From Bacteroidia bacterium (GTDB lineage Bacteria > Bacteroidota > Bacteroidia > Cytophagales > Cyclobacteriaceae): a stretch of 64,000 bases of DNA. Both the position numbers and the translations under genes were made by a program. Under the pieces are notes generated by a model. That model was not told where the DNA came from and made no database searches. It worked only from the letters and a program-made list of their open reading frames with translations. The stretch covers positions 1 to 64,000 of the forward strand of contig JAUILA010000007.1 of NCBI GenBank assembly GCA_030432655.1. The letters are read 5' to 3'. Numbering within the stretch: the first letter of the stretch is position 1; each line of letters begins with the position of its first letter. Below, in pieces: positions 1 through 64,000 of the stretch.

Positions 1-241
1 GATCATCCGGATTCATTGAAAGCTTCTTCCCTACATGATCTGTGACCAGGGCAATGTTTTGCATCATTCCGGGAACATCCCGGAAGACATTCGTATTGAT
101 CTTCTGGAGTAGAAATTCGACCTGGTCAGACCCGTGTAAGAGGACCGTATAGGTATCATGGATATGGCCTGACCCGAACGGTCTGACTTTTACAGCCCGG
201 CCGTTGATCTTAAACCTGTCCGCAACCTGGGTTAATCCCAC
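1..241 (-). CDS. Phosphotransferase-family sugar kinase (N-acetylhexosamine kinase-like), N-terminal part only
   Basis: The reading frame continues past the window edge, so only about 80 residues are visible. They include a GSGHIHDTY segment followed by LLQKINTNVFRDVPGMMQNI, which is the N-lobe pattern of the aminoglycoside-phosphotransferase-like family that contains NahK-type N-acetylhexosamine 1-kinases. A GTG at 241-239 is the only plausible upstream start, because an in-frame TGA lies three codons before it. The start overlaps the last codons of the nucleotidyltransferase by 10 bases, so the two are probably translationally coupled. Known NahK enzymes phosphorylate the anomeric carbon of hexosamines. 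With the neighbouring nucleotidyltransferase this suggests sugar salvage to a nucleotide sugar, but the substrate is inference. Confidence 0.7.
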   Translation of the reverse strand, partial: MGLTQVADRFKINGRAVKVRPFGSGHIHDTYTVLLHGSDQVEFLLQKINTNVFRDVPGMMQNIALVTDHVGKKLSMNPDD

Positions 242-1125
242 AGTGTTTCAGGATATACTTTTTCGTTAATGAGCTCGCGAAGAGCTGCCTGGACTTTTTC
301 CTTATCCTCTGAATAGGTGACTCCAAACCAGTCAGAACTTACTTCAATAACCCGGACGTCCCGGCCGTTCTTCTGCAGGGCACTCAGGACATTGGGCAGG
401 TAGTATTCCCCTTTTTTAAGGTCTGTGGAGTTCCTGAGAAACTCCTTAAATCCATTATCAAACCATTCAAAAATCTCAGGCTTCAGGACCATCAGGTTCA
501 TACTCACCGGGGTATCTGCCTTTAACTCCACATCACCGTCAGGCTTATGGCTTACGATCACATCACCGGTTCGCTCAATGGCCGTATTCTCCTCAATACT
601 CTGAAGATTTCCATTCTCCTTCTGAACAACTCCGCGCGAGACTGTTCCGTGGGCACTCAGTGTACGATCAAGAGGGTAGGCAACCAGGGTGGCCAGCGGA
701 CCGTCTTCCTGCATGCGTTTGACTTCATCGTAAGCTGCCTTTAGTGCTTCCCGTCCGTAAAAATCGTCTGCATTGATCACCGCGAACGGTTCTTTGATCG
801 CAGAAGAGGCACACCAGACCGCATGACCTGTTCCCCAGGGCTTTTCCCGTTCAGGTATGGGGGAGAATCCTTCAGGCAGCGCGTCGTGCTTTTGAAAGAC
901 ATAACACAGTTCGGCATGATTGGATAAATGGTTGAACCTTTCCCGGAAGGCATCCGAGAAGTCTTCGCGAATGATGAATACGATCTTGTTAAATCCGGCT
1001 TTGATCGCGTCGTACAGGACATAATCCATCAGGGTCGAACCATCCGGCCCCATTTCATCCATCTGCTTTAATCCGCCGTACCGGCTGCCCATTCCGGCGG
1101 CCATTACCAGTAATGTTTCTTTCAT
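232..1125 (-). CDS. Sugar-phosphate nucleotidyltransferase family protein
   Basis: The 297-residue protein opens with LLVMAAGMGSRYGGLKQ, the nucleotide-binding loop of the NTP-transferase fold (GxGxR plus a downstream lysine). NADDFYG near residues 118-124 is the metal-binding aspartate region. It should transfer a nucleotidyl group from NTP to a sugar 1-phosphate in the cytoplasm. The family assignment is firm; the sugar and nucleotide are not readable from sequence. The stop overlaps the GTG start of the downstream kinase, so the two form a kinase/nucleotidyltransferase operon. ATG at 1125 directly precedes the glycine-rich loop, so this start is secure. Confidence 0.8.
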   Translation of the reverse strand: MKETLLVMAAGMGSRYGGLKQMDEMGPDGSTLMDYVLYDAIKAGFNKIVFIIREDFSDAFRERFNHLSNHAELCYVFQKHDALPEGFSPIPEREKPWGTGHAVWCASSAIKEPFAVINADDFYGREALKAAYDEVKRMQEDGPLATLVAYPLDRTLSAHGTVSRGVVQKENGNLQSIEENTAIERTGDVIVSHKPDGDVELKADTPVSMNLMVLKPEIFEWFDNGFKEFLRNSTDLKKGEYYLPNVLSALQKNGRDVRVIEVSSDWFGVTYSEDKEKVQAALRELINEKVYPETLWD

Positions 1126-1178
1126 GCTGCTTTTAATTTACGGCAGCAAAAAAAGCCAATTAATTAGAAATAAGCTAA

Positions 1179-3581
1179 TTATTCATAGCGCAAACTCTCA
1201 ACCGGATTGGATGATGCTGATCGGTATACATGAATGGATATCGTCAGGACAGCCACGAGAATGGCTAACAGACCGGCCAGGGGAAATACCCACCAGTGAA
1301 TATCCGTGCGGAATGCAAAGCCCTCCAGCCACGAGCTTAATCCGTAATAGGCATTCGGAACCGCCAAAACAAATGCGATCAGCACCAGGAGCGCAAAATT
1401 TCTCGCCAGCAATAACATGATCTGCCATTCCGAGGCGCCCATGACCTTCCGGATTCCCACCTCCTTGGTTCTGCGCTGACTGTCAAGCTGCGCCAGGCCG
1501 AAAAGCCCCAGACAGGCAATAAAAATGGCCAGTCCTGCCATCAGCGATACCACAGAACTCATCTGCTGGTCCGAACGATAGATGTCTTCAAAATGCTCAT
1601 CCAGGAACGAGTATTCAAACGGCCAATCCTGAATGACCGACTCATATCGCGACCGGACATCCTCCAGGGCTGCCTGCATATCTGACCCCGTTACCTTAAT
1701 CGACATTTCATCATACCCCCAGTCGGGATGAACCACCATGACGAGCGTATTGACTGCGAAGTGAAGTGAGTTGAAGTTAAAATTCCCTGAAACCCCGATG
1801 ATGCTGCCCAGGGAATCATTGTCATACCAGCCGTGCCCGGCTTCGAGCCCCACAACATCATCTATGCCTAGTTCCTCCGCCAGCTTCTGGTTAACCACAA
1901 ACGCCATATCCTTGTCCGTACTAAACTCCCTGGAAAAACCTCTTCCCTCCAGGATGTCTATCCCATAGACCTCAAAAAAATCATAATCCACATTCACATT
2001 GCTTGTGGTGATTCCCTGTACTGCGGTGTCCATGCGGACCTTAAACCCCCACTGGTGAAGGTTATTTCCCAGCCGCTGGCCGGAGGCGGTAACCCCGGAC
2101 ACATAGGGGCTTTTCAGCAACTCGTCTTTCAACACCCCGAATTTATCGTTCACTTCCCCTTCCATACTAACCAGCATGATCTGTTCGATATCATACCCGA
2201 TATCTTTGTCCTTCATGTAATTCAGCTGTTGGGAGACAACGATCGTTCCAATGATGAGTGCTACCGCCAGGGTATATTGAATCACAATCAGTGAATTCCT
2301 GAATAGTCCGCCCGACCTTCCGGTTTTCCCGCCTTTTATGACACTGGATGCAGCAAAGGAGGCCATATAATAGGCCGGGTAGATCCCGCTTATCAATCCA
2401 AGGGTGAGTGTTCCCGCCAGGAGCCAACCCAGCAGTTCGGGTTCCCGGAATAGTTCCAGCAAGCTGAGTTGCCTTCCAATCAGGTCATTTAAAAGCGGTA
2501 CCAGCACCACCAGCAGGATCAGGGCCGCGACCAGGGCCAGCAACGCCAGCAGCACCGATTCAATGATGAACTGTGTGAACAATTGTTTTTTTACAGCCCC
2601 GATAGATTTACGCACGCCTATTTCTTTCCAGCGAAAGGAGGCCCGGGCAATGGATAAATTCATGAAATTGACTGCTGCTATAATAAGAATAACAATCGCG
2701 ATCACGGCAAACACATCAATGTACTGCCCGTTAAATTTTCGATAATTATTGTAATCGTGCTCAACGTGCATTGAGCTTAAGTGTACATCCCGGAGAGGCT
2801 GGAGATACATTTTGTAGAAATCTGTGATATCCGGATTATCCATGTGCCTTTGCAGGAAATCGGGGAAATCCGCTTCCATGGCCGAGATGTCTGCACGATC
2901 CTCAAGAACGAGGTAGGTATTGAGAAAATTCGATCCCCAACTGTTGTTAAACTCATTATTCTGCGCCAGTACAATGGCCATCGGCACGACCACATCAAAT
3001 TGCAGGTGGGACCCCGAAAGGTCTTCTTCGAAGATGCCGGTGACCTCAAAATCCCATTCATCCACATGCACAAATTCTCCCAGTACCGTTTCGTCCGATC
3101 TTCCGAACAGTGCCTCGGCGGCATGGGGCATCAGCAGAATATTTTGCGCCTTGTTCATCGCCGTGCTTCGGTCTCCATATTTTAGGGGAAAGGAGAATAC
3201 ATCCAGAAAGGTGCTGTCGGCTATTACAAAACGATCCACGAGGAACTTTTCCTCACCATTTTCAATTAGTGACTGGTTCCGGTTCCAGAAACGCGTGTAC
3301 ATTTTTATTTCGGTCGGATAGTCTTCGAGCAAGGCAGGACCCATTCCGGGCATGGACAAAGCCACGTGCTGGGTATTGGTTCCTTCAAAGCTTTGCACTT
3401 CATTCAGCCGGTAGATATTCTCGGACCTTTCAAAATTGTCGAAATTCATCTCGTCACGGATGAAAAGGAAAATGGCGATCGCAGCAGCAATGCCGATGGT
3501 GAGACTTGAAATTGTGATTAAGGAATGCAGGCCTGATTTGCGTATTGCGCGCAGGGCAACCGTAAGGTAATTACGAAGCAT
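1179..3581 (-). CDS. FtsX-type ABC transporter permease, two FtsX domains
   Basis: The 800-residue membrane protein starts with MLRNYLTVALRAIRKSGLHS and a first membrane helix. A MacB-like periplasmic domain of about 240 residues follows. Next come three helices with an FtsX core (near 285-420, containing EIGVRKSIGA), a second periplasmic domain, and a C-terminal FtsX core (near 680-795, containing EVGIRKVMGA). The paired GVRK(S/V)(I/M)GA motifs are typical of the large Bacteroidota permease family related to MacB and LolCE. No ATPase is fused or adjacent, so a separately encoded partner is expected. The substrate is unknown. A paralog of almost equal length lies at 60949-63348. Confidence 0.85.
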   Translation of the reverse strand: MLRNYLTVALRAIRKSGLHSLITISSLTIGIAAAIAIFLFIRDEMNFDNFERSENIYRLNEVQSFEGTNTQHVALSMPGMGPALLEDYPTEIKMYTRFWNRNQSLIENGEEKFLVDRFVIADSTFLDVFSFPLKYGDRSTAMNKAQNILLMPHAAEALFGRSDETVLGEFVHVDEWDFEVTGIFEEDLSGSHLQFDVVVPMAIVLAQNNEFNNSWGSNFLNTYLVLEDRADISAMEADFPDFLQRHMDNPDITDFYKMYLQPLRDVHLSSMHVEHDYNNYRKFNGQYIDVFAVIAIVILIIAAVNFMNLSIARASFRWKEIGVRKSIGAVKKQLFTQFIIESVLLALLALVAALILLVVLVPLLNDLIGRQLSLLELFREPELLGWLLAGTLTLGLISGIYPAYYMASFAASSVIKGGKTGRSGGLFRNSLIVIQYTLAVALIIGTIVVSQQLNYMKDKDIGYDIEQIMLVSMEGEVNDKFGVLKDELLKSPYVSGVTASGQRLGNNLHQWGFKVRMDTAVQGITTSNVNVDYDFFEVYGIDILEGRGFSREFSTDKDMAFVVNQKLAEELGIDDVVGLEAGHGWYDNDSLGSIIGVSGNFNFNSLHFAVNTLVMVVHPDWGYDEMSIKVTGSDMQAALEDVRSRYESVIQDWPFEYSFLDEHFEDIYRSDQQMSSVVSLMAGLAIFIACLGLFGLAQLDSQRRTKEVGIRKVMGASEWQIMLLLARNFALLVLIAFVLAVPNAYYGLSSWLEGFAFRTDIHWWVFPLAGLLAILVAVLTISIHVYRSASSNPVESLRYE

Positions 3582-3675
3582 GATGTTGTTGTTTTGAGTT
3601 TGACCAGTTGAATATACTGAATTTCTGCAGTAATATTTCTATATGCCGTATTGCATTTTGACCGGGATAGCAGGT

Positions 3676-4503
3676 TCAGTAATAAATTATTTCGTAGGAC
3701 CAGCCCTCTGCCGGGCCTTCCGTGGAAGTGATAAGCTGTTTTGTAAGCCTTTCCTCCAGGTCTGTTGTATTTTCAAATGTATAGGTAATGACATCTTCGG
3801 TTTCCCGGTTGGTCAGACGAATCTCCCTCACCAGGTTAGTCGCGATCTTGGACATGTTATTGATATAGTCGGTGAATTCATTAAACGAATTCCAGGGAAG
3901 AAAATCCTTGAGGTTATTAGGCGTTTCGGAATAGAAAACTTCCACATCATAGGTCCGGAATACCTCACCCCCGACAAAATTTTCTAAGACTCCGGTAAAC
4001 CCATCGGCCGTATGGGTGATTTCAGTGATTTCATAGGTAGGTTCTTCAATAAGCGTCCCGTTATTTTCCCGGATAATCGTTTTGGCAATAATTTCCAGGA
4101 CACTGCCATCAGGTGCCCGGTTGTACAATCTTTCCAGGACAAAATTATTGAGATCATACTGAATGGTCGTTAACAGAAACTGCTGGTCGTACGCATATTT
4201 ATAAGCCGCTTCGGTGGAAGGATATTTGAGTTCCTTGATCAGATCTTCCTCCCTGACTATGGTCATCTCATTTGTTTTATCAATAGCTACCCGGCTGAGC
4301 TTTCCTTCCCCGTCATATCCGAATTCAACATCCTGGCCTTCGCTGGACGAGATATTTTTCACCTCATCGAATTTATAACCCGGAGGCGGCGGCTGAATAT
4401 TGGTAATCCCCTCATCTTCATCGCAGGAGGAATAACTGAATAAGACCAGGGCCAGGGCTGCGACTAAAAGTGTAATTCGTACAGAACTAACTAGCTTTTT
4501 CAT
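3676..4503 (-). CDS. Putative lipoprotein, intact member of a tandem pair
   Basis: The 275-residue protein has a signal peptide ending in SYSSC, a lipobox-like site followed by acidic residues, so it is probably a lipoprotein. I do not recognise the family. The body has short beta-strand-like segments (YGYDGEGKLSR, TYDVEVFYSE) reminiscent of bacteroidal repeat lipoproteins. Its C-terminal half aligns by eye with the interrupted gene just upstream: the TYDVEVFYSE region and the final LTNRETEDVITYTFEN stretch match. It starts 6 bases after the upstream gene's final stop, indicating an operon produced by tandem duplication. Confidence 0.6.
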   Translation of the reverse strand: MKKLVSSVRITLLVAALALVLFSYSSCDEDEGITNIQPPPPGYKFDEVKNISSSEGQDVEFGYDGEGKLSRVAIDKTNEMTIVREEDLIKELKYPSTEAAYKYAYDQQFLLTTIQYDLNNFVLERLYNRAPDGSVLEIIAKTIIRENNGTLIEEPTYEITEITHTADGFTGVLENFVGGEVFRTYDVEVFYSETPNNLKDFLPWNSFNEFTDYINNMSKIATNLVREIRLTNRETEDVITYTFENTTDLEERLTKQLITSTEGPAEGWSYEIIYY

Positions 4504-4509
4504 AAGGTT

Positions 4510-5322
4510 TTACCATTGCAGATCATAAAAAAATGAAGCACCTATATCCAGGTTATAGGTAATCCTTGAGACTTTTCCTGATTCATTCTTCTGGTATTCA
4601 ATTTCGTTTATGAAGAACTCATCGGTATCAATGTTGGTATATTTAAGCGACAGCGCGTTCTTCGGGGAAAACCTGGTTATCCAATTCATTTGATCCGTTA
4701 TTTCCACCATCGTTTAGGCCGGTATGAAACCGTACAAGGGATTATCGTCTTCGCTGCAGATTATCTCGACATCATAGGTAACAAATGCCTCGCCGTTCAC
4801 ATAATTGATCATGGTAGCCGATTCCATTCCTCCGTTAGCAGCGTATTGCACGTCGGTATACTCAGTGGCAATCACCGAAGTGTATGTCCCGTCCGGCTGT
4901 TTTTCCGCATTATACGTCTTCATGCCCCGCAATTTTTCATCCGTAATCTCAAAGGTTGTTCGTAATTGAAATACATCCAGGTTATAAGTCGATTCGGACA
5001 ATTCGCCATCGACGTAGTCATACAGATAACCCAGATCCTCTTCAGCATTCTCCGGAAAGAATATTCCCACCAGTACTTCACCAATGGTCTCCACATAATA
5101 ATCGGTATCATTCCAGGCAAGTGAGTTCAATATCTTTGTCTCCTGATCGTATCCGAAGGTATAAAAGTCAGTGTTGTTATAGGCGATAGCAGAAAGGAAC
5201 TCCGGATTCACCACAGAGGGTATTTCATTATCACTATTGCTGGAGCAGGATTGCATTTTAAACATGGCTCCTGTAATTATCAGGAGAATGATAATGCGCA
5301 GGCAATTCCGGAAATATATCAT
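4510..5322 (-). pseudogene. Lipoprotein paralog interrupted by an in-frame TAA
   Basis: A 202-residue lipoprotein-like protein (signal peptide ending MFKMQSC) runs from 5322 to a TAA at 4716-4714. The same frame then continues without a shift for about 67 codons to a TAA at 4512-4510. The two pieces joined match the full-length neighbour at 3676-4503 over its C-terminal half: TYDVEIICSEDDNPLYGF against TYDVEVFYSETPNNLKDF, then a shared beta-rich tail. The gene therefore looks like a paralog truncated by a single nonsense change near the conserved GFIP(A)/DFLP(W) position. A sequencing error or a functional shortened form cannot be excluded. Confidence 0.65.
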
Positions 5323-5352
5323 AACTTATTGATTTACAGATTAATAAGTTAT
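5321..5352 (-). repeat. Inverted repeat abutting the start codon of the interrupted lipoprotein gene
   Basis: Perfect 10-base arms (ATAACTTATT and AATAAGTTAT) flank a 12-base spacer. On the minus strand the second arm runs directly into the ATG at 5322. It could be an operator, or an mRNA hairpin that hides the start codon. No partner is identifiable. Confidence 0.5.
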
Positions 5353-5450
5353 AAAATATCCCTATTGGATACAAAGAAATGGACTAATTAAACCGGTATA
5401 GCTCTGTGTCGAATGAAAAATATGGCTAAGGCGACGATCTGTCAATGCAT

Positions 5451-5490
5451 AAAAAAACCCTGAAGAATAACCGGTGGTTTTCTTCAGGGT
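5451..5490 (-). terminator. Rho-independent terminator of tRNA-Leu
   Basis: On the minus strand, ACCCTGAAGAA and TTCTTCAGGGT form a perfect 11-base-pair stem and are followed by a run of seven T residues. It lies 6 bases beyond the 3' end of the tRNA. Confidence 0.85.
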
Positions 5491-5496
5491 ATCAAG

Positions 5497-5581
5497 TGCG
5501 CACGAGAGGAATCGAACCTCCACGGCCGCAATGGCCACCAGGCCCTCAACCTGGCGCGTCTACCAGTTCCGCCACGTGCGC
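5497..5581 (-). tRNA. tRNA-Leu (anticodon GAG)
   Basis: This 85-base class II tRNA has a seven-pair acceptor stem (GCGCACG with CGTGCGC), a D-arm containing GGCGGAACTGGTAGACGC, a long variable arm and a T-arm with GGTTCGATTCC. The anticodon stem CCAGG/CCTGG encloses the loop TTGAGGG, giving anticodon GAG for the leucine codons CUC and CUU. The CCA end is not encoded. A matching promoter and terminator flank it, so it appears to be a single-gene transcription unit. Confidence 0.95.
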
Positions 5582-5611
5582 ATGAAATGGTAGTTCTGTG
5601 TGAACAGGCGG

Positions 5612-5642
5612 CAAATCTACTAAGGTTTTAAATTATAACCAA
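5612..5642 (-). promoter_or_regulatory. Bacteroidota-type promoter of tRNA-Leu
   Basis: On the minus strand TTG and TAGATTTG are separated by 20 bases. This matches the Bacteroidota primary-sigma pattern (-33 TTG, -7 TAnnTTTG). The -7 element ends about 30 bases before the mature tRNA 5' end. Confidence 0.65.
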
Positions 5643-5652
5643 TATTGCTTTT

Positions 5653-6588
5653 TTATTTCTTCCAGACGGCATCGACGAAATACCTTCTTTTATCGAAGTA
5701 ATTTTCCAGTTCGGTAAACCCGGTCTGAATGGCCATCCGGGTGATGTCGTTCAGGGAAAATTTCTGGCTGACTTCGGTGTGAATCGCTTCCCAGGCTTCC
5801 AGGCTGATCTTCGTGCCATTAATTTCAAACTCCTGGTCTTCCGTACTCACCAGGTAGCTTTTGGCTGTACCCGTCATAGGGTTATATACCGGGTAGTGAA
5901 TAAATTTATCCACATCAATTCCTGCCTTCAGTTCCGTATTGATCCTTCGCAGCAAATTCAGGTTGAATTCCCTGGTCACTCCTTTCGAGTCGTTGTATGC
6001 CGCTCGTATGATCGCGGGGTCCTTTTTAAGATCAAAACCAATCAGCAATAAATCATCCCGCTTCATGGCATCATACACCTTTCCAAGAAAATTAAAGGCC
6101 AGCTCTTCCGTAAAATTGCCAATGTTGGACCCCAGGAACAGGATCACATTTCGCCTGCCCCCGTTGCGAAGGCTGTGTAACGCGCTGAAATAATCATCCG
6201 CCACCGGCTTCAGTTGAAGGTCCGGCAATTCTTCCTTCAGGTTATTCTCCAGTAACTCCAGTACATTCTCAGAAATATCAATGGGTGCGTACTCAAAATC
6301 AGCCTTCTGTTCAAGGAAATAACGAAGCAATATCTTGGTCTTATACCCATCGCCGGCACCGAATTCCACCAGGTTAAAGGGCTTGCCACCGGCTGTGGAA
6401 AGTTTAAGTAATGCCTCCTTGCTTGAGCTTAATATTTCATGTTCACACGAAGTCAGGTAGTATTCATCCAGCTTCATGATCTGCTGGAACAGATGGTCTC
6501 CTTTCTTGTCATAAAAATACTTGGAAGGAAGTTTCTTGGGAGTAGCGCTTAGTCCATCGAGAACTTCACGGGCAAATGTATCGTTCAT
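5653..6588 (-). CDS. egtD: L-histidine N-alpha-methyltransferase (EgtD family)
   Basis: The 311-residue protein has the EgtD/DUF2260 N-terminal signature LPSKYFYDKKGDHLFQQI, EYYLTSCEHEIL, a SAM-binding loop VEFGAGDGYKT and FLGSNIGNF. Family members trimethylate histidine to hercynine using three S-adenosylmethionines, the first step of ergothioneine synthesis. It starts 8 bases after the egtB stop, so egtB-egtD form one operon. Length agrees with characterised EgtD (about 320). No egtC or egtE is present here, so thiol donor and C-S lyase cannot be judged from this window. Confidence 0.85.
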   Translation of the reverse strand: MNDTFAREVLDGLSATPKKLPSKYFYDKKGDHLFQQIMKLDEYYLTSCEHEILSSSKEALLKLSTAGGKPFNLVEFGAGDGYKTKILLRYFLEQKADFEYAPIDISENVLELLENNLKEELPDLQLKPVADDYFSALHSLRNGGRRNVILFLGSNIGNFTEELAFNFLGKVYDAMKRDDLLLIGFDLKKDPAIIRAAYNDSKGVTREFNLNLLRRINTELKAGIDVDKFIHYPVYNPMTGTAKSYLVSTEDQEFEINGTKISLEAWEAIHTEVSQKFSLNDITRMAIQTGFTELENYFDKRRYFVDAVWKK

Positions 6589-6596
6589 TGATCTTC

Positions 6597-7853
6597 TTAA
6601 AGATATTTTGCCAGACGGATTCCGGAGAACATCCAGCGTAAAGGAGCATGAAAAAAGTTTCGGTATGTTTTACGGATATGTTCCCGTGGTGTTGCACATG
6701 ACCCTCCGCGAAGGACCATCTGATTGACCATAAATTTACCATTATATTCTCCGAGAGCACCAGCCGGGGCCTCATAGAACGGATATGGTAAATAGGCACT
6801 GGATGTCCATTCCCACAAGTCACCAAACAGCTGGTTATTTCCCTCAGATACAGCTTTTGCTTCGAGGTGGTTATCCTCCAGGAAGTTTCCGTGGTCCCGG
6901 GTGCCGTACAAGGTAGCTGCCACCTCCCACTGGTATTCTGTCGGCAACCGGTATCCTGCCCATTTGGCAAACGCCGCAGCCTCGTAATAGCTGATATGGC
7001 TAACCGGTGCATGAGGATCAGGATCAACAAGTCCGCCATTAAGGGAAAATATGCGGAACGCGTCACCGTCCCGGTGCCAGTGTAATGGTGCATGGATCTG
7101 CTCGCTTTTCACCCAGTCCCATCCGTCCGACAACCAGTGCCGGAAATCCGTGTAACCGCCATCCTGTATAAATTCAAGGTATTCGGCATTCGTCACCAGC
7201 CGGTCGGCCACCGCACTGGAATGAATAAACGTTTTATGTCTCCCGTGCTCATTGTCAAAACTGAAAGATTCCCCCTGAAAACCGATCTCATAGGTTCCTT
7301 CTTCAATTTCCAGCCAGTTGATTGCGTTGCGCTCACCGGCAGCCAATCCTCCCTGACGTTTCACATAGGCAGGAAAGAGCGGATTATTTCCCAGGATATA
7401 TTTAATGTCATACATCAGCAGTTCCTGGTGCTGCTCCTCATGCTGCAACCCCAGAACCAGTATCTTTTCGAGCTCTTCCGTCAGATTATTTTCAAGGAAC
7501 TTCTCCATGTGGGCATCGACATAGCTCCGGTATGCAAGCACTTCCTTAACCGAAGGCCTGGTAATATTACCCCGGTCGGTCCGCAACATCCGGTCGCCTT
7601 TGCTTTCATAATAACTGTTGAACAGGTACGCATACTCCTCCTGATACACCTTGTACCCTTCCATGTGATCAGAGAGAATAAATGCCTCGTAAAACCAGGT
7701 GGTGTGTCCCAGATGCCATTTTGGCGGACTCACATCCATTACCGGCTGAACCACATGATCTTCAATTGTCAGTGGTTCACAAATTGATTCGGTTCGTTTA
7801 CGGGTCTTTTTAAAGCGGTCGACTAAAACTGGTTCCGTGATGAGCATGCACAC
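6597..7853 (-). CDS. egtB: Ergothioneine sulfoxide synthase EgtB-like
   Basis: The 418-residue protein has an N-terminal DinB-like four-helix domain and a C-terminal FGE-sulfatase domain. The non-haem iron ligands are recognisable as H50 (WHLGH) and H138/H142 in HEEQHQE, close to the equivalent positions in mycobacterial EgtB. The C-terminal half carries WEWTSS and LRGGSC, standard FGE-fold motifs. EgtB joins hercynine to a cysteine-derived thiol by O2-dependent C-S bond formation and sulfoxidation. OvoA is less likely because no methyltransferase domain is fused, and an EgtD is encoded next door. An alternative start exists at the third codon. Confidence 0.85.
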   Translation of the reverse strand: MCMLITEPVLVDRFKKTRKRTESICEPLTIEDHVVQPVMDVSPPKWHLGHTTWFYEAFILSDHMEGYKVYQEEYAYLFNSYYESKGDRMLRTDRGNITRPSVKEVLAYRSYVDAHMEKFLENNLTEELEKILVLGLQHEEQHQELLMYDIKYILGNNPLFPAYVKRQGGLAAGERNAINWLEIEEGTYEIGFQGESFSFDNEHGRHKTFIHSSAVADRLVTNAEYLEFIQDGGYTDFRHWLSDGWDWVKSEQIHAPLHWHRDGDAFRIFSLNGGLVDPDPHAPVSHISYYEAAAFAKWAGYRLPTEYQWEVAATLYGTRDHGNFLEDNHLEAKAVSEGNNQLFGDLWEWTSSAYLPYPFYEAPAGALGEYNGKFMVNQMVLRGGSCATPREHIRKTYRNFFHAPLRWMFSGIRLAKYL

Positions 7854-8370
7854 TAAATTAAATATTAAAGTTACAATGCTTTAACAGAACAAGTTAACCT
7901 CTTGTTGGATTAATTATAAGAATTTTGAAATGTGATGAATTGAATCTGGAGAATATGGAACTGCAACAGGTTACGAGTGCAGTGATGTATTCCGGCGTAT
8001 CACACCGAAAAAGGATATGTTTTGTATGAGATATAGTCTGCCTTGTTACTCTTCACTATCAGACCATATGGCTGCCGGAGCAGCCCCTTCAGGACGTATG
8101 ATTCTGATGAGCCTGTAATACGTACAGGAAGAATAAAGTAAAAAAGCCGACAACTGATAATAGAATCGCGAAAAAAGTCATGATGTTAAATTATGATTCT
8201 AAGGTACTTATAAAACACGCAGTAATCCGCTTTAGTTTAATTCCGGTGCTTTCATTGTAAGAATTTAGCCGGACTTGATCACTTTTTAACCGTTCATCAG
8301 GCTTAACCGGCAAGGTTTATGCATAACGATGCTTTAAACGTATATTAGCAGCAATAAAAGTTTGTAAGTA
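7854..8370. other. Intergenic region between egtB and the S8 protease
   Basis: About 517 bases separate divergent genes. The region is AT-rich and must carry both promoters. Apart from one possible 30-codon membrane ORF on the minus strand I see no RNA gene, repeat or clear operator in it. Confidence 0.5.
8089..8181 (-). CDS. Possible 30-residue single-pass membrane protein
   Basis: An ATG at 8181 opens a 30-codon frame ending in TGA. It encodes MTFFAILLSVVGFFTLFFLY followed by a short polar tail. One hydrophobic helix with a soluble tail resembles small accessory subunits of membrane complexes. No recognised family, no Shine-Dalgarno and no conservation data are available, so this could be chance. 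Confidence 0.3.
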   Translation of the reverse strand: MTFFAILLSVVGFFTLFFLYVLQAHQNHTS

Positions 8371-10002
8371 ATGAAGAAACATTCGATAAAATTAATCCTT
8401 GGAGTTGTGATTTTACTAGGGACCGTACTGAACGGCTCGGCTCAGGATACTACAGAAGAGAAAGATACTGCCCGGGACTGGTTTGTCGGGAATCCGGAGA
8501 GTGATAATGTACAGGGTTTAAGTGTGGACAAGGCATATGAAACGCTGGAAGGAAAGGAATCCAGGACTGTCATTGTTGCAGTTATAGATTCCGGGGTGGA
8601 CATTGACCATGAGGACCTGGCAGGAAAAATATGGATTAACGAAGATGAGATTCCTGACAACGGGGTGGATGACGATAAGAACGGATACGTGGACGACCGT
8701 TATGGATGGAATTTTATCGGTGGTAAGGATGGCAATGTGGAAGAGGATAACCTGGAAATTACGCGGGTCTTCATCGGGCTTCATGAACGTTTTGACGGGG
8801 TTGACCCGGAAAAGGTGCGTAAGAAAGATCAGGAAGATTATGAGTACTATCTGAAGGTTAAAGAAGAATTTGAATCGGCACTTGAAAAAGCGGAGAGTCA
8901 GTATGTGTTCTATAAACAACTTGCCGACAACGTCCTTCGCTACCACACCCTGATCAAAGCTTATGTCGGTGTGGATACGCTTACCATGAGTGACCTGCGG
9001 GATGTGCAGTCTTCCGACTCTACAATCAATGCAGCCAGGAACCTGACCGCAATGATATTCCAGAATGTCGGTCCGGATGCTGATTTCAATGCAATTGATG
9101 AAGAGCTTTCCGAGGCAAAGGATTATTTCGGTGCCCAGGTAAATTATTCATACAATACAAAGTTTGATCCCCGTGGCGTAGTGGGAGACAATTATGATGA
9201 CCCGTATGAAAAGTACTACGGAAATAACGATGTTAAGGGTCATGACCCGTCTCACGGAACCCATGTATCAGGGATCATTGCGGCAAACCGATCGAATGAC
9301 CTTGGTATGCAGGGGATTGCGGATAATGTTAAGATCATGGCGATACGCGCTGTGCCCGACGGAGACGAACGGGACAAGGATGTGGCCAATGCGATCTATT
9401 ATGCGGTGGACAATGGCGCGCAGATCATCAACATGAGTTTTGGTAAACGCTTCTCGCCTGAAAAGGAAGCTGTCGATAAAGCCGTCGAATATGCTGAAAA
9501 GAATGGTGTACTCCTGATCCACGCAGCAGGAAATGATTCAAAGGATATTGATAACCGGGATAATTTCCCTACCCGCAAATACCTGAATGGCAGCGAGGCA
9601 GGGTCGTGGCTTGAGATCGGGGCTTCAGGAAGCGGTGCCGATGAAGACATGGTTGGCAGCTTTTCGAATTATGGTAAGAACACGGTGGATGTTTTTGCAC
9701 CTGGGGTGAATATTTATTCCACCACGCCCGACAACACCTACTCTTCTTTCAACGGAACAAGTATGGCTGCCCCGTCGACTTCCGGTGTGGCCGCAATGCT
9801 GATGTCCTATTACCCGGATTTGTCGGCAGCGCAGGTAAAGGAAATTATTACCAAATCCTCCAGAAAGTTTGATAACCTGCAAGTGCATCGGCCCGGGCAG
9901 GAAGACCTGGTCGAATTCAGTGATCTTTCCATTTCCGGTGGCATTATCAATGCCTACGAAGCGGTTAGACTGGCTGAATCCATGAAAATCGAAAAAGAAT
10001 AA
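8371..10002 (+). CDS. Secreted S8 (subtilisin-like) serine peptidase
   Basis: The 543-residue protein has a signal peptide ending near GSAQ. The catalytic triad is visible as D73 (VIDSGVD), H295 (SHGTH) and S464 (NGTSMAAP), with the oxyanion Asn388 in HAAGND. Between the Asp and His there is an insertion of roughly 170 residues, much of it charged and helical (residues 130-260), larger than in classical subtilisins. Such long-insert S8 proteases are common in Bacteroidota. It should hydrolyse proteins in the periplasm or outside the cell. It stands 13 bases before a membrane protein on the same strand. Confidence 0.9.
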   Translation: MKKHSIKLILGVVILLGTVLNGSAQDTTEEKDTARDWFVGNPESDNVQGLSVDKAYETLEGKESRTVIVAVIDSGVDIDHEDLAGKIWINEDEIPDNGVDDDKNGYVDDRYGWNFIGGKDGNVEEDNLEITRVFIGLHERFDGVDPEKVRKKDQEDYEYYLKVKEEFESALEKAESQYVFYKQLADNVLRYHTLIKAYVGVDTLTMSDLRDVQSSDSTINAARNLTAMIFQNVGPDADFNAIDEELSEAKDYFGAQVNYSYNTKFDPRGVVGDNYDDPYEKYYGNNDVKGHDPSHGTHVSGIIAANRSNDLGMQGIADNVKIMAIRAVPDGDERDKDVANAIYYAVDNGAQIINMSFGKRFSPEKEAVDKAVEYAEKNGVLLIHAAGNDSKDIDNRDNFPTRKYLNGSEAGSWLEIGASGSGADEDMVGSFSNYGKNTVDVFAPGVNIYSTTPDNTYSSFNGTSMAAPSTSGVAAMLMSYYPDLSAAQVKEIITKSSRKFDNLQVHRPGQEDLVEFSDLSISGGIINAYEAVRLAESMKIEKE

Positions 10003-10015
10003 ATAACTTGCAGGC

Positions 10016-10456
10016 ATGTATCAGCTATTAATTCACACGCATTCGGGATTACGATGGATCGTGCTGCTCACCCTCATCATTGCCATCGTTAATTCTTTCG
10101 GGAAAACAAATGGTTCACGTGCCTTCACAAACCGGGATAAACGACTGGCCCTGATGGCCATGATCTTTACCCATTTACAACTCGTGATTGGTCTGATCCT
10201 GTATTTTGTGAGTCCGCGGGTAATATTCTCCGCGGAATCCATGAAGGATCCTCTTTCCAGGTTCTACCTGATCGAGCACCTTGTCATAATGCTCCTGGCT
10301 ATTATTCTGATCACGATCGGATACAGCAGGGCCAAACGGGCAATCGATGAGGGAAAGAAGTTCAGGAATGTCCTGGTCTTTTACCTGATCGGACTTATCC
10401 TGATTCTCATAGGAATCCCCTGGCCGTTCCGCTATGAGGTGGCCGGGTGGTTCTAG
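10016..10456 (+). CDS. Four-helix membrane protein (Bacteroidota family often labelled cytochrome B)
   Basis: The 146-residue protein has four hydrophobic segments and opens MYQLLIHTHSGLRW. HTHSGLRW, LALMAMIFTHLQLVIGL and YLIEHLVIM place histidines near helix starts. The family is widespread in Bacteroidota and is often named cytochrome B in databases, but haem binding is not demonstrated by sequence alone. It follows the S8 protease by 13 bases and precedes a small secreted protein by 4 bases, so the three are probably co-transcribed. Confidence 0.6.
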   Translation: MYQLLIHTHSGLRWIVLLTLIIAIVNSFGKTNGSRAFTNRDKRLALMAMIFTHLQLVIGLILYFVSPRVIFSAESMKDPLSRFYLIEHLVIMLLAIILITIGYSRAKRAIDEGKKFRNVLVFYLIGLILILIGIPWPFRYEVAGWF

Positions 10457-10460
10457 GATC

Positions 10461-10850
10461 ATGAAATGGATGCTCACAGCCGGGCTGTGCCTGACGTTTC
10501 TTTGTTCAGTCGGACAGGTTGTCCATAATTTTGAAATGGGTCCGGAGAATACCGATTGTGGTGGTCTGGATAGCCTGGAATTAGCTGAGCAGGAACTGGC
10601 AGAAAAGATCGTGGCATCTACCTTCAGGCTGAGGGAAGAAATGCAGATTTCAAGGTATTCAGCACCTAGAAGATTTATATATGCGAGCTGTGACGGAGAG
10701 ACAGGCTACCTCCTCGCCTATCAGACAGATTCACTTATTCATGTCTATTACCCGGTGGGCACCGGAGAATGGGAGGTAATTCGGGATGCCGCAGACCCTC
10801 GTGAATCATTCCGGAATAAAAAGGAACTTCTGAAAAGGATTGAAAATTAA
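10461..10850 (+). CDS. Small secreted protein of unknown function
   Basis: An ATG at 10461 begins MKWMLTAGLCLTFLCSVGQ, a good signal peptide. A longer in-frame extension to 10434 would overlap the previous gene and spoil this signal, so 10461 is preferred. The mature part of about 110 residues contains two cysteines (TDCGG and ASCDGE), possibly a disulphide. I do not recognise the family. It is the last gene before a hairpin terminator. Confidence 0.6.
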   Translation: MKWMLTAGLCLTFLCSVGQVVHNFEMGPENTDCGGLDSLELAEQELAEKIVASTFRLREEMQISRYSAPRRFIYASCDGETGYLLAYQTDSLIHVYYPVGTGEWEVIRDAADPRESFRNKKELLKRIEN

Positions 10851-10856
10851 AAGAAA

Positions 10857-10879
10857 AGAGGCCTTGGGCCTCTTTTTTT
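10857..10879. terminator. Bidirectional terminator between convergent genes
   Basis: AGAGGCC and GGCCTCT pair around a 3-base loop and are followed by seven T residues on the plus strand. The minus-strand side is also followed by T-rich sequence. It separates the unknown secreted gene from the convergent zinc-locus lipoprotein gene. Confidence 0.8.
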
Positions 10880-11474
10880 ATTCGATGGTCACATCAAAGC
10901 TTATATCCACATCCGTTTCACCGTCTGCCGACGTACTTGTTTCTGATTTGATATCCGGCTGGTGCTTGAGAATGATTTGTAAATCACCGGTGGTTGCATC
11001 CCCGGTTGTCCAGACCGTTTCAAGACCAAGAGGCAACGTGTTATCATCAGCATCCAGGTAATTCAAAGGATCATTTCTTCCATCAATATTGCCATTGCCG
11101 GCCGGATCAGCAAACATCCCATCGGTAAACCCAAAAAAGAACATATGCTCGGAAGCTTCCTCTTTCACTTCATTGGTGATATCCTCCACCGGATCAGCCA
11201 GTGTATTCTCCAGGAACAGTTCCAGGTGGTATTCTGTATTTGTGGAGAGCACTACGTCATCCACCACAGGATCTATGGTTCCTTCTCCGTCCTCATCAAA
11301 CCAGATGGCGGTTATTACGTCCGAAGCATCATCCCTGTTAGTAAACACTGCGGTGATCCGCGTAATTTCCTCCTCCATATTTTCAATTGGCGGCGCATCA
11401 TCGTCACCACAGGATGAAAATACAAAAGCCGCTAGACTAAGAATAACTATGTTGGCAGTTAAAATACTTTTCAT
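10878..11474 (-). CDS. Lipoprotein associated with zinc-type TonB receptor
   Basis: The 198-residue protein has a lipobox (FVFSSC) followed by an acidic stretch GDDDAPP. The pattern ITRITAVFTN, WFDEDGEG, NTEYHLELFLEN, EEASEHMFFF, LKHQPDIK, GETDVDISFDVTI matches a Bacteroidota lipoprotein family usually found beside ZnuD-like receptors. The biochemical role is unproven; metal-ligand capture at the cell surface is inference. It has its own upstream region holding a palindrome also found before the receptor gene, so the two are probably co-regulated rather than simply read through. Confidence 0.65.
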   Translation of the reverse strand: MKSILTANIVILSLAAFVFSSCGDDDAPPIENMEEEITRITAVFTNRDDASDVITAIWFDEDGEGTIDPVVDDVVLSTNTEYHLELFLENTLADPVEDITNEVKEEASEHMFFFGFTDGMFADPAGNGNIDGRNDPLNYLDADDNTLPLGLETVWTTGDATTGDLQIILKHQPDIKSETSTSADGETDVDISFDVTIE

Positions 11475-11507
11475 GAATAGTCAGTTTAAATTCGTACTTC
11501 ACAAAGA

Positions 11508-11522
11508 TGCAACACTGTTGCA
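11508..11522 (-). promoter_or_regulatory. Zur/Fur-like operator upstream of the lipoprotein gene
   Basis: TGCAACACTGTTGCA is a perfect palindrome with 6-base arms and a 3-base centre. It lies 33 bases before the lipoprotein ATG. A near-identical copy precedes the TonB receptor gene. Repetition at two promoters of one functional unit is the evidence; assignment to Zur is inference. Confidence 0.65.
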
Positions 11523-11537
11523 TTATACGCAACTCTT

Positions 11538-13946
11538 TCAGAAAGAATATGAGAATGAAATCCGGAAATTGATCCCAGGTTCATCGGCGAAATAGCGGAG
11601 ACGGTTCGTATACATCCGGTAAGAGCTATTCAGTACATTCCGGATATCGAGCCGGTAGTCTATTTTTCTCCATCCGCCGCTGAATGAAGCATTGACCAGG
11701 AAGTAAGCATCCGGCGGATTGGTGAAATCAAACGTACTGCCAGGCTGATACACGGCATTACCTGATTCCTGCGCATCCTGCACTTCACTGATCGGGATTA
11801 CCGGGGGGGCATTCCATTGGTTGAAAACATAGGCTACAGAAAGACCAATCTCACTGTTTGGCAGGAATACAATGGATGGCTTATAATTCATCTGATAATC
11901 AAAACGCAGTGGCGGGATTTCCAGAAACCAGCTCTTGTTTTTTACATCCCGGGCATACACGTAACTCATTTTCAACTGTGAATTCCAGTATTGAGAATGC
12001 CTCCATTCTCCGGCGGCATCCACCCCGGTAAAAATTGCATCGGTCTGATCATAGAGGAAAAATGGAAATGCTCCGCGTACGGTGGATGTTGTTCCACCGG
12101 GCGAGCTGAATATATAGTTCCCTATGTAGTTCACATATCCGGTAACTTCTCCTCTGAATTTATTCCGTTCCCAGCTTAATGAGGATATCCATTTTACCCC
12201 TGTTTCTGATTTCACTTCCCGGTCATCCTCATCCAGGATCACATCGGTCAGCACATTGCCATCGGGATCGATATCATAACGCCAGATTCCATATTCAATG
12301 GTTGACTGGTGCCTTCCAAACACATACAATTCAAAAACATTAGGAGGCCGCCAGGCAGTCCCGATATTCGTCCGGAAGTTCAGGTTTTCACTGATATTCC
12401 TGCTGAAACCAATGGTACCTGAAGCATTCTGAAAACTGAGCTGATTGGTATAAACGGAATTATCCTGGGCACGCCCTCGCACATCCATAGCCTGCAAGTC
12501 ATAGCGGAGACCCCATTCCCAACGGTTTTCGCCAAACATTTTGGCTTCTGTCAGGTATAAGCCAATGCGATGCAGATCATAGTTCGGGATGAATGCCACG
12601 GTATTGGTCCCGGGCTGGTTATCGTTATTCTGGTACGCGTACTGAAACCCTGCATTACCGTTCCAGCCACGAAACTCCGGATGTTCCCAGGCGCCATCGA
12701 GCGTATGCGAATACAATTTCAGGTCAATGGACGGAAGTTCATTCAGCGTTCCGCGGCGCACGTCATACTCCTGGCGGTGATTTACCTGGAATCCGTATTG
12801 CAATTCAAACACATGCTGGTCCTTGAACCATTCCCCTTTTATCTTCAGCAGATTGTGATCCACTTCCTGCCTGGGGTTATTGATGTCATAGGAGAATGGG
12901 TCAATAATGGTGGGTTCATCCGATTCAATAGCATTCTCCAAATCATCCAGGTTTCCTGCTACGGATGCCCTGAGAATGCCGAGGTTCTGGTAAAAATTGG
13001 AATAATAGGCAGTCAGGTTGTATTCAGGCTGATGATACCGGAACCCGAATGACAGGCTTCGCTCTTCTTTACCTGTGTTGGTAAGCATGTAATCCGGGGC
13101 ACGCAGATCGCCCTGCCGGATATAAGAAGCCTGAGCCAGGTAGGCGGTGTGTACATACCCCTTTTGCAGGCGAATATCAGCACCGATAGCACGGCCGTTC
13201 GAACTTACCTGAACCCCGGCACGGCCGTTCAGATCTTCATGGAGGTCCAAGGCAGGTCCGTCGATAAGGATAACTCCTCCCATCGCTTCCGGTCCGTATC
13301 GAACGGTTGCCGCTCCCTTGACGACCTGGATGCGCTCGGTTAGACTCGGATCAATCTCCGGTGCGTGCTCCACCCCCCAGTTCTGAAATTCATGCCGTAA
13401 TCCGTTGTTAATGATCAGCACGCGGTTACTGTGCAACCCGTGAATAATAGGTTTGACTACATTCTGACCGGTAGATAAGGTGGAAACTCCTGAAATATTG
13501 GATAACACATCTCCAAGATTGTCTGACCGTGAAGACTCCAGTGCTTTTCCGGAAATTTCTGATAAAGCCAGCGATTTCAATTCACCCGGCATTTGTTCAC
13601 CTTCCACAACAATACTCTCCAGGGTCACCTGATCGCGCACCATGTAAATAGTGGGAAGGTCATGGTATACATCATGATGGTGAATAACCCGCTTGTACCC
13701 TACAAATGAAATAATCAGGTCGAATTCATCCTGACAGATCTTGTTGATCTCGAAATAACCGGTGGTATCCGTAGATGCCCCTTTGGTGGTACCCTGTACC
13801 TGTACACTGGCAAATGGCAGGGGCTCCCGGGTCTCCAGGTCAAAAATTTTACCCGACACCGAATATTCGCATGTTTCATCCTGCCCGTTGACGGTATGCC
13901 AACCGGTCAGACAAATTAAGATAGATAGAAGTATGCCCCTGTTCAT
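11538..13946 (-). CDS. TonB-dependent receptor, zinc (ZnuD-like) type
   Basis: From ATG 13946 the protein is 802 residues: signal peptide (MNRGILLSILICLTG), carboxypeptidase-D-regulatory-like domain (SGKIFDLETREPLPFASV), a His-rich link HHHDVYHD, plug (HGLHSNRVLIINNGLRHE, WGVEHAPEIDP, VVKGAATVRYGPEAMGGV) and a 22-strand barrel ending SFSYSF. The His-rich link and the HGLHS...WGVEHAPEID plug are typical of ZnuD-type zinc receptors. A TTG further upstream at 13973 would add nine non-signal residues and run into the operator, so it is rejected. It should import zinc, or a zinc complex, across the outer membrane using TonB energy. Confidence 0.8.
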   Translation of the reverse strand: MNRGILLSILICLTGWHTVNGQDETCEYSVSGKIFDLETREPLPFASVQVQGTTKGASTDTTGYFEINKICQDEFDLIISFVGYKRVIHHHDVYHDLPTIYMVRDQVTLESIVVEGEQMPGELKSLALSEISGKALESSRSDNLGDVLSNISGVSTLSTGQNVVKPIIHGLHSNRVLIINNGLRHEFQNWGVEHAPEIDPSLTERIQVVKGAATVRYGPEAMGGVILIDGPALDLHEDLNGRAGVQVSSNGRAIGADIRLQKGYVHTAYLAQASYIRQGDLRAPDYMLTNTGKEERSLSFGFRYHQPEYNLTAYYSNFYQNLGILRASVAGNLDDLENAIESDEPTIIDPFSYDINNPRQEVDHNLLKIKGEWFKDQHVFELQYGFQVNHRQEYDVRRGTLNELPSIDLKLYSHTLDGAWEHPEFRGWNGNAGFQYAYQNNDNQPGTNTVAFIPNYDLHRIGLYLTEAKMFGENRWEWGLRYDLQAMDVRGRAQDNSVYTNQLSFQNASGTIGFSRNISENLNFRTNIGTAWRPPNVFELYVFGRHQSTIEYGIWRYDIDPDGNVLTDVILDEDDREVKSETGVKWISSLSWERNKFRGEVTGYVNYIGNYIFSSPGGTTSTVRGAFPFFLYDQTDAIFTGVDAAGEWRHSQYWNSQLKMSYVYARDVKNKSWFLEIPPLRFDYQMNYKPSIVFLPNSEIGLSVAYVFNQWNAPPVIPISEVQDAQESGNAVYQPGSTFDFTNPPDAYFLVNASFSGGWRKIDYRLDIRNVLNSSYRMYTNRLRYFADEPGINFRISFSYSF

Positions 13947-13968
13947 GAACGCGCAAATATATCCAAAA

Positions 13969-13983
13969 TGCAATAATGTTGCA
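13969..13983 (-). promoter_or_regulatory. Zur/Fur-like operator upstream of the TonB receptor
   Basis: TGCAATAATGTTGCA differs from a perfect 6-3-6 palindrome at one position and matches the copy at 11508-11522 in most of its bases. It ends 22 bases before the preferred ATG, where a bound repressor would block transcription. Confidence 0.6.
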
Positions 13984-14005
13984 GATAGATTTACACCTGC
14001 GGAAT

Positions 14006-16336
14006 TTATTCGGTCTGGCCTGACTTTCCCAGGTTCTTCAAATCGTCGACACTCATGGACTTAATATGGAGGTCACGCTGCGGAAACGGAATTTCAATGC
14101 CGGCCTCGTTAAACGCCTCGTAAATGGCTGTCGTCATATCACTTTTAATGATCAGCCAGTCATCAATATTGGAAACCCAGAACCGGGTGGAAAAGTTAAG
14201 CGAACTCTCTCCTAGTTCTTTAAAGAGAACTACCGGCTTTGGAAGTTTTAATACGCCGGGAAAGTCCTCTATGATTCCGGACAGAATCTCCTTAACCTTT
14301 CTGACATCACTGCCATAGGAAACACCCGCAATCACCTCCACCCGGCGATGCTGGTTGGTCAGCGTCCAGTTGATCACTTCCTCCGAGATCAGGTGTCCGT
14401 TTGGAATGATCACCTCCGCCCCGTCAAAAGTTCGTACCACACTCGCCCTGATCCCAATTTCCTTAACGATTCCGGAATATGTTTTGACCTCCACAAAATC
14501 CCCTGCCTGTACAGGTCTTTCAAAGATCAGAATGATCCCGGAGACCAGGTTATTCACAATGTTCTGAAGTCCGAAACCGAGTCCGACCGACAATGCTCCA
14601 AGGATGATCGTGATCTTGTCAATCGGAATCCCAGAGAGAAACAGGGCCAGGAGAAACCCCAGCATAATCACGCCAAACCGAAGGGAGGTCGCCACCGTAC
14701 TGGTCTTTTTAACCGACCCGTAATATGATTTTCCCTCAGAAAAGAACTTGATCCACGAGGCGACTTTTGACGAAAGGTAAATGACAAGCAGGAACAGAAG
14801 TATTCCCAGGTAATCAAACGTCAGCGAACCAATGCTCCGGTCACTGGTAAGAAATTCCATTATGCGATCAGAGATGGCATCGGAGATATAGAAATAATGA
14901 GTAAAAGCGGTCAGGTAAATCAGGACCAGGCCAAAGCGAATAAAATTCTTCACTTTTTCCCAGCCCATTTCTGTATCCGATGAATGTAAATGCCGTAAGG
15001 CCGGCTGGTCTTTTAGCCAGTCAATCAGGATATCAAACCAATGCCCGATATACAGGATGACCATTCCCAGGGCTATCGTGTCCCCCACACCTTCAATAAT
15101 GAGTTTGGCCAGCACCACCCGATTAGTGAAATAACAGATAAGTGCCGCTACAATAAGCAGCTTTAGAAGCCACAGCAGAACTCTCGCGAATTTCCATTTT
15201 GGATTGAATGCCCTGTATTGTTTTTTGTTGAACAGAAAGGCCAGAAACACCAGTGCACCCCCCAGGTAAATGATCACTACGATCATCTGAGGAACAAAAG
15301 GCATATAAAAAGACGATAGCCTGATCAGCAGATAGGTCAGGAAAAACCCAAGGTACCAGCCAAACTGTTCCCGGAAAGGTGCCTGCCGGAGAATAAACAG
15401 GAACGGGATATAGGATATGACCAGCATGAAGTTATACATCAGGGTGGTCGTGGGCGGAAAGATCACCGGAAACAACAGCAGCCCGAGTACCAAAGCAATG
15501 GCCAGGCGCTGATTATATAGTTCACGGAATTTTTTATCCGGATCTTTCAGTTTGATCCGGTAAAGCATATACGTGATCAAACTAATGACAATAATAAAAA
15601 ACAGCGTATCGTAAACATTTACCCGGAAAAAATCCAGGACCCGCCAGGCAATATCATTTACCCTGCCTGATGCCGTCAGTACATCTTCACTGTCCATATG
15701 GATGGTAGAGTCCCGGTTGATCAGGTAATTCCAGTAATTGGCCCGTAGGTTCTTAAGGGCGCTCATTTTCTTAAGCGCCTCCACGTACTGGTCGGCAATC
15801 TCAATCTGGAGATTCAGAACCTCTTCCTTCCTTGTATCAAGCAGGCCCCTGGTTTCCAGTAACTGACCTTCTACCTCATCGACATGTTGTATATAACGGT
15901 CATTGGTGAGCTCGTCACTTCCTTTCAATGAGTCAAGTGATAACAGGGCATATTCCAACTGGCGCCGATCTTCCGATAATTGATTACTAACCGCCAGTAC
16001 CTCTTCCTGCCAGGCATCAAGGCGGACTTCAATTCGCTCCGTGATTATGATCAGGTCCTGAATACGGTTTATCCCGGCACCAGCCAGCTGATCATTGCCC
16101 AGCCTGAAATATCGCTCATGTTCCGGCTTGTAATCTTCAAAATCCTCCCTGATATTGTCAATCTGGATTGTCCGGTTTAATTCCGCCGTAATCTTAAACA
16201 ACTCCTGGGCAATCCCTTCCACATGAAGAATAATATCGGATTCCGACATAACCCTGGTGGAATCACTCTGCTGGCTCTGAACTGACAATGTCCCGGTCAG
16301 CAGGAATAAGGCGATAAGAAATATTCTGAATTTCAT
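14006..16336 (-). CDS. Large MscS-family mechanosensitive channel with N-terminal coiled coil
   Basis: The 776-residue protein has a signal peptide, a periplasmic helical and coiled-coil region (about 25-220), roughly eight membrane helices, then the MscS pore helix and beta domain. SVGLGFGLQNIVNNLVSGIILIFERP, GDFVEV and VIIPNGHLISEEVINWT match conserved MscS pore and beta-domain motifs. Length and layout resemble MscK-like channels. It should release solutes on hypo-osmotic shock from the inner membrane. It lies between two receptor genes and may be transcribed separately from them. Confidence 0.85.
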   Translation of the reverse strand: MKFRIFLIALFLLTGTLSVQSQQSDSTRVMSESDIILHVEGIAQELFKITAELNRTIQIDNIREDFEDYKPEHERYFRLGNDQLAGAGINRIQDLIIITERIEVRLDAWQEEVLAVSNQLSEDRRQLEYALLSLDSLKGSDELTNDRYIQHVDEVEGQLLETRGLLDTRKEEVLNLQIEIADQYVEALKKMSALKNLRANYWNYLINRDSTIHMDSEDVLTASGRVNDIAWRVLDFFRVNVYDTLFFIIVISLITYMLYRIKLKDPDKKFRELYNQRLAIALVLGLLLFPVIFPPTTTLMYNFMLVISYIPFLFILRQAPFREQFGWYLGFFLTYLLIRLSSFYMPFVPQMIVVIIYLGGALVFLAFLFNKKQYRAFNPKWKFARVLLWLLKLLIVAALICYFTNRVVLAKLIIEGVGDTIALGMVILYIGHWFDILIDWLKDQPALRHLHSSDTEMGWEKVKNFIRFGLVLIYLTAFTHYFYISDAISDRIMEFLTSDRSIGSLTFDYLGILLFLLVIYLSSKVASWIKFFSEGKSYYGSVKKTSTVATSLRFGVIMLGFLLALFLSGIPIDKITIILGALSVGLGFGLQNIVNNLVSGIILIFERPVQAGDFVEVKTYSGIVKEIGIRASVVRTFDGAEVIIPNGHLISEEVINWTLTNQHRRVEVIAGVSYGSDVRKVKEILSGIIEDFPGVLKLPKPVVLFKELGESSLNFSTRFWVSNIDDWLIIKSDMTTAIYEAFNEAGIEIPFPQRDLHIKSMSVDDLKNLGKSGQTE

Positions 16337-16435
16337 AAAGAATGAACATCAGGAGGACCGGCCATTTGTCTGCCCGGTCCTTCCATATGCACAGGTCAAA
16401 TTAGTACAAATCGAATAATAAACCAGCACCGGCGG

Positions 16436-18304
16436 TTAAAATCTCATATTTGCCCCAAGCATAAAACTTCGGCCCCTGACCGAATATCCATGCACCTCCT
16501 CATAGTCCTCATTGAGCATATTCATCGCATTTACAAATACGGATATATTCTCCAGCACCTTATATTCCGCGTAGATTTCGAGCAGGTCGTACGGGTCCAG
16601 GGTAACTTCCTCTGTCAAAAAGGTGGTCATATTAAAAAACCTATCCGTCCGCCTTCCGAATGCCCTGTACTGAACGGTCATACTGAGATTTTTTAATGGC
16701 TGTACGAAAAGATTTAACCCAAAGGAATGCGCGGGCTTGCGGATCAAATCCTGATAAGTGGAATCTCCTTCAGCGGTGATCGTGGTAACTTCCCCGTGCA
16801 TGTAGGCATAGTATCCGCTGAGCCTGAACTTATCAGAGGGCTCCCAGGAGGGTTCTATCTCTACCCCGCGAACCAGTTGCTCGTCCACGTTCTCATACCT
16901 GGCCGTATAGATGATCATGTTCCGGATATTTCGGCGGAAGGCAGTGACGCGAACATCAAAATTACGGGACAGGTAATGAATTCCCGTCTCCATGCTTAGG
17001 CTCTCCTCAGGCTGAAGATCCGGGTTCGGACCGAACTGACCGAATAATTGGGTAATGGTTGGCGCCTTAAAACCCGTTCCGGCATTTGCAAACAACCGGA
17101 ACTTACCGACCTGGAGATACGGATTGATGCTGAATGTCCAGTTGCTCCCGTACACATTGTGATGGTTATACCGCACGCCACCGTCGATGCCCCCTTTGCC
17201 CTTCCGAAAGGAAAGGTTGACGTAAGGACTGGCCAGCGAATTACCGGGAATGCTGTCTGTATCAATAGTCATTCGCTGATAAGCGAATCCACCTGTCAGT
17301 TCGAGGCCCGGGAGAATAACCGACTCCCAGATGAACTCGGAATGAAGGAGTCGTCCTGTGGCACTGAAAGCACCAAAGGCATTGGTGAAATTCCTGTCGT
17401 TTTCGGTCCAGGCGGTTAACAGGGAAAATTTATGTATACCGTACTGATGACCTGCCCGGAGGCCAGCCCGCTTCATAATACCCTCGAATACTGCTTCCGG
17501 ATCATCGGTAAACGGACCACTGTCATATTCTCCGGATAAATCTGACCAGGCAATAAACGGGCGCAGCTGCCAATTGGCCGCGGGATCCAGTTCTGCCTGC
17601 AGCGTGAACGATGTCTTGCGGAAAGAATCATCATCGAACGAACCTGAATTAAGTGTGTCCTTCGCTTCGCTGAACCCGTCGGTGGAAATACGGCCAAAGG
17701 ATGCCCGTATTCCGGTTCGGTCGCCAAGGCGAACCCGCCCCGAGACACGTCCGTTGAACGATTGATAAGAACCGAAACTTCCGTTAACGTCAGCATACGA
17801 CGCCTGATCTCCTTCTTTTGTAATTATATTGATCACACCGGCCATCGCATCCGATCCGTACAGGGTAGACTGGCTTCCTTTCAGTATCTCGATCCGGCTG
17901 ATCTCACCCGGCGGTACCATGCGGAGGTCTGCCACCCCGTTCACCCCGGACGGATCACTAACAGGAATACCATCAATCAGCAGCAGGGTATGATGCGATG
18001 CTGCTCCGCGCAAATACACCGATTTATCCTTCCCCGGATTGGAGTTTGCACCATTCACATATATTCCTGCCTGAGCAGCAAGTACCTGTGACAGGTCTTT
18101 CCCTCGGGCATTGCGTAATTCAGTGCTGTCGATGATAACGACGACTTTGCTGGTTTGCCGGTACGACTTGGGAAATTTGGAAGCGGTCACTACCACTTCG
18201 TCGAGCTTTTGAAAACTCAGTGAATCCTGGCTTTTCAGTTGATTTGGCGCCAGCCACCAAAAGGCAATACATGTCATTGCCCAGACTTTCAACTCCTTTT
18301 TCAT
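16436..18304 (-). CDS. btuB: TonB-dependent cobalamin receptor (BtuB-like)
   Basis: The 622-residue protein has a signal peptide, a TonB-box region DEVVVTASKFPKS, a plug (LLLIDGIPVSDPSG, RIEILKGSQSTLYGSDAMAGVINIIT) and a barrel ending FMLGANMRF. About 620 residues without a carboxypeptidase-like domain matches BtuB. A complete cobalamin riboswitch directly upstream makes vitamin B12 or a corrinoid the very likely substrate. No BtuF or BtuCD genes are visible nearby, so the inner-membrane transporter must lie elsewhere. Confidence 0.85.
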   Translation of the reverse strand: MKKELKVWAMTCIAFWWLAPNQLKSQDSLSFQKLDEVVVTASKFPKSYRQTSKVVVIIDSTELRNARGKDLSQVLAAQAGIYVNGANSNPGKDKSVYLRGAASHHTLLLIDGIPVSDPSGVNGVADLRMVPPGEISRIEILKGSQSTLYGSDAMAGVINIITKEGDQASYADVNGSFGSYQSFNGRVSGRVRLGDRTGIRASFGRISTDGFSEAKDTLNSGSFDDDSFRKTSFTLQAELDPAANWQLRPFIAWSDLSGEYDSGPFTDDPEAVFEGIMKRAGLRAGHQYGIHKFSLLTAWTENDRNFTNAFGAFSATGRLLHSEFIWESVILPGLELTGGFAYQRMTIDTDSIPGNSLASPYVNLSFRKGKGGIDGGVRYNHHNVYGSNWTFSINPYLQVGKFRLFANAGTGFKAPTITQLFGQFGPNPDLQPEESLSMETGIHYLSRNFDVRVTAFRRNIRNMIIYTARYENVDEQLVRGVEIEPSWEPSDKFRLSGYYAYMHGEVTTITAEGDSTYQDLIRKPAHSFGLNLFVQPLKNLSMTVQYRAFGRRTDRFFNMTTFLTEEVTLDPYDLLEIYAEYKVLENISVFVNAMNMLNEDYEEVHGYSVRGRSFMLGANMRF

Positions 18305-18401
18305 TTTCGTTTGGTTTAAATGAATGAAATAAAAGGAGTAAAAGGCCGGAATGGAAGTAAACCATTCTCATGCTTTTTACCCGAAGCATAATAAATGCAA
18401 G

Positions 18402-18555
18402 GTATTGGCAGGTCTCCTGGCTCACATCCTGTAGTCCGTCTTCCCGTTTTCACAGTGACATAATGGTACTACGCTTATCGATGATGACAGTAGCGGGAAC
18501 TGCTCCGGATTTTCACCGGATTCCCTTTTCATTCCAGACTAATGGAAACCAATAC
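18402..18555 (-). promoter_or_regulatory. Cobalamin riboswitch
   Basis: On the minus strand the region contains GGGAATCCGGTGAAAATCCG, GCTACTGT, a CGGGAAGAC segment, CTACAGGATGTGAGCC and the B12 box GCCAGGAGACCTGCC. The P1 helix is visible as GTATTGG (18555-18549) pairing with CCAATAC (18408-18402). These are the conserved elements of the adenosylcobalamin riboswitch. Between it and btuB lies a GAATGG/CCATTC hairpin followed by a pyrimidine-rich stretch, possibly the expression platform. Confidence 0.95.
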
Positions 18556-18617
18556 GAGGCAAGGATACACAAATTCCAGAAATTCTAAGAGGAGAAGAAA
18601 AATAAAGGGAAAAGAAT

Positions 18618-19046
18618 TTAATGAAGGTTTTCAACATGAACCATGACGGTGGTACCGGCAAAGTCATGAATCGCACGCTTTTGCTCATTCTGATGAATTG
18701 TAATGAATGACAACCATCCCAGCAGAATCTTCACAAAATAGCGCGCATATGACTGCCATAAGGTGATGCGCTTGAAGGGATCATGACCGTCACGCACACG
18801 GATTCTCATCAGCCGCTGTCCAATTGTGCAGGAATAAACTGTCAGCAGCGGTTCGTAGAGCAAGAAGCTGAGAATAACGAATGGTATAATTACCACCTGT
18901 GGATTGCTTAATGCCTGGGAAATAAGCAGCACAATAATATTGAGCACGAGCAGTAATAAGAAGTCAATCAGGGTTGACTTGTACCTTTGCAATAAAAGCG
19001 GGTAAGTAATGTTGATATACATCTGGCGATGATCCCCGGAGTCCAT
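18618..19046 (-). CDS. RDD-family membrane protein
   Basis: The 142-residue protein has hydrophobic helices near residues 25-45 and 50-70 and GQRLMRIRVRD, the RDD-family signature just after the second helix. The amphipathic C-terminal segment ends AIHDFAGTTVMV, also typical (LHDxxAGT). RDD proteins are small inner-membrane proteins, some linked to Na+/H+ antiport, but most have no known function. It sits upstream of the riboswitch on the same strand and is probably a separate unit. Confidence 0.75.
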   Translation of the reverse strand: MDSGDHRQMYINITYPLLLQRYKSTLIDFLLLLVLNIIVLLISQALSNPQVVIIPFVILSFLLYEPLLTVYSCTIGQRLMRIRVRDGHDPFKRITLWQSYARYFVKILLGWLSFITIHQNEQKRAIHDFAGTTVMVHVENLH

Positions 19047-19104
19047 ATTAGTAGAAATATAATTACAGTAGGGCGATTTAAAAAGGTATATTCCGTAATT
19101 ATTT

Positions 19105-19118
19105 TTAGACTTGTCTAA
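19105..19118 (+). promoter_or_regulatory. DtxR/MntR-like operator upstream of TonB receptor
   Basis: TTAGACTTGTCTAA is a perfect palindrome with 6-base arms and a 2-base centre, embedded in a run of T and A. The TTAGrC/GyCTAA form is characteristic of DtxR-family (iron or manganese) regulator sites. It ends 32 bases before the receptor start codon. The regulator gene is not in the window. Confidence 0.6.
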
Positions 19119-19150
19119 TAATTTATTTAGCTTTACAGTATATTAATTTT

Positions 19151-21403
19151 ATGTCAGTCAAAATACTTACATTATTCAGTATCCTTTTCCTGTCATCCGC
19201 CCTGGCAGGTGCACAGGATATCCGCGGGACTGTCCGTAATGAGGAAGGACCCCTTCCAGGTGCCACAATACAGGCAGGCCCGGATATCGGTGTAATCTCT
19301 GATCCGGACGGAAAGTTTGTCCTCAGCGGACTGGATAAGGGTAATTACATACTGACCATTCGAAGTATCGGGCATCAAACCATAACTAAAGAAGTCTCCG
19401 TGCCTGTGAAGGGTACACTGGAAATATTACTTCCCACCAACAGCCTTGGCTTGCAGGAAGTCGTGGTGACCGGATCGATGGCCCCGGTCTACCTGAAAGA
19501 TTCTCCGGTTAAAATTGAGGTGGTCAACGCCAAACAGCTGACCACTTTTCTTCCTTCGGCGGCAACCGGCATTATCGAAAGTGTTTCGCTGATCAATGGG
19601 GTGCAGGAGGTTGTAGCCTGCGGGGTCTGCTTTACAAACAGCATCAGTATTAACGGTCTTCCGGGACCCTATACGGCGGTATTGCTCGACGGCAGTCCTA
19701 TGTTCGGCAATCTTGCTTCTGTTTACGGCCTAAATGGCATTCCGGCTTCCATCATTGACCGCATTGAAGTTATCAAAGGGCCCAATTCAACCTTATATGG
19801 TTCGGAAGCCATGGCCGGGGTAATCAATGTGATCACTAAGGATCCTTCGGAACAACCACTGCTGGTGGCCGATGTTATGGGTACCACTCACCAGGAGCTG
19901 TTTACCAACCTGTCTTACCGCATTGATGCGGGAAAAAGTACGGGACAGTTTGGTGTCAACCATGCCTACATCAATTTATTTGAGGATGACAATGGGGATG
20001 GCTTCGGCGATATTGTCAACCTGGACCGGTTTTCACTTTTCAATAAATGGGATATCCATAGAAAATCGGGTAGAAAATGGACCCTGGCGGGTAAATATTA
20101 TTATGAAGACCGGAGAAACGGAGTGGAGGAATACCTGGAAAACCGTGAATACAGGCAAATCCGCGGAAGCGATTCTGTTTACGGAGAAAGTATCTACACC
20201 CGTCGTGCAGAATTGTTTGGTACCTATGAATTTGATTTCATCCCTTCGTTAAAAGCGGACTATTCATTCTCCACCCACCGGCAGGACAGCTACTACGGAT
20301 CGGACCAGTATGTGGCCAGCCAGGACATTGCTTTCGCTAACCTGATCTACACGGGTAATACCGGGGATCATCAGTGGTTGTCGGGTCTTACCCTGCGTTA
20401 TCAGTATTACGATGACAACACCGTGGCCACTCCGGATGCAGACCATCAATTTATACCCGGGATATTTATACAGGATACGTGGGACATTTCCCCAACCCTG
20501 GATCTGCTGACCGGCTTGCGGCTGGACCATTACCGAGAACACGGGATGATATTTTCTCCGCGACTCAATGCCAGGATCGAGGCAGGACCGGCAACAACTA
20601 TCCGTGCAAATTTTGGCACCGGATTTCGCCTGGTTAACCTTTTTACCGAAGACCATGCCTTTGTTACAGGACAGCGTGAAGTGGTAATTGCTGAATCACT
20701 GCTGCCGGAAAGATCTGTCAATGGATCTTTAAGCCTGAATCAAATCCTGGTGCTGGGCGAATCCCAGGCAAGCCTTGAAATGGATCTTTACTATACCTAC
20801 TTTACCAACAAAATTCTTCCGGATTACAGCGACCCGGCAAAGATCATTTATGAAAATTCAGGTGGTAATGCGATTACTAAAGGCGTTGCTGTCACCTGGA
20901 ACCATGAATTTGCCTTTCCGCTGTCATTTTCAGCAGGATTCAGCCTTCAGCGGGCTACCGAAGAAACTGAGACTGCCGGTTCTCCCGAACGGCGTCAAAT
21001 CGAATTTGCTCCCGATTTTACCGGCACCTTTTCTGCCAGTTACATATGGAGGGAAGCAGAACTTACCATTGCGCTGAATTCCCAGCTTACCGGGCCCATG
21101 CAGCTGCCGGAAGTCTATGATCTGGATAATGGGGGCATTCCGGAGCCCGATCCGCGGCCAGTCCGCTCCGAACCATTCTCCATACATTCCATTCAACTCA
21201 CCAGGCCACTGAGCAAATCCCTTACCTTATACGGAGGTATTCAGAATATTTTTAATTACAAACAGGAATATTCACCACTTTCCGGCTATAACGATCCCGC
21301 ATATGCCCCCGGTTTCAGCGACCAGTTTGACACAGCTTATTCCTTTGCACCGATTCATGGCAGGGAGTTCTACCTGGGTATCACCTGGAGAATGAAAAAA
21401 TAA
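19151..21403 (+). CDS. TonB-dependent receptor with cysteine pair in the plug, probable metal uptake
   Basis: The 750-residue protein has a signal peptide (ending LAGAQ), a carboxypeptidase-like domain (RGTVRNEEGPLPGATI), a TonB-box-like LQEVVVTGSMA, a plug and a barrel ending YLGITWRMKK. The plug contains VACGVCFTNSISINGLPGPY and VLLDGSPMFGNLASVYGLNG. A CxxC there is known in a Bacteroidota receptor subgroup but its ligand is uncertain. With the DtxR-like site upstream, iron, manganese or another metal complex is the best inference. It is followed by an unrelated small gene. Confidence 0.75.
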   Translation: MSVKILTLFSILFLSSALAGAQDIRGTVRNEEGPLPGATIQAGPDIGVISDPDGKFVLSGLDKGNYILTIRSIGHQTITKEVSVPVKGTLEILLPTNSLGLQEVVVTGSMAPVYLKDSPVKIEVVNAKQLTTFLPSAATGIIESVSLINGVQEVVACGVCFTNSISINGLPGPYTAVLLDGSPMFGNLASVYGLNGIPASIIDRIEVIKGPNSTLYGSEAMAGVINVITKDPSEQPLLVADVMGTTHQELFTNLSYRIDAGKSTGQFGVNHAYINLFEDDNGDGFGDIVNLDRFSLFNKWDIHRKSGRKWTLAGKYYYEDRRNGVEEYLENREYRQIRGSDSVYGESIYTRRAELFGTYEFDFIPSLKADYSFSTHRQDSYYGSDQYVASQDIAFANLIYTGNTGDHQWLSGLTLRYQYYDDNTVATPDADHQFIPGIFIQDTWDISPTLDLLTGLRLDHYREHGMIFSPRLNARIEAGPATTIRANFGTGFRLVNLFTEDHAFVTGQREVVIAESLLPERSVNGSLSLNQILVLGESQASLEMDLYYTYFTNKILPDYSDPAKIIYENSGGNAITKGVAVTWNHEFAFPLSFSAGFSLQRATEETETAGSPERRQIEFAPDFTGTFSASYIWREAELTIALNSQLTGPMQLPEVYDLDNGGIPEPDPRPVRSEPFSIHSIQLTRPLSKSLTLYGGIQNIFNYKQEYSPLSGYNDPAYAPGFSDQFDTAYSFAPIHGREFYLGITWRMKK

Positions 21404-21436
21404 ATTCATTCAATATTATGGCTTCCATACAATTGG

Positions 21437-21456
21437 ATTGTAAATTGATTTACAAT
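21437..21456 (+). promoter_or_regulatory. Palindromic operator candidate before the 190-residue gene
   Basis: Nine-base arms ATTGTAAAT and ATTTACAAT flank a two-base centre TG. It lies in the short gap after the TonB receptor and ends 9 bases before the preferred ATG of the next gene. There is no T-run after it, so an operator fits better than a terminator. Confidence 0.45.
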
Positions 21457-21465
21457 TTCATAGCC

Positions 21466-22035
21466 ATGCCGACAATTGAAGAAAGAATAAAAAACCGCAT
21501 CAAGGACCTTAAAAGCCTGGAGATGTATTTTTACTCAGATAACAGATCTACCGATTTTTTCCGTGGAAATCCGGAGAATACCGATGAACTGATCATTAAT
21601 GAGAAGATAAGTGCAATTAACAATGGATTGATTGATGTTTCGTATGCACCCGAGCTGGCTCAGCACATCATGTCCATACCGGTGGACGAGGCGATCAAAA
21701 ACAAAGACCTGACTATTGTGGATAAGATGGCCCGGTTTACCGACGCTGAACCTTCCATGAATATGAAACACTTTTGTTCGCTTTACTGCAATTTTCATGA
21801 TCATGCCGTCTTTCCCATTCAGTCTCCCACGGCGCTTGAATTGATCACGCTTCTTCAGGAAAAAAGTGAGAACCCCGAGCATCATGATCTCGATCTGAAA
21901 AATTATGATGACTTCAGGAAAGGCCTGGATATCGTTATGGAGCGGTACGATCTGAAAGAAATGAATTATTACGAAGTCGATAAATTCTTCTGGATCAACG
22001 AAACGCGGATCAAGGATTTTATTGCCACCCTGTAA
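21466..22035 (+). CDS. Uncharacterised 189-residue helical protein
   Basis: Start ATG 21466 (MPTIEERIKN) is preferred over an upstream ATG at 21418, because that longer form would translate through the palindrome. The protein is soluble and mostly helical. MKHFCSLYCNFHDHAVFPIQ resembles the S-K-Y-x-x-F-H-x-P-x-x-F-P-I motif of some uncharacterised proteins distantly related to HhH DNA-repair folds, but I cannot confirm this. No partner gene points to a function. Confidence 0.55.
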   Translation: MPTIEERIKNRIKDLKSLEMYFYSDNRSTDFFRGNPENTDELIINEKISAINNGLIDVSYAPELAQHIMSIPVDEAIKNKDLTIVDKMARFTDAEPSMNMKHFCSLYCNFHDHAVFPIQSPTALELITLLQEKSENPEHHDLDLKNYDDFRKGLDIVMERYDLKEMNYYEVDKFFWINETRIKDFIATL

Positions 22036-22151
22036 CCACAAATCGGCCATTTAACATCCCTTACGGACCACTGACCGTCCACATCTGCAGGAAAATGAAT
22101 TTACCGGTTACTATGATTCAGAGAAGGTGTATTCATCCGAAACAATCCATC

Positions 22152-22544
22152 ATGGAACGGAAAAAATTTACTTTTTGGTGTATAGCCGTACTTTTCGGTA
22201 TCCTTTTGTTTACTGCCGCCCCGGGTGATGTCAATGCACAGGGGAAAGGGAATAATAAGGCGAAGGTAGCTAAAAAAGAAACCGGTCCGCCTCCCTGGGC
22301 GCCGGCTCATGGCTACCGGGCAAAGACGAGGTATGTCTATTTTAATGAATACAATGTGTACTATGACCATGACCGGGGTGTTTACATCAGTCTCAGCGGG
22401 AACAACTGGCAGGTCACAGCCAAACTTCCTTCCATATTGTCAAGCGTTGATCTGAACGCCGCGGTAAAAATCGACCTGGATTTTTCCGGGGACGATCCGC
22501 AAAAATATAATAAAGACCACCGGAGCAAATTCGGAAAAAGATAA
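22152..22544 (+). CDS. Small exported protein of unknown function
   Basis: From ATG 22152 the protein has 130 residues: a signal peptide (ILLFTAAPGDVNAQ), a Lys-rich linker, then GPPPWAPAHGYRAKTRYVYF and an aromatic-rich domain (YNVYYDHDRGVYISLSGNNW). PPWAPAHGYR followed by YVYFxEYNVYYD recurs in Bacteroidota exported proteins, but no biochemical role is known to me. A strong terminator follows directly. The 22095 ATG is rejected because it would bury the signal peptide. Confidence 0.65.
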   Translation: MERKKFTFWCIAVLFGILLFTAAPGDVNAQGKGNNKAKVAKKETGPPPWAPAHGYRAKTRYVYFNEYNVYYDHDRGVYISLSGNNWQVTAKLPSILSSVDLNAAVKIDLDFSGDDPQKYNKDHRSKFGKR

Positions 22545-22564
22545 ATGTTCCGATGTATGGAAAG

Positions 22565-22590
22565 GCCTTCCGGATGGAAGGCTTTTTTTT
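22565..22590 (+). terminator. Rho-independent terminator
   Basis: GCCTTCC and GGAAGGC pair around GGAT and are followed by eight T residues. It closes the transcript of the exported-protein gene and touches the end of the convergent AI-2E-family gene. Confidence 0.85.
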
Positions 22591-23686
22591 ATCCTTTAAA
22601 CCATTTTTTCACCTTAGCCGGCAATCGATCTTTGGAGGAGCGACGCGGGGAAATAAGAAAGGCGATTGGTTTAAGTGGTTCCACATGATCGCACACCACT
22701 TTAAACATTCCCACAAAAGGCACAAACAGGAACATGCCCGGAATACCCCAGGCCAGACTGCCGATAATAATAGTGAAAATAGTCATCAGTGGATTTATAG
22801 CAACACGCCCGCCTGTGATATTCGGTGTGAGAATATTATTCTCCGTAAACTGAATTATGGCAAACAGGATCAGTACTTTGATCGCATCGCGGGGTTCGTC
22901 CGAAGCCAGTGTATATAACAGCGGAAAAGCGGCGCCGATCAGCGTACCAAAATAGGGAATGAAATTCATTACGGCGGAAAGGATCCCGAACAACAATGCA
23001 TATTCTATCCCCAGAATGAATAATCCTATCGAGTTAAGAAAACAAAGGATCAGCACGACGATAAATACCCCGCTGACATAATTCTTGGTCACCTGTGCGA
23101 TATCATTTAGTATTGTCTCCAGGGTATCATGTTTCTCTTCCGGTACCACTTTCAAAAGAAATTCCCGGAAATGATTTCTGTAATACAGCAGGAAATAGAC
23201 ATACACCGGTTGCAAGCCCAGTCCGACCAGGGTGCCGGAAGTAGCATTAAATACATTCCGTAACATGCCTTCTTCCTTCCCGATATTCTGAAGGATCCCG
23301 TCCATCAGCGTATTATTGGCATCAAAGTTAAACGGGGTATTACTGGTCAGCCATTGCTGCAGTCCCTGCATATTCTCCCGGGCATTGTCCCTCAGCTGCG
23401 GCAGGTCCTGAAAAAATATGGCCAGCTGTTCATACAGAATAAAGTTAAACGCTGCGATAACAACAATGGAAACCAGAATCGACAGCAAAGTTGCCACCAC
23501 CCGGTTGCGAATCCAGTTTTCAAGAATCCTTACCAGCGGATAAATCAGGTAGGCAAACAAGATCGCCAGCAATACGGGATACATAAAATCCCTGGCGAGA
23601 ATAAGAACGGTAAAACAGGCGATCAGCGTCAGAATGACGAGACAGATGCGGATAATGCGGAGATTACTGTATTTCGTATTGGCCAT
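22589..23686 (-). CDS. AI-2E transporter family (PerM/YdiK-like) membrane protein
   Basis: The 365-residue protein has seven to eight hydrophobic segments. It carries the family signatures MNFIPYFGTLIGAAFPLLY (about residue 240) and the C-terminal ITGGRVAINPLMTIFTIIIGSLAWGIPGMFLFVP segment. Members export AI-2 or act as Na+/H+ antiporters, so substrate cannot be assigned. It is monocistronic, convergent with the exported-protein gene and downstream of the S9D peptidase gene on the same strand, with a 170-base gap. Confidence 0.85.
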   Translation of the reverse strand: MANTKYSNLRIIRICLVILTLIACFTVLILARDFMYPVLLAILFAYLIYPLVRILENWIRNRVVATLLSILVSIVVIAAFNFILYEQLAIFFQDLPQLRDNARENMQGLQQWLTSNTPFNFDANNTLMDGILQNIGKEEGMLRNVFNATSGTLVGLGLQPVYVYFLLYYRNHFREFLLKVVPEEKHDTLETILNDIAQVTKNYVSGVFIVVLILCFLNSIGLFILGIEYALLFGILSAVMNFIPYFGTLIGAAFPLLYTLASDEPRDAIKVLILFAIIQFTENNILTPNITGGRVAINPLMTIFTIIIGSLAWGIPGMFLFVPFVGMFKVVCDHVEPLKPIAFLISPRRSSKDRLPAKVKKWFKG

Positions 23687-23856
23687 TTTATCGAAACCGT
23701 TGCAAATCAGCTTCCAACTATTAAAATATTGAATTTAACAGTTAAAACAGCCTGTAGACGTATTTATTCCACCTCCGCAGAATCGTCCGTGGAAATTTAC
23801 ATACACAATTGTCCTGAAACCCCGTTTTTAAACGGATAAGGTATTGTCACCGCTCC

Positions 23857-26310
23857 CTATTCTTCATTCATAGAATCAGATGTTTCCGACGTCATTTCGG
23901 TTTCCTCACGGTTCTTAACATATTTTTCCAGCCACTGGTCCTGTTCCCACAGCAGGTGGAGTATGCTTTCCTTCGCGCGGTATCCGTGGCTTTCCTTTGG
24001 AAGCATGACCAGCCGCACCGTAGCGCCAAGTCCTTTCAACGCGTTGAAGTATCGTTCACTTTGCAATGGATAAGTCCCCGAATTATTATCAGCTTCACCG
24101 TGTATCAGCAATAAGGGGGTTTTCATTTTCTCCGCGTGCATGAATGGCGACATGGTATAATAAACCTCGGGGGCTTCCCAGTAGTTACGTTCCTCACTTT
24201 GAAAGCCAAATGGGGTTAGCGTTCGGTTATAGGCACCACTCCGGGCGATACCCGCTGCGAAGAGGTCTGAGTGCGACAACAAATTGGCCACCATAAAAGC
24301 ACCATAGCTGTGTCCGCCCACAGCCACCCGGTTCCGGTCAATATATCCCATTTGATCGACCGCGTCAATCGCAGCTTTGGCATTCGCTACAAGTTGTTTC
24401 CTGAAGGTATCATTAGGCTCCTCCTCTCCTTCCCCGATAATCGGGAAAGCCGCATCATCCAGGACGGCATAACCACGGGTCACCCAGTATACAGGTGAAC
24501 CATAATACGGGTATATAAATTCATTAGGATTCTGTGTGTTCTGGGAGGCGCTGTTCTTGTCCTTGTATTCCCTTGGGTATGCCCAGAGGATCATAGGCAC
24601 TTTTTCTCCGCTGTCCTTATCGTATCCGACCGGTAAATAAAGCGTACCGGAGAGTTCCAGTCCGTCATCCCGTTTATAGGTTATCACCTCCTTATGAACA
24701 TCCTGCATGCTTTTGAATGGATTTTCAAAGGCCGTGAGCTGTTGGAGTTCGTCATTTTTCAGGTTCCGGAAGTAGTAATTCGGATAGTCGGTGGGTGATT
24801 CGATCCGTACCAGCAGCCGGTTTTTATCCGGATTATAATCACTGAGATTTTCAAGCTTATCGGTGTATTGTGAGGTGTATAACCGCTTCTTTTTTTGTGT
24901 TTTCAGGTTTAACTCATCCACAAACGGAAATTGTCCTTCGTCCGAATACCCGTCCCCGATCAGATAGGCATTGTTTCCTTTCATTGCCAGCACATAGCTG
25001 CCATACTCATTTCGTTCACTCACAAATGAACCCGGATCACTGTACCTGTCCTGGTAATTCCGGTCAAAGAGAACCACAGGTTCTGCATCCCGGTCCGATG
25101 GATTGATTATCAGGGAAGTGGTTTTCCGGGTGTTCCACCAGTAATCATTTACAATGGCCATTTTATCATTCGCCCATTGGATGTAGCGATAGCGGTTCTT
25201 CGTTTTGACCAGCAGGGACGGCTCACCATTGAAAGGTGCATCCAGTGTATATACAGCATCACGAAACTCCACTTCATTTTCCGGATCCCCACCGTCAAGC
25301 GCCTCGGCAAACACCAGCGTGGCCGGCTTGTCATTCCGCCAGCTCAGGCTTCTTCTACCGGTCTGGGTGGCCATAAAACCCTGGGGCAGATCCTCCAGGA
25401 GAGGCTCCTCATTGACCGTTGCAACAAAATTGGCCTGGTTATCATACACGTTAGAGGTAGATGGAAACCTGTAATAAGGAACCAGGTAGGAGAATGGCCT
25501 TTTAATTGTATTGACCATTACATAGCTGCCATCCGGCGAAAAACTGATATTGCCGTACATGGCGCTTTCCATCCATTTTTCCTCGGAGCCATCAAGTGAT
25601 ACTCTGTACAATTCTGAAAGTGCAAGCTGCTCAAAGTTAAACTCATCATTCTTGTTCTTAAGCAGGTCCTGATAGGTACGGTTCTGCGCTTTTTTTCCAT
25701 CGTTGACCGAGACGGTCGGACCAGCAGGAACCACATCATCGGTATTAATCAACTCCTTTCTTTCTGAGGATATCATTTTAACCAGCAGGCTGTTACTGTC
25801 CTCGTACCAGTTGATCACGTCGCCCATATTGGCGTTTATCAGGCGGTCGGACAACTGCCGCGCCGTACCACTCTCAATATCCAACACCCATAAATACACT
25901 CCTTCTGAAGTGGTGTTGGTCATGGCAATTTTTTTCTGATCGGGTGACCAGCTGAAATTACTGAGACGTGGTGTTTGCGGAAGGCCTTTAACTTCCATGG
26001 GCTCATCGCCGCTTACCCGCTGAATTTTTACATTATTAGTGTAACTCACCCGGCTGCCGATGTTGGTCTTCGGGTCAATGCGCAGGCCGGCCAGTCGCAG
26101 CTCCTTCTGGGACAGCTCTTCAATGGAAGTGTATGCATCCCTGTAAAGCAGGATCATATACTCACGGGCGTCATCCATTAACACGGATGGCGCCAGTGGC
26201 ACATCCACAAGTTCCAAAATTTCCTGGGGAGGTTTCTGGTAGGTAAGATTTTCCTGGGCGGTCAGCGAAACTGAAATTAATACCGCCAGAATGGTCAGTA
26301 ACTGTCTCAT
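23857..26310 (-). CDS. Prolyl-oligopeptidase family (S9D, glutamyl endopeptidase-like) serine peptidase
   Basis: The 817-residue protein has a signal peptide, an N-terminal beta-propeller (about 100-540) and a C-terminal alpha/beta-hydrolase domain. The triad is S668 (GGHSYGAF), D741 (HGEADNNSG) and H775 (KESHGY). The N-terminus YQKPPQEILELVDVPLAP and AGLRIDPKTNIGSR closely resemble chloroplast glutamyl endopeptidase (CGEP), the S9D subfamily that cleaves after Glu. It is probably secreted or periplasmic and degrades peptides. Flanking genes give no functional link. Confidence 0.85.
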   Translation of the reverse strand: MRQLLTILAVLISVSLTAQENLTYQKPPQEILELVDVPLAPSVLMDDAREYMILLYRDAYTSIEELSQKELRLAGLRIDPKTNIGSRVSYTNNVKIQRVSGDEPMEVKGLPQTPRLSNFSWSPDQKKIAMTNTTSEGVYLWVLDIESGTARQLSDRLINANMGDVINWYEDSNSLLVKMISSERKELINTDDVVPAGPTVSVNDGKKAQNRTYQDLLKNKNDEFNFEQLALSELYRVSLDGSEEKWMESAMYGNISFSPDGSYVMVNTIKRPFSYLVPYYRFPSTSNVYDNQANFVATVNEEPLLEDLPQGFMATQTGRRSLSWRNDKPATLVFAEALDGGDPENEVEFRDAVYTLDAPFNGEPSLLVKTKNRYRYIQWANDKMAIVNDYWWNTRKTTSLIINPSDRDAEPVVLFDRNYQDRYSDPGSFVSERNEYGSYVLAMKGNNAYLIGDGYSDEGQFPFVDELNLKTQKKKRLYTSQYTDKLENLSDYNPDKNRLLVRIESPTDYPNYYFRNLKNDELQQLTAFENPFKSMQDVHKEVITYKRDDGLELSGTLYLPVGYDKDSGEKVPMILWAYPREYKDKNSASQNTQNPNEFIYPYYGSPVYWVTRGYAVLDDAAFPIIGEGEEEPNDTFRKQLVANAKAAIDAVDQMGYIDRNRVAVGGHSYGAFMVANLLSHSDLFAAGIARSGAYNRTLTPFGFQSEERNYWEAPEVYYTMSPFMHAEKMKTPLLLIHGEADNNSGTYPLQSERYFNALKGLGATVRLVMLPKESHGYRAKESILHLLWEQDQWLEKYVKNREETEMTSETSDSMNEE

Positions 26311-26485
26311 GGTGCTTTAAATTATAGGTGGAGTATAAAGATAGCCAATTGAATGGATGGTTGTAAAACCGTTTATAATGTAACCGCGCCATTGATGGGA
26401 TTGTTTACCGGAAATACCAGCTTCACTATTCTGATTTTTTTATAATATTCCCTGCATTCTCCCATGGCCTTTCCGCCGCCTGCCA

Positions 26486-26493
26486 TATATTTG
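26486..26493 (+). promoter_or_regulatory. Candidate -7 promoter element of the DUF4494 gene
   Basis: TATATTTG matches the Bacteroidota TAnnTTTG consensus exactly and lies 30 bases before ATG 26524. No convincing TTG is seen at the usual upstream distance. Confidence 0.45.
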
Positions 26494-26523
26494 CCGCCCA
26501 ATCTGAAAACAAAATTTAAATAC

Positions 26524-27003
26524 ATGAAGACCTGGTACAACTGCAAACTAAAAAGCACGAAGGAAACGGAAGATGGATCGATCAAACAGGTGACCGAGGC
26601 ATTTCTGGTGGATGCGGTTTCTTATACGGACGCAGAAGCCCGTATTAATGAAATTGCGGCCCGTGATATTCACGGTGAGTTCATGATTACACAGATCACG
26701 AAAACAAACATTGGCGAGGTAATTCCATCAGAAGACAGCTTCACCTGGTTTAAATGTAAAGTTGTATATGTTACGGTTGATGCCGATTCTGAAAAAGAAA
26801 TGAAAATCAACTCGTATCTTCTTGTGGCTGCTCAGCATATCAAGCAGGCATTTGAAACCATCGAAGAACATTTCAAAGGGACCATGGTACCGTACGAAGT
26901 GCCTTCCATTACCCAGACACCTATTATTGAGGTTTATCCTTATGATAAAGATGAAATCCCGGCCAATCTGACGCCGCTCAGCGAGATCGAGAATAATGCC
27001 TGA
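26524..27003 (+). CDS. DUF4494 family protein
   Basis: Starting at ATG 26524 gives a 159-residue cytoplasmic protein beginning MKTWYNCKLKSTKETEDG, the DUF4494 N-terminus. A longer frame from 26464 includes the promoter-like TATATTTG and is rejected. The protein has two similar halves, each with a WYxCKxK/WFKCKVVY strand, and no membrane segment or signal. DUF4494 is largely restricted to Bacteroidota and its function is unknown. A strong hairpin terminator follows the stop by 9 bases. Confidence 0.8.
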   Translation: MKTWYNCKLKSTKETEDGSIKQVTEAFLVDAVSYTDAEARINEIAARDIHGEFMITQITKTNIGEVIPSEDSFTWFKCKVVYVTVDADSEKEMKINSYLLVAAQHIKQAFETIEEHFKGTMVPYEVPSITQTPIIEVYPYDKDEIPANLTPLSEIENNA

Positions 27004-27012
27004 AACAAACAA

Positions 27013-27039
27013 AAGGTCCGGATATTCCGGACCTTTTTT
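27013..27039 (+). terminator. Rho-independent terminator
   Basis: AAGGTCCGGA and TCCGGACCTT form a ten-base-pair stem with a TAT loop. Six T residues overlap the 3' side of the stem. Confidence 0.85.
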
Positions 27040-27079
27040 CAATTTAATTCATCTCTATGATTCTCTGTGGATGCAGCCT

Positions 27080-27535
27080 TTAATCAAGTGCTGCCTCCAG
27101 TTGCTCCAGCTTGCTGATACTGTTTTTTATCTCATCCCGCTGGCCCCGGATAAGCGCATGTGATTCGCCTGAGATATTCTCTTCACGCAATAGCTCGTTA
27201 TACTCATCAAGTGCTTCTTTCTCCCCTCTCAGACATTCCTCAACTACTGCTTCATCCTTATTGGTTGAAAGAGCCGAACGGATGTCCATCCAGGTACGGT
27301 GTGCGCCTCCCTCGAATGATCCACTCCCGAGGAGTTCATCCACATTCTTGTTCATAGCGTTAGTCGCGGTTTCCAGCTGTGTGGCAAACGACTTACGCTG
27401 GGTCGCCTCTTCCCTGAAGCCCTGTGCGAGATTAGTATTTTTTACGTTATCCGCGGCATTCAAATAGCATTTATATGCATCGATATTTCTTTCGATGACA
27501 TCTTTTATTTCGTTATTCAGATTATTGGTATTCAT
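27080..27535 (-). CDS. PA2169/DUF2383-type four-helix-bundle protein
   Basis: The 151-residue all-helical protein has ferritin-like spacing of Glu, His and Tyr residues (EEATQRKSFATQLE, EDxxL-like CLRGEKEALDEYNELL). It matches the DUF2383 family, ferritin-like bundles often seen in stress-induced or spore-like genes. Metal binding cannot be read with certainty. It is probably expressed alone, with an upstream gap of 155 bases that includes a 7-3-7 palindrome (TGAGTAA and TTACTCA, 27662-27678). Confidence 0.7.
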   Translation of the reverse strand: MNTNNLNNEIKDVIERNIDAYKCYLNAADNVKNTNLAQGFREEATQRKSFATQLETATNAMNKNVDELLGSGSFEGGAHRTWMDIRSALSTNKDEAVVEECLRGEKEALDEYNELLREENISGESHALIRGQRDEIKNSISKLEQLEAALD

Positions 27536-27690
27536 AATTATTCAATGTTTGGTAATTAATACACCTGCATAGAAAAAATAATTATGCCAGGGCGCTATGT
27601 TCCATCCTGTCTGAATTTCCGATTAACATGTGTGGAAGACAAGTAACAATTATTCGGAAAATGAGTAAAAGTTACTCACCTGAAATATAG

Positions 27691-28407
27691 TCAGTTACCG
27701 GCATTTCTTAGCATAACCCGGCATTGTTCCGGATGGGTTGTGCGGATTGCATTGGCAAAATCTTCTGAACTGCCAAAGGACTTATTTTCAAGTACATGAT
27801 ATTCAAATTCCAGCTCTACCTCCTGTTCCCGGAATGGCCAGGGTGTCAGCAGGTCCCCTTCAGGGATCTTTTCGATGAAGATATGGCCGATGCCATCCAG
27901 CGGTGCGATCAATTCCTTCTTCCTGGGCAGAGTTTGTTCCCGGCAAAGGATCAGCGAAAGTTCATCACACCATTTCATCACCCGGTAGACACGACTGGCA
28001 TATGTTTTATCAACATTCATAGCCTCAAACAAAGTTTCCTGGTATTTTTTCTGTTCTTTCAGAAATGCCTTAGCCTCAGGCATATCAGAATAAATATTGG
28101 TCGTATGCAAAGAAGTAAGCAATGATTGCCACCGAGATTTATACCTTGAATTATACACCACCTGGCGGGCCTGATCTTCCTGAAAACCCAACTCCCTGAA
28201 ATCTTTTGGCTCACCGTTCTCTCCCACCAGCTTGTCACTGTCCCATGCAGCCTGCCCGTCATCATGGTCGACAATGGCTGCCAGCAGGTCATGCCAGGGT
28301 TCAGGCCTTAGATCATCGCGCAGGTGATCGGCCAGCTTAAACGCCAGCAGCGCGTGTGTCCGTTGAAAAACTATTCTCCAGCCTACAGGTACTTTTGAAA
28401 CTAACAT
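27691..28407 (-). CDS. DUF3891 family protein
   Basis: The 238-residue soluble protein has the DUF3891 layout: an N-terminal GWRIVFQRTHALLAFKLADH, then LLAAIVDHDDGQAAWD and C-terminal WPFREQEVELEFEYHVL. The conserved His and Asp residues (H18, H39, DHDDG) look like an HD-domain-like metal site, but activity is unknown. It lies 87 bases after the AraC regulator gene on the same strand and may be in its transcript. Confidence 0.7.
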   Translation of the reverse strand: MLVSKVPVGWRIVFQRTHALLAFKLADHLRDDLRPEPWHDLLAAIVDHDDGQAAWDSDKLVGENGEPKDFRELGFQEDQARQVVYNSRYKSRWQSLLTSLHTTNIYSDMPEAKAFLKEQKKYQETLFEAMNVDKTYASRVYRVMKWCDELSLILCREQTLPRKKELIAPLDGIGHIFIEKIPEGDLLTPWPFREQEVELEFEYHVLENKSFGSSEDFANAIRTTHPEQCRVMLRNAGN

Positions 28408-28494
28408 GATATTCCGGCTGCATTTTTCCTGCCAGAAATGGTGAAACTTCAGTCCGCCAGGCCTGCCTTAGGCATTACCGCCGCTTCAACAGGG

Positions 28495-29469
28495 TTAGGC
28501 GGGAGACTCAGCAGAAGGAAGTGCATTAAAATGCTTCTTATATGCCGCGGTAAAATTTGACGGGTGGGCATACCCGAGTTCATAGCTCAGCTCAGAGGGA
28601 GACTTTCGGCGTTTTCTGAGTTGCTCCCGGGCATATTCCAGGCGGATCTTGTTCCGGTATTGCATCGGTGAACTGCCAAAGACCTGCTTAAAATTGGTCT
28701 TGAATTTAGTTATGCTCATTTTGGCAGTGGCTGCCAGCTCCTCTATGCTGGGAACCGGGTCGGTAAGAGGATCCCGGAGAATGCTGGCTGTGCGGATCAG
28801 GTTGCCATAATCCTGCGAATGGAGTTGGCGTCCTTTGCCGGACGGATCGTGTTTTCTTAGTTTTTTAAAGAATGATTCCAGGAAGGATAAAGCTTTTCCG
28901 TGAGCTACCAGCTTGTGCCCGAATTCTCCAAGGGCTTCCATTAGCAGAAACTCCAGATCAGGATCCAGATCTTCAAAAGTCAGTGGCTTGTCAAGTGCCA
29001 CTTCCCGTAATTCGTCACCGAAATATTCTTCCAGCAGCTGACGGCTGAATCGTAACCCGCATACTTCCGCCTCTGTACCACGCGGGAAATAGGTATCTAT
29101 CTCAAGCCCCGGGCCGTACATGAGAATGGCAGCCGGAAGGTACTTATGAAACTCAATCTGCACATCCCCTACGGTTTTACGCTGCCCCACACTGGAGAGG
29201 TTTACATGAATAAGAAACCAATCCGAAGTGGTTGGATTTCGGGACTTCATTTCAACCGGCACCTGGTAGACCGTCCGCCCAAAATGATAAAATTCAAGTT
29301 GTCCCGGAAAACTTTGCCACTTCGCGATCCCTCCATCCCCCACTTCGGGGTTCATCACATAGGACTCGCCGTCCTTCAGCATCCTGAACTGAGTAATTGC
29401 CTGATCCAGGATCGGTTTTGTTATGTCAAAGACCACCTCCATCCTGTTAAGATACACGGTTCCGGCCAA
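28495..29469 (-). CDS. AraC-family transcriptional regulator
   Basis: The 324-residue protein has an N-terminal ligand-sensing region of about 200 residues and a C-terminal double helix-turn-helix (about 225-322). The first helix pair is IEELAATAKMSITKFKTNFK and the second contains LSYELGYAHPSNFTAAYKKHF with the conserved F-G-x-S-P-M-Q-Y-R segment. No kinase or receiver domain is fused. The divergent start to the c-heme lipoprotein gene, with only 81 bases between, makes that gene a plausible target. Confidence 0.85.
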   Translation of the reverse strand: MAGTVYLNRMEVVFDITKPILDQAITQFRMLKDGESYVMNPEVGDGGIAKWQSFPGQLEFYHFGRTVYQVPVEMKSRNPTTSDWFLIHVNLSSVGQRKTVGDVQIEFHKYLPAAILMYGPGLEIDTYFPRGTEAEVCGLRFSRQLLEEYFGDELREVALDKPLTFEDLDPDLEFLLMEALGEFGHKLVAHGKALSFLESFFKKLRKHDPSGKGRQLHSQDYGNLIRTASILRDPLTDPVPSIEELAATAKMSITKFKTNFKQVFGSSPMQYRNKIRLEYAREQLRKRRKSPSELSYELGYAHPSNFTAAYKKHFNALPSAESPA

Positions 29470-29523
29470 ACATGAAATTAATGCTGCCCGCGGGTTTGAC
29501 TTGGCTGGTTATCATAAAAAGAG

Positions 29524-29535
29524 GTAACTTGTTAC
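29524..29535. promoter_or_regulatory. Small palindrome between the araC-like and c-heme lipoprotein genes
   Basis: GTAACTTGTTAC has 5-base arms and a two-base centre, midway between the two divergent start codons. It could be the AraC regulator's operator. A single short palindrome is weak evidence. Confidence 0.3.
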
Positions 29536-29550
29536 TCCAAATTTCAGTCC

Positions 29551-32500
29551 ATGTCAAAAAGAATTTTTCTGTATGCCGGCCTGTTGGTCTTAGCTGCCTG
29601 CAGCCAACCGGAAGCACCTGTCGATTATGATGCGTTGTCTGCCAGCGAACAGCGATTGCCTGAAAATGCCGTCCATGGCATGAAGGTAGCAGACGGTACG
29701 ACAATCAGTCTGTTTGCCAGCGAACCTATGCTGATCAATCCGACCAACATTCACGTCGACGAAAGGGGTCGGGTCTGGGTATGTGAGGCACTCAACTACC
29801 GCAACAGCTATAACCCGGAGAATCCTGTGCGGGAAGAGGGCGACAGGATACTGATCCTGGAAGATACTGATGGTGACGGAGCGGCCGATAAGCGCACAGT
29901 CTTTTACCAGGGACAGGATGTTAATGCAGCCCTGGGTATCTGGGCGGTGGGCAACACCGCCATCGTATCGTGCAGTCCGAATGTATTCATCCTGACCGAT
30001 ACGGACGGGGACAATGTGGCGGACAAGAAAGAAGTCCTGTTTACCGGACTGGGTGGAGAGCAAACCGATCATGCGGTTCATGCCTTTGTCCAGGGACCGG
30101 ACGGAAAGCTTTACTTTAATTTTGGAAATACGGGTGAGCAGATCATGGACCGGAATGGCAACCCGGTGATTGCCAGAGGCGGTGCAGAAGTGAATGACAA
30201 AGGTCAGCCTTATCGCCAGGGAATGGTATTCCGGTGCGATCCGGATGGCTCCAACCTGGAAGTACTGGCACATAATTTCCGGAATAATTACGAGGTGGCG
30301 GCAGACTCATATGGTTCGCTCTGGCAGTCTGACAATGATGATGACGGCAACCGTGGTGTGCGCATCAATTACCTGCTGGAATATGGTAATTACGGATATG
30401 CGGATGAAATGACCGGCGCCGGGTGGACCCAGAACCGGGTGAATATCGAAAAAGAAATCCCTCGTCGTCACTGGCACCAGAATGACCCTGGCGTGGTTCC
30501 TAACCTCCTGCTGACCGGGTCGGGGTCGCCAAGCGGGATTACGGTGTATGAAGGGAGAATGCTCCCCGAAATATTTCAGGACCAGGTGATCCACGCCGAA
30601 CCGGGACATAATGTGGTACGCGCGTATCCCGCCGAAAAAAGGGGGGCCGGTTATACGGCCGGAATGCTTCCGCTGGTGGAAGGAAAAGACCAATGGTTTC
30701 GGCCGGTCGATATAGCTACTGCCCCGGACGGGTCCCTGTTTATTGCCGACTGGTACGATCCGGCGGTTGGTGGTCATAAATTCGGCGATCCTGAGCGGGG
30801 AAGGATCTACCGGCTGACAACATCCGGACGAGAAGACACCTATGATATAGTGGACCTGGATGCGGATGATCTGGAAGATATGGGGCTTGCCCTGGGCAGT
30901 CCGAATCTGGCGGTACAGGCGCAGGCAAGGCAGGCGCTCACAGCAGCAGGACAAGAGGCAGAGCCGGTCCTTCTCAAAGCCTGGGAGAATGATAACCCGC
31001 GTATCCGTGCACGGGCACTCTGGCTGCTTGGGGATTTACCGGAAAACGGGGAATCTTACCTGCAAGACGCCCTTTCTGATGCCAATGAAGACCTCCGGAT
31101 TACCGCCTTGCGCGCATTGCGTCAAAAGAACGTGGATATGCTTCCGGTTCTGGCCAAACTGGCCAAAGATCCGTCGCCACAGGTTCGCAGGGAAGTTGCG
31201 ATAGCCCTGCGGTGGGAAGATAGTCCGCAAGCGGATGGAATCTGGACAAATCTTGCTGAGCAATACGACGGGGAAGACCGTTGGTACCTGGAAGCCCTGG
31301 GGATTGGTGCAGACTTGTTTGCAGAAAGCCGGTTTGCCGCCTGGAAACAGGCTGTCGGTGATAATTGGAATACACCGGCGGGTCGTAATATCGTATGGCG
31401 GAGCAGGGCCGAAGCATCCCTGCCCCTGCTGCACCAGCTCATCGCCGGAGACCAGGTGACCCCATTTGATATGAAACAATATTTCAGGGCATTTGATTTT
31501 GTTGAAGCTCCCGGGAAAGAGGATATGCTGGCGTCTCTTTTGAAAGAATCTCACCCACTGGCAGACTCTATCCGGAAATTTGTCCTGTTTCAGCTGGATC
31601 CGGAATATATTGCCGGACATGCCGAGGTACAATCCGCTCTCATGGCCTACCTGTCTTCCGTAGCCGGGACCGGCGAATACCTTGAACTGGTACGGCTGCA
31701 CCATATTGAAGGACAGGAACGTGAATTGCTCAGGATAGCCACCCAGGGAGAAGATCCTGCCTTGCAACAGGCTGCCATGAACCTGCTTGCCGGGTCCGGA
31801 GGGGGACCGCTGATCCTGCAGGCACTTTCCGCTGCCAGCGACGAAGAGAAAATCAGTTTGTTACGCTCCCTCCGCCAGGTTAGTGAAGCGTCCCTGTTGC
31901 CGGAATTCTGGAAATTCGTACAGAATGAGCAAACGGATACCCGGGTCCGGAGGGAAGCCCTGAGTAACCTGACCAACACCTGGGATGGACAGATCTACCT
32001 GATTGACCGTGTTGACCAGCTGGAACCCGGGATGAGATCACAGGCCCTGGTATCACTGGCCAATGCCTGGAACACAGATGTAAGGCAGCGAGCCCGTACC
32101 GCCCTGGAAGAGATCCAGTCTGAACAAGGCGTCGAACTTTCTCCACTGGCTGTGCTGGAGAACAAGGCCGGATCGGCGGAGAATGGCCGGATAATCTATC
32201 AGCAACTCTGCCAGACCTGCCATAAGGCTGATGACGAAGGAACCGACTTCGGTCCCTCCCTGGCCGAAATCGGCAGTAAATTAAGTAAAAAGGGCCTGTA
32301 TGAAGCGATCCTGTACCCCTCCTCGGGCATCAGTTTCGGTTTTGAAGGGTATTCTGTCCATATGAAGGATGGTTCGGTTTACCAGGGGATCCTGGAAAGC
32401 CGTACCGACGAAACAATCGTGATCCGGTTAATGGGCGGTACCACCATGCCTCTGGAAACAGATGAGATTGACCGTTTGGAACAAATGAAACAATCCCTTA

Positions 32501-32589
32501 TGCCTGAAGGCCTGCACAGGGGCCTGAACGAGGAGCAACTGATAGACCTGGTGGAGTACCTGGCTTCACTAAGACCTGTTCAGGGCTGA
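29551..32589 (+). CDS. PVC-type c-heme lipoprotein: dehydrogenase-like propeller, HEAT repeats and cytochrome c
   Basis: The 1012-residue protein has a lipobox (LVLAACSQ). A six-bladed propeller follows (about 45-440, with VDERGRVWVCEALNYR, LEDTDGDGAADK and FIADWYDP). Then come HEAT-like repeats (about 450-850) and a C-terminal cytochrome c domain with C887-x-x-C890-H891 and a distal region to about 1005. This is the membrane-bound dehydrogenase/heme-binding architecture described in Planctomycetes and Cytophagales. Sugar or alcohol oxidation with electron transfer to haem is likely, but the substrate is unknown. The divergent AraC gene may control it. Confidence 0.8.
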   Translation: MSKRIFLYAGLLVLAACSQPEAPVDYDALSASEQRLPENAVHGMKVADGTTISLFASEPMLINPTNIHVDERGRVWVCEALNYRNSYNPENPVREEGDRILILEDTDGDGAADKRTVFYQGQDVNAALGIWAVGNTAIVSCSPNVFILTDTDGDNVADKKEVLFTGLGGEQTDHAVHAFVQGPDGKLYFNFGNTGEQIMDRNGNPVIARGGAEVNDKGQPYRQGMVFRCDPDGSNLEVLAHNFRNNYEVAADSYGSLWQSDNDDDGNRGVRINYLLEYGNYGYADEMTGAGWTQNRVNIEKEIPRRHWHQNDPGVVPNLLLTGSGSPSGITVYEGRMLPEIFQDQVIHAEPGHNVVRAYPAEKRGAGYTAGMLPLVEGKDQWFRPVDIATAPDGSLFIADWYDPAVGGHKFGDPERGRIYRLTTSGREDTYDIVDLDADDLEDMGLALGSPNLAVQAQARQALTAAGQEAEPVLLKAWENDNPRIRARALWLLGDLPENGESYLQDALSDANEDLRITALRALRQKNVDMLPVLAKLAKDPSPQVRREVAIALRWEDSPQADGIWTNLAEQYDGEDRWYLEALGIGADLFAESRFAAWKQAVGDNWNTPAGRNIVWRSRAEASLPLLHQLIAGDQVTPFDMKQYFRAFDFVEAPGKEDMLASLLKESHPLADSIRKFVLFQLDPEYIAGHAEVQSALMAYLSSVAGTGEYLELVRLHHIEGQERELLRIATQGEDPALQQAAMNLLAGSGGGPLILQALSAASDEEKISLLRSLRQVSEASLLPEFWKFVQNEQTDTRVRREALSNLTNTWDGQIYLIDRVDQLEPGMRSQALVSLANAWNTDVRQRARTALEEIQSEQGVELSPLAVLENKAGSAENGRIIYQQLCQTCHKADDEGTDFGPSLAEIGSKLSKKGLYEAILYPSSGISFGFEGYSVHMKDGSVYQGILESRTDETIVIRLMGGTTMPLETDEIDRLEQMKQSLMPEGLHRGLNEEQLIDLVEYLASLRPVQG

Positions 32590-32665
32590 TCAATGTAGTA
32601 CATCCTAAAGAAATTTTGGTTATATTCCTTTACAGGCCAGGCCTAATCGCCTTACCTGCAACACT

Positions 32666-34849
32666 ATGGAAGCCAGGCAAAATAACGGGTTTGTAAAGCA
32701 GGCTGCGCAACATGTTATCAGATCAGTTGAGAATACGGAATATTCCGTCAGCCGGCTTGCCGGTGAACTTTCGCTGAGCCGCGAACAGACCCATCGAAAA
32801 CTTAAAAAATATACAGATCTGTCAACCGGACAGTTCATCCGGTACCTGCGCCTTCTGCTTTCAATAAAATACCTATCCGAAGGCAGCCTTACCGTGGCCG
32901 AAACAGGATATAAAGCAGGGTTTAACGATCCCGGATATTTCAGCAAATGTTTTCACAAAGAGTTTGGTATTCCTCCGGGAAAAATGCGCCGTAATACGTA
33001 TAACCATGGTCGAATGAGTGCGAAAATGAAGAAGTTCATCCAGCTTCCTGAAATCCGCAATATCCTGTCAGAACAGGAGGTTCCACTGCCCGAAGCAGCT
33101 CTGGCTGCCGGAACCCGGCGCAGGCTCTGGCTGACTACCCTGATACCCGCCCTGGTAGTCCTGGCAGCTGCAGGAATATTCTTTTCGACACAGTATACTC
33201 CAAAGGAGTTTCCGCTTTCCATGACCGATATAGGGCGGATTGGCATTCTCCCGCTCACTAACCGTACCGGGGAGAGCCGGTACAACCAGGTAGGTGAAAT
33301 CAGCAGCAGCTGGCTTTCGGGCAAACTTGATGAACTGGAAAACATCCGGACCGTTCCCTATTTCACTATTAAACAATATGCAGGATATGCCGGGATATTA
33401 CCAGGTGATCCGGATGGAAAACCGACCTTCAGAGATGTTACCGGGGCAGGCTATATGCTTACCGGAAGTTATTATGCGCAGGAAGACAAACTGATATTTG
33501 ATACACGACTTGTTGATGCGCATACGCAGGAAACGGTTTATCACCTTCCGGCTGTATCCGGTTCGCGGGACAGTATCATGCACGTGGTGGAAGAACTTCG
33601 ACTGGAACTGGCCGGCCTTCTGCTGAATCTCGAAAAGGTGAAGCTCGGCAAGCTGGACCCTCCCGGGTACGAAGCCTATATGAATTATGTGAATGGGCTG
33701 CATGAACTCCGGAACGGAACGTATCCGAAACGTGCCTATGATTATTTCCGGACAGCCACCCAGCTGGATACGAACTTTGTGATGGCCCAGATTTTCGTTT
33801 CGTGGTTTACCCCGCCTCAAAAAAGGGACTCGCTTCTCAATTTCATCAAACGTATTCCCATGACTGAATATGAACGCCAGGTCTACATGGAAGTCTACTA
33901 CACCTACACAAGGGACTATCACCAGGCACTGTCCACCACGCTGGACAATCTGCAGGAGAATCCTTACGACTATTACCTGAATATGGAAGCAGCACACCTG
34001 GCGAAATCACTTTTCTACCCAGAGCTTGCCCTGGGAATTCTTAACGAGTTGGAAGATCCGTTAAAAGATGATTTTGGAACAGTTTGGTATTATTATAAAA
34101 TCTGGAATTATACTGAATCACTGGCAATGATGGGAGAATATGACAGTGTCCTGAAGTACATGCGCAATATTCCGGAAAAATTCCACACCCCGGCAACACC
34201 ACTGATCATATTGCGATCAATGATCAGCCTGAATGCCGATCGACCGGATATAGAAAAAGTAATCGAAAAATATTCACATGGTCATGATTCCCTGCTGGCT
34301 GAGAATTACTGTGCCGCTGCCTATGAATACAAACTGAATGGCAGGGAGAAAGAGGCATTATACTTTTCCACACAGGCCATCCCTCTTATGCAAAAACTGC
34401 CAGGGGAAAAAGCAATTCTTTTCGACCTGACCGATGCCTATTACCTGAACGATGACCTCCAGAAGGCCCGTCAGCATATTGCAGTCAAGCTGGCTGGTAA
34501 TCCGCGTGATGCGGAATTCAGAATTTACCTTGCCATGACGGAGGCTGCCATGGGTAATGAAAAGGCGGCTTATCAGGCGGTCAGCGGACTGCTCGACAGA
34601 GATACCATCATCTTCTGGAGGCGGCATGAATACGAACACCAGTCCGATTATCTGTTGGCGAGAGTTAATGCCCTGCTCGGTAAAAAACAAGAAGCATTGT
34701 CCCTCCTGAAGCAGGCAAAGGAAAAGGGACAGCTATATCATACCTGGGATTATGACCGGGATATTTTTCTGCTTCCTGTATTTGAGGAACCGGGGTTCAG
34801 AGAGCTTACTGCTCCGCGTATCTATCCTGATGACATTAAATTACACTGA
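32666..34849 (+). CDS. Membrane-anchored AraC-type regulator with periplasmic sensor and TPR region
   Basis: The 727-residue protein begins with an AraC HTH (about 10-112; SVSRLAGELSLSREQTHRKL and AETGYKAGFNDPGYFSKCF). A charged linker, one membrane helix (about 154-176), a FlgO/TolB-like domain (IGRIGILPLTNRTGES, about 188-310) and TPR-like helices to the end follow. The DNA-binding domain precedes the helix, so DNA contact is cytoplasmic and the sensor probably periplasmic. It is a CadC-like layout but with an AraC domain. It follows the c-heme gene by 76 bases, which is the likely functional link. Confidence 0.7.
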   Translation: MEARQNNGFVKQAAQHVIRSVENTEYSVSRLAGELSLSREQTHRKLKKYTDLSTGQFIRYLRLLLSIKYLSEGSLTVAETGYKAGFNDPGYFSKCFHKEFGIPPGKMRRNTYNHGRMSAKMKKFIQLPEIRNILSEQEVPLPEAALAAGTRRRLWLTTLIPALVVLAAAGIFFSTQYTPKEFPLSMTDIGRIGILPLTNRTGESRYNQVGEISSSWLSGKLDELENIRTVPYFTIKQYAGYAGILPGDPDGKPTFRDVTGAGYMLTGSYYAQEDKLIFDTRLVDAHTQETVYHLPAVSGSRDSIMHVVEELRLELAGLLLNLEKVKLGKLDPPGYEAYMNYVNGLHELRNGTYPKRAYDYFRTATQLDTNFVMAQIFVSWFTPPQKRDSLLNFIKRIPMTEYERQVYMEVYYTYTRDYHQALSTTLDNLQENPYDYYLNMEAAHLAKSLFYPELALGILNELEDPLKDDFGTVWYYYKIWNYTESLAMMGEYDSVLKYMRNIPEKFHTPATPLIILRSMISLNADRPDIEKVIEKYSHGHDSLLAENYCAAAYEYKLNGREKEALYFSTQAIPLMQKLPGEKAILFDLTDAYYLNDDLQKARQHIAVKLAGNPRDAEFRIYLAMTEAAMGNEKAAYQAVSGLLDRDTIIFWRRHEYEHQSDYLLARVNALLGKKQEALSLLKQAKEKGQLYHTWDYDRDIFLLPVFEEPGFRELTAPRIYPDDIKLH

Positions 34850-34939
34850 ATGCAACTATAGTATATACAGGTGCAACAGCAGAATAAAGGCGTTAGCCGG
34901 ATCCATGGTAACTTACGATAAACAAAATCTCCGTTATCT

Positions 34940-35377
34940 ATGAAATCTTCAACACTACCCTTGCTGCTCATTCTATTTTGTATGAGCATTTCGTCGTTCG
35001 CACAAAATCCTGAAAAAATTGCCATCGAGGAATTTCCTGCAGATCAGCCTATCAACTATGTCAGCGGTTGGGGCGACATGGCCGTTGCGGTCAACAGCAT
35101 GCCTGCAGGTACCGACCTGGCCCCACTTCTGGAAGGGTTAAAAAATAATAGTTGTCAGGTACCACATTGGGGGCTTATTAAAAAGGGGGTTCTCAAACTT
35201 ACCTATGATGATGGCACCGTCCAGACCCTGAAAGCCGGCGACTTGTTTTATATGCCTCCGGGACATGTGGGAGTCGTGGTAGAAGATCTGACCATCATGG
35301 ATTTTAGCCCGTCAAAGAAATTTGAAAAGCTGATGGACCATATAGATGCGAAGCTGGCCGAAGGCAGCCAGGAGTAA
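34940..35377 (+). CDS. Secreted cupin-domain protein
   Basis: The 145-residue protein has a signal peptide (ending SSFAQ) and a single cupin fold. Cupin motif 1 is recognisable near HWGLIKKGVLKLTYDDG and motif 2 near LKAGDLFYMPPGHVGVVVED. Metal-binding His residues are partly kept (H81, H110). Function cannot be assigned; members range from isomerases to binding proteins. It is preceded by a 90-base gap after the AraC-TPR gene and stands apart from the ion channel gene by 177 bases. Confidence 0.65.
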   Translation: MKSSTLPLLLILFCMSISSFAQNPEKIAIEEFPADQPINYVSGWGDMAVAVNSMPAGTDLAPLLEGLKNNSCQVPHWGLIKKGVLKLTYDDGTVQTLKAGDLFYMPPGHVGVVVEDLTIMDFSPSKKFEKLMDHIDAKLAEGSQE

Positions 35378-35554
35378 TGCAGGGATAAATTTCCCGTATT
35401 GTCCGGAAAGTGTGGAAATTTTGAGTCGGTGCATGTCCCTAAAGGGCCGGAATTGACCTAATTGGCAAGATGGTAAGGTATTTGAATTGTTGGCCTGTAT
35501 GCGGGATACGATTCGTCCATTACAAATATCACCACATTCACCGATCCTGGTTAA

Positions 35555-36571
35555 ATGAATTATTTTCTGTTCATAACCGGGATTCTGATCACCGTTCTGG
35601 CCGTCGCTGACCTGATCTATACCGTGCTGGCCCCGCAGGGATCCGGCTATTTCACCGGCAAATTCACACGCTGGTTCTGGCGTATTCTGCTGGGGATCAG
35701 CAGCCATGACGGGTCAAAAAGATTCCTGAACTTTTCCGGGGTCATCATACTTTTTTCCCTGATCCTTATGTGGGTGATGCTGATCTGGCTTGGCAATACC
35801 CTCATTTTCTATGCCGACGAATCCTCGCTTTTCAGCAGTAATACAAATCAGTATGTGACTTCCTTTACCGATACGGCCTATTATACCGGGTATGTCCTCT
35901 CATCCATGGGTAACGGGGATTACATACCCGTCGGAAAATGGTGGAAAATATACGTGGGATTTATTTCGTACACAGGCGTAATCTACATGAGTTTGTCGAT
36001 CTCCTTCCTGATCCCGGTAGTGGAAGCGGTGACTATGAAACGTATTATTTCCCTGCGGATTTCTGAGATCGGTAAAAATCCGTTTCACATCCTGGAACGT
36101 CACGTGCGTCGCGAAGACCTTTCCCGGTTGCTCTCGCGGATCTACCCGCTGCGGCAGGATGTTCTCAAAATAGCGCAGAAACACCTGACCTATCCGATAA
36201 TTCACTACTTCCATTCGGGCAACAAGAACGAGAGCCTCCCGCTGAGTATTGTCAGCCTGGATGAAACGATCAGCATTCTCCTTTACGGCACGAAAATGGA
36301 GGACGAGGACGATTGTCGTAAACTGGAAGAAATGCATACCGCATTTACCTACTACCTGTCTACCCTCGGATCCGCATTTATCGATCCTTCCGACGATCTG
36401 CCCGAACTCCCTGACACAAAGAATTATGCCGACAAATTACCACTGACCTTCAGTGATCCGCCGGAATACGATGCGATTGCGGACAGGCGAAGACTTTTGC
36501 TTGCGTACCTGCAAAACGACGGGTGGAAATGGAAGGACATGGCCAAAAATGACGAAGAAATTATATTATGA
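35555..36571 (+). CDS. Ion channel family protein with an altered selectivity filter
   Basis: The 338-residue protein has membrane helices at about 2-25 and 58-80, a pore helix and SSMGNGDYIP at 116-125, then another helix (about 132-155). The pore segment aligns with TVGYGD of two-helix potassium channels, but reads SMGNGD, replacing the first Thr, the Val and the Tyr. The C-terminal 170 residues are cytoplasmic and helical. Ion selectivity is therefore uncertain. The last four bases overlap the start of the isochorismatase-like gene (ATGA), so translation is coupled. Confidence 0.65.
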   Translation: MNYFLFITGILITVLAVADLIYTVLAPQGSGYFTGKFTRWFWRILLGISSHDGSKRFLNFSGVIILFSLILMWVMLIWLGNTLIFYADESSLFSSNTNQYVTSFTDTAYYTGYVLSSMGNGDYIPVGKWWKIYVGFISYTGVIYMSLSISFLIPVVEAVTMKRIISLRISEIGKNPFHILERHVRREDLSRLLSRIYPLRQDVLKIAQKHLTYPIIHYFHSGNKNESLPLSIVSLDETISILLYGTKMEDEDDCRKLEEMHTAFTYYLSTLGSAFIDPSDDLPELPDTKNYADKLPLTFSDPPEYDAIADRRRLLLAYLQNDGWKWKDMAKNDEEIIL

Positions 36572-37095
36572 AACCAGCACTATTATTACTCAACTACCAT
36601 AACCCGGAACAGTCCGGCGGATTTACCAATTTCCCGCAGGTTTCCGACACTATCGAAGGGCTTATTCTTTCATTTAAAGAAGATAAGCTACCGATCCTTT
36701 CCGTCCATGACAGCTTCAGCAACGGGTATGATATTCCCCCTGCAGAGCTTAATACAGACAAATTGCTGGAGAATGAACCTCAGTTCTGGAAGAACGGGCT
36801 GAATTGCTTTTCGGAAAAGTCAATTACCACGTATATCAGGGAAAATAAAATTGATGAACTTCTGGTTTGCGGATTTTCCACGGAAAAGAGCATGGCGGCG
36901 ACGATCCACGGCGGACTGATGAAAATGCCTGAACTGTCGATCACCATACCGGAAGACGGACATTCGACCCGGCACAACAAGACGATGACCGCATCGCGGA
37001 TGATCGAACGGTATAACCTGTGGTGGAAACTGGCTTCTGATAGTTATGAAAACCTCTCGGTGAGCTCCGGAGAATACCTGATGGAGCGGTTTTGA
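36568..37095 (+). CDS. Isochorismatase-fold protein with missing catalytic residues
   Basis: The 175-residue protein has the isochorismatase/nicotinamidase fold. K75 fits the conserved lysine. The usual Asp at the LLxxD position is Asn9 (LLLLNYHN). The catalytic Cys of GxxTxxCVxxT is Ser108 (GFSTEKSMAAT). Two of the three catalytic residues are therefore absent, pointing to a non-catalytic binding or regulatory role. Translational coupling to the ion channel suggests it serves that channel. An ancestral enzyme with a shifted active site is the alternative. Confidence 0.7.
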   Translation: MKPALLLLNYHNPEQSGGFTNFPQVSDTIEGLILSFKEDKLPILSVHDSFSNGYDIPPAELNTDKLLENEPQFWKNGLNCFSEKSITTYIRENKIDELLVCGFSTEKSMAATIHGGLMKMPELSITIPEDGHSTRHNKTMTASRMIERYNLWWKLASDSYENLSVSSGEYLMERF

Positions 37096-37101
37096 GGAGA
37101 A

Positions 37102-37137
37102 TAAGACCAGGAATAAGACTAAGACCAGGACTAAGAG
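37102..37137. repeat. Two-copy 18-base tandem repeat
   Basis: TAAGACCAGGAATAAGAC is followed directly by TAAGACCAGGACTAAGAG, 16 of 18 positions identical. It lies just after the isochorismatase-like gene and before an AT-rich promoter-like region. Confidence 0.6.
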
Positions 37138-37215
37138 AAGATTGTCAATTATTTTTGTAATTATGTAAATTATAGTTTACATTTAGACATTAATAATTAA
37201 CAAATCATTGAGCTT

Positions 37216-37590
37216 ATGAAAGCGGTCAGAATTCTCAGAACGAGTCTCATCATTGGTGTTCTTCTTTCCCTGTTTGCCCTGGGGGCAATTGCCTATGAAT
37301 GGATCGAACATAACCGGCTGGGCGTACAAAGCCTTTACGGTCATCTTAGCCTGGGCCTTCTTTTCATCTATCTTTCCACTCCGGCGATGCTGGATGAGCG
37401 TATTCAGTTCCTGAAATTTAAAAGCCTGGCCATCGGCTTCTTTATCGGACTGATCGGCGTGAACCTGCTTAATTATCTTGTCACCTATCCGGACGGATAC
37501 CAGACAGGTGCTGTTTCCTCCTATCTTTTTGCCCTGATCTGCCTGGTGATTGCCTTCATTACGTTTTTTATCTTACAAACGAGAGAATGA
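37216..37590 (+). CDS. Four-helix membrane protein paired with an HTH regulator
   Basis: The 124-residue protein has four hydrophobic segments (about 8-28, 44-60, 68-90, 100-120) and no recognised catalytic motif. The stop overlaps the HTH gene start (ATGA at 37587-37590). Small membrane protein/YozG-like HTH pairs of this type are frequent in bacteria and may sense envelope state, but function is inference. Confidence 0.6.
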   Translation: MKAVRILRTSLIIGVLLSLFALGAIAYEWIEHNRLGVQSLYGHLSLGLLFIYLSTPAMLDERIQFLKFKSLAIGFFIGLIGVNLLNYLVTYPDGYQTGAVSSYLFALICLVIAFITFFILQTRE

Positions 37591-37793
37591 AAAACCTGAT
37601 CAAAGTGGAGCGGGCGAGGCACGATCTGTCGCAGGCCGCACTGGCCAAAAAAGTGAATGTTACCCGCCAGACCATCCATGCTATCGAAAAAGGTCGGTTT
37701 GTGCCCTCCACCATGCTGGCCCTGAAAATCTGCCAGGTACTGCAAATCCGCGTTGAAGAATTATTTGAACTGGAAGACACCGACTGGGAATAA
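37587..37793 (+). CDS. YozG-like XRE-family DNA-binding protein
   Basis: The 68-residue protein is almost entirely one XRE helix-turn-helix: ARHDLSQAALAKKVNVTRQTIHAIEKGRFVPSTMLALKICQVL. This is the small regulator class typified by YozG. The membrane protein encoded by the overlapping upstream gene is its probable partner. Autoregulation is likely but the operator is not evident. Confidence 0.8.
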   Translation: MKNLIKVERARHDLSQAALAKKVNVTRQTIHAIEKGRFVPSTMLALKICQVLQIRVEELFELEDTDWE

Positions 37794-37795
37794 CA

Positions 37796-37893
37796 ACACC
37801 CCCTAAGCCCCCTCAAGGGGCCAGTTGTAATTGTTCTGTTCCTGTTCATACCTACACCCCCGTAGCCCCCTCAAAGGGGGCAGTTGTAAATTG
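37796..37893. repeat. Direct repeat of a GC-rich hairpin element, two copies
   Basis: ACACCCCCTAAGCCCC followed by CTCAAGGGG and CCAGTTGTAATTG (37796-37833) recurs almost unchanged at 37854-37893 (ACACCCCCGTAGCCCCCTC, AAAGGGGGCAGTTGTAAATTG). Each copy contains a GCCCC(C)/(G)GGGGC stem with a 5-base loop. The short REP-like unit, with a spacing of 58 bases, resembles dispersed repeats of Bacteroidota genomes. Confidence 0.65.
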
Positions 37894-37898
37894 CGCTG

Positions 37899-37960
37899 CT
37901 TCTCTCTCTTCTCTTTCTCTTTCTCTTCTGTTTCTCTTTCTCCTTCTCAATCTTTTTTCT
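37899..37960 (+). repeat. Homopyrimidine tract
   Basis: About 60 bases composed almost entirely of C and T (only one G and two A), including an unbroken run 37899-37929. The complementary purine tract could form triplex DNA. It lies just upstream of the polymerase cassette. Confidence 0.7.
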
Positions 37961-37963
37961 AGT

Positions 37964-37984
37964 ATTACTAATATTTTTAGTAAT
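37964..37984 (+). promoter_or_regulatory. Inverted repeat before the polymerase cassette
   Basis: ATTACTAA and TTAGTAAT flank a 5-base spacer TATTT. Partly overlapping AGTATTACT and AGTAATTACT extend the symmetry. It lies 45 bases before the dinB start and is a candidate damage-response or repressor site; the protein is unknown. Confidence 0.5.
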
Positions 37985-38028
37985 TACTATTTAATTTAGC
38001 ATAACTGATTTACATAACAAGTGAATAC

Positions 38029-39243
38029 ATGTCAGCCCGTGCGATCCTACATCTGGACCTTGACACGTTTTTCGTGTCCTGCGAGCGGCTCATCGACAGC
38101 CGCCTGGAAGGCAAGCCCATTCTGCTGGGCGGCGTTTCCGACCGGGGTGTGGTGGCGGCATGCAGTTATGAAGCCCGCGCGTTCGGTGTTCATTCGGCCA
38201 TGCCAATGAAACTGGCCCGCCAGCTGTGCCCGGAGGCCATTGTCATCAAAGGAAATGCGGGCACTTACACAGCAAAATCACAGGAGGTCACCGAGATCAT
38301 TAAAGAATCGGTTCCGCTCTATGAAAAAACTTCCATCGACGAGTTTTATGTTGATCTGACGGGGATGGACCGTTTCTTTAACAGTTTCCGGATGGCCGGC
38401 GAATTACGCCAGCGGATCATCAAAGAAACAGGGCTGCCGATTTCGTTCGGACTCTCGGAGAATAAGACAGTCTCAAAAGTCGCCACCGGGGAGGCCAAGC
38501 CCAACAATGCGATGCGCATTGACTACGGGGAAGAAAAACCCTTCCTGGGCCCGCTGTCGGTCAGAAAGATCCCGATGATCGGGGAGAAGACCTATCATTC
38601 ATTGTGCGGATTGGGCATCCGGCGTATTCACACCATCCAGGAGATGCCGGTAGAGCTTATGGAAAAGGTATTTGGCAAAAACGGAATTGCCATGTGGAAA
38701 AAGGCGAACGGGATCGACCCGTCACCGGTCATCCCCTATTCCGAGCGCAAATCAATTTCTACTGAACGAACCTTTGACAAAGACACCACTGATGTGGTCA
38801 AGCTGAAGGGGATGCTGGTGGCGATGGCCGAAAACCTGGCTTTCCAGTTGCGGCGGGGCGAAAAAGTGACCGCCTGCGTCACAGTCAAGATCCGCTATTC
38901 GGATTTCAATACCTACACCCTGCAGGCCCGGATTCCTTACAGCGCGGCCGATCATGTCCTGATACCGAAGGTGGAAGAGCTGTTTGATAAGCTGTACAAC
39001 CGGCGGCTGCTGGTTCGCCTGATTGGCGTTCGCTTCAGCCACCTGGTCAGCGGCAGCCACCAGATCAACCTGTTTGATGATACGACCGAGATGATCCGTC
39101 TGTACCAGGCAATGGACAGGATCCGTGACAAATTCGGTGACCGTTCTGTACTGCGGGCATCCGGCATGCAGGCACGCACCATCAGCCGCTTCAACCCGTT
39201 TACCGGGGAACCGCCTCCGCTTCTGCCTAACCGGAGGGCCTGA
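38029..39243 (+). CDS. dinB: Y-family DNA polymerase IV (DinB-like)
   Basis: The 404-residue protein has palm residues D10 (LHLDLD) and D104/E105 (SIDEFYVD), a Y-family steric-gate region at DTFF, helix-hairpin-helix and little-finger domains. QINLF at 345-349 is a canonical beta-clamp-binding pentapeptide. It should perform error-prone translesion synthesis. It starts the cassette with a four-helix-bundle protein and a short DnaE, unlike the stand-alone pol IV of many bacteria. MSARAILHLDLD begins directly at the fold, so the start is secure. Confidence 0.9.
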   Translation: MSARAILHLDLDTFFVSCERLIDSRLEGKPILLGGVSDRGVVAACSYEARAFGVHSAMPMKLARQLCPEAIVIKGNAGTYTAKSQEVTEIIKESVPLYEKTSIDEFYVDLTGMDRFFNSFRMAGELRQRIIKETGLPISFGLSENKTVSKVATGEAKPNNAMRIDYGEEKPFLGPLSVRKIPMIGEKTYHSLCGLGIRRIHTIQEMPVELMEKVFGKNGIAMWKKANGIDPSPVIPYSERKSISTERTFDKDTTDVVKLKGMLVAMAENLAFQLRRGEKVTACVTVKIRYSDFNTYTLQARIPYSAADHVLIPKVEELFDKLYNRRLLVRLIGVRFSHLVSGSHQINLFDDTTEMIRLYQAMDRIRDKFGDRSVLRASGMQARTISRFNPFTGEPPPLLPNRRA

Positions 39244-39284
39244 AAAATTTACTTATTCATTCACCCATTAAACCACGAGAAATT

Positions 39285-39623
39285 ATGGAAAACTATCTTA
39301 TCGACACCAGTTACACATTTGCCCTGGCCGCTGTACGGCTTCATAAAAAAAACAGTGAATCCTTCCTGTCGGAATCCCTGGTCAGGTCTGCCGCTTCCCT
39401 CACCCTGCAGGTTCAGGATGCCCGCCAGGGTGCATCATGGAATGAAGCCCGCATTTCCGCAGCCCGGGAAAAAGCCCGGGAGTCGTACTGTTATCTCCGG
39501 CTGCTGCATGACAGCAACCTGATCGGCGAACAGGACCACCTGGCCCTGGAAACCCTGCTCGAACAGCTTACCCGCCAGCTTCAGCAGGCCACCCGCAACA
39601 CCCCCTTGTTCAACGAACACTAA
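39285..39623 (+). CDS. Four-helix-bundle protein (S23/Avd-like) between two polymerase genes
   Basis: The 112-residue all-helical protein resembles the 23S-IVS/Avd-like four-helix-bundle family (ALAAVRLHKKNSESF, LVRSAASLTLQVQDAR, ARESYCYLRLLHDSN). It starts 41 bases after dinB and ends 9 bases before dnaE2, so it is co-transcribed. The C-terminus ends NTPLFNEH, faintly like a clamp-binding xxLF tail. No reverse transcriptase or intervening-sequence context exists here. A structural role such as bridging the polymerases is inference. Confidence 0.65.
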   Translation: MENYLIDTSYTFALAAVRLHKKNSESFLSESLVRSAASLTLQVQDARQGASWNEARISAAREKARESYCYLRLLHDSNLIGEQDHLALETLLEQLTRQLQQATRNTPLFNEH

Positions 39624-39632
39624 GCACATGAA

Positions 39633-42623
39633 ATGTACCTGAACACACATTCCTATTATTCATTTCGCTACGGAACCATACCGGTCAGGGAACTGCTGGA
39701 AATGGCGCAATCTGCCGGCATCACCGCACTTGCCCTGACCGATATCAATACCACGGCCGCCTGCCTCGACTTCATCCGCCTGGCCCCGGAATACGATATC
39801 CGGCCGGTGACGGGTATTGATTTCCGCCGCGGCGCCGAACAATTATATGTGGGAATTGCCCGGAACAACGAGGGATTCCGGGAGCTCAACGACTTTCTGT
39901 CTCCTTTCCTCCACCGCCGGGAGCCCTTGCCCCGCCGCGCACCTGCATTTGAACATGCATACATTATCTACCCCTGGAAGAACCTGCCGGAAGGAACCCT
40001 GGAGGAATACGAATTTGCCGGTATCGCCCCGGAAGAATTCTCCCGCCTTAAATTCTCTCCGCCACCGGTCCCGAAAGAAAAACAGGTGGTCCTCCTGACC
40101 GTTACTTTCCGGAATAAACGGGATTTCAACGCACACCGGCTGCTCCGGGCCATTGACAACAACACCCTGCTCAGTAAGCTTCCGAAAGATGAAGAAGGGG
40201 ATCCGGGGCACCGGCTGGTTCCTCCCGAAGCCCTGAAGGAGCTTTGCTGCGAACATCCCCACCTGGCGGAAAACACCGAACAGCTTTTGCAGCAAAGCGG
40301 GATCTACTTCACCTTCGGGGATGAGCACCCCCACAAGAACCAGAAAACCTATACCGGAACGGACAAGGAAGATTATGCCCTGTTGTGCCGCCTGTGCGAG
40401 GAAGGGCTGAAGTACCGGTACGACAATCCATCACCGGCGATTATCCAGCGGTTTCATAAGGAGCTGCAGATCATCCGGGAGAAAGGGTTCGTTTCCTATT
40501 TTCTCATCAACTGGGATATCACGTCCTACGCCCGGGAGAAAGGCTACTTTTACGTCGGACGGGGCAGCGGGGCCAACAGCCTGATTGCCTACCTGCTGCG
40601 GATCACGGACGTGGACCCGATCGAACTTGACCTCTATTTTGAGCGGTTCATTAACCTGTACCGGAAGAATCCCCCCGATTTTGATATTGACTTCTCCTGG
40701 AAAGACCGGGAAGACGTCACGCAGTATATCTTCCGGCGGTTTAAACACGTTGCCCTGCTGGCAGCGTATTCAACCTTCCAGTACCGTGCGGTGGTACGCG
40801 AACTGGGCAAGGTTTTCGGATTGCCCGCCCATGAGATTGATGTGCTGGCCGCCGGAAAACTACCCGGAAACAACCCGGAAATGGATCATTACGGAAAGCT
40901 GGTATTGCAGTACGGAAAACTGATTGAAGGATTTCCCAATCACCTGACGGTCCACGCCGGAGGGATCCTGATCTCGGAGCAGCCGATCCATTGCTACACC
41001 GCCACTGACCTGCCGCCAAAAGGATACCCGACCACTCACTTTGACATGATCATCGCCGAGGATGTAGGATTGTACAAATTTGATATCCTGAGCCAGCGGG
41101 GGTTGAGTAAGATCCGTGAGACCCTTGAGATCATCGCACGGAACTACCGGCTGCCTGTCCCGGATATTCATAATATCAAAAAATTCAGGGACGATGGACT
41201 GATCCAGGCACAGCTCAGGGAAGGAAAAGCTATCGGGTGCTTCTACGTGGAATCCCCGGCTATGCGGATGCTGCTCAAGAAACTCCGTGTCGATGACTAC
41301 ATGGGACTGGTCGCGGCAAGCTCGATCATCCGCCCGGGAGTGGCCCAGTCGGGAATGATGCGGGAGTATATTCTCCGCTTTCGCTACCCGGAAAAACGGA
41401 AAGAAGCCCACCCGGTGATGCTGAAGATCATGCCCGAAACATTCGGGGTAATGGTATACCAGGAAGATGTGATCAAGGTAGCCCATTATTTTGCCGGGCT
41501 CAGCCTGGCCGAGGCAGATGTGCTGCGGCGGGGGATGTCAGGCAAGTTCCGGTCGAGAAGTGAATTCAATAAGGTAAAGGAAAAATATTTCGATAATTGC
41601 CAGGAAAAAGGATATTCAGACGAGGAGAGCCATGAGATCTGGCGGCAGATAGAAAGCTTTGCCGGATATGCCTTTGCCAAGGGTCATTCGGCTTCTTATG
41701 CAGTGGAAAGCTACCAGTCCCTCTACCTGAAAGCCTATTACCCGCTGGAATATATGGTGGCCACCATCAATAATTTCGGAGGATTTTACCGGACGGAATT
41801 CTACGTCCACGAGGCGCGCCTGCACGGAGCAGAGATCCACCCCCCCTGCCTCAACCACAGTACCATGGATACCGTGATCGAAGGAAAAACCATCTACCTG
41901 GGATTCGTCCTGGTGAAGGAGCTTGAACAAAGGGTCGTACAGGCCCTCATCGAACAACGTGAAGAGGAAGGACCCTTCCGCAGCGTGGAAGATGTGGTGG
42001 ACAGGATTTCCATTTCGCTGGAACAGATCACCCTGCTGATCCGGGTCGGGGCTTTCCGCTTTACCGGCAAGAACAAAAAAGAACTTCTCTGGCAGGCTCA
42101 TTTCCTGCTGGGAAACACCGGGAAAAGTGCTCCGGAACGACACCTGTTCCCTTCCCCGAAACGATCGTTCCGGCTTCCTGAACTTACCATTGATAATTAC
42201 GAAGATGCCTTCGATGAAATGGAGCTCCTGGGCTTCCCGCTGACCGATCCGTTCCATCTTTTGAGGGAAGAACCGGAGAATGAGCTGAGCAACCGGAACC
42301 TGCCGGACCACCTCGGGGAGTCAGTGACCGTCCTGGGATACCTGGTCACCGTAAAGAATACCCGCACCTCAAAAGGCGATCACATGAATTTCGGAACCTT
42401 CCTCGACCGGGATGGCGCTTTCCTTGACACCGTACACTTTCCACCGGTGGCCCGGGCATGGCCGTTCCGTGGACGTGGTATCTACCGGATCACAGGGAAA
42501 GTAGTGGAAGAATTCCAGTATTACACAATTGAAACAGAGAAGATGGAAAAACTCACGTTTATTGACGATCCAAGATATGGAGAACCTTCCCTGCCTTTTC
42601 AGAAAGCCACCAGGATGAAGTAG
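39633..42623 (+). CDS. Short DNA polymerase III alpha subunit (DnaE-type, probably translesion)
   Basis: The 996-residue C-family polymerase has its catalytic aspartates D351 and D353 in PPDFDIDF, and VGRGSGANSL and a C-terminal OB-fold. It is about 150 residues shorter than replicative DnaE. The PHP domain is degenerate: the first motif is LNTHS (one His replaced by Asn) and the TDH motif reads LTDIN, so metal-dependent proofreading by PHP is unlikely. This and the dinB neighbour fit an error-prone DnaE2/ImuC-like role, though the cassette differs from ImuA-ImuB-DnaE2. Confidence 0.8.
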   Translation: MYLNTHSYYSFRYGTIPVRELLEMAQSAGITALALTDINTTAACLDFIRLAPEYDIRPVTGIDFRRGAEQLYVGIARNNEGFRELNDFLSPFLHRREPLPRRAPAFEHAYIIYPWKNLPEGTLEEYEFAGIAPEEFSRLKFSPPPVPKEKQVVLLTVTFRNKRDFNAHRLLRAIDNNTLLSKLPKDEEGDPGHRLVPPEALKELCCEHPHLAENTEQLLQQSGIYFTFGDEHPHKNQKTYTGTDKEDYALLCRLCEEGLKYRYDNPSPAIIQRFHKELQIIREKGFVSYFLINWDITSYAREKGYFYVGRGSGANSLIAYLLRITDVDPIELDLYFERFINLYRKNPPDFDIDFSWKDREDVTQYIFRRFKHVALLAAYSTFQYRAVVRELGKVFGLPAHEIDVLAAGKLPGNNPEMDHYGKLVLQYGKLIEGFPNHLTVHAGGILISEQPIHCYTATDLPPKGYPTTHFDMIIAEDVGLYKFDILSQRGLSKIRETLEIIARNYRLPVPDIHNIKKFRDDGLIQAQLREGKAIGCFYVESPAMRMLLKKLRVDDYMGLVAASSIIRPGVAQSGMMREYILRFRYPEKRKEAHPVMLKIMPETFGVMVYQEDVIKVAHYFAGLSLAEADVLRRGMSGKFRSRSEFNKVKEKYFDNCQEKGYSDEESHEIWRQIESFAGYAFAKGHSASYAVESYQSLYLKAYYPLEYMVATINNFGGFYRTEFYVHEARLHGAEIHPPCLNHSTMDTVIEGKTIYLGFVLVKELEQRVVQALIEQREEEGPFRSVEDVVDRISISLEQITLLIRVGAFRFTGKNKKELLWQAHFLLGNTGKSAPERHLFPSPKRSFRLPELTIDNYEDAFDEMELLGFPLTDPFHLLREEPENELSNRNLPDHLGESVTVLGYLVTVKNTRTSKGDHMNFGTFLDRDGAFLDTVHFPPVARAWPFRGRGIYRITGKVVEEFQYYTIETEKMEKLTFIDDPRYGEPSLPFQKATRMK

Positions 42624-42653
42624 TTAGCAGCTTTCTTCAATGGCGATTCTGAA

Positions 42654-44138
42654 TTACAACGGAGCTGTGTTGCTCACAAAAGCAATTTTCTTACTGTCAG
42701 GTGACCAGCTTGGAGTATTGATAGTTCCCTGTCCGCCGTACACGTAGGCAATTATACGCGGCTCTTCGCTGCCATCAACCGGCATCAGCCGCAGGGTAAC
42801 ATGTTTGTAAAACGGGTGGTCCCCGCTGTCCACATCGGTCCCGAAACTCAGGAAAGCGATCCATTTTCCATCCGGCGATATATGTGGAAACCAGTCATTA
42901 TAATCATCATGAAAGGTCAGCTGCTCTTTGTCGCTGCCGTCGGCCTTCATCCTCCACAGATGCATTCTCCCGGTCCGGTTGGAATTGAAATAGATATACT
43001 TTCCATCCGGAGAATATTCAGAACCATCATCAAGTCCGTCTGTATCCGTCAGCTGCGTTTCTTTCCCCGTTTCAACATCGGCAGCAAACAAATCATATTT
43101 TCCATTTCTGTTTCCTGTAAATATAACGGTGGAATTATCCGGCGAAATCCCGTGTAAATAGGAATGGCCTGCATCCGGAAGAGTCACCCTTTTGGGTTCA
43201 TCGCTCCCATCCACCGGCAACATGAAAATTGTGGAAGCATTGTCCACAGAGGAACTTATCCCAAGCATTTTCCCATCCAGTGAAATCACGTGATCGTTGT
43301 TATTGCTGATCACACTACCTGTATTCAATCGTGCGATTTCGCCATCTGAAAATGAATAGGTGTACAAATACCCATTCGAATTGTAAATCAGTTTTTCCCC
43401 GTCCGATGTCCAGTTCGGTGCCTGTACTGAATGAGCGGATTCGAAGAGAATCTTCCGGGTGCCCGAGGCAATGTCCAATACCTCCATTCTGCTCGGAAGG
43501 AATTGCCGGTAGGCCACCAGGTCTTCCGGCGCCGGTTTCACGATCCGCACATTCCTGAACCGGGCTTTTTCTACCACATCCGCATTGTGCGCACAGATAT
43601 AGATTCCGGCGAAAACCTCATTGCGCAAGGTTAAATCAGTCAATTCCACCATTTTTAAAGGCTCTCCCTTCTTCGCCGTTCCCATAATGAAGGTGTCCCC
43701 AACCCGCATCAATTGAATAATATCAGGCATCGAATCTGATGAAGCATTCTCCTGTGTCACACCACCCTGTTCCCTTCGGTACTGCAGGGATGCCAGCCCG
43801 TCCCCGTGAAGCGCCGCATTGACCATCGGCGAACCCGGATCAAGGGAATTTCTGACCGTCCACCCGATCTTGCGGTGAGGATCCGTTCCTTCCCCGATAA
43901 ATTCCACCTCAGCGCGAAGGATGAAATCACCCTGAATTGATCTCCAGACGTAACGGAATTCATCCTCCGTTCCCCACATATTGGCCCCGGAACCACTGAG
44001 AACATATTCTCCTGATTCATCGTCGTATAAAACAGACCCTTCATGGCGCACTTCCCCGATATCGAGGGTATTTTCAAAAATTCCGGTATTTTCCGCCGAA
44101 GGCTGAAACAAGAGTATCAGAAGTAAGCTATAAATCAT
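42654..44138 (-). CDS. Secreted PD40/WD40-like beta-propeller protein
   Basis: From ATG 44138 the 494-residue protein has a signal peptide, an N-terminal concanavalin-like domain (about 25-210, with FRYVWRSIQGDFILRAEVEF; DUF1349-like), and PD40 repeats (SPDGKYIYFNSN, SPDGKWIAFLSF, SPDSKKIAFVSN). It resembles TolB-like propellers fused to a lectin-type fold. A longer frame to 44246 adds 36 non-signal residues and is rejected. The function is probably carbohydrate or protein binding outside the membrane. Confidence 0.7.
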   Translation of the reverse strand: MIYSLLLILLFQPSAENTGIFENTLDIGEVRHEGSVLYDDESGEYVLSGSGANMWGTEDEFRYVWRSIQGDFILRAEVEFIGEGTDPHRKIGWTVRNSLDPGSPMVNAALHGDGLASLQYRREQGGVTQENASSDSMPDIIQLMRVGDTFIMGTAKKGEPLKMVELTDLTLRNEVFAGIYICAHNADVVEKARFRNVRIVKPAPEDLVAYRQFLPSRMEVLDIASGTRKILFESAHSVQAPNWTSDGEKLIYNSNGYLYTYSFSDGEIARLNTGSVISNNNDHVISLDGKMLGISSSVDNASTIFMLPVDGSDEPKRVTLPDAGHSYLHGISPDNSTVIFTGNRNGKYDLFAADVETGKETQLTDTDGLDDGSEYSPDGKYIYFNSNRTGRMHLWRMKADGSDKEQLTFHDDYNDWFPHISPDGKWIAFLSFGTDVDSGDHPFYKHVTLRLMPVDGSEEPRIIAYVYGGQGTINTPSWSPDSKKIAFVSNTAPL

Positions 44139-44212
44139 ATTTTTAGGGTTAAGAAAGGGAATATACAAATATTGCCTGTCCCGAATGTCATATAGCTTGC
44201 TCTTTCTGTAAT

Positions 44213-44228
44213 ATGAATGTAAATTCAT
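44213..44228. promoter_or_regulatory. Palindrome between the divergent propeller and esterase genes
   Basis: ATGAAT and ATTCAT flank GTAA in the 116-base gap between the two start codons. It may be an operator for either gene; evidence is limited to symmetry. Confidence 0.3.
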
Positions 44229-44254
44229 CGTGTCATTTAAACACATTAACCATC

Positions 44255-45877
44255 ATGAAGACTTTTTCACTATTTATTCTGTCAATATTTATGCTTACAA
44301 TCGCCTCTGCACAGGATGATGCTCCCCGGGTGCAGGTTGCCAACGGGCTGCTGGAGGGAATTCATAACGACACGCTTGGACTCGACTTGTTTCTCGGGGT
44401 TCCGTTTGCGGCACCTCCGGTTGGAGAATTACGCTGGAAAGCACCTCAGCCAGCAGCTAACTGGTCCGGTGTGAAGGAAGCCAAGGCATTCGGCCCCTCC
44501 CCGATCCAGACAAATGTCTTCGGGGACATGAATCACCGTTCATCCGAGTACAACGAAGACTGTCTTTATTTGAATATCTGGACGCCTTCGGAACGTTCCG
44601 GCGAACCGCTACCGGTCCTGGTTTATTTCTACGGAGGTGGTTTTGTCGCAGGAAGCGGATCGGAACCGCGATACGACGGGGCTAGCATGGCCCGGCAGGG
44701 AATCGTGGCGGTAACGGTCAATTACCGGCTGCATATTTTCGGCTTCCTGGCGCATCCGGAACTTTCAGCAGAAGGAACGTACAATTCTTCAGGAAATTAC
44801 GGGCTACTCGACCAAAATGCAGCCCTGAAATGGGTACGGGATAATATCGCTTCCTTCGGTGGTGATCCGAACCATGTGACCATCGCCGGAGAATCGGCCG
44901 GTTCCATTTCGGTCAGTGCCCAAATGGCCTCTCCTTTATCAAAAGACCTGATCCATGGGGCCATCGGAGAAAGCGGTGCTGCCATCAACCCAACCCTTGC
45001 ACCCATTCCGCTGCGTGATGCAGAAAAGATTGGCGAGGATTTCGTGAATGGAACCGGGCTCTCCCTTTCAGAATTGCGGAAGCTGCCGGCAGATTCATTA
45101 TTCGCGATTTATAACAAAGCGCAACGTTTCGGATTTCCGGCGACGATTGACGGGTACTTCTTTGATCAGTCATTGCCTGAAACGTTCCGCGCCGGAAAAC
45201 AGGCACAGGTTCCCTTACTTCTCGGATGGAATTCTGCAGAAATTCCCGGTATGGCTTTTATGCAGGGCCTTCCTTACACATCGGAGAATTTCATTACAAA
45301 AGTAAAAGAAGCTTTTCCCGAAACATATGAGACCGCCCTTGAACTATACCCTCATGGAAATGCTTCGGAGGTGGAGTTCAGTGCCACAGCGCTCGCATCC
45401 GACCGTTTCATTGCCTACAGCACCTGGAAATGGTTTGACCTGCACCGGAAAAATTCAGACCAGCCTGTATACCGCTATCTATACAGTAAATTACGTCCGC
45501 CATTAAAAAACCAGAACCTGGCTTCAGGCCTGGCCGGAGGTACTGTCGAACGGGATGAAAATGCGCCTGCGATGCCGGAACCCATCGGAGCGCCCCATGC
45601 GTGTGAAATTGAATATTGTATGGGCAACCTCCATCTTGTCGACGATTATGCCTGGACGGATGATGACTTTAAAGTATCCGAAACCATGATGGCGTACTTT
45701 GCCAACTTTATTAAAACCGGTGATCCCAATGGAAAAAGCCTGCCTGAATGGCCGGCAGCCGAAAGTGCTGACAGCACTCCGCCGGTGATGGTGATTGATG
45801 TAAAATCAAAAGCGGAAAACTCTGAAGATGACGCACGTTACGAATACCTGGATGAATTCTACGGAAATAACAAATGA
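44255..45877 (+). CDS. Secreted type-B carboxylesterase
   Basis: From ATG 44255 the 540-residue protein has a signal peptide (ending IASAQ) and an alpha/beta-hydrolase fold. NEDCLYLNIW, the oxyanion loop YGGGFVAGS and GESAGS place the catalytic Ser at S214. The His is in GAPHACEIEY. Such enzymes hydrolyse ester bonds of small substrates in the periplasm. A terminator hairpin follows it. An alternative upstream ATG at 44213 lies within a palindrome and would bury the signal peptide. Confidence 0.85.
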   Translation: MKTFSLFILSIFMLTIASAQDDAPRVQVANGLLEGIHNDTLGLDLFLGVPFAAPPVGELRWKAPQPAANWSGVKEAKAFGPSPIQTNVFGDMNHRSSEYNEDCLYLNIWTPSERSGEPLPVLVYFYGGGFVAGSGSEPRYDGASMARQGIVAVTVNYRLHIFGFLAHPELSAEGTYNSSGNYGLLDQNAALKWVRDNIASFGGDPNHVTIAGESAGSISVSAQMASPLSKDLIHGAIGESGAAINPTLAPIPLRDAEKIGEDFVNGTGLSLSELRKLPADSLFAIYNKAQRFGFPATIDGYFFDQSLPETFRAGKQAQVPLLLGWNSAEIPGMAFMQGLPYTSENFITKVKEAFPETYETALELYPHGNASEVEFSATALASDRFIAYSTWKWFDLHRKNSDQPVYRYLYSKLRPPLKNQNLASGLAGGTVERDENAPAMPEPIGAPHACEIEYCMGNLHLVDDYAWTDDDFKVSETMMAYFANFIKTGDPNGKSLPEWPAAESADSTPPVMVIDVKSKAENSEDDARYEYLDEFYGNNK

Positions 45878-45888
45878 CCAGATAAACC

Positions 45889-45920
45889 AGTTGCTCCGGG
45901 GCATTCCGGAGCAACTTTAA
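45889..45920 (+). terminator. Terminator-like hairpin after the carboxylesterase gene
   Basis: AGTTGCTCCGG and CCGGAGCAACT form a perfect 11-base-pair stem around GGCATT. The downstream T-run (TTTAAATTTT) is weak. Confidence 0.65.
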
Positions 45921-45945
45921 ATTTTCTCCCGGACCGGTGTGCAAA

Positions 45946-46760
45946 TCAAAACAGGAAGCCGATCTTCAGGTTCAGTTTAAGGACCAGTGGAGCATCAGGC
46001 CCGGTAATGAAGAATCCGTACTGGTTTGACCGCCAGTCCGGATAATCCCTGTCGTCAAAATCCTGCGAGGAAAACCCGTATCCTATCCCGAACGAATAGT
46101 CAATAAGAAAGGAATCATCATAGATCACCTGTTTTCCCAGATTGATTACCAGTGCCCCGGAAACCACATCATCCTTGATGGTCGTGGTACCGCCCACCAG
46201 GAAGGCTTCATATTCGTTGCTGTAAATTGACAAAAGGACCTGTGGTTTCACATAGCTCCCTTTGAGTATATGGGAATATTTCATGCGTGATGCGTAAAAA
46301 TCAGGCGTCCGGAGAAACTTGTACCCGGCACTCAGACTTATCCCGGAACTCTTATCCTCCTTGTAGGTATCAAATCCCAGCCCTATCAACCCAAGTTCCG
46401 TCTCAAAACTCCGGCCAGGGCGTATACTTTTCTCCAGTGAAAAAGCGGTGTACTCAAACAAGGGAGACAAAAAATTGAGCTTGATCGCCGTTTTCTTCTG
46501 ATCGGCATAACTGGCTGGATCGGTCATCGGATCTTTAAACTCAATAATTCGTCCATTCTCCAGAACAACTTTTATCAGCTGATCAACGGGAATGGACATC
46601 AGCGGACCTTCCTGCTCCCACTCAAAATATTTCACTTCATTCAGTCCAACCTCCTCGATACGGGAGGGAATCACCTCCCCGGTTTTTTGAAAATTCTGTC
46701 CTGTGCAATAAGCGAACTGACCAGGAGAATTCCCGTTAGGGTAAGCAACAGTTTTTTCAT
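45946..46760 (-). pseudogene. Exported protein gene with a frameshift in an A6 run
   Basis: ATG 46760 begins MKKLLLTLTGILLVSSLIAQ, a good signal peptide, then DRIFKK, and hits a TGA after a run of six A residues (46688-46683 on the plus strand as T). Adding one base at the run restores KKTGEVIPSRIEEVGLNEVKYF and a 240-residue C-terminal region (beta-barrel-like, ending LKIGFLF) that is a typical Bacteroidota exported protein. The gene is therefore frameshifted by one base, by true mutation, sequencing error or slippage. A separate ATG at 46824 gives a long frame without a signal and is not the natural start. Confidence 0.7.
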
Positions 46761-46857
46761 GACGTTTCAGGTTAAAGGTTATGAACGAGACACATTTTTC
46801 TCCGAAATGGTTGTTATTATACAACTATTAATTCATACAGATATTACAGTGATAATC

Positions 46858-46890
46858 AAAAAAAGCCGGCGTTACACCAGCTTTTTTTTT
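46858..46890. terminator. Probable terminator of the SnoaL-like gene
   Basis: On the minus strand AAAAAGCTGG and CCGGCTTTTT pair (one G-U) around a short loop and end in seven T residues. The plus strand also ends in nine T residues, so it may act in both directions. Confidence 0.6.
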
Positions 46891-46908
46891 CGCTTAAACT
46901 TGCTTGTA

Positions 46909-47340
46909 TCAGTGAACGCTGTGCGCTTTTCCGGATAACTCGTCTTTTTCCGTCACCGGCTGATCGCTATTAAAAATACAATGTTTCAGCTTCCAGCCAT
47001 CTCCTTCCTCCACGAGGATATCAAAAAAATCTCCCGAAACATGCAGGTTCTCCCCGCCTTCTTTCGGGGACATGTTCATCTCAAAAGTCCCATGGGCATA
47101 GGCGCGGTTACCTGCAAATTCAACATCATCAAAAACCGCATTGAAACTGAGATCATACGGATCGAGGAATTCCTCCCTCACCCATTGCCGGACCTCCCCC
47201 TGACCACGCAATGATTCCTTGTCCGGCGGACTGTAATAAATATCATCGGTCATGGTTTCCATCAGGGCATCCAGATCCCCCGCATTGCAGGCGTCGATAT
47301 ACTCCCGGAGGTGTTTGTTGATTGCTTCTGTCTCTGACAT
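46909..47340 (-). CDS. SnoaL-like/NTF2-fold protein
   Basis: From ATG 47340 (MSETEAINKHLREY) the 143-residue protein has the cone-shaped NTF2 fold pattern: YIDACNAGDLDALMETMTDDIYY, AGNRAYAHGTFE and WKLKHCIFN. Members are polyketide cyclases, isomerases or binding proteins; nothing here specifies one. An earlier start at 47391 adds 17 residues with no family match. Confidence 0.7.
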   Translation of the reverse strand: MSETEAINKHLREYIDACNAGDLDALMETMTDDIYYSPPDKESLRGQGEVRQWVREEFLDPYDLSFNAVFDDVEFAGNRAYAHGTFEMNMSPKEGGENLHVSGDFFDILVEEGDGWKLKHCIFNSDQPVTEKDELSGKAHSVH

Positions 47341-47455
47341 GGCATTTTCCGTTAAGGTATAACAGCGGAAATGTGTCTCATTTCCTGTCACATAGAATTT
47401 ACAAAAATCCTGGTGTTAATGCATTCCGGAATTCCAGTTTCTGCTGATTAATTTT

Positions 47456-47470
47456 TTGCGTATTTCGCAA
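47456..47470 (+). promoter_or_regulatory. Palindrome upstream of bioA
   Basis: TTGCGTATTTCGCAA has perfect 5-base arms around a 5-base centre and ends 37 bases before ATG 47508. A biotin-responsive regulator would be a logical binder, but the sequence does not match a site I know. Confidence 0.4.
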
Positions 47471-47507
47471 TATACATTCCTATCCGGAAATCCCTATCTT
47501 CACGGCT

Positions 47508-48785
47508 ATGGCCGATTGGGAAAAACGCGACAATACCACTATCTGGCATCCATTTTCCCCTCTGGAAGGAAGTATGCCACACTTACCTGTAATAAGTGCC
47601 GAAGGTCCCTGGCTAATTACTACCGGCGGCAGAAAAATACTCGATGCAGTTTCGTCATGGTGGGTCAATCTGCACGGTCATAGTCACCCGGTCATTGCAA
47701 AAGCAATTGCCAGACAGGCGGCCAAGCTTGAACATGTCATGTTTGCTGGTTTCACCCACGAACCTGCCATTCAGCTTGCTGAATCCCTGCTCCGCATTCT
47801 CCCGGATAATCAGTCCCGCATTTTTTATTCGGACAACGGCAGCACGTCGGTGGAGGTCGCGGTAAAGCTCGCTTTCCAGTATTGGTATAACCAGGGCGAA
47901 AAAAGAAATCAGGTGATTGCCCTGGACGGTGCCTATCATGGCGACACGTTTGGTGCGATGTCGGTTGGCGAACGAAGTATTTTCACCCAGCCGTTCTTCC
48001 CATTTCTTTTTGAAGTGGACTTTATCCCTTTTCCCTCCCGGGACGCGGAGGAAGCTTCCTGGAAAAAATTCACCGCTCTTATTGATTCAGGAAACGTTGC
48101 ATCCTTTATTTTCGAACCGATCGTTCAGGGGGCTGCAGGAATGCGTATGTACCGCCCCGAATTCCTTGACAGGCTGATTCAATACGCTCAGGCCAATGAT
48201 GTACTCTGTATCGCGGATGAGGTGATGACCGGCTTCGGCAGGCTGGGCAGGCTGTTTGCATCAGATTTCCTGGAGAATAAACCGGACCTGATTTGTTTGT
48301 CGAAAGGCCTGACCGGCGGAGCCCTTCCACTCGGGGCAACCAGTATCTCGGCTCATATCGTCAAAACTTTTCAAACCAGCGATCTGAAAAAGGCATTCCT
48401 CCATGGCCATAGTTACACGGCCAATCCAATGGCGTGTGCCGCGGCGAATGCGAGCCTGGAATTGCTGGAGAAAGAGGAATGTCAGAAGAACATCAGTCGG
48501 ATCACACAGAATCATGAGCGATTTGTTCGCCAGCTGACAGGTCATGCGAAGATCCGTGACGTTCGTTCAATGGGCACCATCATGGCCCTGGAATTCCATA
48601 CGGACGCCGACAGTTCCTATATCAGCGAACTCAGGAATAAGTTATATCCATTCTTCATGGAAAGAAATATCCTGCTTCGTCCGCTTGGCAACCTTATCTA
48701 TCTGATTCCGCCCTACATCATGACAGACGGGCAACTCTCAGAAATCTACCAGGCCATCGAAGACTTCCTGGCACTTGATTACTGA
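47508..48785 (+). CDS. bioA: Adenosylmethionine-8-amino-7-oxononanoate aminotransferase
   Basis: The 425-residue class III PLP enzyme has the BioA opening IWHPFSPLEG and SSWWVNLHGHSHP. The PLP lysine is K266 (LSKGLTGG), preceded by D237 in ADEVMTGFGR. It transfers the amino group of S-adenosylmethionine to KAPA, giving DAPA, the antepenultimate step of biotin synthesis. Other bio genes are not in the window, so the pathway is split. Its last 7 bases overlap the end of the convergent MscS gene. Confidence 0.9.
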   Translation: MADWEKRDNTTIWHPFSPLEGSMPHLPVISAEGPWLITTGGRKILDAVSSWWVNLHGHSHPVIAKAIARQAAKLEHVMFAGFTHEPAIQLAESLLRILPDNQSRIFYSDNGSTSVEVAVKLAFQYWYNQGEKRNQVIALDGAYHGDTFGAMSVGERSIFTQPFFPFLFEVDFIPFPSRDAEEASWKKFTALIDSGNVASFIFEPIVQGAAGMRMYRPEFLDRLIQYAQANDVLCIADEVMTGFGRLGRLFASDFLENKPDLICLSKGLTGGALPLGATSISAHIVKTFQTSDLKKAFLHGHSYTANPMACAAANASLELLEKEECQKNISRITQNHERFVRQLTGHAKIRDVRSMGTIMALEFHTDADSSYISELRNKLYPFFMERNILLRPLGNLIYLIPPYIMTDGQLSEIYQAIEDFLALDY

Positions 48786-50440
48786 TTCGCAGATCCTCCA
48801 CTATGTTCGGAAAGATACTTCTCGAGCTTTTTACGAAGTTCCGGTCCGCTTTCCGTATACTCAGGTGAGTTGCCTTTCTTCTCCGGGAAAGTCTCGACAT
48901 GCAAAGTTTGAGTAGGGAATGCAAAATTCACCCCCAGTTCTTCGGCGAGTTCGACCACAGATAACAGTACCTGGTGCCGTCCCAGCAGCTCCTCGGACCA
49001 TGTCGGTACATCAAAAAAGATGTAGAACATGATATTCAGGCTGGAAGAAGCCATCTCGTTAAAGTGTATCTCGTAAAAATCCTTCCTTGTCTTCGGATGT
49101 TTATCCACGATCTCCTTCAGGCCGTCCACAAAGGTCTGGATAAGGTATGGTGGTGTATCGTATGTCAGTGAAATGTGGGTGAAAAAACGCCGGTATTTCC
49201 GCAGCCCGTGATTATCAATGGTCTGATTGGTGATCACCCCGTTCGGGATATACATCAGCGAATTCCTGAATGTCCGGATCCGCGTACTCCGAAACCCTAC
49301 TTCCTCTACCGTTCCATCCACATCGCCTGACGTAATCCAGTCCCCGACCTGAAATGGCTTGTCAATAAAGATCATCAGCGACCCGAAGAAATTTTTGATG
49401 GTATCCTGAGCTGCCAGCGCAAATGCCAGTCCGCCTATGGATATGCCGGCAATCAATCCCGTGATGTCAAATTCCAGGTTATCGAGAATAAAGATCAATC
49501 CAACAATTACCACGAAGGTCTTGAGGATCTTACGCACCAGCGGCACCAACTGGTCATCAAGCGTACTTTCGGTCTTATCCGCCAGTTTGGCCATATAGGC
49601 ACTGACAATATCAACCAGCCGGTAAAAGAATACAATAGCGAACACCGGCCAGATGGCACGAAGCAGCAAAACCACATACCTGTTAAGAACAATGGGTAAT
49701 TGAAGTACAGGAACCAGCAAAATCAGTAAAGGGAAAATCACCAGGAAACTGATCGGTTTCGCCACCGGCATCACCACGTTGTGGGCCAGCCTGCGGTACC
49801 CCATACGCATGAGCAGCTGAATGATCAGTCGCTCAAAGATGAATGAGAAAATCTTGTGCAGGACAAAGCTGATCACTATAATCCCCAGGATTCCCACCAG
49901 CTGCCAGACATGAAGCCCCAGTATTTTTGACGTTCCTATTCCCGGGAGAATATTCAGCAGCTTGTCCAGTCCGAACGGATATACCTCATGGTGCCACTGC
50001 TCAATCTTGCGGACGGTTACCGCAGAAAAGTACCACTTATCCCCTGATCGCGAGACATACATATCAGGAAACTGGCTGGTCAGATAATAGCGGTTCCGGT
50101 TTGTAACAGAATCAAGGTAATCCGGATCCCTGGGTAGCAGGTCCAGGTCTATATAGGTAGCGGAACCGTCAAGCACCTGCTTCAGTTTAACCGCAAGTTC
50201 CGAAGCCTTCTCTCCTGACACCTCACCGGGCGCCAGTGTCCTTGCCGCTATTTCCGGCTCAAACCTGTCTTCCTGCAGAAAGTAAAGGAATGTTTGTATG
50301 GTCTGGTACGGGTTGTTAAGGTTGACGGAGTCGCTTTCAATCTCCTGTGCAACTCCGGCAAAGGGAAGCAAAAGTAACAACCATCCTGCAGCCAGGATCC
50401 GTTTACAATTTCCTGATAAGCAACGAAGCATTCGATACAT
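48779..50440 (-). CDS. MscS-family mechanosensitive channel with periplasmic N-domain
   Basis: The 553-residue protein has a signal peptide, a periplasmic region of about 130 residues, five or more membrane helices, the pore helix (IGGLAFALAAQDTIKNFFGSLMIFIDKPFQVGDWI) and a beta domain with MYIPNGVITNQTIDN. Its start overlaps the end of the DUF3352-like gene by 38 bases (from M1) or 29 (from M4), so the two are translated together. It should open on membrane tension. Confidence 0.85.
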   Translation of the reverse strand: MYRMLRCLSGNCKRILAAGWLLLLLPFAGVAQEIESDSVNLNNPYQTIQTFLYFLQEDRFEPEIAARTLAPGEVSGEKASELAVKLKQVLDGSATYIDLDLLPRDPDYLDSVTNRNRYYLTSQFPDMYVSRSGDKWYFSAVTVRKIEQWHHEVYPFGLDKLLNILPGIGTSKILGLHVWQLVGILGIIVISFVLHKIFSFIFERLIIQLLMRMGYRRLAHNVVMPVAKPISFLVIFPLLILLVPVLQLPIVLNRYVVLLLRAIWPVFAIVFFYRLVDIVSAYMAKLADKTESTLDDQLVPLVRKILKTFVVIVGLIFILDNLEFDITGLIAGISIGGLAFALAAQDTIKNFFGSLMIFIDKPFQVGDWITSGDVDGTVEEVGFRSTRIRTFRNSLMYIPNGVITNQTIDNHGLRKYRRFFTHISLTYDTPPYLIQTFVDGLKEIVDKHPKTRKDFYEIHFNEMASSSLNIMFYIFFDVPTWSEELLGRHQVLLSVVELAEELGVNFAFPTQTLHVETFPEKKGNSPEYTESGPELRKKLEKYLSEHSGGSANQ

Positions 50441-53126
50441 AATATATGGTAAATTCTTTATTCAATTCTGAATACAGGAGGGCAATTTGCCTTCCGCTGT
50501 CAAGTGGTCGCGTTCCGATCAGTCTGCCATTCTGATCATACAGGTAAGTAAATCCCTGCTCACGATCGGCCACCACAAATACGCGCACATCACTGCCGAA
50601 ATCATAATACTGGATCTCCAGATCCTGGGCACTCAGGTAATCCTTGGCCATAAGTTCCTGCTGCAACTGATTCATAAGTACCATTCGCCGTCCTTCGAGC
50701 CGGGCAATAATGTACGTCTTATTCATCGCGTCGGGAATGATGGTGAACTCCGTCCCGGTGGTGGGTTTGTACAACTGTTCGGACGACTGGATCTTGCCGT
50801 TCAGGTTAAAGACTACCCGCTTTCCGTCTTTGTCGATGACCGTGATCTCCGATTCTTCAAATGTCGCACCTGCTTTTACAAAAGGAATGGTTTCCACCCG
50901 CGTTTCAAGGTCCAGCGGAAATCCCGGGTACTCTTCGCCGCGCCGGTTCAGGGCATGTACCTTACCAATCCCTTCGATCGCTATTATAAAATCCTTCCCC
51001 CGGACACGGATGTGAAAAGGAGCAGAAGAAAGCCTGCTGCCCATTGCCCGCGGTTGCCAGCCCTCCAAGTTATTTCCTTCTTTGTCATACATGTAAAGAT
51101 TTCCCTGCTCGTCGGCCACCAGATACCGGTAACGCCGGCTACGGTCATAGTCCAGGACGGACAAATAACGTACCTGGTGAGGCAGCTGAATCGGATACCC
51201 TTCCACCTCATTGCCCAGGCGGTCAATCAAATGAAGCGTATTAGGCGTCGCGAAAAAATATTGCAGCTTGTTGTTCCGGTAATAATCCAGCTGCTCCACT
51301 TCACCGCGCAATGGCCCGTTGAGTGGTTTTCCCCAGGAGATCTGCCCGTTGCTGTTCACCAGGTAAAAGGTCATGGAGGAATCCTGCACAACAGTTTCCA
51401 GGGAGTTATTCACATGATTCCTTACGACAAACGGTTTCGTGATAAGGAGGTTGTCAAAACCGGTCTGATCAGCCAGCTGGAGAGGCGTGGAACCTGATCC
51501 CTGTGGCTCAGATCCGTCATGCCTGATTACCACGCTGGTATAGAATCGTTCATCCAGCCTGCTGAACTGGCAGGATAAAAGGTCAAAACTCTTGAGCACA
51601 CGGCTGTTCCGGATGGCAAATTCCCGCCAGGATGGGTCAGCGATCCTCATGGTATGCTCCCAGGCCCGACGGGCATTAACGAAAACAGAAATATTCGATT
51701 CCTCCAGTGTATTCTCCAGGAACTGGTTATATAAAACACTTCTTCCCCAGGTGTTTTCCGACTGGATGGCCTCAATCAGATCCTTCAGGGAAATAATATC
51801 CGGGGTCATCACCACCACTTCACCGACCAGCGCATAAAAAGTACTTTCAAAACCGGCGAACTGGGGTCCGAACAAAAACCTGGGGACATCCGCCAAGTCA
51901 AGTTCCCGAATCTCATAACTGCCGTATTTTTCAATATACAACGAATCCCCGGCTGACTCAGAAACAGATTCACTGAGGCGGTTAAGCTGATTCATCATTC
52001 CTGCCATGTCCTTGGTTCCCACCAACACCACCGGCGTATAATCCGGATCACCAGGGTTTTCAATCTGAAGCAGGGAAACCGACGAACCTACGGTGGAAAA
52101 AAACGCATCCGGATCCAGGGGCTGGCTTTCAAAAAACGCATCCCGTTCTGCCTTAAAATCATTCGCCGTCACGCTCCAGTAGTTTTTCAGGCGCCCGTGC
52201 CATCCGGCCGGATCGCTCAGCAGAAATTCATACAAATAAGCCGTCGAGTTCGGTATCATGTTTTTCAGATTAGCCGAGGCAGGCATTTGTCCTTCAAACG
52301 TACTCAGGAAAGTATCGGTCCCATCCTCCGTAAAGCCGTTCAGCAGGATGGCATTATCTCCGACCACCAGGTCGAAAAACGAAGATTCTCCCAGCATCTC
52401 CAGTCCGTTTAAACTTCGCGTAAACCTGGCACTGATAAAGCCGCTGAAAAAATTATACATATGCCGCATATTGACATACAGGTTGCCATCGTCCCGGGCC
52501 AGCTTGGGCATGTCGTCGAGTGACTGATTGGCTCCCAGGAAATCAGGCTGTGTTTCATCGGTAATAAGACGCACTACGTCCTCCACCAGGAATGGCGTAA
52601 AACTACTGGCAAATTTATTGTCGTGAATGAGATAGGAGAATGTCCGCTCCCCCTTCCTTAGTTCCGTAATAATAACCTCCTGGTAGGTATGTGTACTCAC
52701 TTGCCAGTTTTCATCGCCCTGCATCTGTTCCAGGAGTTCGGAGAGTGTACGCTGACTCCCCGGCGCGTTCAGGTCGAGCAGGTAAAGAAAATCAAATGAA
52801 TTCTTCGTAATCACATGGAGCGAAATCAGGAAATCTCCTTCCGTCAGCGTACGCAGCCCCATTGAGCCCTTCATACTGTCCAGTTCACTGGCCCAGGTAT
52901 TCAGCGAACCCACCTCTTCGATGGAAGTCAGGGAGTTCCAGATGGCATTCTCCTGCAATCGGGAACGCGTTTCATCCAGGGATCCGGATTCAAATACTGC
53001 GACTGCATTTTCAGGTACCAGCCTCCAAAGGGTTGTTGGTTCAGCGTGATAATACTTATCGTAGATCAGGTAGCCAGCCACCAGAAAAACCAGTAGCAAC
53101 GTGATCAGCAGGGCGGTTTTTTTCAC
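50403..53126 (-). CDS. Large DUF3352-like envelope protein with C-terminal beta-propeller
   Basis: The 907-residue protein has an N-terminal signal anchor (ALLITLLLVFLVAGYLIY), a DUF3352-like region (about 35-500; LVPENAVAVFESGSLDETRS) and a C-terminal propeller of PQQ-like repeats (about 560-900; YMYDKEGNNLEGW, HALNRRGEEYPGFPLDL, VFNLNGKIQSSE). It is probably exposed in the periplasm. The overlap with the MscS gene suggests a mechanosensing or envelope-quality partner, which is inference. Confidence 0.6.
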   Translation of the reverse strand: MKKTALLITLLLVFLVAGYLIYDKYYHAEPTTLWRLVPENAVAVFESGSLDETRSRLQENAIWNSLTSIEEVGSLNTWASELDSMKGSMGLRTLTEGDFLISLHVITKNSFDFLYLLDLNAPGSQRTLSELLEQMQGDENWQVSTHTYQEVIITELRKGERTFSYLIHDNKFASSFTPFLVEDVVRLITDETQPDFLGANQSLDDMPKLARDDGNLYVNMRHMYNFFSGFISARFTRSLNGLEMLGESSFFDLVVGDNAILLNGFTEDGTDTFLSTFEGQMPASANLKNMIPNSTAYLYEFLLSDPAGWHGRLKNYWSVTANDFKAERDAFFESQPLDPDAFFSTVGSSVSLLQIENPGDPDYTPVVLVGTKDMAGMMNQLNRLSESVSESAGDSLYIEKYGSYEIRELDLADVPRFLFGPQFAGFESTFYALVGEVVVMTPDIISLKDLIEAIQSENTWGRSVLYNQFLENTLEESNISVFVNARRAWEHTMRIADPSWREFAIRNSRVLKSFDLLSCQFSRLDERFYTSVVIRHDGSEPQGSGSTPLQLADQTGFDNLLITKPFVVRNHVNNSLETVVQDSSMTFYLVNSNGQISWGKPLNGPLRGEVEQLDYYRNNKLQYFFATPNTLHLIDRLGNEVEGYPIQLPHQVRYLSVLDYDRSRRYRYLVADEQGNLYMYDKEGNNLEGWQPRAMGSRLSSAPFHIRVRGKDFIIAIEGIGKVHALNRRGEEYPGFPLDLETRVETIPFVKAGATFEESEITVIDKDGKRVVFNLNGKIQSSEQLYKPTTGTEFTIIPDAMNKTYIIARLEGRRMVLMNQLQQELMAKDYLSAQDLEIQYYDFGSDVRVFVVADREQGFTYLYDQNGRLIGTRPLDSGRQIALLYSELNKEFTIYYVSNASLLIRKL

Positions 53127-53231
53127 AGTCGTTGTGTTTTGTGCAAAGTAAAAGAATCAAAGCAGGATTTGAAAAACCTAACGAAATTCCTTCAATTTCA
53201 TTTCAGGCGCAGAATTTGCTTACCTTGAAGA

Positions 53232-53555
53232 ATGATTTCCCCTGTCCTCCGCCGGATCATCTGGCGTGAATTTCTTGTTTATGCCCTTATTTTTACCCTG
53301 ATCAGCCTGCCCTATGTCTGGATTTCCGGAGCTACCGGACTGATTTATGCTTTCTGGGTAAAAATTACCGGCTTCGCAGCCATTATGATCTATATTTTAC
53401 TCTGGAGAATGAAATACATGTATTTATTTTTCAACCTGGGTTATGGCCGGCGCCAGCTCATTGCCTTGTTCCTGGCAGCGGATATTGTCCTGTCCGGGTT
53501 GATTTACCTGGTGATACTCCTGATTCGCAACCAATTGATCCTTCCCGGCTTGTGA
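53232..53555 (+). CDS. Small membrane subunit of an ABC-type pair
   Basis: The 107-residue protein has three hydrophobic segments (about 13-32, 40-60, 75-98) and no other motif. Its stop overlaps the GTG start of the ABC ATPase gene by four bases, so the two form a unit. A permease this small would have to oligomerise; a further subunit is possible but not adjacent. I do not recognise the family. Confidence 0.6.
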   Translation: MISPVLRRIIWREFLVYALIFTLISLPYVWISGATGLIYAFWVKITGFAAIMIYILLWRMKYMYLFFNLGYGRRQLIALFLAADIVLSGLIYLVILLIRNQLILPGL

Positions 53556-54205
53556 ATATTCTGGAAACCGATAGCATACAACTTGCATTTAACGGGCAAA
53601 CAATCCTTAACAACGTTTACCTTTCATGCCGAACGGGTGAAATTGTCGGACTGGTGGGGCGGAATGGAAGTGGTAAAAGCAGCCTGATGAAATTGATTTT
53701 CGGGACATTAAGAGGGGATGCACAATCCGTACGAATCAACAAAAAGTACTATTCCCACGCTTACCGGCAGGGTGCCAGGCTGATGTATTTGCCACAGGAT
53801 GGATTTCTGCCGGGATACCTTCGGGTGGCCGATGTCAGGAAACTGTTTAAATGGAAAGAGGATCCCTGCGATGATTTTGAAGAACTAAATGACCTGGGAA
53901 ATACAAACATCAGTGATCTTTCAGGCGGTCAGAAAAAACTCTTAGAGGTGCTTGCACTCCTGTACGGCCAGGCTGAATTCCTTCTCCTTGATGAGCCATT
54001 TTCCTTCCTGGCCCCTGTGACCGTTGAGAAATTAACGCCTCACATCATTTATCAATCCGGAAAGAAAGGGATTCTTCTCACAGACCATATGTACCGGACG
54101 GTCCTGGACACCTGCCATCGCATCTACCTTGTTCAGACCGGGGTTCTCAGGGAAATCAAGGACACCAGGGTATTGATTGACATGGGGTACCTGCCTGAAG
54201 AATGA
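53552..54205 (+). CDS. ABC transporter ATP-binding protein
   Basis: The 217-residue ATPase has a Walker A GRNGSGKSS (near 34-42), a Q-loop region (YLPQDGFLPG), the signature LSGGQKK (near 125-131) and Walker B LLLDEPFSFL. The start is GTG at 53552, four bases inside the previous gene. The switch histidine is present in LLTDHMY. With only a tiny membrane partner it may be a minimal exporter or a regulatory ATPase; substrate unknown. Confidence 0.8.
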   Translation: MNILETDSIQLAFNGQTILNNVYLSCRTGEIVGLVGRNGSGKSSLMKLIFGTLRGDAQSVRINKKYYSHAYRQGARLMYLPQDGFLPGYLRVADVRKLFKWKEDPCDDFEELNDLGNTNISDLSGGQKKLLEVLALLYGQAEFLLLDEPFSFLAPVTVEKLTPHIIYQSGKKGILLTDHMYRTVLDTCHRIYLVQTGVLREIKDTRVLIDMGYLPEE

Positions 54206-56047
54206 TCAGTCCGAAAGTGCGCTGATCACTTTTTGGTTGATTTTTCTTACCTCATCCATGTCCAGTTTATTAACCTTCCGGTCATAGGTCATTAGTCCGT
54301 TCACTTCCATCTCAACATCCGTGGTCTGGGTGTAAATGGCTGCTGAAAATCCGAGCGGGATCAGGCCTGCGAGGTCATTTGCATATTTCACATAGGTATC
54401 AGTAGCCTCTTCAGAAGTCTTGTACTGGACATACCCCCAGTTCTGATCGGCTTTCCATACATGGTCAGCGATAACCAATCCTATCCCACCGTATTCTCCC
54501 AGAACAACCGGGCGCTGTCCGTCGCTCAGGTAAAGTTCCGGATGCGGATAATTGTGCAGGTCGATCATGTCCCCCACGTGAAAGTGATTCCCGCCGGAGG
54601 CCGCATTAACCAGCCGCTCCGGATCGTATTCCTGGGTCCATTCGACGATCTCCATGGTTTTGAATTGCCCCCAGCCCTCATTAAACGGCACCCAGGTTAC
54701 AATACTGGGATAGGGCTGCAGGTAATCCATAATGGCCTTCCATTCCTTTTTGTACACCGCTTCCGACTTGCTGCTCCGCTGTAATTCTTCTCCCTCATAA
54801 TACGACCTGTTTTGCCAGCTCTTTGTCCGGTCCCCGTTAGGCATGTCCTGCCAGACCAGCATCCCGATGCGATCACAATGCATGTACCAGCGTGCCGGTT
54901 CGACTTTTACATGTTTACGGATCATATTGAACCCGTACTTTTTTGTTTGTTCAATGTCATAGCGGAGTGCTTCATCGGTTGGAGCCGTATACAGCCCATC
55001 CGGCCACCAGCCCTGGTCCAGGGTGCCGAACTGAAAATAATTCTTATTATTCAGCTGTATCCGCCATATCCCGTTGCTGTCTTTTTTCCTGCTTATCTTT
55101 CGCATGGCCATATAGCTGTTTGCCTGGTCAATCGTCTCACCATTTCTGACAAGTGAGACTCTCAGGTCATACAAAAACGGATCTTCGGGTGACCACAGGT
55201 GTGGTTGTGGAACCTTCACAGTTGCCTCCTCGCCGGCAGCTGCCATCCCGCTGTTCAGCACGCGGCCTTCTGAAAGCACTTCCACTTTCACAACATCCCC
55301 AAATTGCGGATTTGATATGCCAGGGCTGACACGTACCACCTGGTGGTCTATGTCAGGATTGATCTTCATGTGCTCCACATAGCTTTCCGGCACTGGTTCC
55401 AGCCAGACTGTCTGCCAGATTCCGGTTACCGGGGTATACCATATTCCCCGTGGATTGATGGTCTGTTTACCGCGGGGTTGCGGCCCGTCGCTGGTTGGGT
55501 CCCACACCCTTACCTGGATTTCCTGCGATCCGTTCTCCGTTAAAAACGGGGTGATATCAAATTTAAAGGGGTCATAGCCCCCCTCATGCCTGCCAATCTT
55601 AATACCGTTTACCCACACATCACATTGCCAGTCTACCGCGCCAAAGTGAAGAAGGATACTGCTTCCATCCCATGAATTATCCAATTCAAACGATCGCCGG
55701 TACCAAAGCTCATTGCCCGGTCCTGCTTCCTCCATATTCCCGGAAAGGGAGGATTCGACTGCGAAAGGAACCAGTATCTCACGGGAGAATGAATCCGGGG
55801 GCGCCGAACCTTCAGGGGTTATCCCGAAATCCCAGATTCCATTGAGGTTTTGCCATTGTTCACGTTGCAAAATGGGCCTTGGATATTCATTCAATACGCT
55901 TTCCGGATCGATCTCTTCTGCCCAGGCAGTTTTGATTTTATCCCCGGCAGGCTGCCACTGGGCAGTCAGCTGCAGGGAGGCAAGGAGAATTAAGAGGAGA
56001 ATAGCAGACCGAAGAAAAAGAAATCTTAACCGGTAATGGAAAATCAT
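54206..56047 (-). CDS. Secreted glycoside hydrolase family 2 enzyme
   Basis: The 613-residue protein has a signal peptide, a sugar-binding jelly-roll (about 60-215; FELDNSWDGSSILLHFGAVD), an immunoglobulin-like domain and a TIM barrel. The acid/base is E457 in FNEGWGQ and the nucleophile E518 in VLGEYGG, as in GH2. It is much shorter than LacZ. The specificity (beta-galactosidase, beta-glucuronidase or other) is not determined. The stop abuts the ABC gene end directly. Confidence 0.8.
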   Translation of the reverse strand: MIFHYRLRFLFLRSAILLLILLASLQLTAQWQPAGDKIKTAWAEEIDPESVLNEYPRPILQREQWQNLNGIWDFGITPEGSAPPDSFSREILVPFAVESSLSGNMEEAGPGNELWYRRSFELDNSWDGSSILLHFGAVDWQCDVWVNGIKIGRHEGGYDPFKFDITPFLTENGSQEIQVRVWDPTSDGPQPRGKQTINPRGIWYTPVTGIWQTVWLEPVPESYVEHMKINPDIDHQVVRVSPGISNPQFGDVVKVEVLSEGRVLNSGMAAAGEEATVKVPQPHLWSPEDPFLYDLRVSLVRNGETIDQANSYMAMRKISRKKDSNGIWRIQLNNKNYFQFGTLDQGWWPDGLYTAPTDEALRYDIEQTKKYGFNMIRKHVKVEPARWYMHCDRIGMLVWQDMPNGDRTKSWQNRSYYEGEELQRSSKSEAVYKKEWKAIMDYLQPYPSIVTWVPFNEGWGQFKTMEIVEWTQEYDPERLVNAASGGNHFHVGDMIDLHNYPHPELYLSDGQRPVVLGEYGGIGLVIADHVWKADQNWGYVQYKTSEEATDTYVKYANDLAGLIPLGFSAAIYTQTTDVEMEVNGLMTYDRKVNKLDMDEVRKINQKVISALSD

Positions 56048-56130
56048 GGGTACAGAGGTTTATTAAATCGATATAAATTAAGTGAAATTGGGAATACTTT
56101 TATAAATTCAATAGTAAATAACCCTTACAG

Positions 56131-57555
56131 ATGAAAAATATTCAATCCAATACCTCCCGGCGTAAATTTCTTAAACAAGCAGTATTAGGCGCTTCGGCAT
56201 TCAGTATACTTCCGAGGCATGTCCTGGGCGGCAAAGGATTCACACCGCCGTCGGATACCCTGTACATTGCCGGAATAGGTGTAGGTGGTAAAGGGTTTAG
56301 TGACCTGACAGGTTTTGCCGAGAGTTCCAGCGCAAAGATAATCGGATTGTGCGATGTGGATGACCGGCGGGCTGCGGAAGCGGTAAAGCTGTTTAAGGAC
56401 GCAAAATATTATCATGATTACCGGATCATGCTGGAAGAAATGCGTGACGACATAGATGCGGTTTCAGTATCAACTCCGGATCATATGCACGCCATTCAGA
56501 CACTGGCGGCAATGGAGCTGGGTAAACACGTGTATGTCCAGAAGCCCCTTACCCATGATATTTACGAGGCCCGTCAGCTTACCGAAGCTGCTCACAAATA
56601 TAAGGTAGTCACCCAAATGGGCAATCAGGGCGCATCCGGCGACGGAGTCCGTAAAATGCAGGAGTGGTACCAGGCAGGACTTATCGGGGAAGTGGAAGAA
56701 GCCTATATTTGGACAAACAGGCCGGTATGGCCGCAGGGAATTGCCTGGCCGGATAAGAAGGCCGAAATTCCAGGCGAACTGAACTGGGATCTCTGGCTGG
56801 GTACGGCTCCTAAAAAAGAATATGTCGAAAATCTGGTGCCATTCAACTGGCGCGGATGGTGGGACTATGGCACCGGTGCCCTGGGCGACATGGCTTGTCA
56901 CCTGATTGAACCTGCATTCAAAACACTTCAACTGGGCTATCCTGTCAGTGTGGAATGCAGTGTGGGCAGTGTTTTTACCGGCCCCTTTCAGCGTGGATAT
57001 TTCCCGGAAAGCTGTCCGCCGTCATCACACATTACCCTGGAGTTTCCTGCACGCGGGGATAAACCACCCGTGACCATGCACTGGATGGATGGAGGGATTC
57101 AGCCAACACGCCCCGAAGAACTCGGACCTGATGAAATGATGGGAGACGGTGGGAATGGTGTAATCCTCATTGGATCGAAAGGCAAAATGATGTGTGATAC
57201 TTACGGAATGAACCCGCGCCTGTTGCCGCTATCCAGAAACGATGAGGTCAATGTGGAAGAAACCATTCCGCGGGTACCTGAAGGACACTATGTACAGTGG
57301 GTGAATGGTTGTATGGCGGGGTACAAGGAGAAAGACCTGAGTTCTGATTTTGATATTGCAGGTCCGCTTACCGAAAGTGTATTGATGGGCAACCTGGCAC
57401 TCCTGGCACATGATTACCGGATTAAAGGGGATAATGATCGTTATACCTATCCGGCCAGGGGCATCAAATTGCTGTGGGATGGTCCGAATATGAAGATCAC
57501 CAATTTCGATCCCGCAAATCAGTATGTAAAAAGGGACTACCGCACCGGGTGGTAA
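56131..57555 (+). CDS. Tat-exported Gfo/Idh/MocA-family oxidoreductase
   Basis: The 474-residue protein begins with a Tat signal (SRRKFLKQAVLGASAF). The Rossmann segment IAGIGVGGKGFSDL, GLCDVDDRRA and the catalytic EKP-like VQKPLTHD (Gfo family EKP variant) follow. It is a sugar-type NAD(P)-dependent oxidoreductase, folded in the cytoplasm and exported. Divergent from the GH2 gene, it may work on the sugars that enzyme releases. The QKP in place of EKP is a small variation. Confidence 0.8.
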   Translation: MKNIQSNTSRRKFLKQAVLGASAFSILPRHVLGGKGFTPPSDTLYIAGIGVGGKGFSDLTGFAESSSAKIIGLCDVDDRRAAEAVKLFKDAKYYHDYRIMLEEMRDDIDAVSVSTPDHMHAIQTLAAMELGKHVYVQKPLTHDIYEARQLTEAAHKYKVVTQMGNQGASGDGVRKMQEWYQAGLIGEVEEAYIWTNRPVWPQGIAWPDKKAEIPGELNWDLWLGTAPKKEYVENLVPFNWRGWWDYGTGALGDMACHLIEPAFKTLQLGYPVSVECSVGSVFTGPFQRGYFPESCPPSSHITLEFPARGDKPPVTMHWMDGGIQPTRPEELGPDEMMGDGGNGVILIGSKGKMMCDTYGMNPRLLPLSRNDEVNVEETIPRVPEGHYVQWVNGCMAGYKEKDLSSDFDIAGPLTESVLMGNLALLAHDYRIKGDNDRYTYPARGIKLLWDGPNMKITNFDPANQYVKRDYRTGW

Positions 57556-57567
57556 GTGCTGTCCTGG

Positions 57568-58593
57568 TCAGGTAATCATAAATTCTTCAGCAAGCGGATC
57601 GTGCCGGGCCCAGACCTCGTTCGAATGATCCCATAATTTCCTGCCTTCCTCCGGGAGGTATACTTTTTCATCCATTTTTTTCCGGTTGAACATGTGGAGA
57701 TATTGATTCGTGGTGCTTTCAAAATCCCTGGAAAGACACATATAGACAGCAGGTAATGCTGCCTTTCGCGGTGCTTTGAAGATCACCGAGAAGATACTGC
57801 CAAGGATCATCCGGAGCAACCAGGGAGCTTCCTTGATAATTTCAGAATGAACCGGACCGGGACAAATGACATTAACCGGAATATCAGGATGCGGCCCCGG
57901 GTTGAGCCTCCTGGATAGTTCCGTTGCCCAGGTATTCAGCACCAGTTTATAGTAGCTGTAATAGTTCATTCCCCTGGTGATGCCGTATTCTTCATAAGTA
58001 CCGAATTGTTCATGATCGACATGTGAGGAACCCTGGTGGGAATCAGAGGAAATAAATAAAATCCTGGGACGTAGTGCCCTCTTAACATGCCTTGTTTTAT
58101 CAGGAGGACGGATCACGCCGGTGGTGACTAACCGGGAAACCAGGATCACGTTGGACAAATAATTTACCAGGAACATCTCCTCTAAACCGCTTTCGGTGGG
58201 CCTTGATTCCGGCAACGCCACGCCCGCATTGAGCACAAGAATATCCGGATGAACGTTGTCATTTTTAAGTCCGGCGGCAAAGGAATGGATAGACTCAATC
58301 CGGCTGAGATCGATGCGACGAAGCTCAACTTTATCGGAACCACTCAGCTCCCTGACTTTATCAACCACCCCGGGTACATTACGCCGGCATGCCATTATAA
58401 CCCGGGCTCCCCGGGCTGCAAATTCGACCGCCATCCCAAAACCCAACCCACTGTTGGCACCCGTGATAATGACCGTCTGTCCGTCGGCACGATCGCTCTC
58501 CAGGAGGCGGTCTGACAAATCCTGTTTTCTGAAAAAATCCTTTACCCCCGCGAGGGTGGCAATGATGGGGTTATCGAATCTTCCATGCGCCAC
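57568..58593 (-). CDS. Short-chain dehydrogenase (retinol dehydrogenase/WWOX-like)
   Basis: The 341-residue protein has TGANSGLG (NAD(P) loop), LVLNAGVA and the catalytic Y-S-Y-Y-K in MNYYSYYKLVL. It resembles eukaryotic-type retinol dehydrogenases more than classical bacterial SDRs. The start is GTG at 58593, immediately after the TAA of the molybdopterin gene, so the two are coupled. Substrate is unknown. Confidence 0.75.
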   Translation of the reverse strand: MAHGRFDNPIIATLAGVKDFFRKQDLSDRLLESDRADGQTVIITGANSGLGFGMAVEFAARGARVIMACRRNVPGVVDKVRELSGSDKVELRRIDLSRIESIHSFAAGLKNDNVHPDILVLNAGVALPESRPTESGLEEMFLVNYLSNVILVSRLVTTGVIRPPDKTRHVKRALRPRILFISSDSHQGSSHVDHEQFGTYEEYGITRGMNYYSYYKLVLNTWATELSRRLNPGPHPDIPVNVICPGPVHSEIIKEAPWLLRMILGSIFSVIFKAPRKAALPAVYMCLSRDFESTTNQYLHMFNRKKMDEKVYLPEEGRKLWDHSNEVWARHDPLAEEFMIT

Positions 58594-60813
58594 TTACGCA
58601 GGATCTTCGTTTCGACCCGACCAGGTAGGTTGAAATGATCCCGTTGCGCGGGTGATTTGCACCGGGATTCCGGTAAGGCGAACCATCCCGGAAATACGGT
58701 CAATATGCTTCGGCCCGTCTTTGGCCAGCAAATTAACATTCACCCCCTTTGTCTTATTGGCGACTGATAAACCACGCGCATGCTGATGGCCCCAGCCATG
58801 GGGAACCGCCACGGTTCCCGGCATGAGCGTGTCCAGTTTCTTTACCTGAATCCGTATGGCCGCCGGATCAGTCCGTATATCCACCCATTCATTCTCCTGA
58901 ATTTCCAGGCGCTCCATATCCCGGGGATGGAGGTAGGCATAGTTGGTATCCCTGCCGCCTGCTATCATTCGCGGAATATTATGTGTCCAGGAATTATGGG
59001 TAGTTACCGCCCGTCGGGTGATTAGCTTGAAGAACGATCTGTCCCGTATCTCCTGTCGAAAATCCTCTTCCAGTTTTGCCGCAAAGGCAATCAGTTCCCC
59101 GGGGGCCAGCTTCACCTTCTTATCAGCGGTCATCACCCTTTCGGGCAGGAAGGATCCTGCCTGATGATCAGGCCGGGGATGGCCATGCGGAAACCGAAGT
59201 AATTTATTGAATGATTTCTGGCGCGAGAGGCGCAGGAGGCCATTCAAAATAGACTCCTGGGGAATGTCACGATGTTTTTTCTTTCGGCGACGTGAATGAT
59301 AAGCCGCGGTCAATTCAAAAAACTTTTGGGCGGGGACAGAATCAAACAGTGAAACACCCGAAGCCCTGGCGAGGTCAAGGTATATGGAACCCTCATCGCG
59401 TTGTTCGCCTCTCGGTTGAACTACGGCCTTTGTGGCCTGCAGGTAAGGCTTCATCTGCAATCCAAGCATCAGCGGAAAAATAAACGGAAGGTCCGGACGC
59501 TGGAGCGGATCGGTGCAGGGAAGAACATAGTGTGCTTCTGAAGCAGTTTCGTTCTGATAAATATCAAGGGTTACCAGCAATTCCAGCTGACGGAAAGCCT
59601 TTCGAAGACGGCCGGAATTGGCCATGGTGATCAGCGGGTTGCCCCCGGTCACAAAAAGTGCCTTGACCTGTCTGTCGCCAGGTGTCAGAATCTCATCAGC
59701 CAGTATTCCACCCGGGTATGCATCATTGACTGCTGTAAACCCGCCGATCCGTGAGGTATCATCGCGCATCAGCAGCCCCTTTTTTACCCCGAATCTTATA
59801 AAATCAATTATACCCTTTCCAACAAGCGTACCCCCTTTTCTGTCCAGATTCCCGGATACTGCATTAATAACCTCCTGGATCCAGAAAGCCAGGGTACCGT
59901 TGCCTCCCATATTGACGCCAGTCGAACTATACAGTGCCGATCCATCCGCAGCAATATATGCGGCAACCATTTCACTTAGCTGCTCAGGTTCAATGCCCGT
60001 AACCTCTGCGGTCCGTGCTGAAGGCCAGGCAGATGCCAGTGCACGAACCTCCTCAAATCCATCCAGGTGCTGCTTTATCAGATCTTCCCTGGTTCCCCCC
60101 TGTTCAATCAGCTCATGAAGAAATGATAAGTAAAAGAAAACATCCGTACCGGGCCGTATGTATACATGATTTCCCGCTACCTGGGCCGATTCAGTTTTCC
60201 GCGGATCAACAAAATACAGCTTAGCCCCCTTCCCGGAAAGCTGTTTCAGTTTTTCCATGGGGTTCGGAACCTGGAGGAACGACCATTTGGATATCACCGG
60301 ATTGGCTCCGACTATGATCAGGCATTGTACATTCTCTATATCAGGAAAAGGCTGTGTAAAAGGAAATCCGTACATGTGCCGGGCAACGGCGAATTTATTG
60401 GAGCAATCCTGGGTGGCGGAAGCATACATGCTCTTCGAACCAATCCCGGTCATGAACCCCTGTGCGAATACCGGGTGCAGGACGCTAAAACCTGCCGCTG
60501 TGCCCACATACATTCCGATGGCATCCGGTCCGTCATTCTTTCTGATTTCCTTTACTTTTTCACCAATCCCTTTCAGGGCATCATCCCAGGAAATTTCTTC
60601 ATAGGTTCCATCCGCCCGCCGCCTTAATGGATGCTCAAGACGGTCGGGTGAATCATACATTTCATGCTGTTTTAATCCTTTTACACAGGAGAATCCCTGG
60701 GTGGTAATATGATCGGTATCTGGCAGGATCGATGTAATACGTTCTCCCTCCGTTTCGATTTTAAGACCGCACAGTGATTCGCAAATCCTGCAAAAAGAAT
60801 AATGAGTTGCCAT
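58594..60813 (-). CDS. Molybdopterin-dependent oxidoreductase with one [4Fe-4S] site
   Basis: The 739-residue protein has C8, C11, C15 and C43 as a [4Fe-4S] motif (CRICESLCG and GFSCVKG) and molybdopterin domains typical of the DMSO-reductase family. C137 in ATQDCSNK probably ligates molybdenum. No signal peptide is present, so it is cytoplasmic. The exact reaction (formate or another oxidation) cannot be read. It is translated directly before the SDR gene. Confidence 0.75.
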   Translation of the reverse strand: MATHYSFCRICESLCGLKIETEGERITSILPDTDHITTQGFSCVKGLKQHEMYDSPDRLEHPLRRRADGTYEEISWDDALKGIGEKVKEIRKNDGPDAIGMYVGTAAGFSVLHPVFAQGFMTGIGSKSMYASATQDCSNKFAVARHMYGFPFTQPFPDIENVQCLIIVGANPVISKWSFLQVPNPMEKLKQLSGKGAKLYFVDPRKTESAQVAGNHVYIRPGTDVFFYLSFLHELIEQGGTREDLIKQHLDGFEEVRALASAWPSARTAEVTGIEPEQLSEMVAAYIAADGSALYSSTGVNMGGNGTLAFWIQEVINAVSGNLDRKGGTLVGKGIIDFIRFGVKKGLLMRDDTSRIGGFTAVNDAYPGGILADEILTPGDRQVKALFVTGGNPLITMANSGRLRKAFRQLELLVTLDIYQNETASEAHYVLPCTDPLQRPDLPFIFPLMLGLQMKPYLQATKAVVQPRGEQRDEGSIYLDLARASGVSLFDSVPAQKFFELTAAYHSRRRKKKHRDIPQESILNGLLRLSRQKSFNKLLRFPHGHPRPDHQAGSFLPERVMTADKKVKLAPGELIAFAAKLEEDFRQEIRDRSFFKLITRRAVTTHNSWTHNIPRMIAGGRDTNYAYLHPRDMERLEIQENEWVDIRTDPAAIRIQVKKLDTLMPGTVAVPHGWGHQHARGLSVANKTKGVNVNLLAKDGPKHIDRISGMVRLTGIPVQITRATGSFQPTWSGRNEDPA

Positions 60814-60948
60814 TTCTCAGGAAATAAAATTATCTGAAGACCCTTGTGAACCCAATGGATCAGGGAAAAAGATAATAAAATTTTTCAAGAAGTTCCGGCA
60901 GGTTCGCGCAACAGGAACAGGCAACTAGCCTGCCGGGAGATTATGTAA

Positions 60949-63348
60949 TTATTGGTTTCTCAAGGTATCCACCGGATTCTGTCTTGCCGCCAGAAACGTC
61001 TGGACGCCCACAACCATAAAAGAAAGAAGGCCTGAAACCAGGATGGTAACCAGGAAAATCCATGGGTTGAGCCCCCCGTGATAAGCAAAACCACTCAGCC
61101 ATTCACGACCGAAATACCAGATCAATGGAATGATGATAATATTGGCTACCAAAACCAAAACCATAAATTCTTTGGAAAGCAATCCGATGATCATGGACTC
61201 ACTGGCTCCCATAATTTTACGAATGCCTATCTCACGGGTTCGGGAAACTACCATAAAGGAAACCAGTCCAAGCAGGCCGATTATCGCGATCACGATGGTA
61301 AGTACGGCAAAAAGTATCAGCACATTCATAAGTCGTTCCTCCCTCCGGTATTGCTGGTCAAATTCCTCATCCAGAAAGAAATAATTCATCGTGTAGTCTC
61401 CCAACACCTCATTCCAGATCACATCCGCCTGATCCATTAGTTGGCGCGTGTTACCGGTGACAAACTTAACAGCAAAATATCTGCCCCATGAAAGCTCATA
61501 ATCCATAGCCATCGGCCAGATATTCTCCTGCAAACCCATTCCGTGAAAGTCCTTGACTACCCCTATCACCTCCCCGGCAGGCGAGCGTGAAGGGGAAACG
61601 ATGCGTTTTCCGATTGCGTTTTCCGGCGACACCCACCCCATCTCACGAACAGTGGTTTCGTTGATGATCAGCCCGTCATCCACGTCACTCTGTCGTTTTG
61701 GATCAAAATTTCTTCCGGCCAGCAATGTGAGGCCGAGCGTTTCCAGATAGTTTTCGTCAATGGCCATGTATTCTGTGTCGACTTGTTCGGCATTCTCCCC
61801 CTGGTCCTCGGCATAGGCCCATTGCCCCTGCCAGCCCGGTCTCCCGGGCAGAGCATTGGTCTGGGTGACTTGTTCCACGTCTCCCAGCTCGCGCAAACGG
61901 TTTCCGAAAACCTGGTAAGAAGACGATCCCGGTACCCGGGTTACATCAAATACCACAATCTGTTCTTTGTCAAACCCCGGATCGGTTTCCTGCATGAATT
62001 TAAGCTGACTGATCACAATGAAAGTCGCCATAACCAGGGCGCCGGAGACAGCAAACTGGAATATGACCAGACCGCGACGCAGATTGACCCCTTTACGGGT
62101 CCCTCCGATTTTTGTTTTGAGCACTTCTGCCGGCTGATACCCGGAGAGAATACGGGAAGGATAGAATCCGGCAAAAAAAGTTATCAGAATGATCAGGACA
62201 CTCATTCCAATGAGCATTGGCGGGGTGAGAAGTGAACTCAATTCATAGTGTTTACCCATCAAATCATTGAAAAACGGCAGCAAGAGATCAATAAATAGCG
62301 CTACAAGACAAAAGGAAATAACCGTCACAACAAATACTTCCACCTGGAACTGCCAGAAAACCGCACTCCGGGAAGAACCGACAATTTTTCTCATCCCCAC
62401 CTCGCGCGCCCTGTATACCGACCGGGCCGTTGACAGATTAATGTAATTGATACAGGCAAGGATGAGGACAAAAAGCGCAATGGCACTTACCAGGTACACC
62501 TGGTCGATTGAGCCGTCGGGTCCGAATCCGTTGGCAAAATCCGATCGCAGATAAATGTCATTAAGCGGGATCAGTCCGACCGACAGGTCGACGCCAAATT
62601 GATCCAGCATATCCCCGACTCTTTCGCGGTACAATTCAGCGGCTTTCGCTGACAGGTCCTCGACGGAAGCATTCTCCCGCAACAACAAATAGTTGCGTAC
62701 ATTAAAATTTCCCCAGCCTTCAGCATATGAGAAATCTGAACTCAGCCGTTCAAAAGTGGCAAAGGACACCAATCCTTCAAACTGAATATGAGAATGACCA
62801 GGCACGTTTTCAATTACCCCGGTCACTTCAAATTCCAGGCTGTCACGAATAAGAAGCGTTTGTCCCAGCGCTTTTCCTTCAGGAAAGTACGCATCCCTGA
62901 GATCACGGGTAAGCACAATTGTAAAGGGTTTGGCCAGAGCCTCAACCGGATCACCTTCAATAAAATCAAAACTGAAAATTCGGAAAAATTCATTGTCCGC
63001 ATAGAACATTTCATGTTCGTGTCGCTTGTTTTCGTGGAAAATCATCATTGACGGACCGGTGCGCCGGGTATAGGTGGTGCTCTCGACTTCCGGATATTCC
63101 TCTGCCAGGATCCTGGCCACCGGCCAGCTGTTGGTTTCCATTCCGCCACCTTCTGTGTTGACGGTAACTATTTTATAAATCCTGTCCTTTTTATCGTGGA
63201 AATTATCAAAGGACAATTCATCCAGGACAAACAGCAATATCAGGACAGAAACCGTCAGTCCGAGAGCCAGTCCTGCCACATTGATGATTGAGTATATCTT
63301 AAACCTCCAAAGGTTTCGCAACGCGATTTTTATATAATTTCGGATCAT
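60949..63348 (-). CDS. FtsX-type ABC transporter permease, two FtsX domains
   Basis: The 799-residue protein parallels the permease at 1179-3581: N-terminal helix, MacB-like periplasmic domain, FtsX core containing EVGMRKIVGS (about residue 320) and a final core with EIGIRKIMGA. The two share layout but modest identity, so they are likely old paralogs. No ATPase is adjacent. A 16-base palindrome lies upstream. Confidence 0.85.
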   Translation of the reverse strand: MIRNYIKIALRNLWRFKIYSIINVAGLALGLTVSVLILLFVLDELSFDNFHDKKDRIYKIVTVNTEGGGMETNSWPVARILAEEYPEVESTTYTRRTGPSMMIFHENKRHEHEMFYADNEFFRIFSFDFIEGDPVEALAKPFTIVLTRDLRDAYFPEGKALGQTLLIRDSLEFEVTGVIENVPGHSHIQFEGLVSFATFERLSSDFSYAEGWGNFNVRNYLLLRENASVEDLSAKAAELYRERVGDMLDQFGVDLSVGLIPLNDIYLRSDFANGFGPDGSIDQVYLVSAIALFVLILACINYINLSTARSVYRAREVGMRKIVGSSRSAVFWQFQVEVFVVTVISFCLVALFIDLLLPFFNDLMGKHYELSSLLTPPMLIGMSVLIILITFFAGFYPSRILSGYQPAEVLKTKIGGTRKGVNLRRGLVIFQFAVSGALVMATFIVISQLKFMQETDPGFDKEQIVVFDVTRVPGSSSYQVFGNRLRELGDVEQVTQTNALPGRPGWQGQWAYAEDQGENAEQVDTEYMAIDENYLETLGLTLLAGRNFDPKRQSDVDDGLIINETTVREMGWVSPENAIGKRIVSPSRSPAGEVIGVVKDFHGMGLQENIWPMAMDYELSWGRYFAVKFVTGNTRQLMDQADVIWNEVLGDYTMNYFFLDEEFDQQYRREERLMNVLILFAVLTIVIAIIGLLGLVSFMVVSRTREIGIRKIMGASESMIIGLLSKEFMVLVLVANIIIIPLIWYFGREWLSGFAYHGGLNPWIFLVTILVSGLLSFMVVGVQTFLAARQNPVDTLRNQ

Positions 63349-63450
63349 AACAGAAGATGAATCGAATAGAATGCCAGATGGTTATAAAGCCAATTTTACA
63401 CAATCTGACCCATTCCTGATGTAAACCAGTGTCCATTCACACTCCATCGA

Positions 63451-63466
63451 TGTCCGCATGCGGACA
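63451..63466. promoter_or_regulatory. Perfect 16-base palindrome between the permease and MscS genes
   Basis: TGTCCGCATGCGGACA is exactly self-complementary. It lies 102 bases before the permease start and 77 before the MscS start, positioned to control both. I do not know the regulator. Confidence 0.5.
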
Positions 63467-63543
63467 CTTTTGATCTTTGGTTTTTTGGTGACCACCTGTT
63501 ACAATCCATTTTTTTGGTTAATTTTCGTGCATTCACAATTCCT

Positions 63544-64000
63544 ATGGATATCAACCTGGTAGAATGGATTGAAGAGCACTGGATGATAAGGCCGGTGATC
63601 CAGTACAAGATTTTTTACAGTGTACTTGTGATCCTGGTCCTGTCAGGACTACGGTATATTGCCAATAAGCTAATCTACCGCACCGTCAATGATGTAAAAG
63701 TCAGGTATCAGTGGCGAAACGGCATCAAGAATACCGTCTATGTGCTGACGATTGTGATCATCCTGACTATCTGGATGGAGAATATTGATTCGCTGGCCAC
63801 CTTCCTGGGACTGGTAAGTGCGGGTCTGGCCATTGCCCTGCAAACACCAATCGTTAACCTGGCCGGCTACCTCTTCATCATAATTCGCAAACCATTTGAA
63901 GTAGGTGACCGGATCCAGATCGGCGAGCATGCCGGTGATGTGATTGATATCCGGTTTTTCCAGTTTACAATCAACGAAATAGGCAACTGGGTAGATGCAG
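63544..64000 (+). CDS. MscS-family mechanosensitive channel, N-terminal part only
   Basis: ATG 63544 opens a frame that runs past the window end (152 codons visible). It has a first helix near 25-45, then LGLVSAGLAIALQTPIVNLAGYLFIIIRKPFEVGDRI, the MscS pore helix and beta-domain entry. It is the third MscS-family gene in the window but lacks a large periplasmic domain at its N-terminus. Confidence 0.8.
   Translation, partial: MDINLVEWIEEHWMIRPVIQYKIFYSVLVILVLSGLRYIANKLIYRTVNDVKVRYQWRNGIKNTVYVLTIVIILTIWMENIDSLATFLGLVSAGLAIALQTPIVNLAGYLFIIIRKPFEVGDRIQIGEHAGDVIDIRFFQFTINEIGNWVDA

What the first reader, a model, noticed from the sequence alone, without database searches (positions are those of the whole stretch)
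11508..13983. Same palindrome at two promoters of a zinc-type receptor locus
TGCAAC-ACT-GTTGCA (11508-11522) and TGCAAT-AAT-GTTGCA (13969-13983) precede the lipoprotein and the ZnuD-like receptor. The plug and His-rich link are typical of zinc receptors. The repeats point to one regulator, probably Zur, and define a candidate Bacteroidota zinc box.
Basis: partly seen in the sequence, partly recalled or inferred. Interest (0 to 1): 0.65.

Follow-up and report, generated by a model that had tools for sequence, protein, structure and literature searches.

The report
Zinc repressor operators at zinc-receptor locus
Two matching DNA palindromes sit in the promoters of an outer-membrane receptor and its partner lipoprotein, and related genomes place the same palindrome before zinc-handling genes and before genes for a zinc-regulator-like protein, so it is very probably the binding site through which these bacteria switch zinc uptake on and off.

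Summary
The palindromes are real. They are the only two full matches to TGCAAY-N3-RTTGCA in a 4.95-Mb genome, 33 and 22 bp before the start codons of a lipoprotein and a TonB receptor. The third good site precedes a ZIP transporter. In 60 genomes of the family the box (up to 1 mismatch) gives 183 hits against 7 for the reversed pattern. Among sites read, it precedes TonB receptors, this lipoprotein family, ZigA- and AztD-like chaperones, a HisI-type gene, apbE-ZIP pairs and zur-like Fur genes, beside many single unrelated genes. Relatives often have zur-receptor-lipoprotein clusters. The box overlaps the likely core promoter, so repression by zinc-loaded Zur is the best explanation; no binding or expression data exist here. 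The same 17-bp consensus was predicted for Desulfovibrio Zur in 2004 (PMC545781). The exact box is not phylum-wide: 20 of 395 genomes. The receptor fails the curated ZnuD cut-off; this genome has no ZnuA-family hit. New member of a known kind, with a conserved uncharacterised lipoprotein family.

The parts
11508..11522 (.). Zur box 1, TGCAACACTGTTGCA, a perfect 6-3-6 palindrome; 33 bp before the lipoprotein ATG; with one flanking base on each side it reads ATGCAACAGTGTTGCAT on the gene strand
   Evidence: identical to the Desulfovibrio vulgaris znuABC-zur site in PMC545781 Table 5
13969..13983 (.). Zur box 2, TGCAATAATGTTGCA; 22 bp before the receptor ATG
10878..11474 (-). 198-aa lipoprotein-like protein with no Pfam or NCBIfam match; confident Ig-like beta-sandwich model; Glu102, Glu106, His110, Asp143 and His171 are among the 12 invariant columns of 35 sequences
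11538..13946 (-). 802-aa TonB-dependent receptor: carboxypeptidase-regulatory domain (with HHHDVYHD inside it), plug, barrel
13954..13961 (-). TATATTTG, matches the Bacteroidota -7 element TAnnTTTG, 7 bp downstream of box 2 and 7 nt before the ATG
   Evidence: enrichment of this element near boxes; the consensus is recalled
11502..11509 (-). CATCTTTG, one-off match to TAnnTTTG that overlaps the 3' end of box 1
   Evidence: inference
11530..11532 (-). TTG, candidate -33 element 20 bp upstream of that -7 match, so that box 1 fills most of the spacer
   Evidence: inference

Best explanation
The two palindromes are operators of a Fur-family zinc repressor (Zur). When the cell has enough zinc, a Zn-loaded Zur dimer binds the 15-17 bp dyad (A)TGCAAC-N3-GTTGCA(T), which lies on the -33/spacer/-7 part of the promoter, and keeps RNA polymerase off. 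When zinc runs out, Zur releases the DNA. The outer-membrane receptor and the lipoprotein are then made, each from its own promoter, together with a ZIP-type inner-membrane importer on another contig. Shown: the sites, their rarity, their position on promoter-like sequence, the recurrent association of the box with zinc-type genes and with zur-like genes in relatives, and the zur-receptor-lipoprotein gene cluster in relatives. Inferred: that the Fur-family protein on contig C41 is the one that binds, that the co-repressor is zinc, that the effect is repression, and that the receptor carries zinc.
For: Rarity and placement: the only two full matches in the genome are both here; the next best upstream site ends 13 bp before the ATG of a ZIP transporter, Pfam PF02535 1.1e-19. 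Conservation: 183 forward hits against 7 reversed-control hits in 60 family genomes, own included; 53 of 60 have a hit (summed, control summed by reading). Targets: Pfam/NCBIfam checks of representatives give TonB receptors, MerC, cobW (ZigA model 555.9 bits, cut-off 600), AztD-like (3e-24, below cut-off), HisI, ApbE followed by ZIP, and Fur. Regulator link: in 5 of 19 further exact-hit loci of the phylum sample a Fur-family gene starts within 60 bp of the box, one of them divergent from a ZIP gene. Gene-first test: box with up to 2 mismatches before receptor, lipoprotein or zur in 26 of 40 family loci and 36 of 53 loci of named records. Per gene: lipoprotein 31 of 52, receptor 15 of 46, zur 10 of 18, other ORFs over 150 aa in the same loci 13 of 262. 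Promoter: TAnnTTTG in 48 of 127 site-gene pairs against 8.2% after shuffling the flanks, with preferred offsets. Co-occurrence of zur-profile hit and box in 60 genomes: Fisher p = 0.0004. The zur candidate scores best, by narrow margins, against the Zur model in NCBIfam (38.5 bits, a Fur model 37.3) and against two solved zinc uptake regulators (E 1.6e-6 and 3.9e-6, a PerR 8.2e-6). Its CxxC...CxxC pairs are conserved in the four zur-like proteins aligned.
Against: No binding or expression data. The zur candidate of this genome has no box and is not next to the receptor, and it scores far below the curated Zur cut-off (38.5 against 167 bits). 14 of 40 family clusters and 17 of 53 named clusters show no box within 2 mismatches. 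Two genomes have a zur-profile hit but no box and four a box but no such hit; three of the five genomes lacking both are only 82-86% complete. Of the 101 site-gene pairs grouped, 29 are genes seen once, many with no evident metal role, and 3 are ruvB genes divergent from apbE. In one relative (G002, 19 hits) several boxes precede peptidases or other secreted-looking proteins. Of 20 ZnuA-family genes of relatives, none has the box. In the ZIP test only 3 of 30 ZIP genes, and 7 of 28 preceding genes, have a box within 2 mismatches. The zur profile, the lipoprotein profile and the site matrix were built partly from box-linked genes, so some counts are not independent.
Confidence: 0.86

Rival explanations
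1. Operator of another Fur-family metal sensor, for example a nickel sensor (Streptomyces Nur box tTGCaa-N5-ttGCAA, recalled) or an iron/manganese sensor, with the receptor importing that metal.
For: TGCAA-N5-TTGCA also fits the recalled Nur consensus. NCBIfam cannot separate the small Fur homologues: L116 scores best against a Fur model and L046 against a PerR model, and for the C41 protein Zur leads Fur by only 1.2 bits. A four-sequence profile finds a PerR first among solved structures.
Against: Box targets include ZIP, ZigA-like and AztD-like zinc chaperones and a HisI-type gene. The 20 PF01297 transporters examined in relatives carry no box, and 19 of them follow another ~190-220-aa ORF that looks like a DtxR-type regulator by eye.
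Confidence: 0.07
2. RNA hairpin (attenuator or terminator) rather than a DNA operator.
For: Each palindrome can form a short stem; the site 2 region folds somewhat better than shuffles (z -2.0, 10 of 200 as good).
Against: The site 1 region folds no better than shuffles (z +0.59). The sequence, not just the pairing, recurs in relatives. Where TAnnTTTG was found, it often lies downstream of the box, which would leave the box outside the mRNA. Tandem boxes and boxes between divergent genes occur.
Confidence: 0.03
3. Chance similarity of two unrelated palindromes, or recent duplication of an intergenic stretch.
For: Only two full matches in the genome; flanks and centres differ.
Against: Relatives have boxes before the homologous genes far more often than before other ORFs.
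Confidence: 0.01

Closest known systems
Desulfovibrio Zur_D box ATGCAACNNNGTTGCAT (Rodionov et al. 2004, PMC545781; passages read)
   Same: Same dyad; box 1 with its flanks is identical to the D. vulgaris site ATGCAACagtGTTGCAT; upstream of zinc uptake and zur genes. Both are computational predictions.
   Different: There it controls znuABC-zur; here a TonB receptor, a lipoprotein and a ZIP carrier, in a genome without a PF01297 hit. Relation of the two regulators not tested.
Zur regulons with TonB receptors (Caulobacter, PMC4176598, title and start of abstract in search listings only; Neisseria ZnuD, named in passages of PMC11960050)
   Same: An outer-membrane TonB receptor put under a zinc regulator.
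   Different: Zur boxes differ between groups (review PMC6103462, passages). The receptor here has an N-terminal carboxypeptidase-regulatory domain, fails the ZnuD model and is paired with a lipoprotein whose own sequence has no Pfam match.
COG0523, HisI and other paralogues in Zur regulons (Haas et al. 2009, PMC2770081, passages)
   Same: cobW (ZigA-like) and HisI-type genes carry the box in relatives.
   Different: [quoted passage not shown] 'Bacteroid', 'Flavobacter' and 'Gramella' do not occur in its text and 'Cytophaga' occurs once, in a urease table. Its supplements were not seen.

Membership tests
Zur regulon / Zur box | Palindromic operator in the promoter of zinc-acquisition genes | tested here: met
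   sites and promoter position; targets in relatives. That the window's receptor takes up zinc is inferred
Zur regulon / Zur box | Fur-family regulator with CxxC...CxxC structural zinc site encoded in the genome | tested here: met
   Four Fur-family genes; C41 protein has C96, C99, C132, C135, invariant among four zur-like proteins
Zur regulon / Zur box | Regulator passes the curated Zur model | tested here: not met
   NF008646 38.5 bits against a cut-off of 167, though it is the best model by 1.2 bits. So the protein is called Zur-like, not a member of that equivalog
Zur regulon / Zur box | Regulator gene itself linked to the box or the target genes | tested here: met
   Met in relatives, not in this genome
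Zur regulon / Zur box | Zinc-dependent DNA binding and derepression on zinc starvation | not testable with these tools
   needs protein and RNA
Desulfovibrio-type Zur box ATGCAACNNNGTTGCAT | Sequence match | tested here: met
   box 1 exact over 17 bp; box 2 differs at one half-site base and one flank base
Desulfovibrio-type Zur box ATGCAACNNNGTTGCAT | Regulator orthologous to Zur_D | not tested
   no named Desulfovibrio sequence fetched
ZnuD zinc receptor | Passes NCBIfam NF038289 | tested here: not met
   58.1 bits, cut-off 950
TonB-dependent receptor | Plug and barrel domains over Pfam cut-offs | tested here: met
   PF07715 65.1 bits, PF00593 56.1 bits

The most novel reading that the evidence does not exclude
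The lipoprotein is a dedicated zinc-capturing partner of the receptor: a new, Zur-controlled family of outer-membrane zinc lipoproteins that works with its TonB receptor as SusD works with SusC, or as a zinc chaperone. zur-receptor-lipoprotein would then be a self-regulating zinc-scavenging module spread through Cytophagales and Saprospiraceae, feeding a ZIP carrier where no ZnuABC is present.
Probability: 0.4. Interest if true: 0.65.

Novelty: new member of a known kind. Interest (0 to 1): 0.5.

Why it matters
I found no Zur box for any member of Bacteroidota in ten searches of one open library (listings were capped at 12-25 papers, and subscription papers and database pages such as RegPrecise are not covered). 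A defined box lets zinc-uptake genes be predicted in this part of the phylum from sequence, gives zinc-linked hypotheses for unnamed families (this lipoprotein, a 147-aa CFFCGGAG protein, MerC-type proteins), and makes the regulator-operator pairing testable in genera with named isolates that carry it, such as Fulvivirga, Cyclobacterium or Chryseotalea.

Tried and rejected
ZnuA test: PF01297 gave no match in this genome and a match in 29 of 59 relatives. 20 of the 29 were examined and none has a box (best 4 mismatches). The ORF before 19 of them looks like a DtxR-type regulator by eye, which suggests manganese transporters.

ZIP test: matches in 52 of 60 genomes; 30 loci were read, own genome included. 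3 ZIP genes and 7 of 28 preceding genes have a box within 2 mismatches, so control of ZIP by this box is not general in the family.

Weaker sites in this genome: of 29 one-mismatch places, 23 lie inside ORFs. The other six are ZIP, one 5 bp before a desaturase-like ORF, L006, L287, L004 and one just downstream of a Fur paralogue. Only ZIP was accepted.

Lipoprotein fold: mean pLDDT 91. No Foldseek match at E below 0.001; best VIA-align Z 8.8 and RhoGDI-type Ig-like sandwiches about 7, read as a common sandwich only. No solved sequence relative at E up to 1. Pfam gave nothing for the window protein; hits to 1-4 of 35 relatives are weak, or sorting domains in two. Whether the invariant residues form a metal site was not tested.

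RNA hairpin: rejected. Fur tree: the bootstrap had not settled and long branches meet. It is used only to say that the C41 protein groups with zur genes outside the cluster, while 16 of 17 cluster-linked zur genes with a box (up to 3 mismatches) fall in another supported group of 23.

A first lipoprotein gene-first script missed 13 of 30 ORFs through a narrow text pattern; its lipoprotein counts were dropped in favour. Its zur part covered 27 of 30 loci: 2 within 1 mismatch, 3 at 3 mismatches, 22 at 4 or more. Left out: the own genome, G023, G058 (40 of 43 genomes with a lipoprotein hit; one locus each, though some have more hits). Five of those 40 loci supplied the profile; without them 21 of 35 have a box. 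One search left out receptor hits under 250 bits. One search dropped sites lying well inside ORFs, and identical contexts were counted once. The hit list was cut by the tool: I read every listed place (15 genomes) and one locus from each of 15 further genomes, 91 distinct sites, 7 of them inside ORFs.
Full report
What is there. On the minus strand the window carries a TonB-dependent receptor (11538-13946, 802 aa) followed by a 198-aa lipoprotein-like protein (10878-11474). TGCAATAATGTTGCA (13969-13983) lies 22 bp before the receptor ATG, and TGCAACACTGTTGCA (11508-11522) lies between the receptor stop and the lipoprotein, 33 bp before its ATG. The receptor has a carboxypeptidase-regulatory domain, plug and barrel. 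The lipoprotein matches no Pfam or NCBIfam family.

Is it more than chance? In the window the two-mismatch scan gives 6 matches at 4 places against a shuffle mean of 0.81. In the whole genome (4.95 Mb, 50 contigs) the dyad TGCAAY-N3-RTTGCA is matched in full at these two places only. With one mismatch allowed there are 31 places, against 8 for the reversed pattern. Of the 29 one-mismatch places 23 lie inside ORFs. The one convincing further site, TGCAACACTGTTGTA on contig C47, ends 13 bp before the ATG of a ZIP metal transporter.

Relatives, motif first. In 60 genomes of the same family, TGCAACANTGTTGCA with up to one mismatch gives 183 forward hits in 53 genomes (own included); the reversed control gives 7 (sum). 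The family contains Chryseotalea, Catalimonadaceae and Cyclobacteriaceae records, judged by equal contig lengths. I read 91 distinct sites from 30 genomes, 7 of them inside ORFs. They give 101 site-gene pairs within 300 bp. The groups are TonB receptors (13 in the main group), the same lipoprotein family (8), a 147-aa family without Pfam match (6), ABC ATPases (6), pyridine-nucleotide reductases (5 and 2), cobW GTPases (4), MerC-type proteins (4), ApbE (3), AztD-like proteins (2), Fur-family genes (2), HisI (2), several other pairs, 3 ruvB genes divergent from apbE, and 29 genes seen once, many with no evident metal role. Tandem boxes make one gene count twice in places. Representatives were checked: a cobW protein reaches 555.9 bits against the ZigA model (cut-off 600), and an AztD-like protein 3e-24 (below cut-off). 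In all three ApbE cases the next gene is a ZIP transporter. The window's own genome has the same ruvB/apbE-ZIP neighbourhood but with the box directly before ZIP.

Phylum. The exact box is in 20 of 395 genomes; the only control hit I saw is in one genome. Nineteen further loci were read. Five have a Fur-family gene starting within 60 bp of the box (L115, L116, L117, L119, L121), one of them divergent from a ZIP gene; two more (L107, L110) have a zur-profile gene nearby. Others precede cobW GTPases (L124, L125), the lipoprotein family (L109, L110), a TonB receptor (L113), MerC proteins (L111, L115, L117) and an AztD-like protein (L108). Four sites are flagged inside ORFs (L107, L114, L118, L120), and L112, L122 and L123 show no clear metal link. 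So the exact box is a feature of this family with sporadic occurrence elsewhere, not a phylum-wide rule.

Relatives, gene first. Searching the lipoprotein family found it in 43 of 60 genomes. Forty of these loci were read with about 5 kb on each side where the contig allows: 26 of 40 have a box within two mismatches before the receptor, the lipoprotein or zur. By gene: lipoprotein 15 of 42, receptor 16 of 34, zur 3 of 12, other ORFs over 150 aa 10 of 187. A zur-profile ORF is present in 12 of 40 loci and a receptor in 33; in several the order is zur-receptor-lipoprotein with the box at the head or also inside. In 53 loci from named records, 36 have a box: lipoprotein 31 of 52, receptor 15 of 46, zur 10 of 18, other ORFs 13 of 262. 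With a box: Fulvivirga, Cyclobacterium, Chryseotalea, Marivirga, Cesiribacter and Neolewinella, and 7 of 11 loci titled Saprospiraceae. Without: three Hymenobacter loci, Dawidia and Parachryseolinea among others. The two sets share at least six contigs.

The regulator. The genome has four Fur-family genes. One lies beside a peroxiredoxin-like gene and scores best, below cut-off, as PerR. Two lie in what looks like a metal-efflux island, the second with a stop codon in frame. The fourth, on contig C41, scores best against Zur in NCBIfam (38.5 bits, Fur model 37.3, Zur cut-off 167) and against two solved zinc uptake regulators ahead of a PerR; a four-sequence profile puts a PerR first. The sequence alone therefore does not decide. 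The C41 gene has no box and groups with zur genes outside the receptor cluster. Zur-profile hits and boxes co-occur: both in 49 of 60 genomes, neither in 5, zur only in 2, box only in 4 (Fisher p 0.0004). Three of the five are 82-86% complete, and related genomes are not independent.

Promoter anatomy. On the gene strand, box 2 is followed after 7 bp by TATATTTG, and the ATG comes 7 nt later. Box 1 overlaps CATCTTTG, with TTG 20 bp upstream. Across 127 site-gene pairs at 98 sites, TAnnTTTG (Bacteroidota -7 element, recalled) occurs in 48, against 8.2% when the flanks are shuffled. The preferred offsets are -6 (12), +22 (4) and +32 to +34 (18). At +33 the right half of the box would itself supply the -33 TTG. 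Occlusion of the core promoter is therefore the natural mechanism, by inference.

Zinc path. No PF01297 (ZnuA-type) match is found in this genome, while 11 of 14 control genomes ring. Of 20 such genes examined in relatives none has a box, and 19 follow a ~190-220-aa ORF that by eye is a DtxR-type regulator. The likely import route here is receptor, lipoprotein, then ZIP. Across the family, however, only 3 of 30 ZIP genes read and 7 of 28 preceding genes have a box. The receptor is not a ZnuD by the curated model (58 against 950 bits), and its closest solved relatives by sequence are a TonB-linked receptor of unstated ligand, haem receptors, colicin I receptors and a copper porin. Zinc is inferred from the regulon, not from the receptor itself.

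The lipoprotein. In 35 sequences 12 columns are invariant, among them Glu102, Glu106, His110, Asp143 and His171. The model is confident (pLDDT 91), an Ig-like sandwich with no close structural match. Whether the invariant residues form a metal site was not tested.

Known and new. Rodionov et al. 2004 predicted ATGCAACNNNGTTGCAT upstream of znuABC-zur in two Desulfovibrio genomes; the D. vulgaris site equals box 1 over 17 bp (PMC545781, passages). In reviews and a survey seen in passages (PMC6103462, PMC8000910, PMC2770081) the word stem 'Bacteroid' does not occur. Ten searches of the open library showed no Bacteroidota Zur box in their capped listings. I therefore file it as a new member of a known kind: a Zur box of known sequence, new for this phylum as far as these searches go, with a new conserved partner gene. 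On checking, the narrow margins of the Zur assignment led me to lower the confidence from 0.87 to 0.86 and raise the other-metal rival from 0.06 to 0.07.

Noticed in passing
window 18390-18568 (-) and 16436-18304 (-): The neighbouring BtuB-like receptor has a cobalamin riboswitch just upstream (120.8 bits), so two nearby receptors use two different control systems.
   Followed up: partly
window 5653-6588 (-) and 6597-7853 (-): Adjacent genes that look by eye like EgtD and EgtB of ergothioneine synthesis; not tested.
   Followed up: no
L105 (own genome contig C45, 7000-22000): Two extra Fur-family genes stand in what looks by eye like a CzcA/ZntA-type metal-efflux island; the second has an in-frame stop codon. 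Zur-like sensors beside efflux genes would be unusual.
   Followed up: partly
G002 loci L029, L087, L094, L096, L101: One 9-Mb relative has 19 box hits, several before secreted-looking proteins (M57 peptidase by Pfam in L029, sortilin-type by Pfam in L101, the others by eye), as if the regulon had grown.
   Followed up: partly
L059 2639-3079, also L019, L023, L053, L090: A conserved ~147-aa protein with a CFFCGGAGPES-like motif and no Pfam or NCBIfam match (L059 tested) carries the box in five genomes.
   Followed up: no
L027, L036, L079, L301: In three relatives the box precedes apbE of an apbE-ZIP pair beside ruvB; in this genome it sits between apbE and ZIP instead, as if the operator had moved.
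   Followed up: partly
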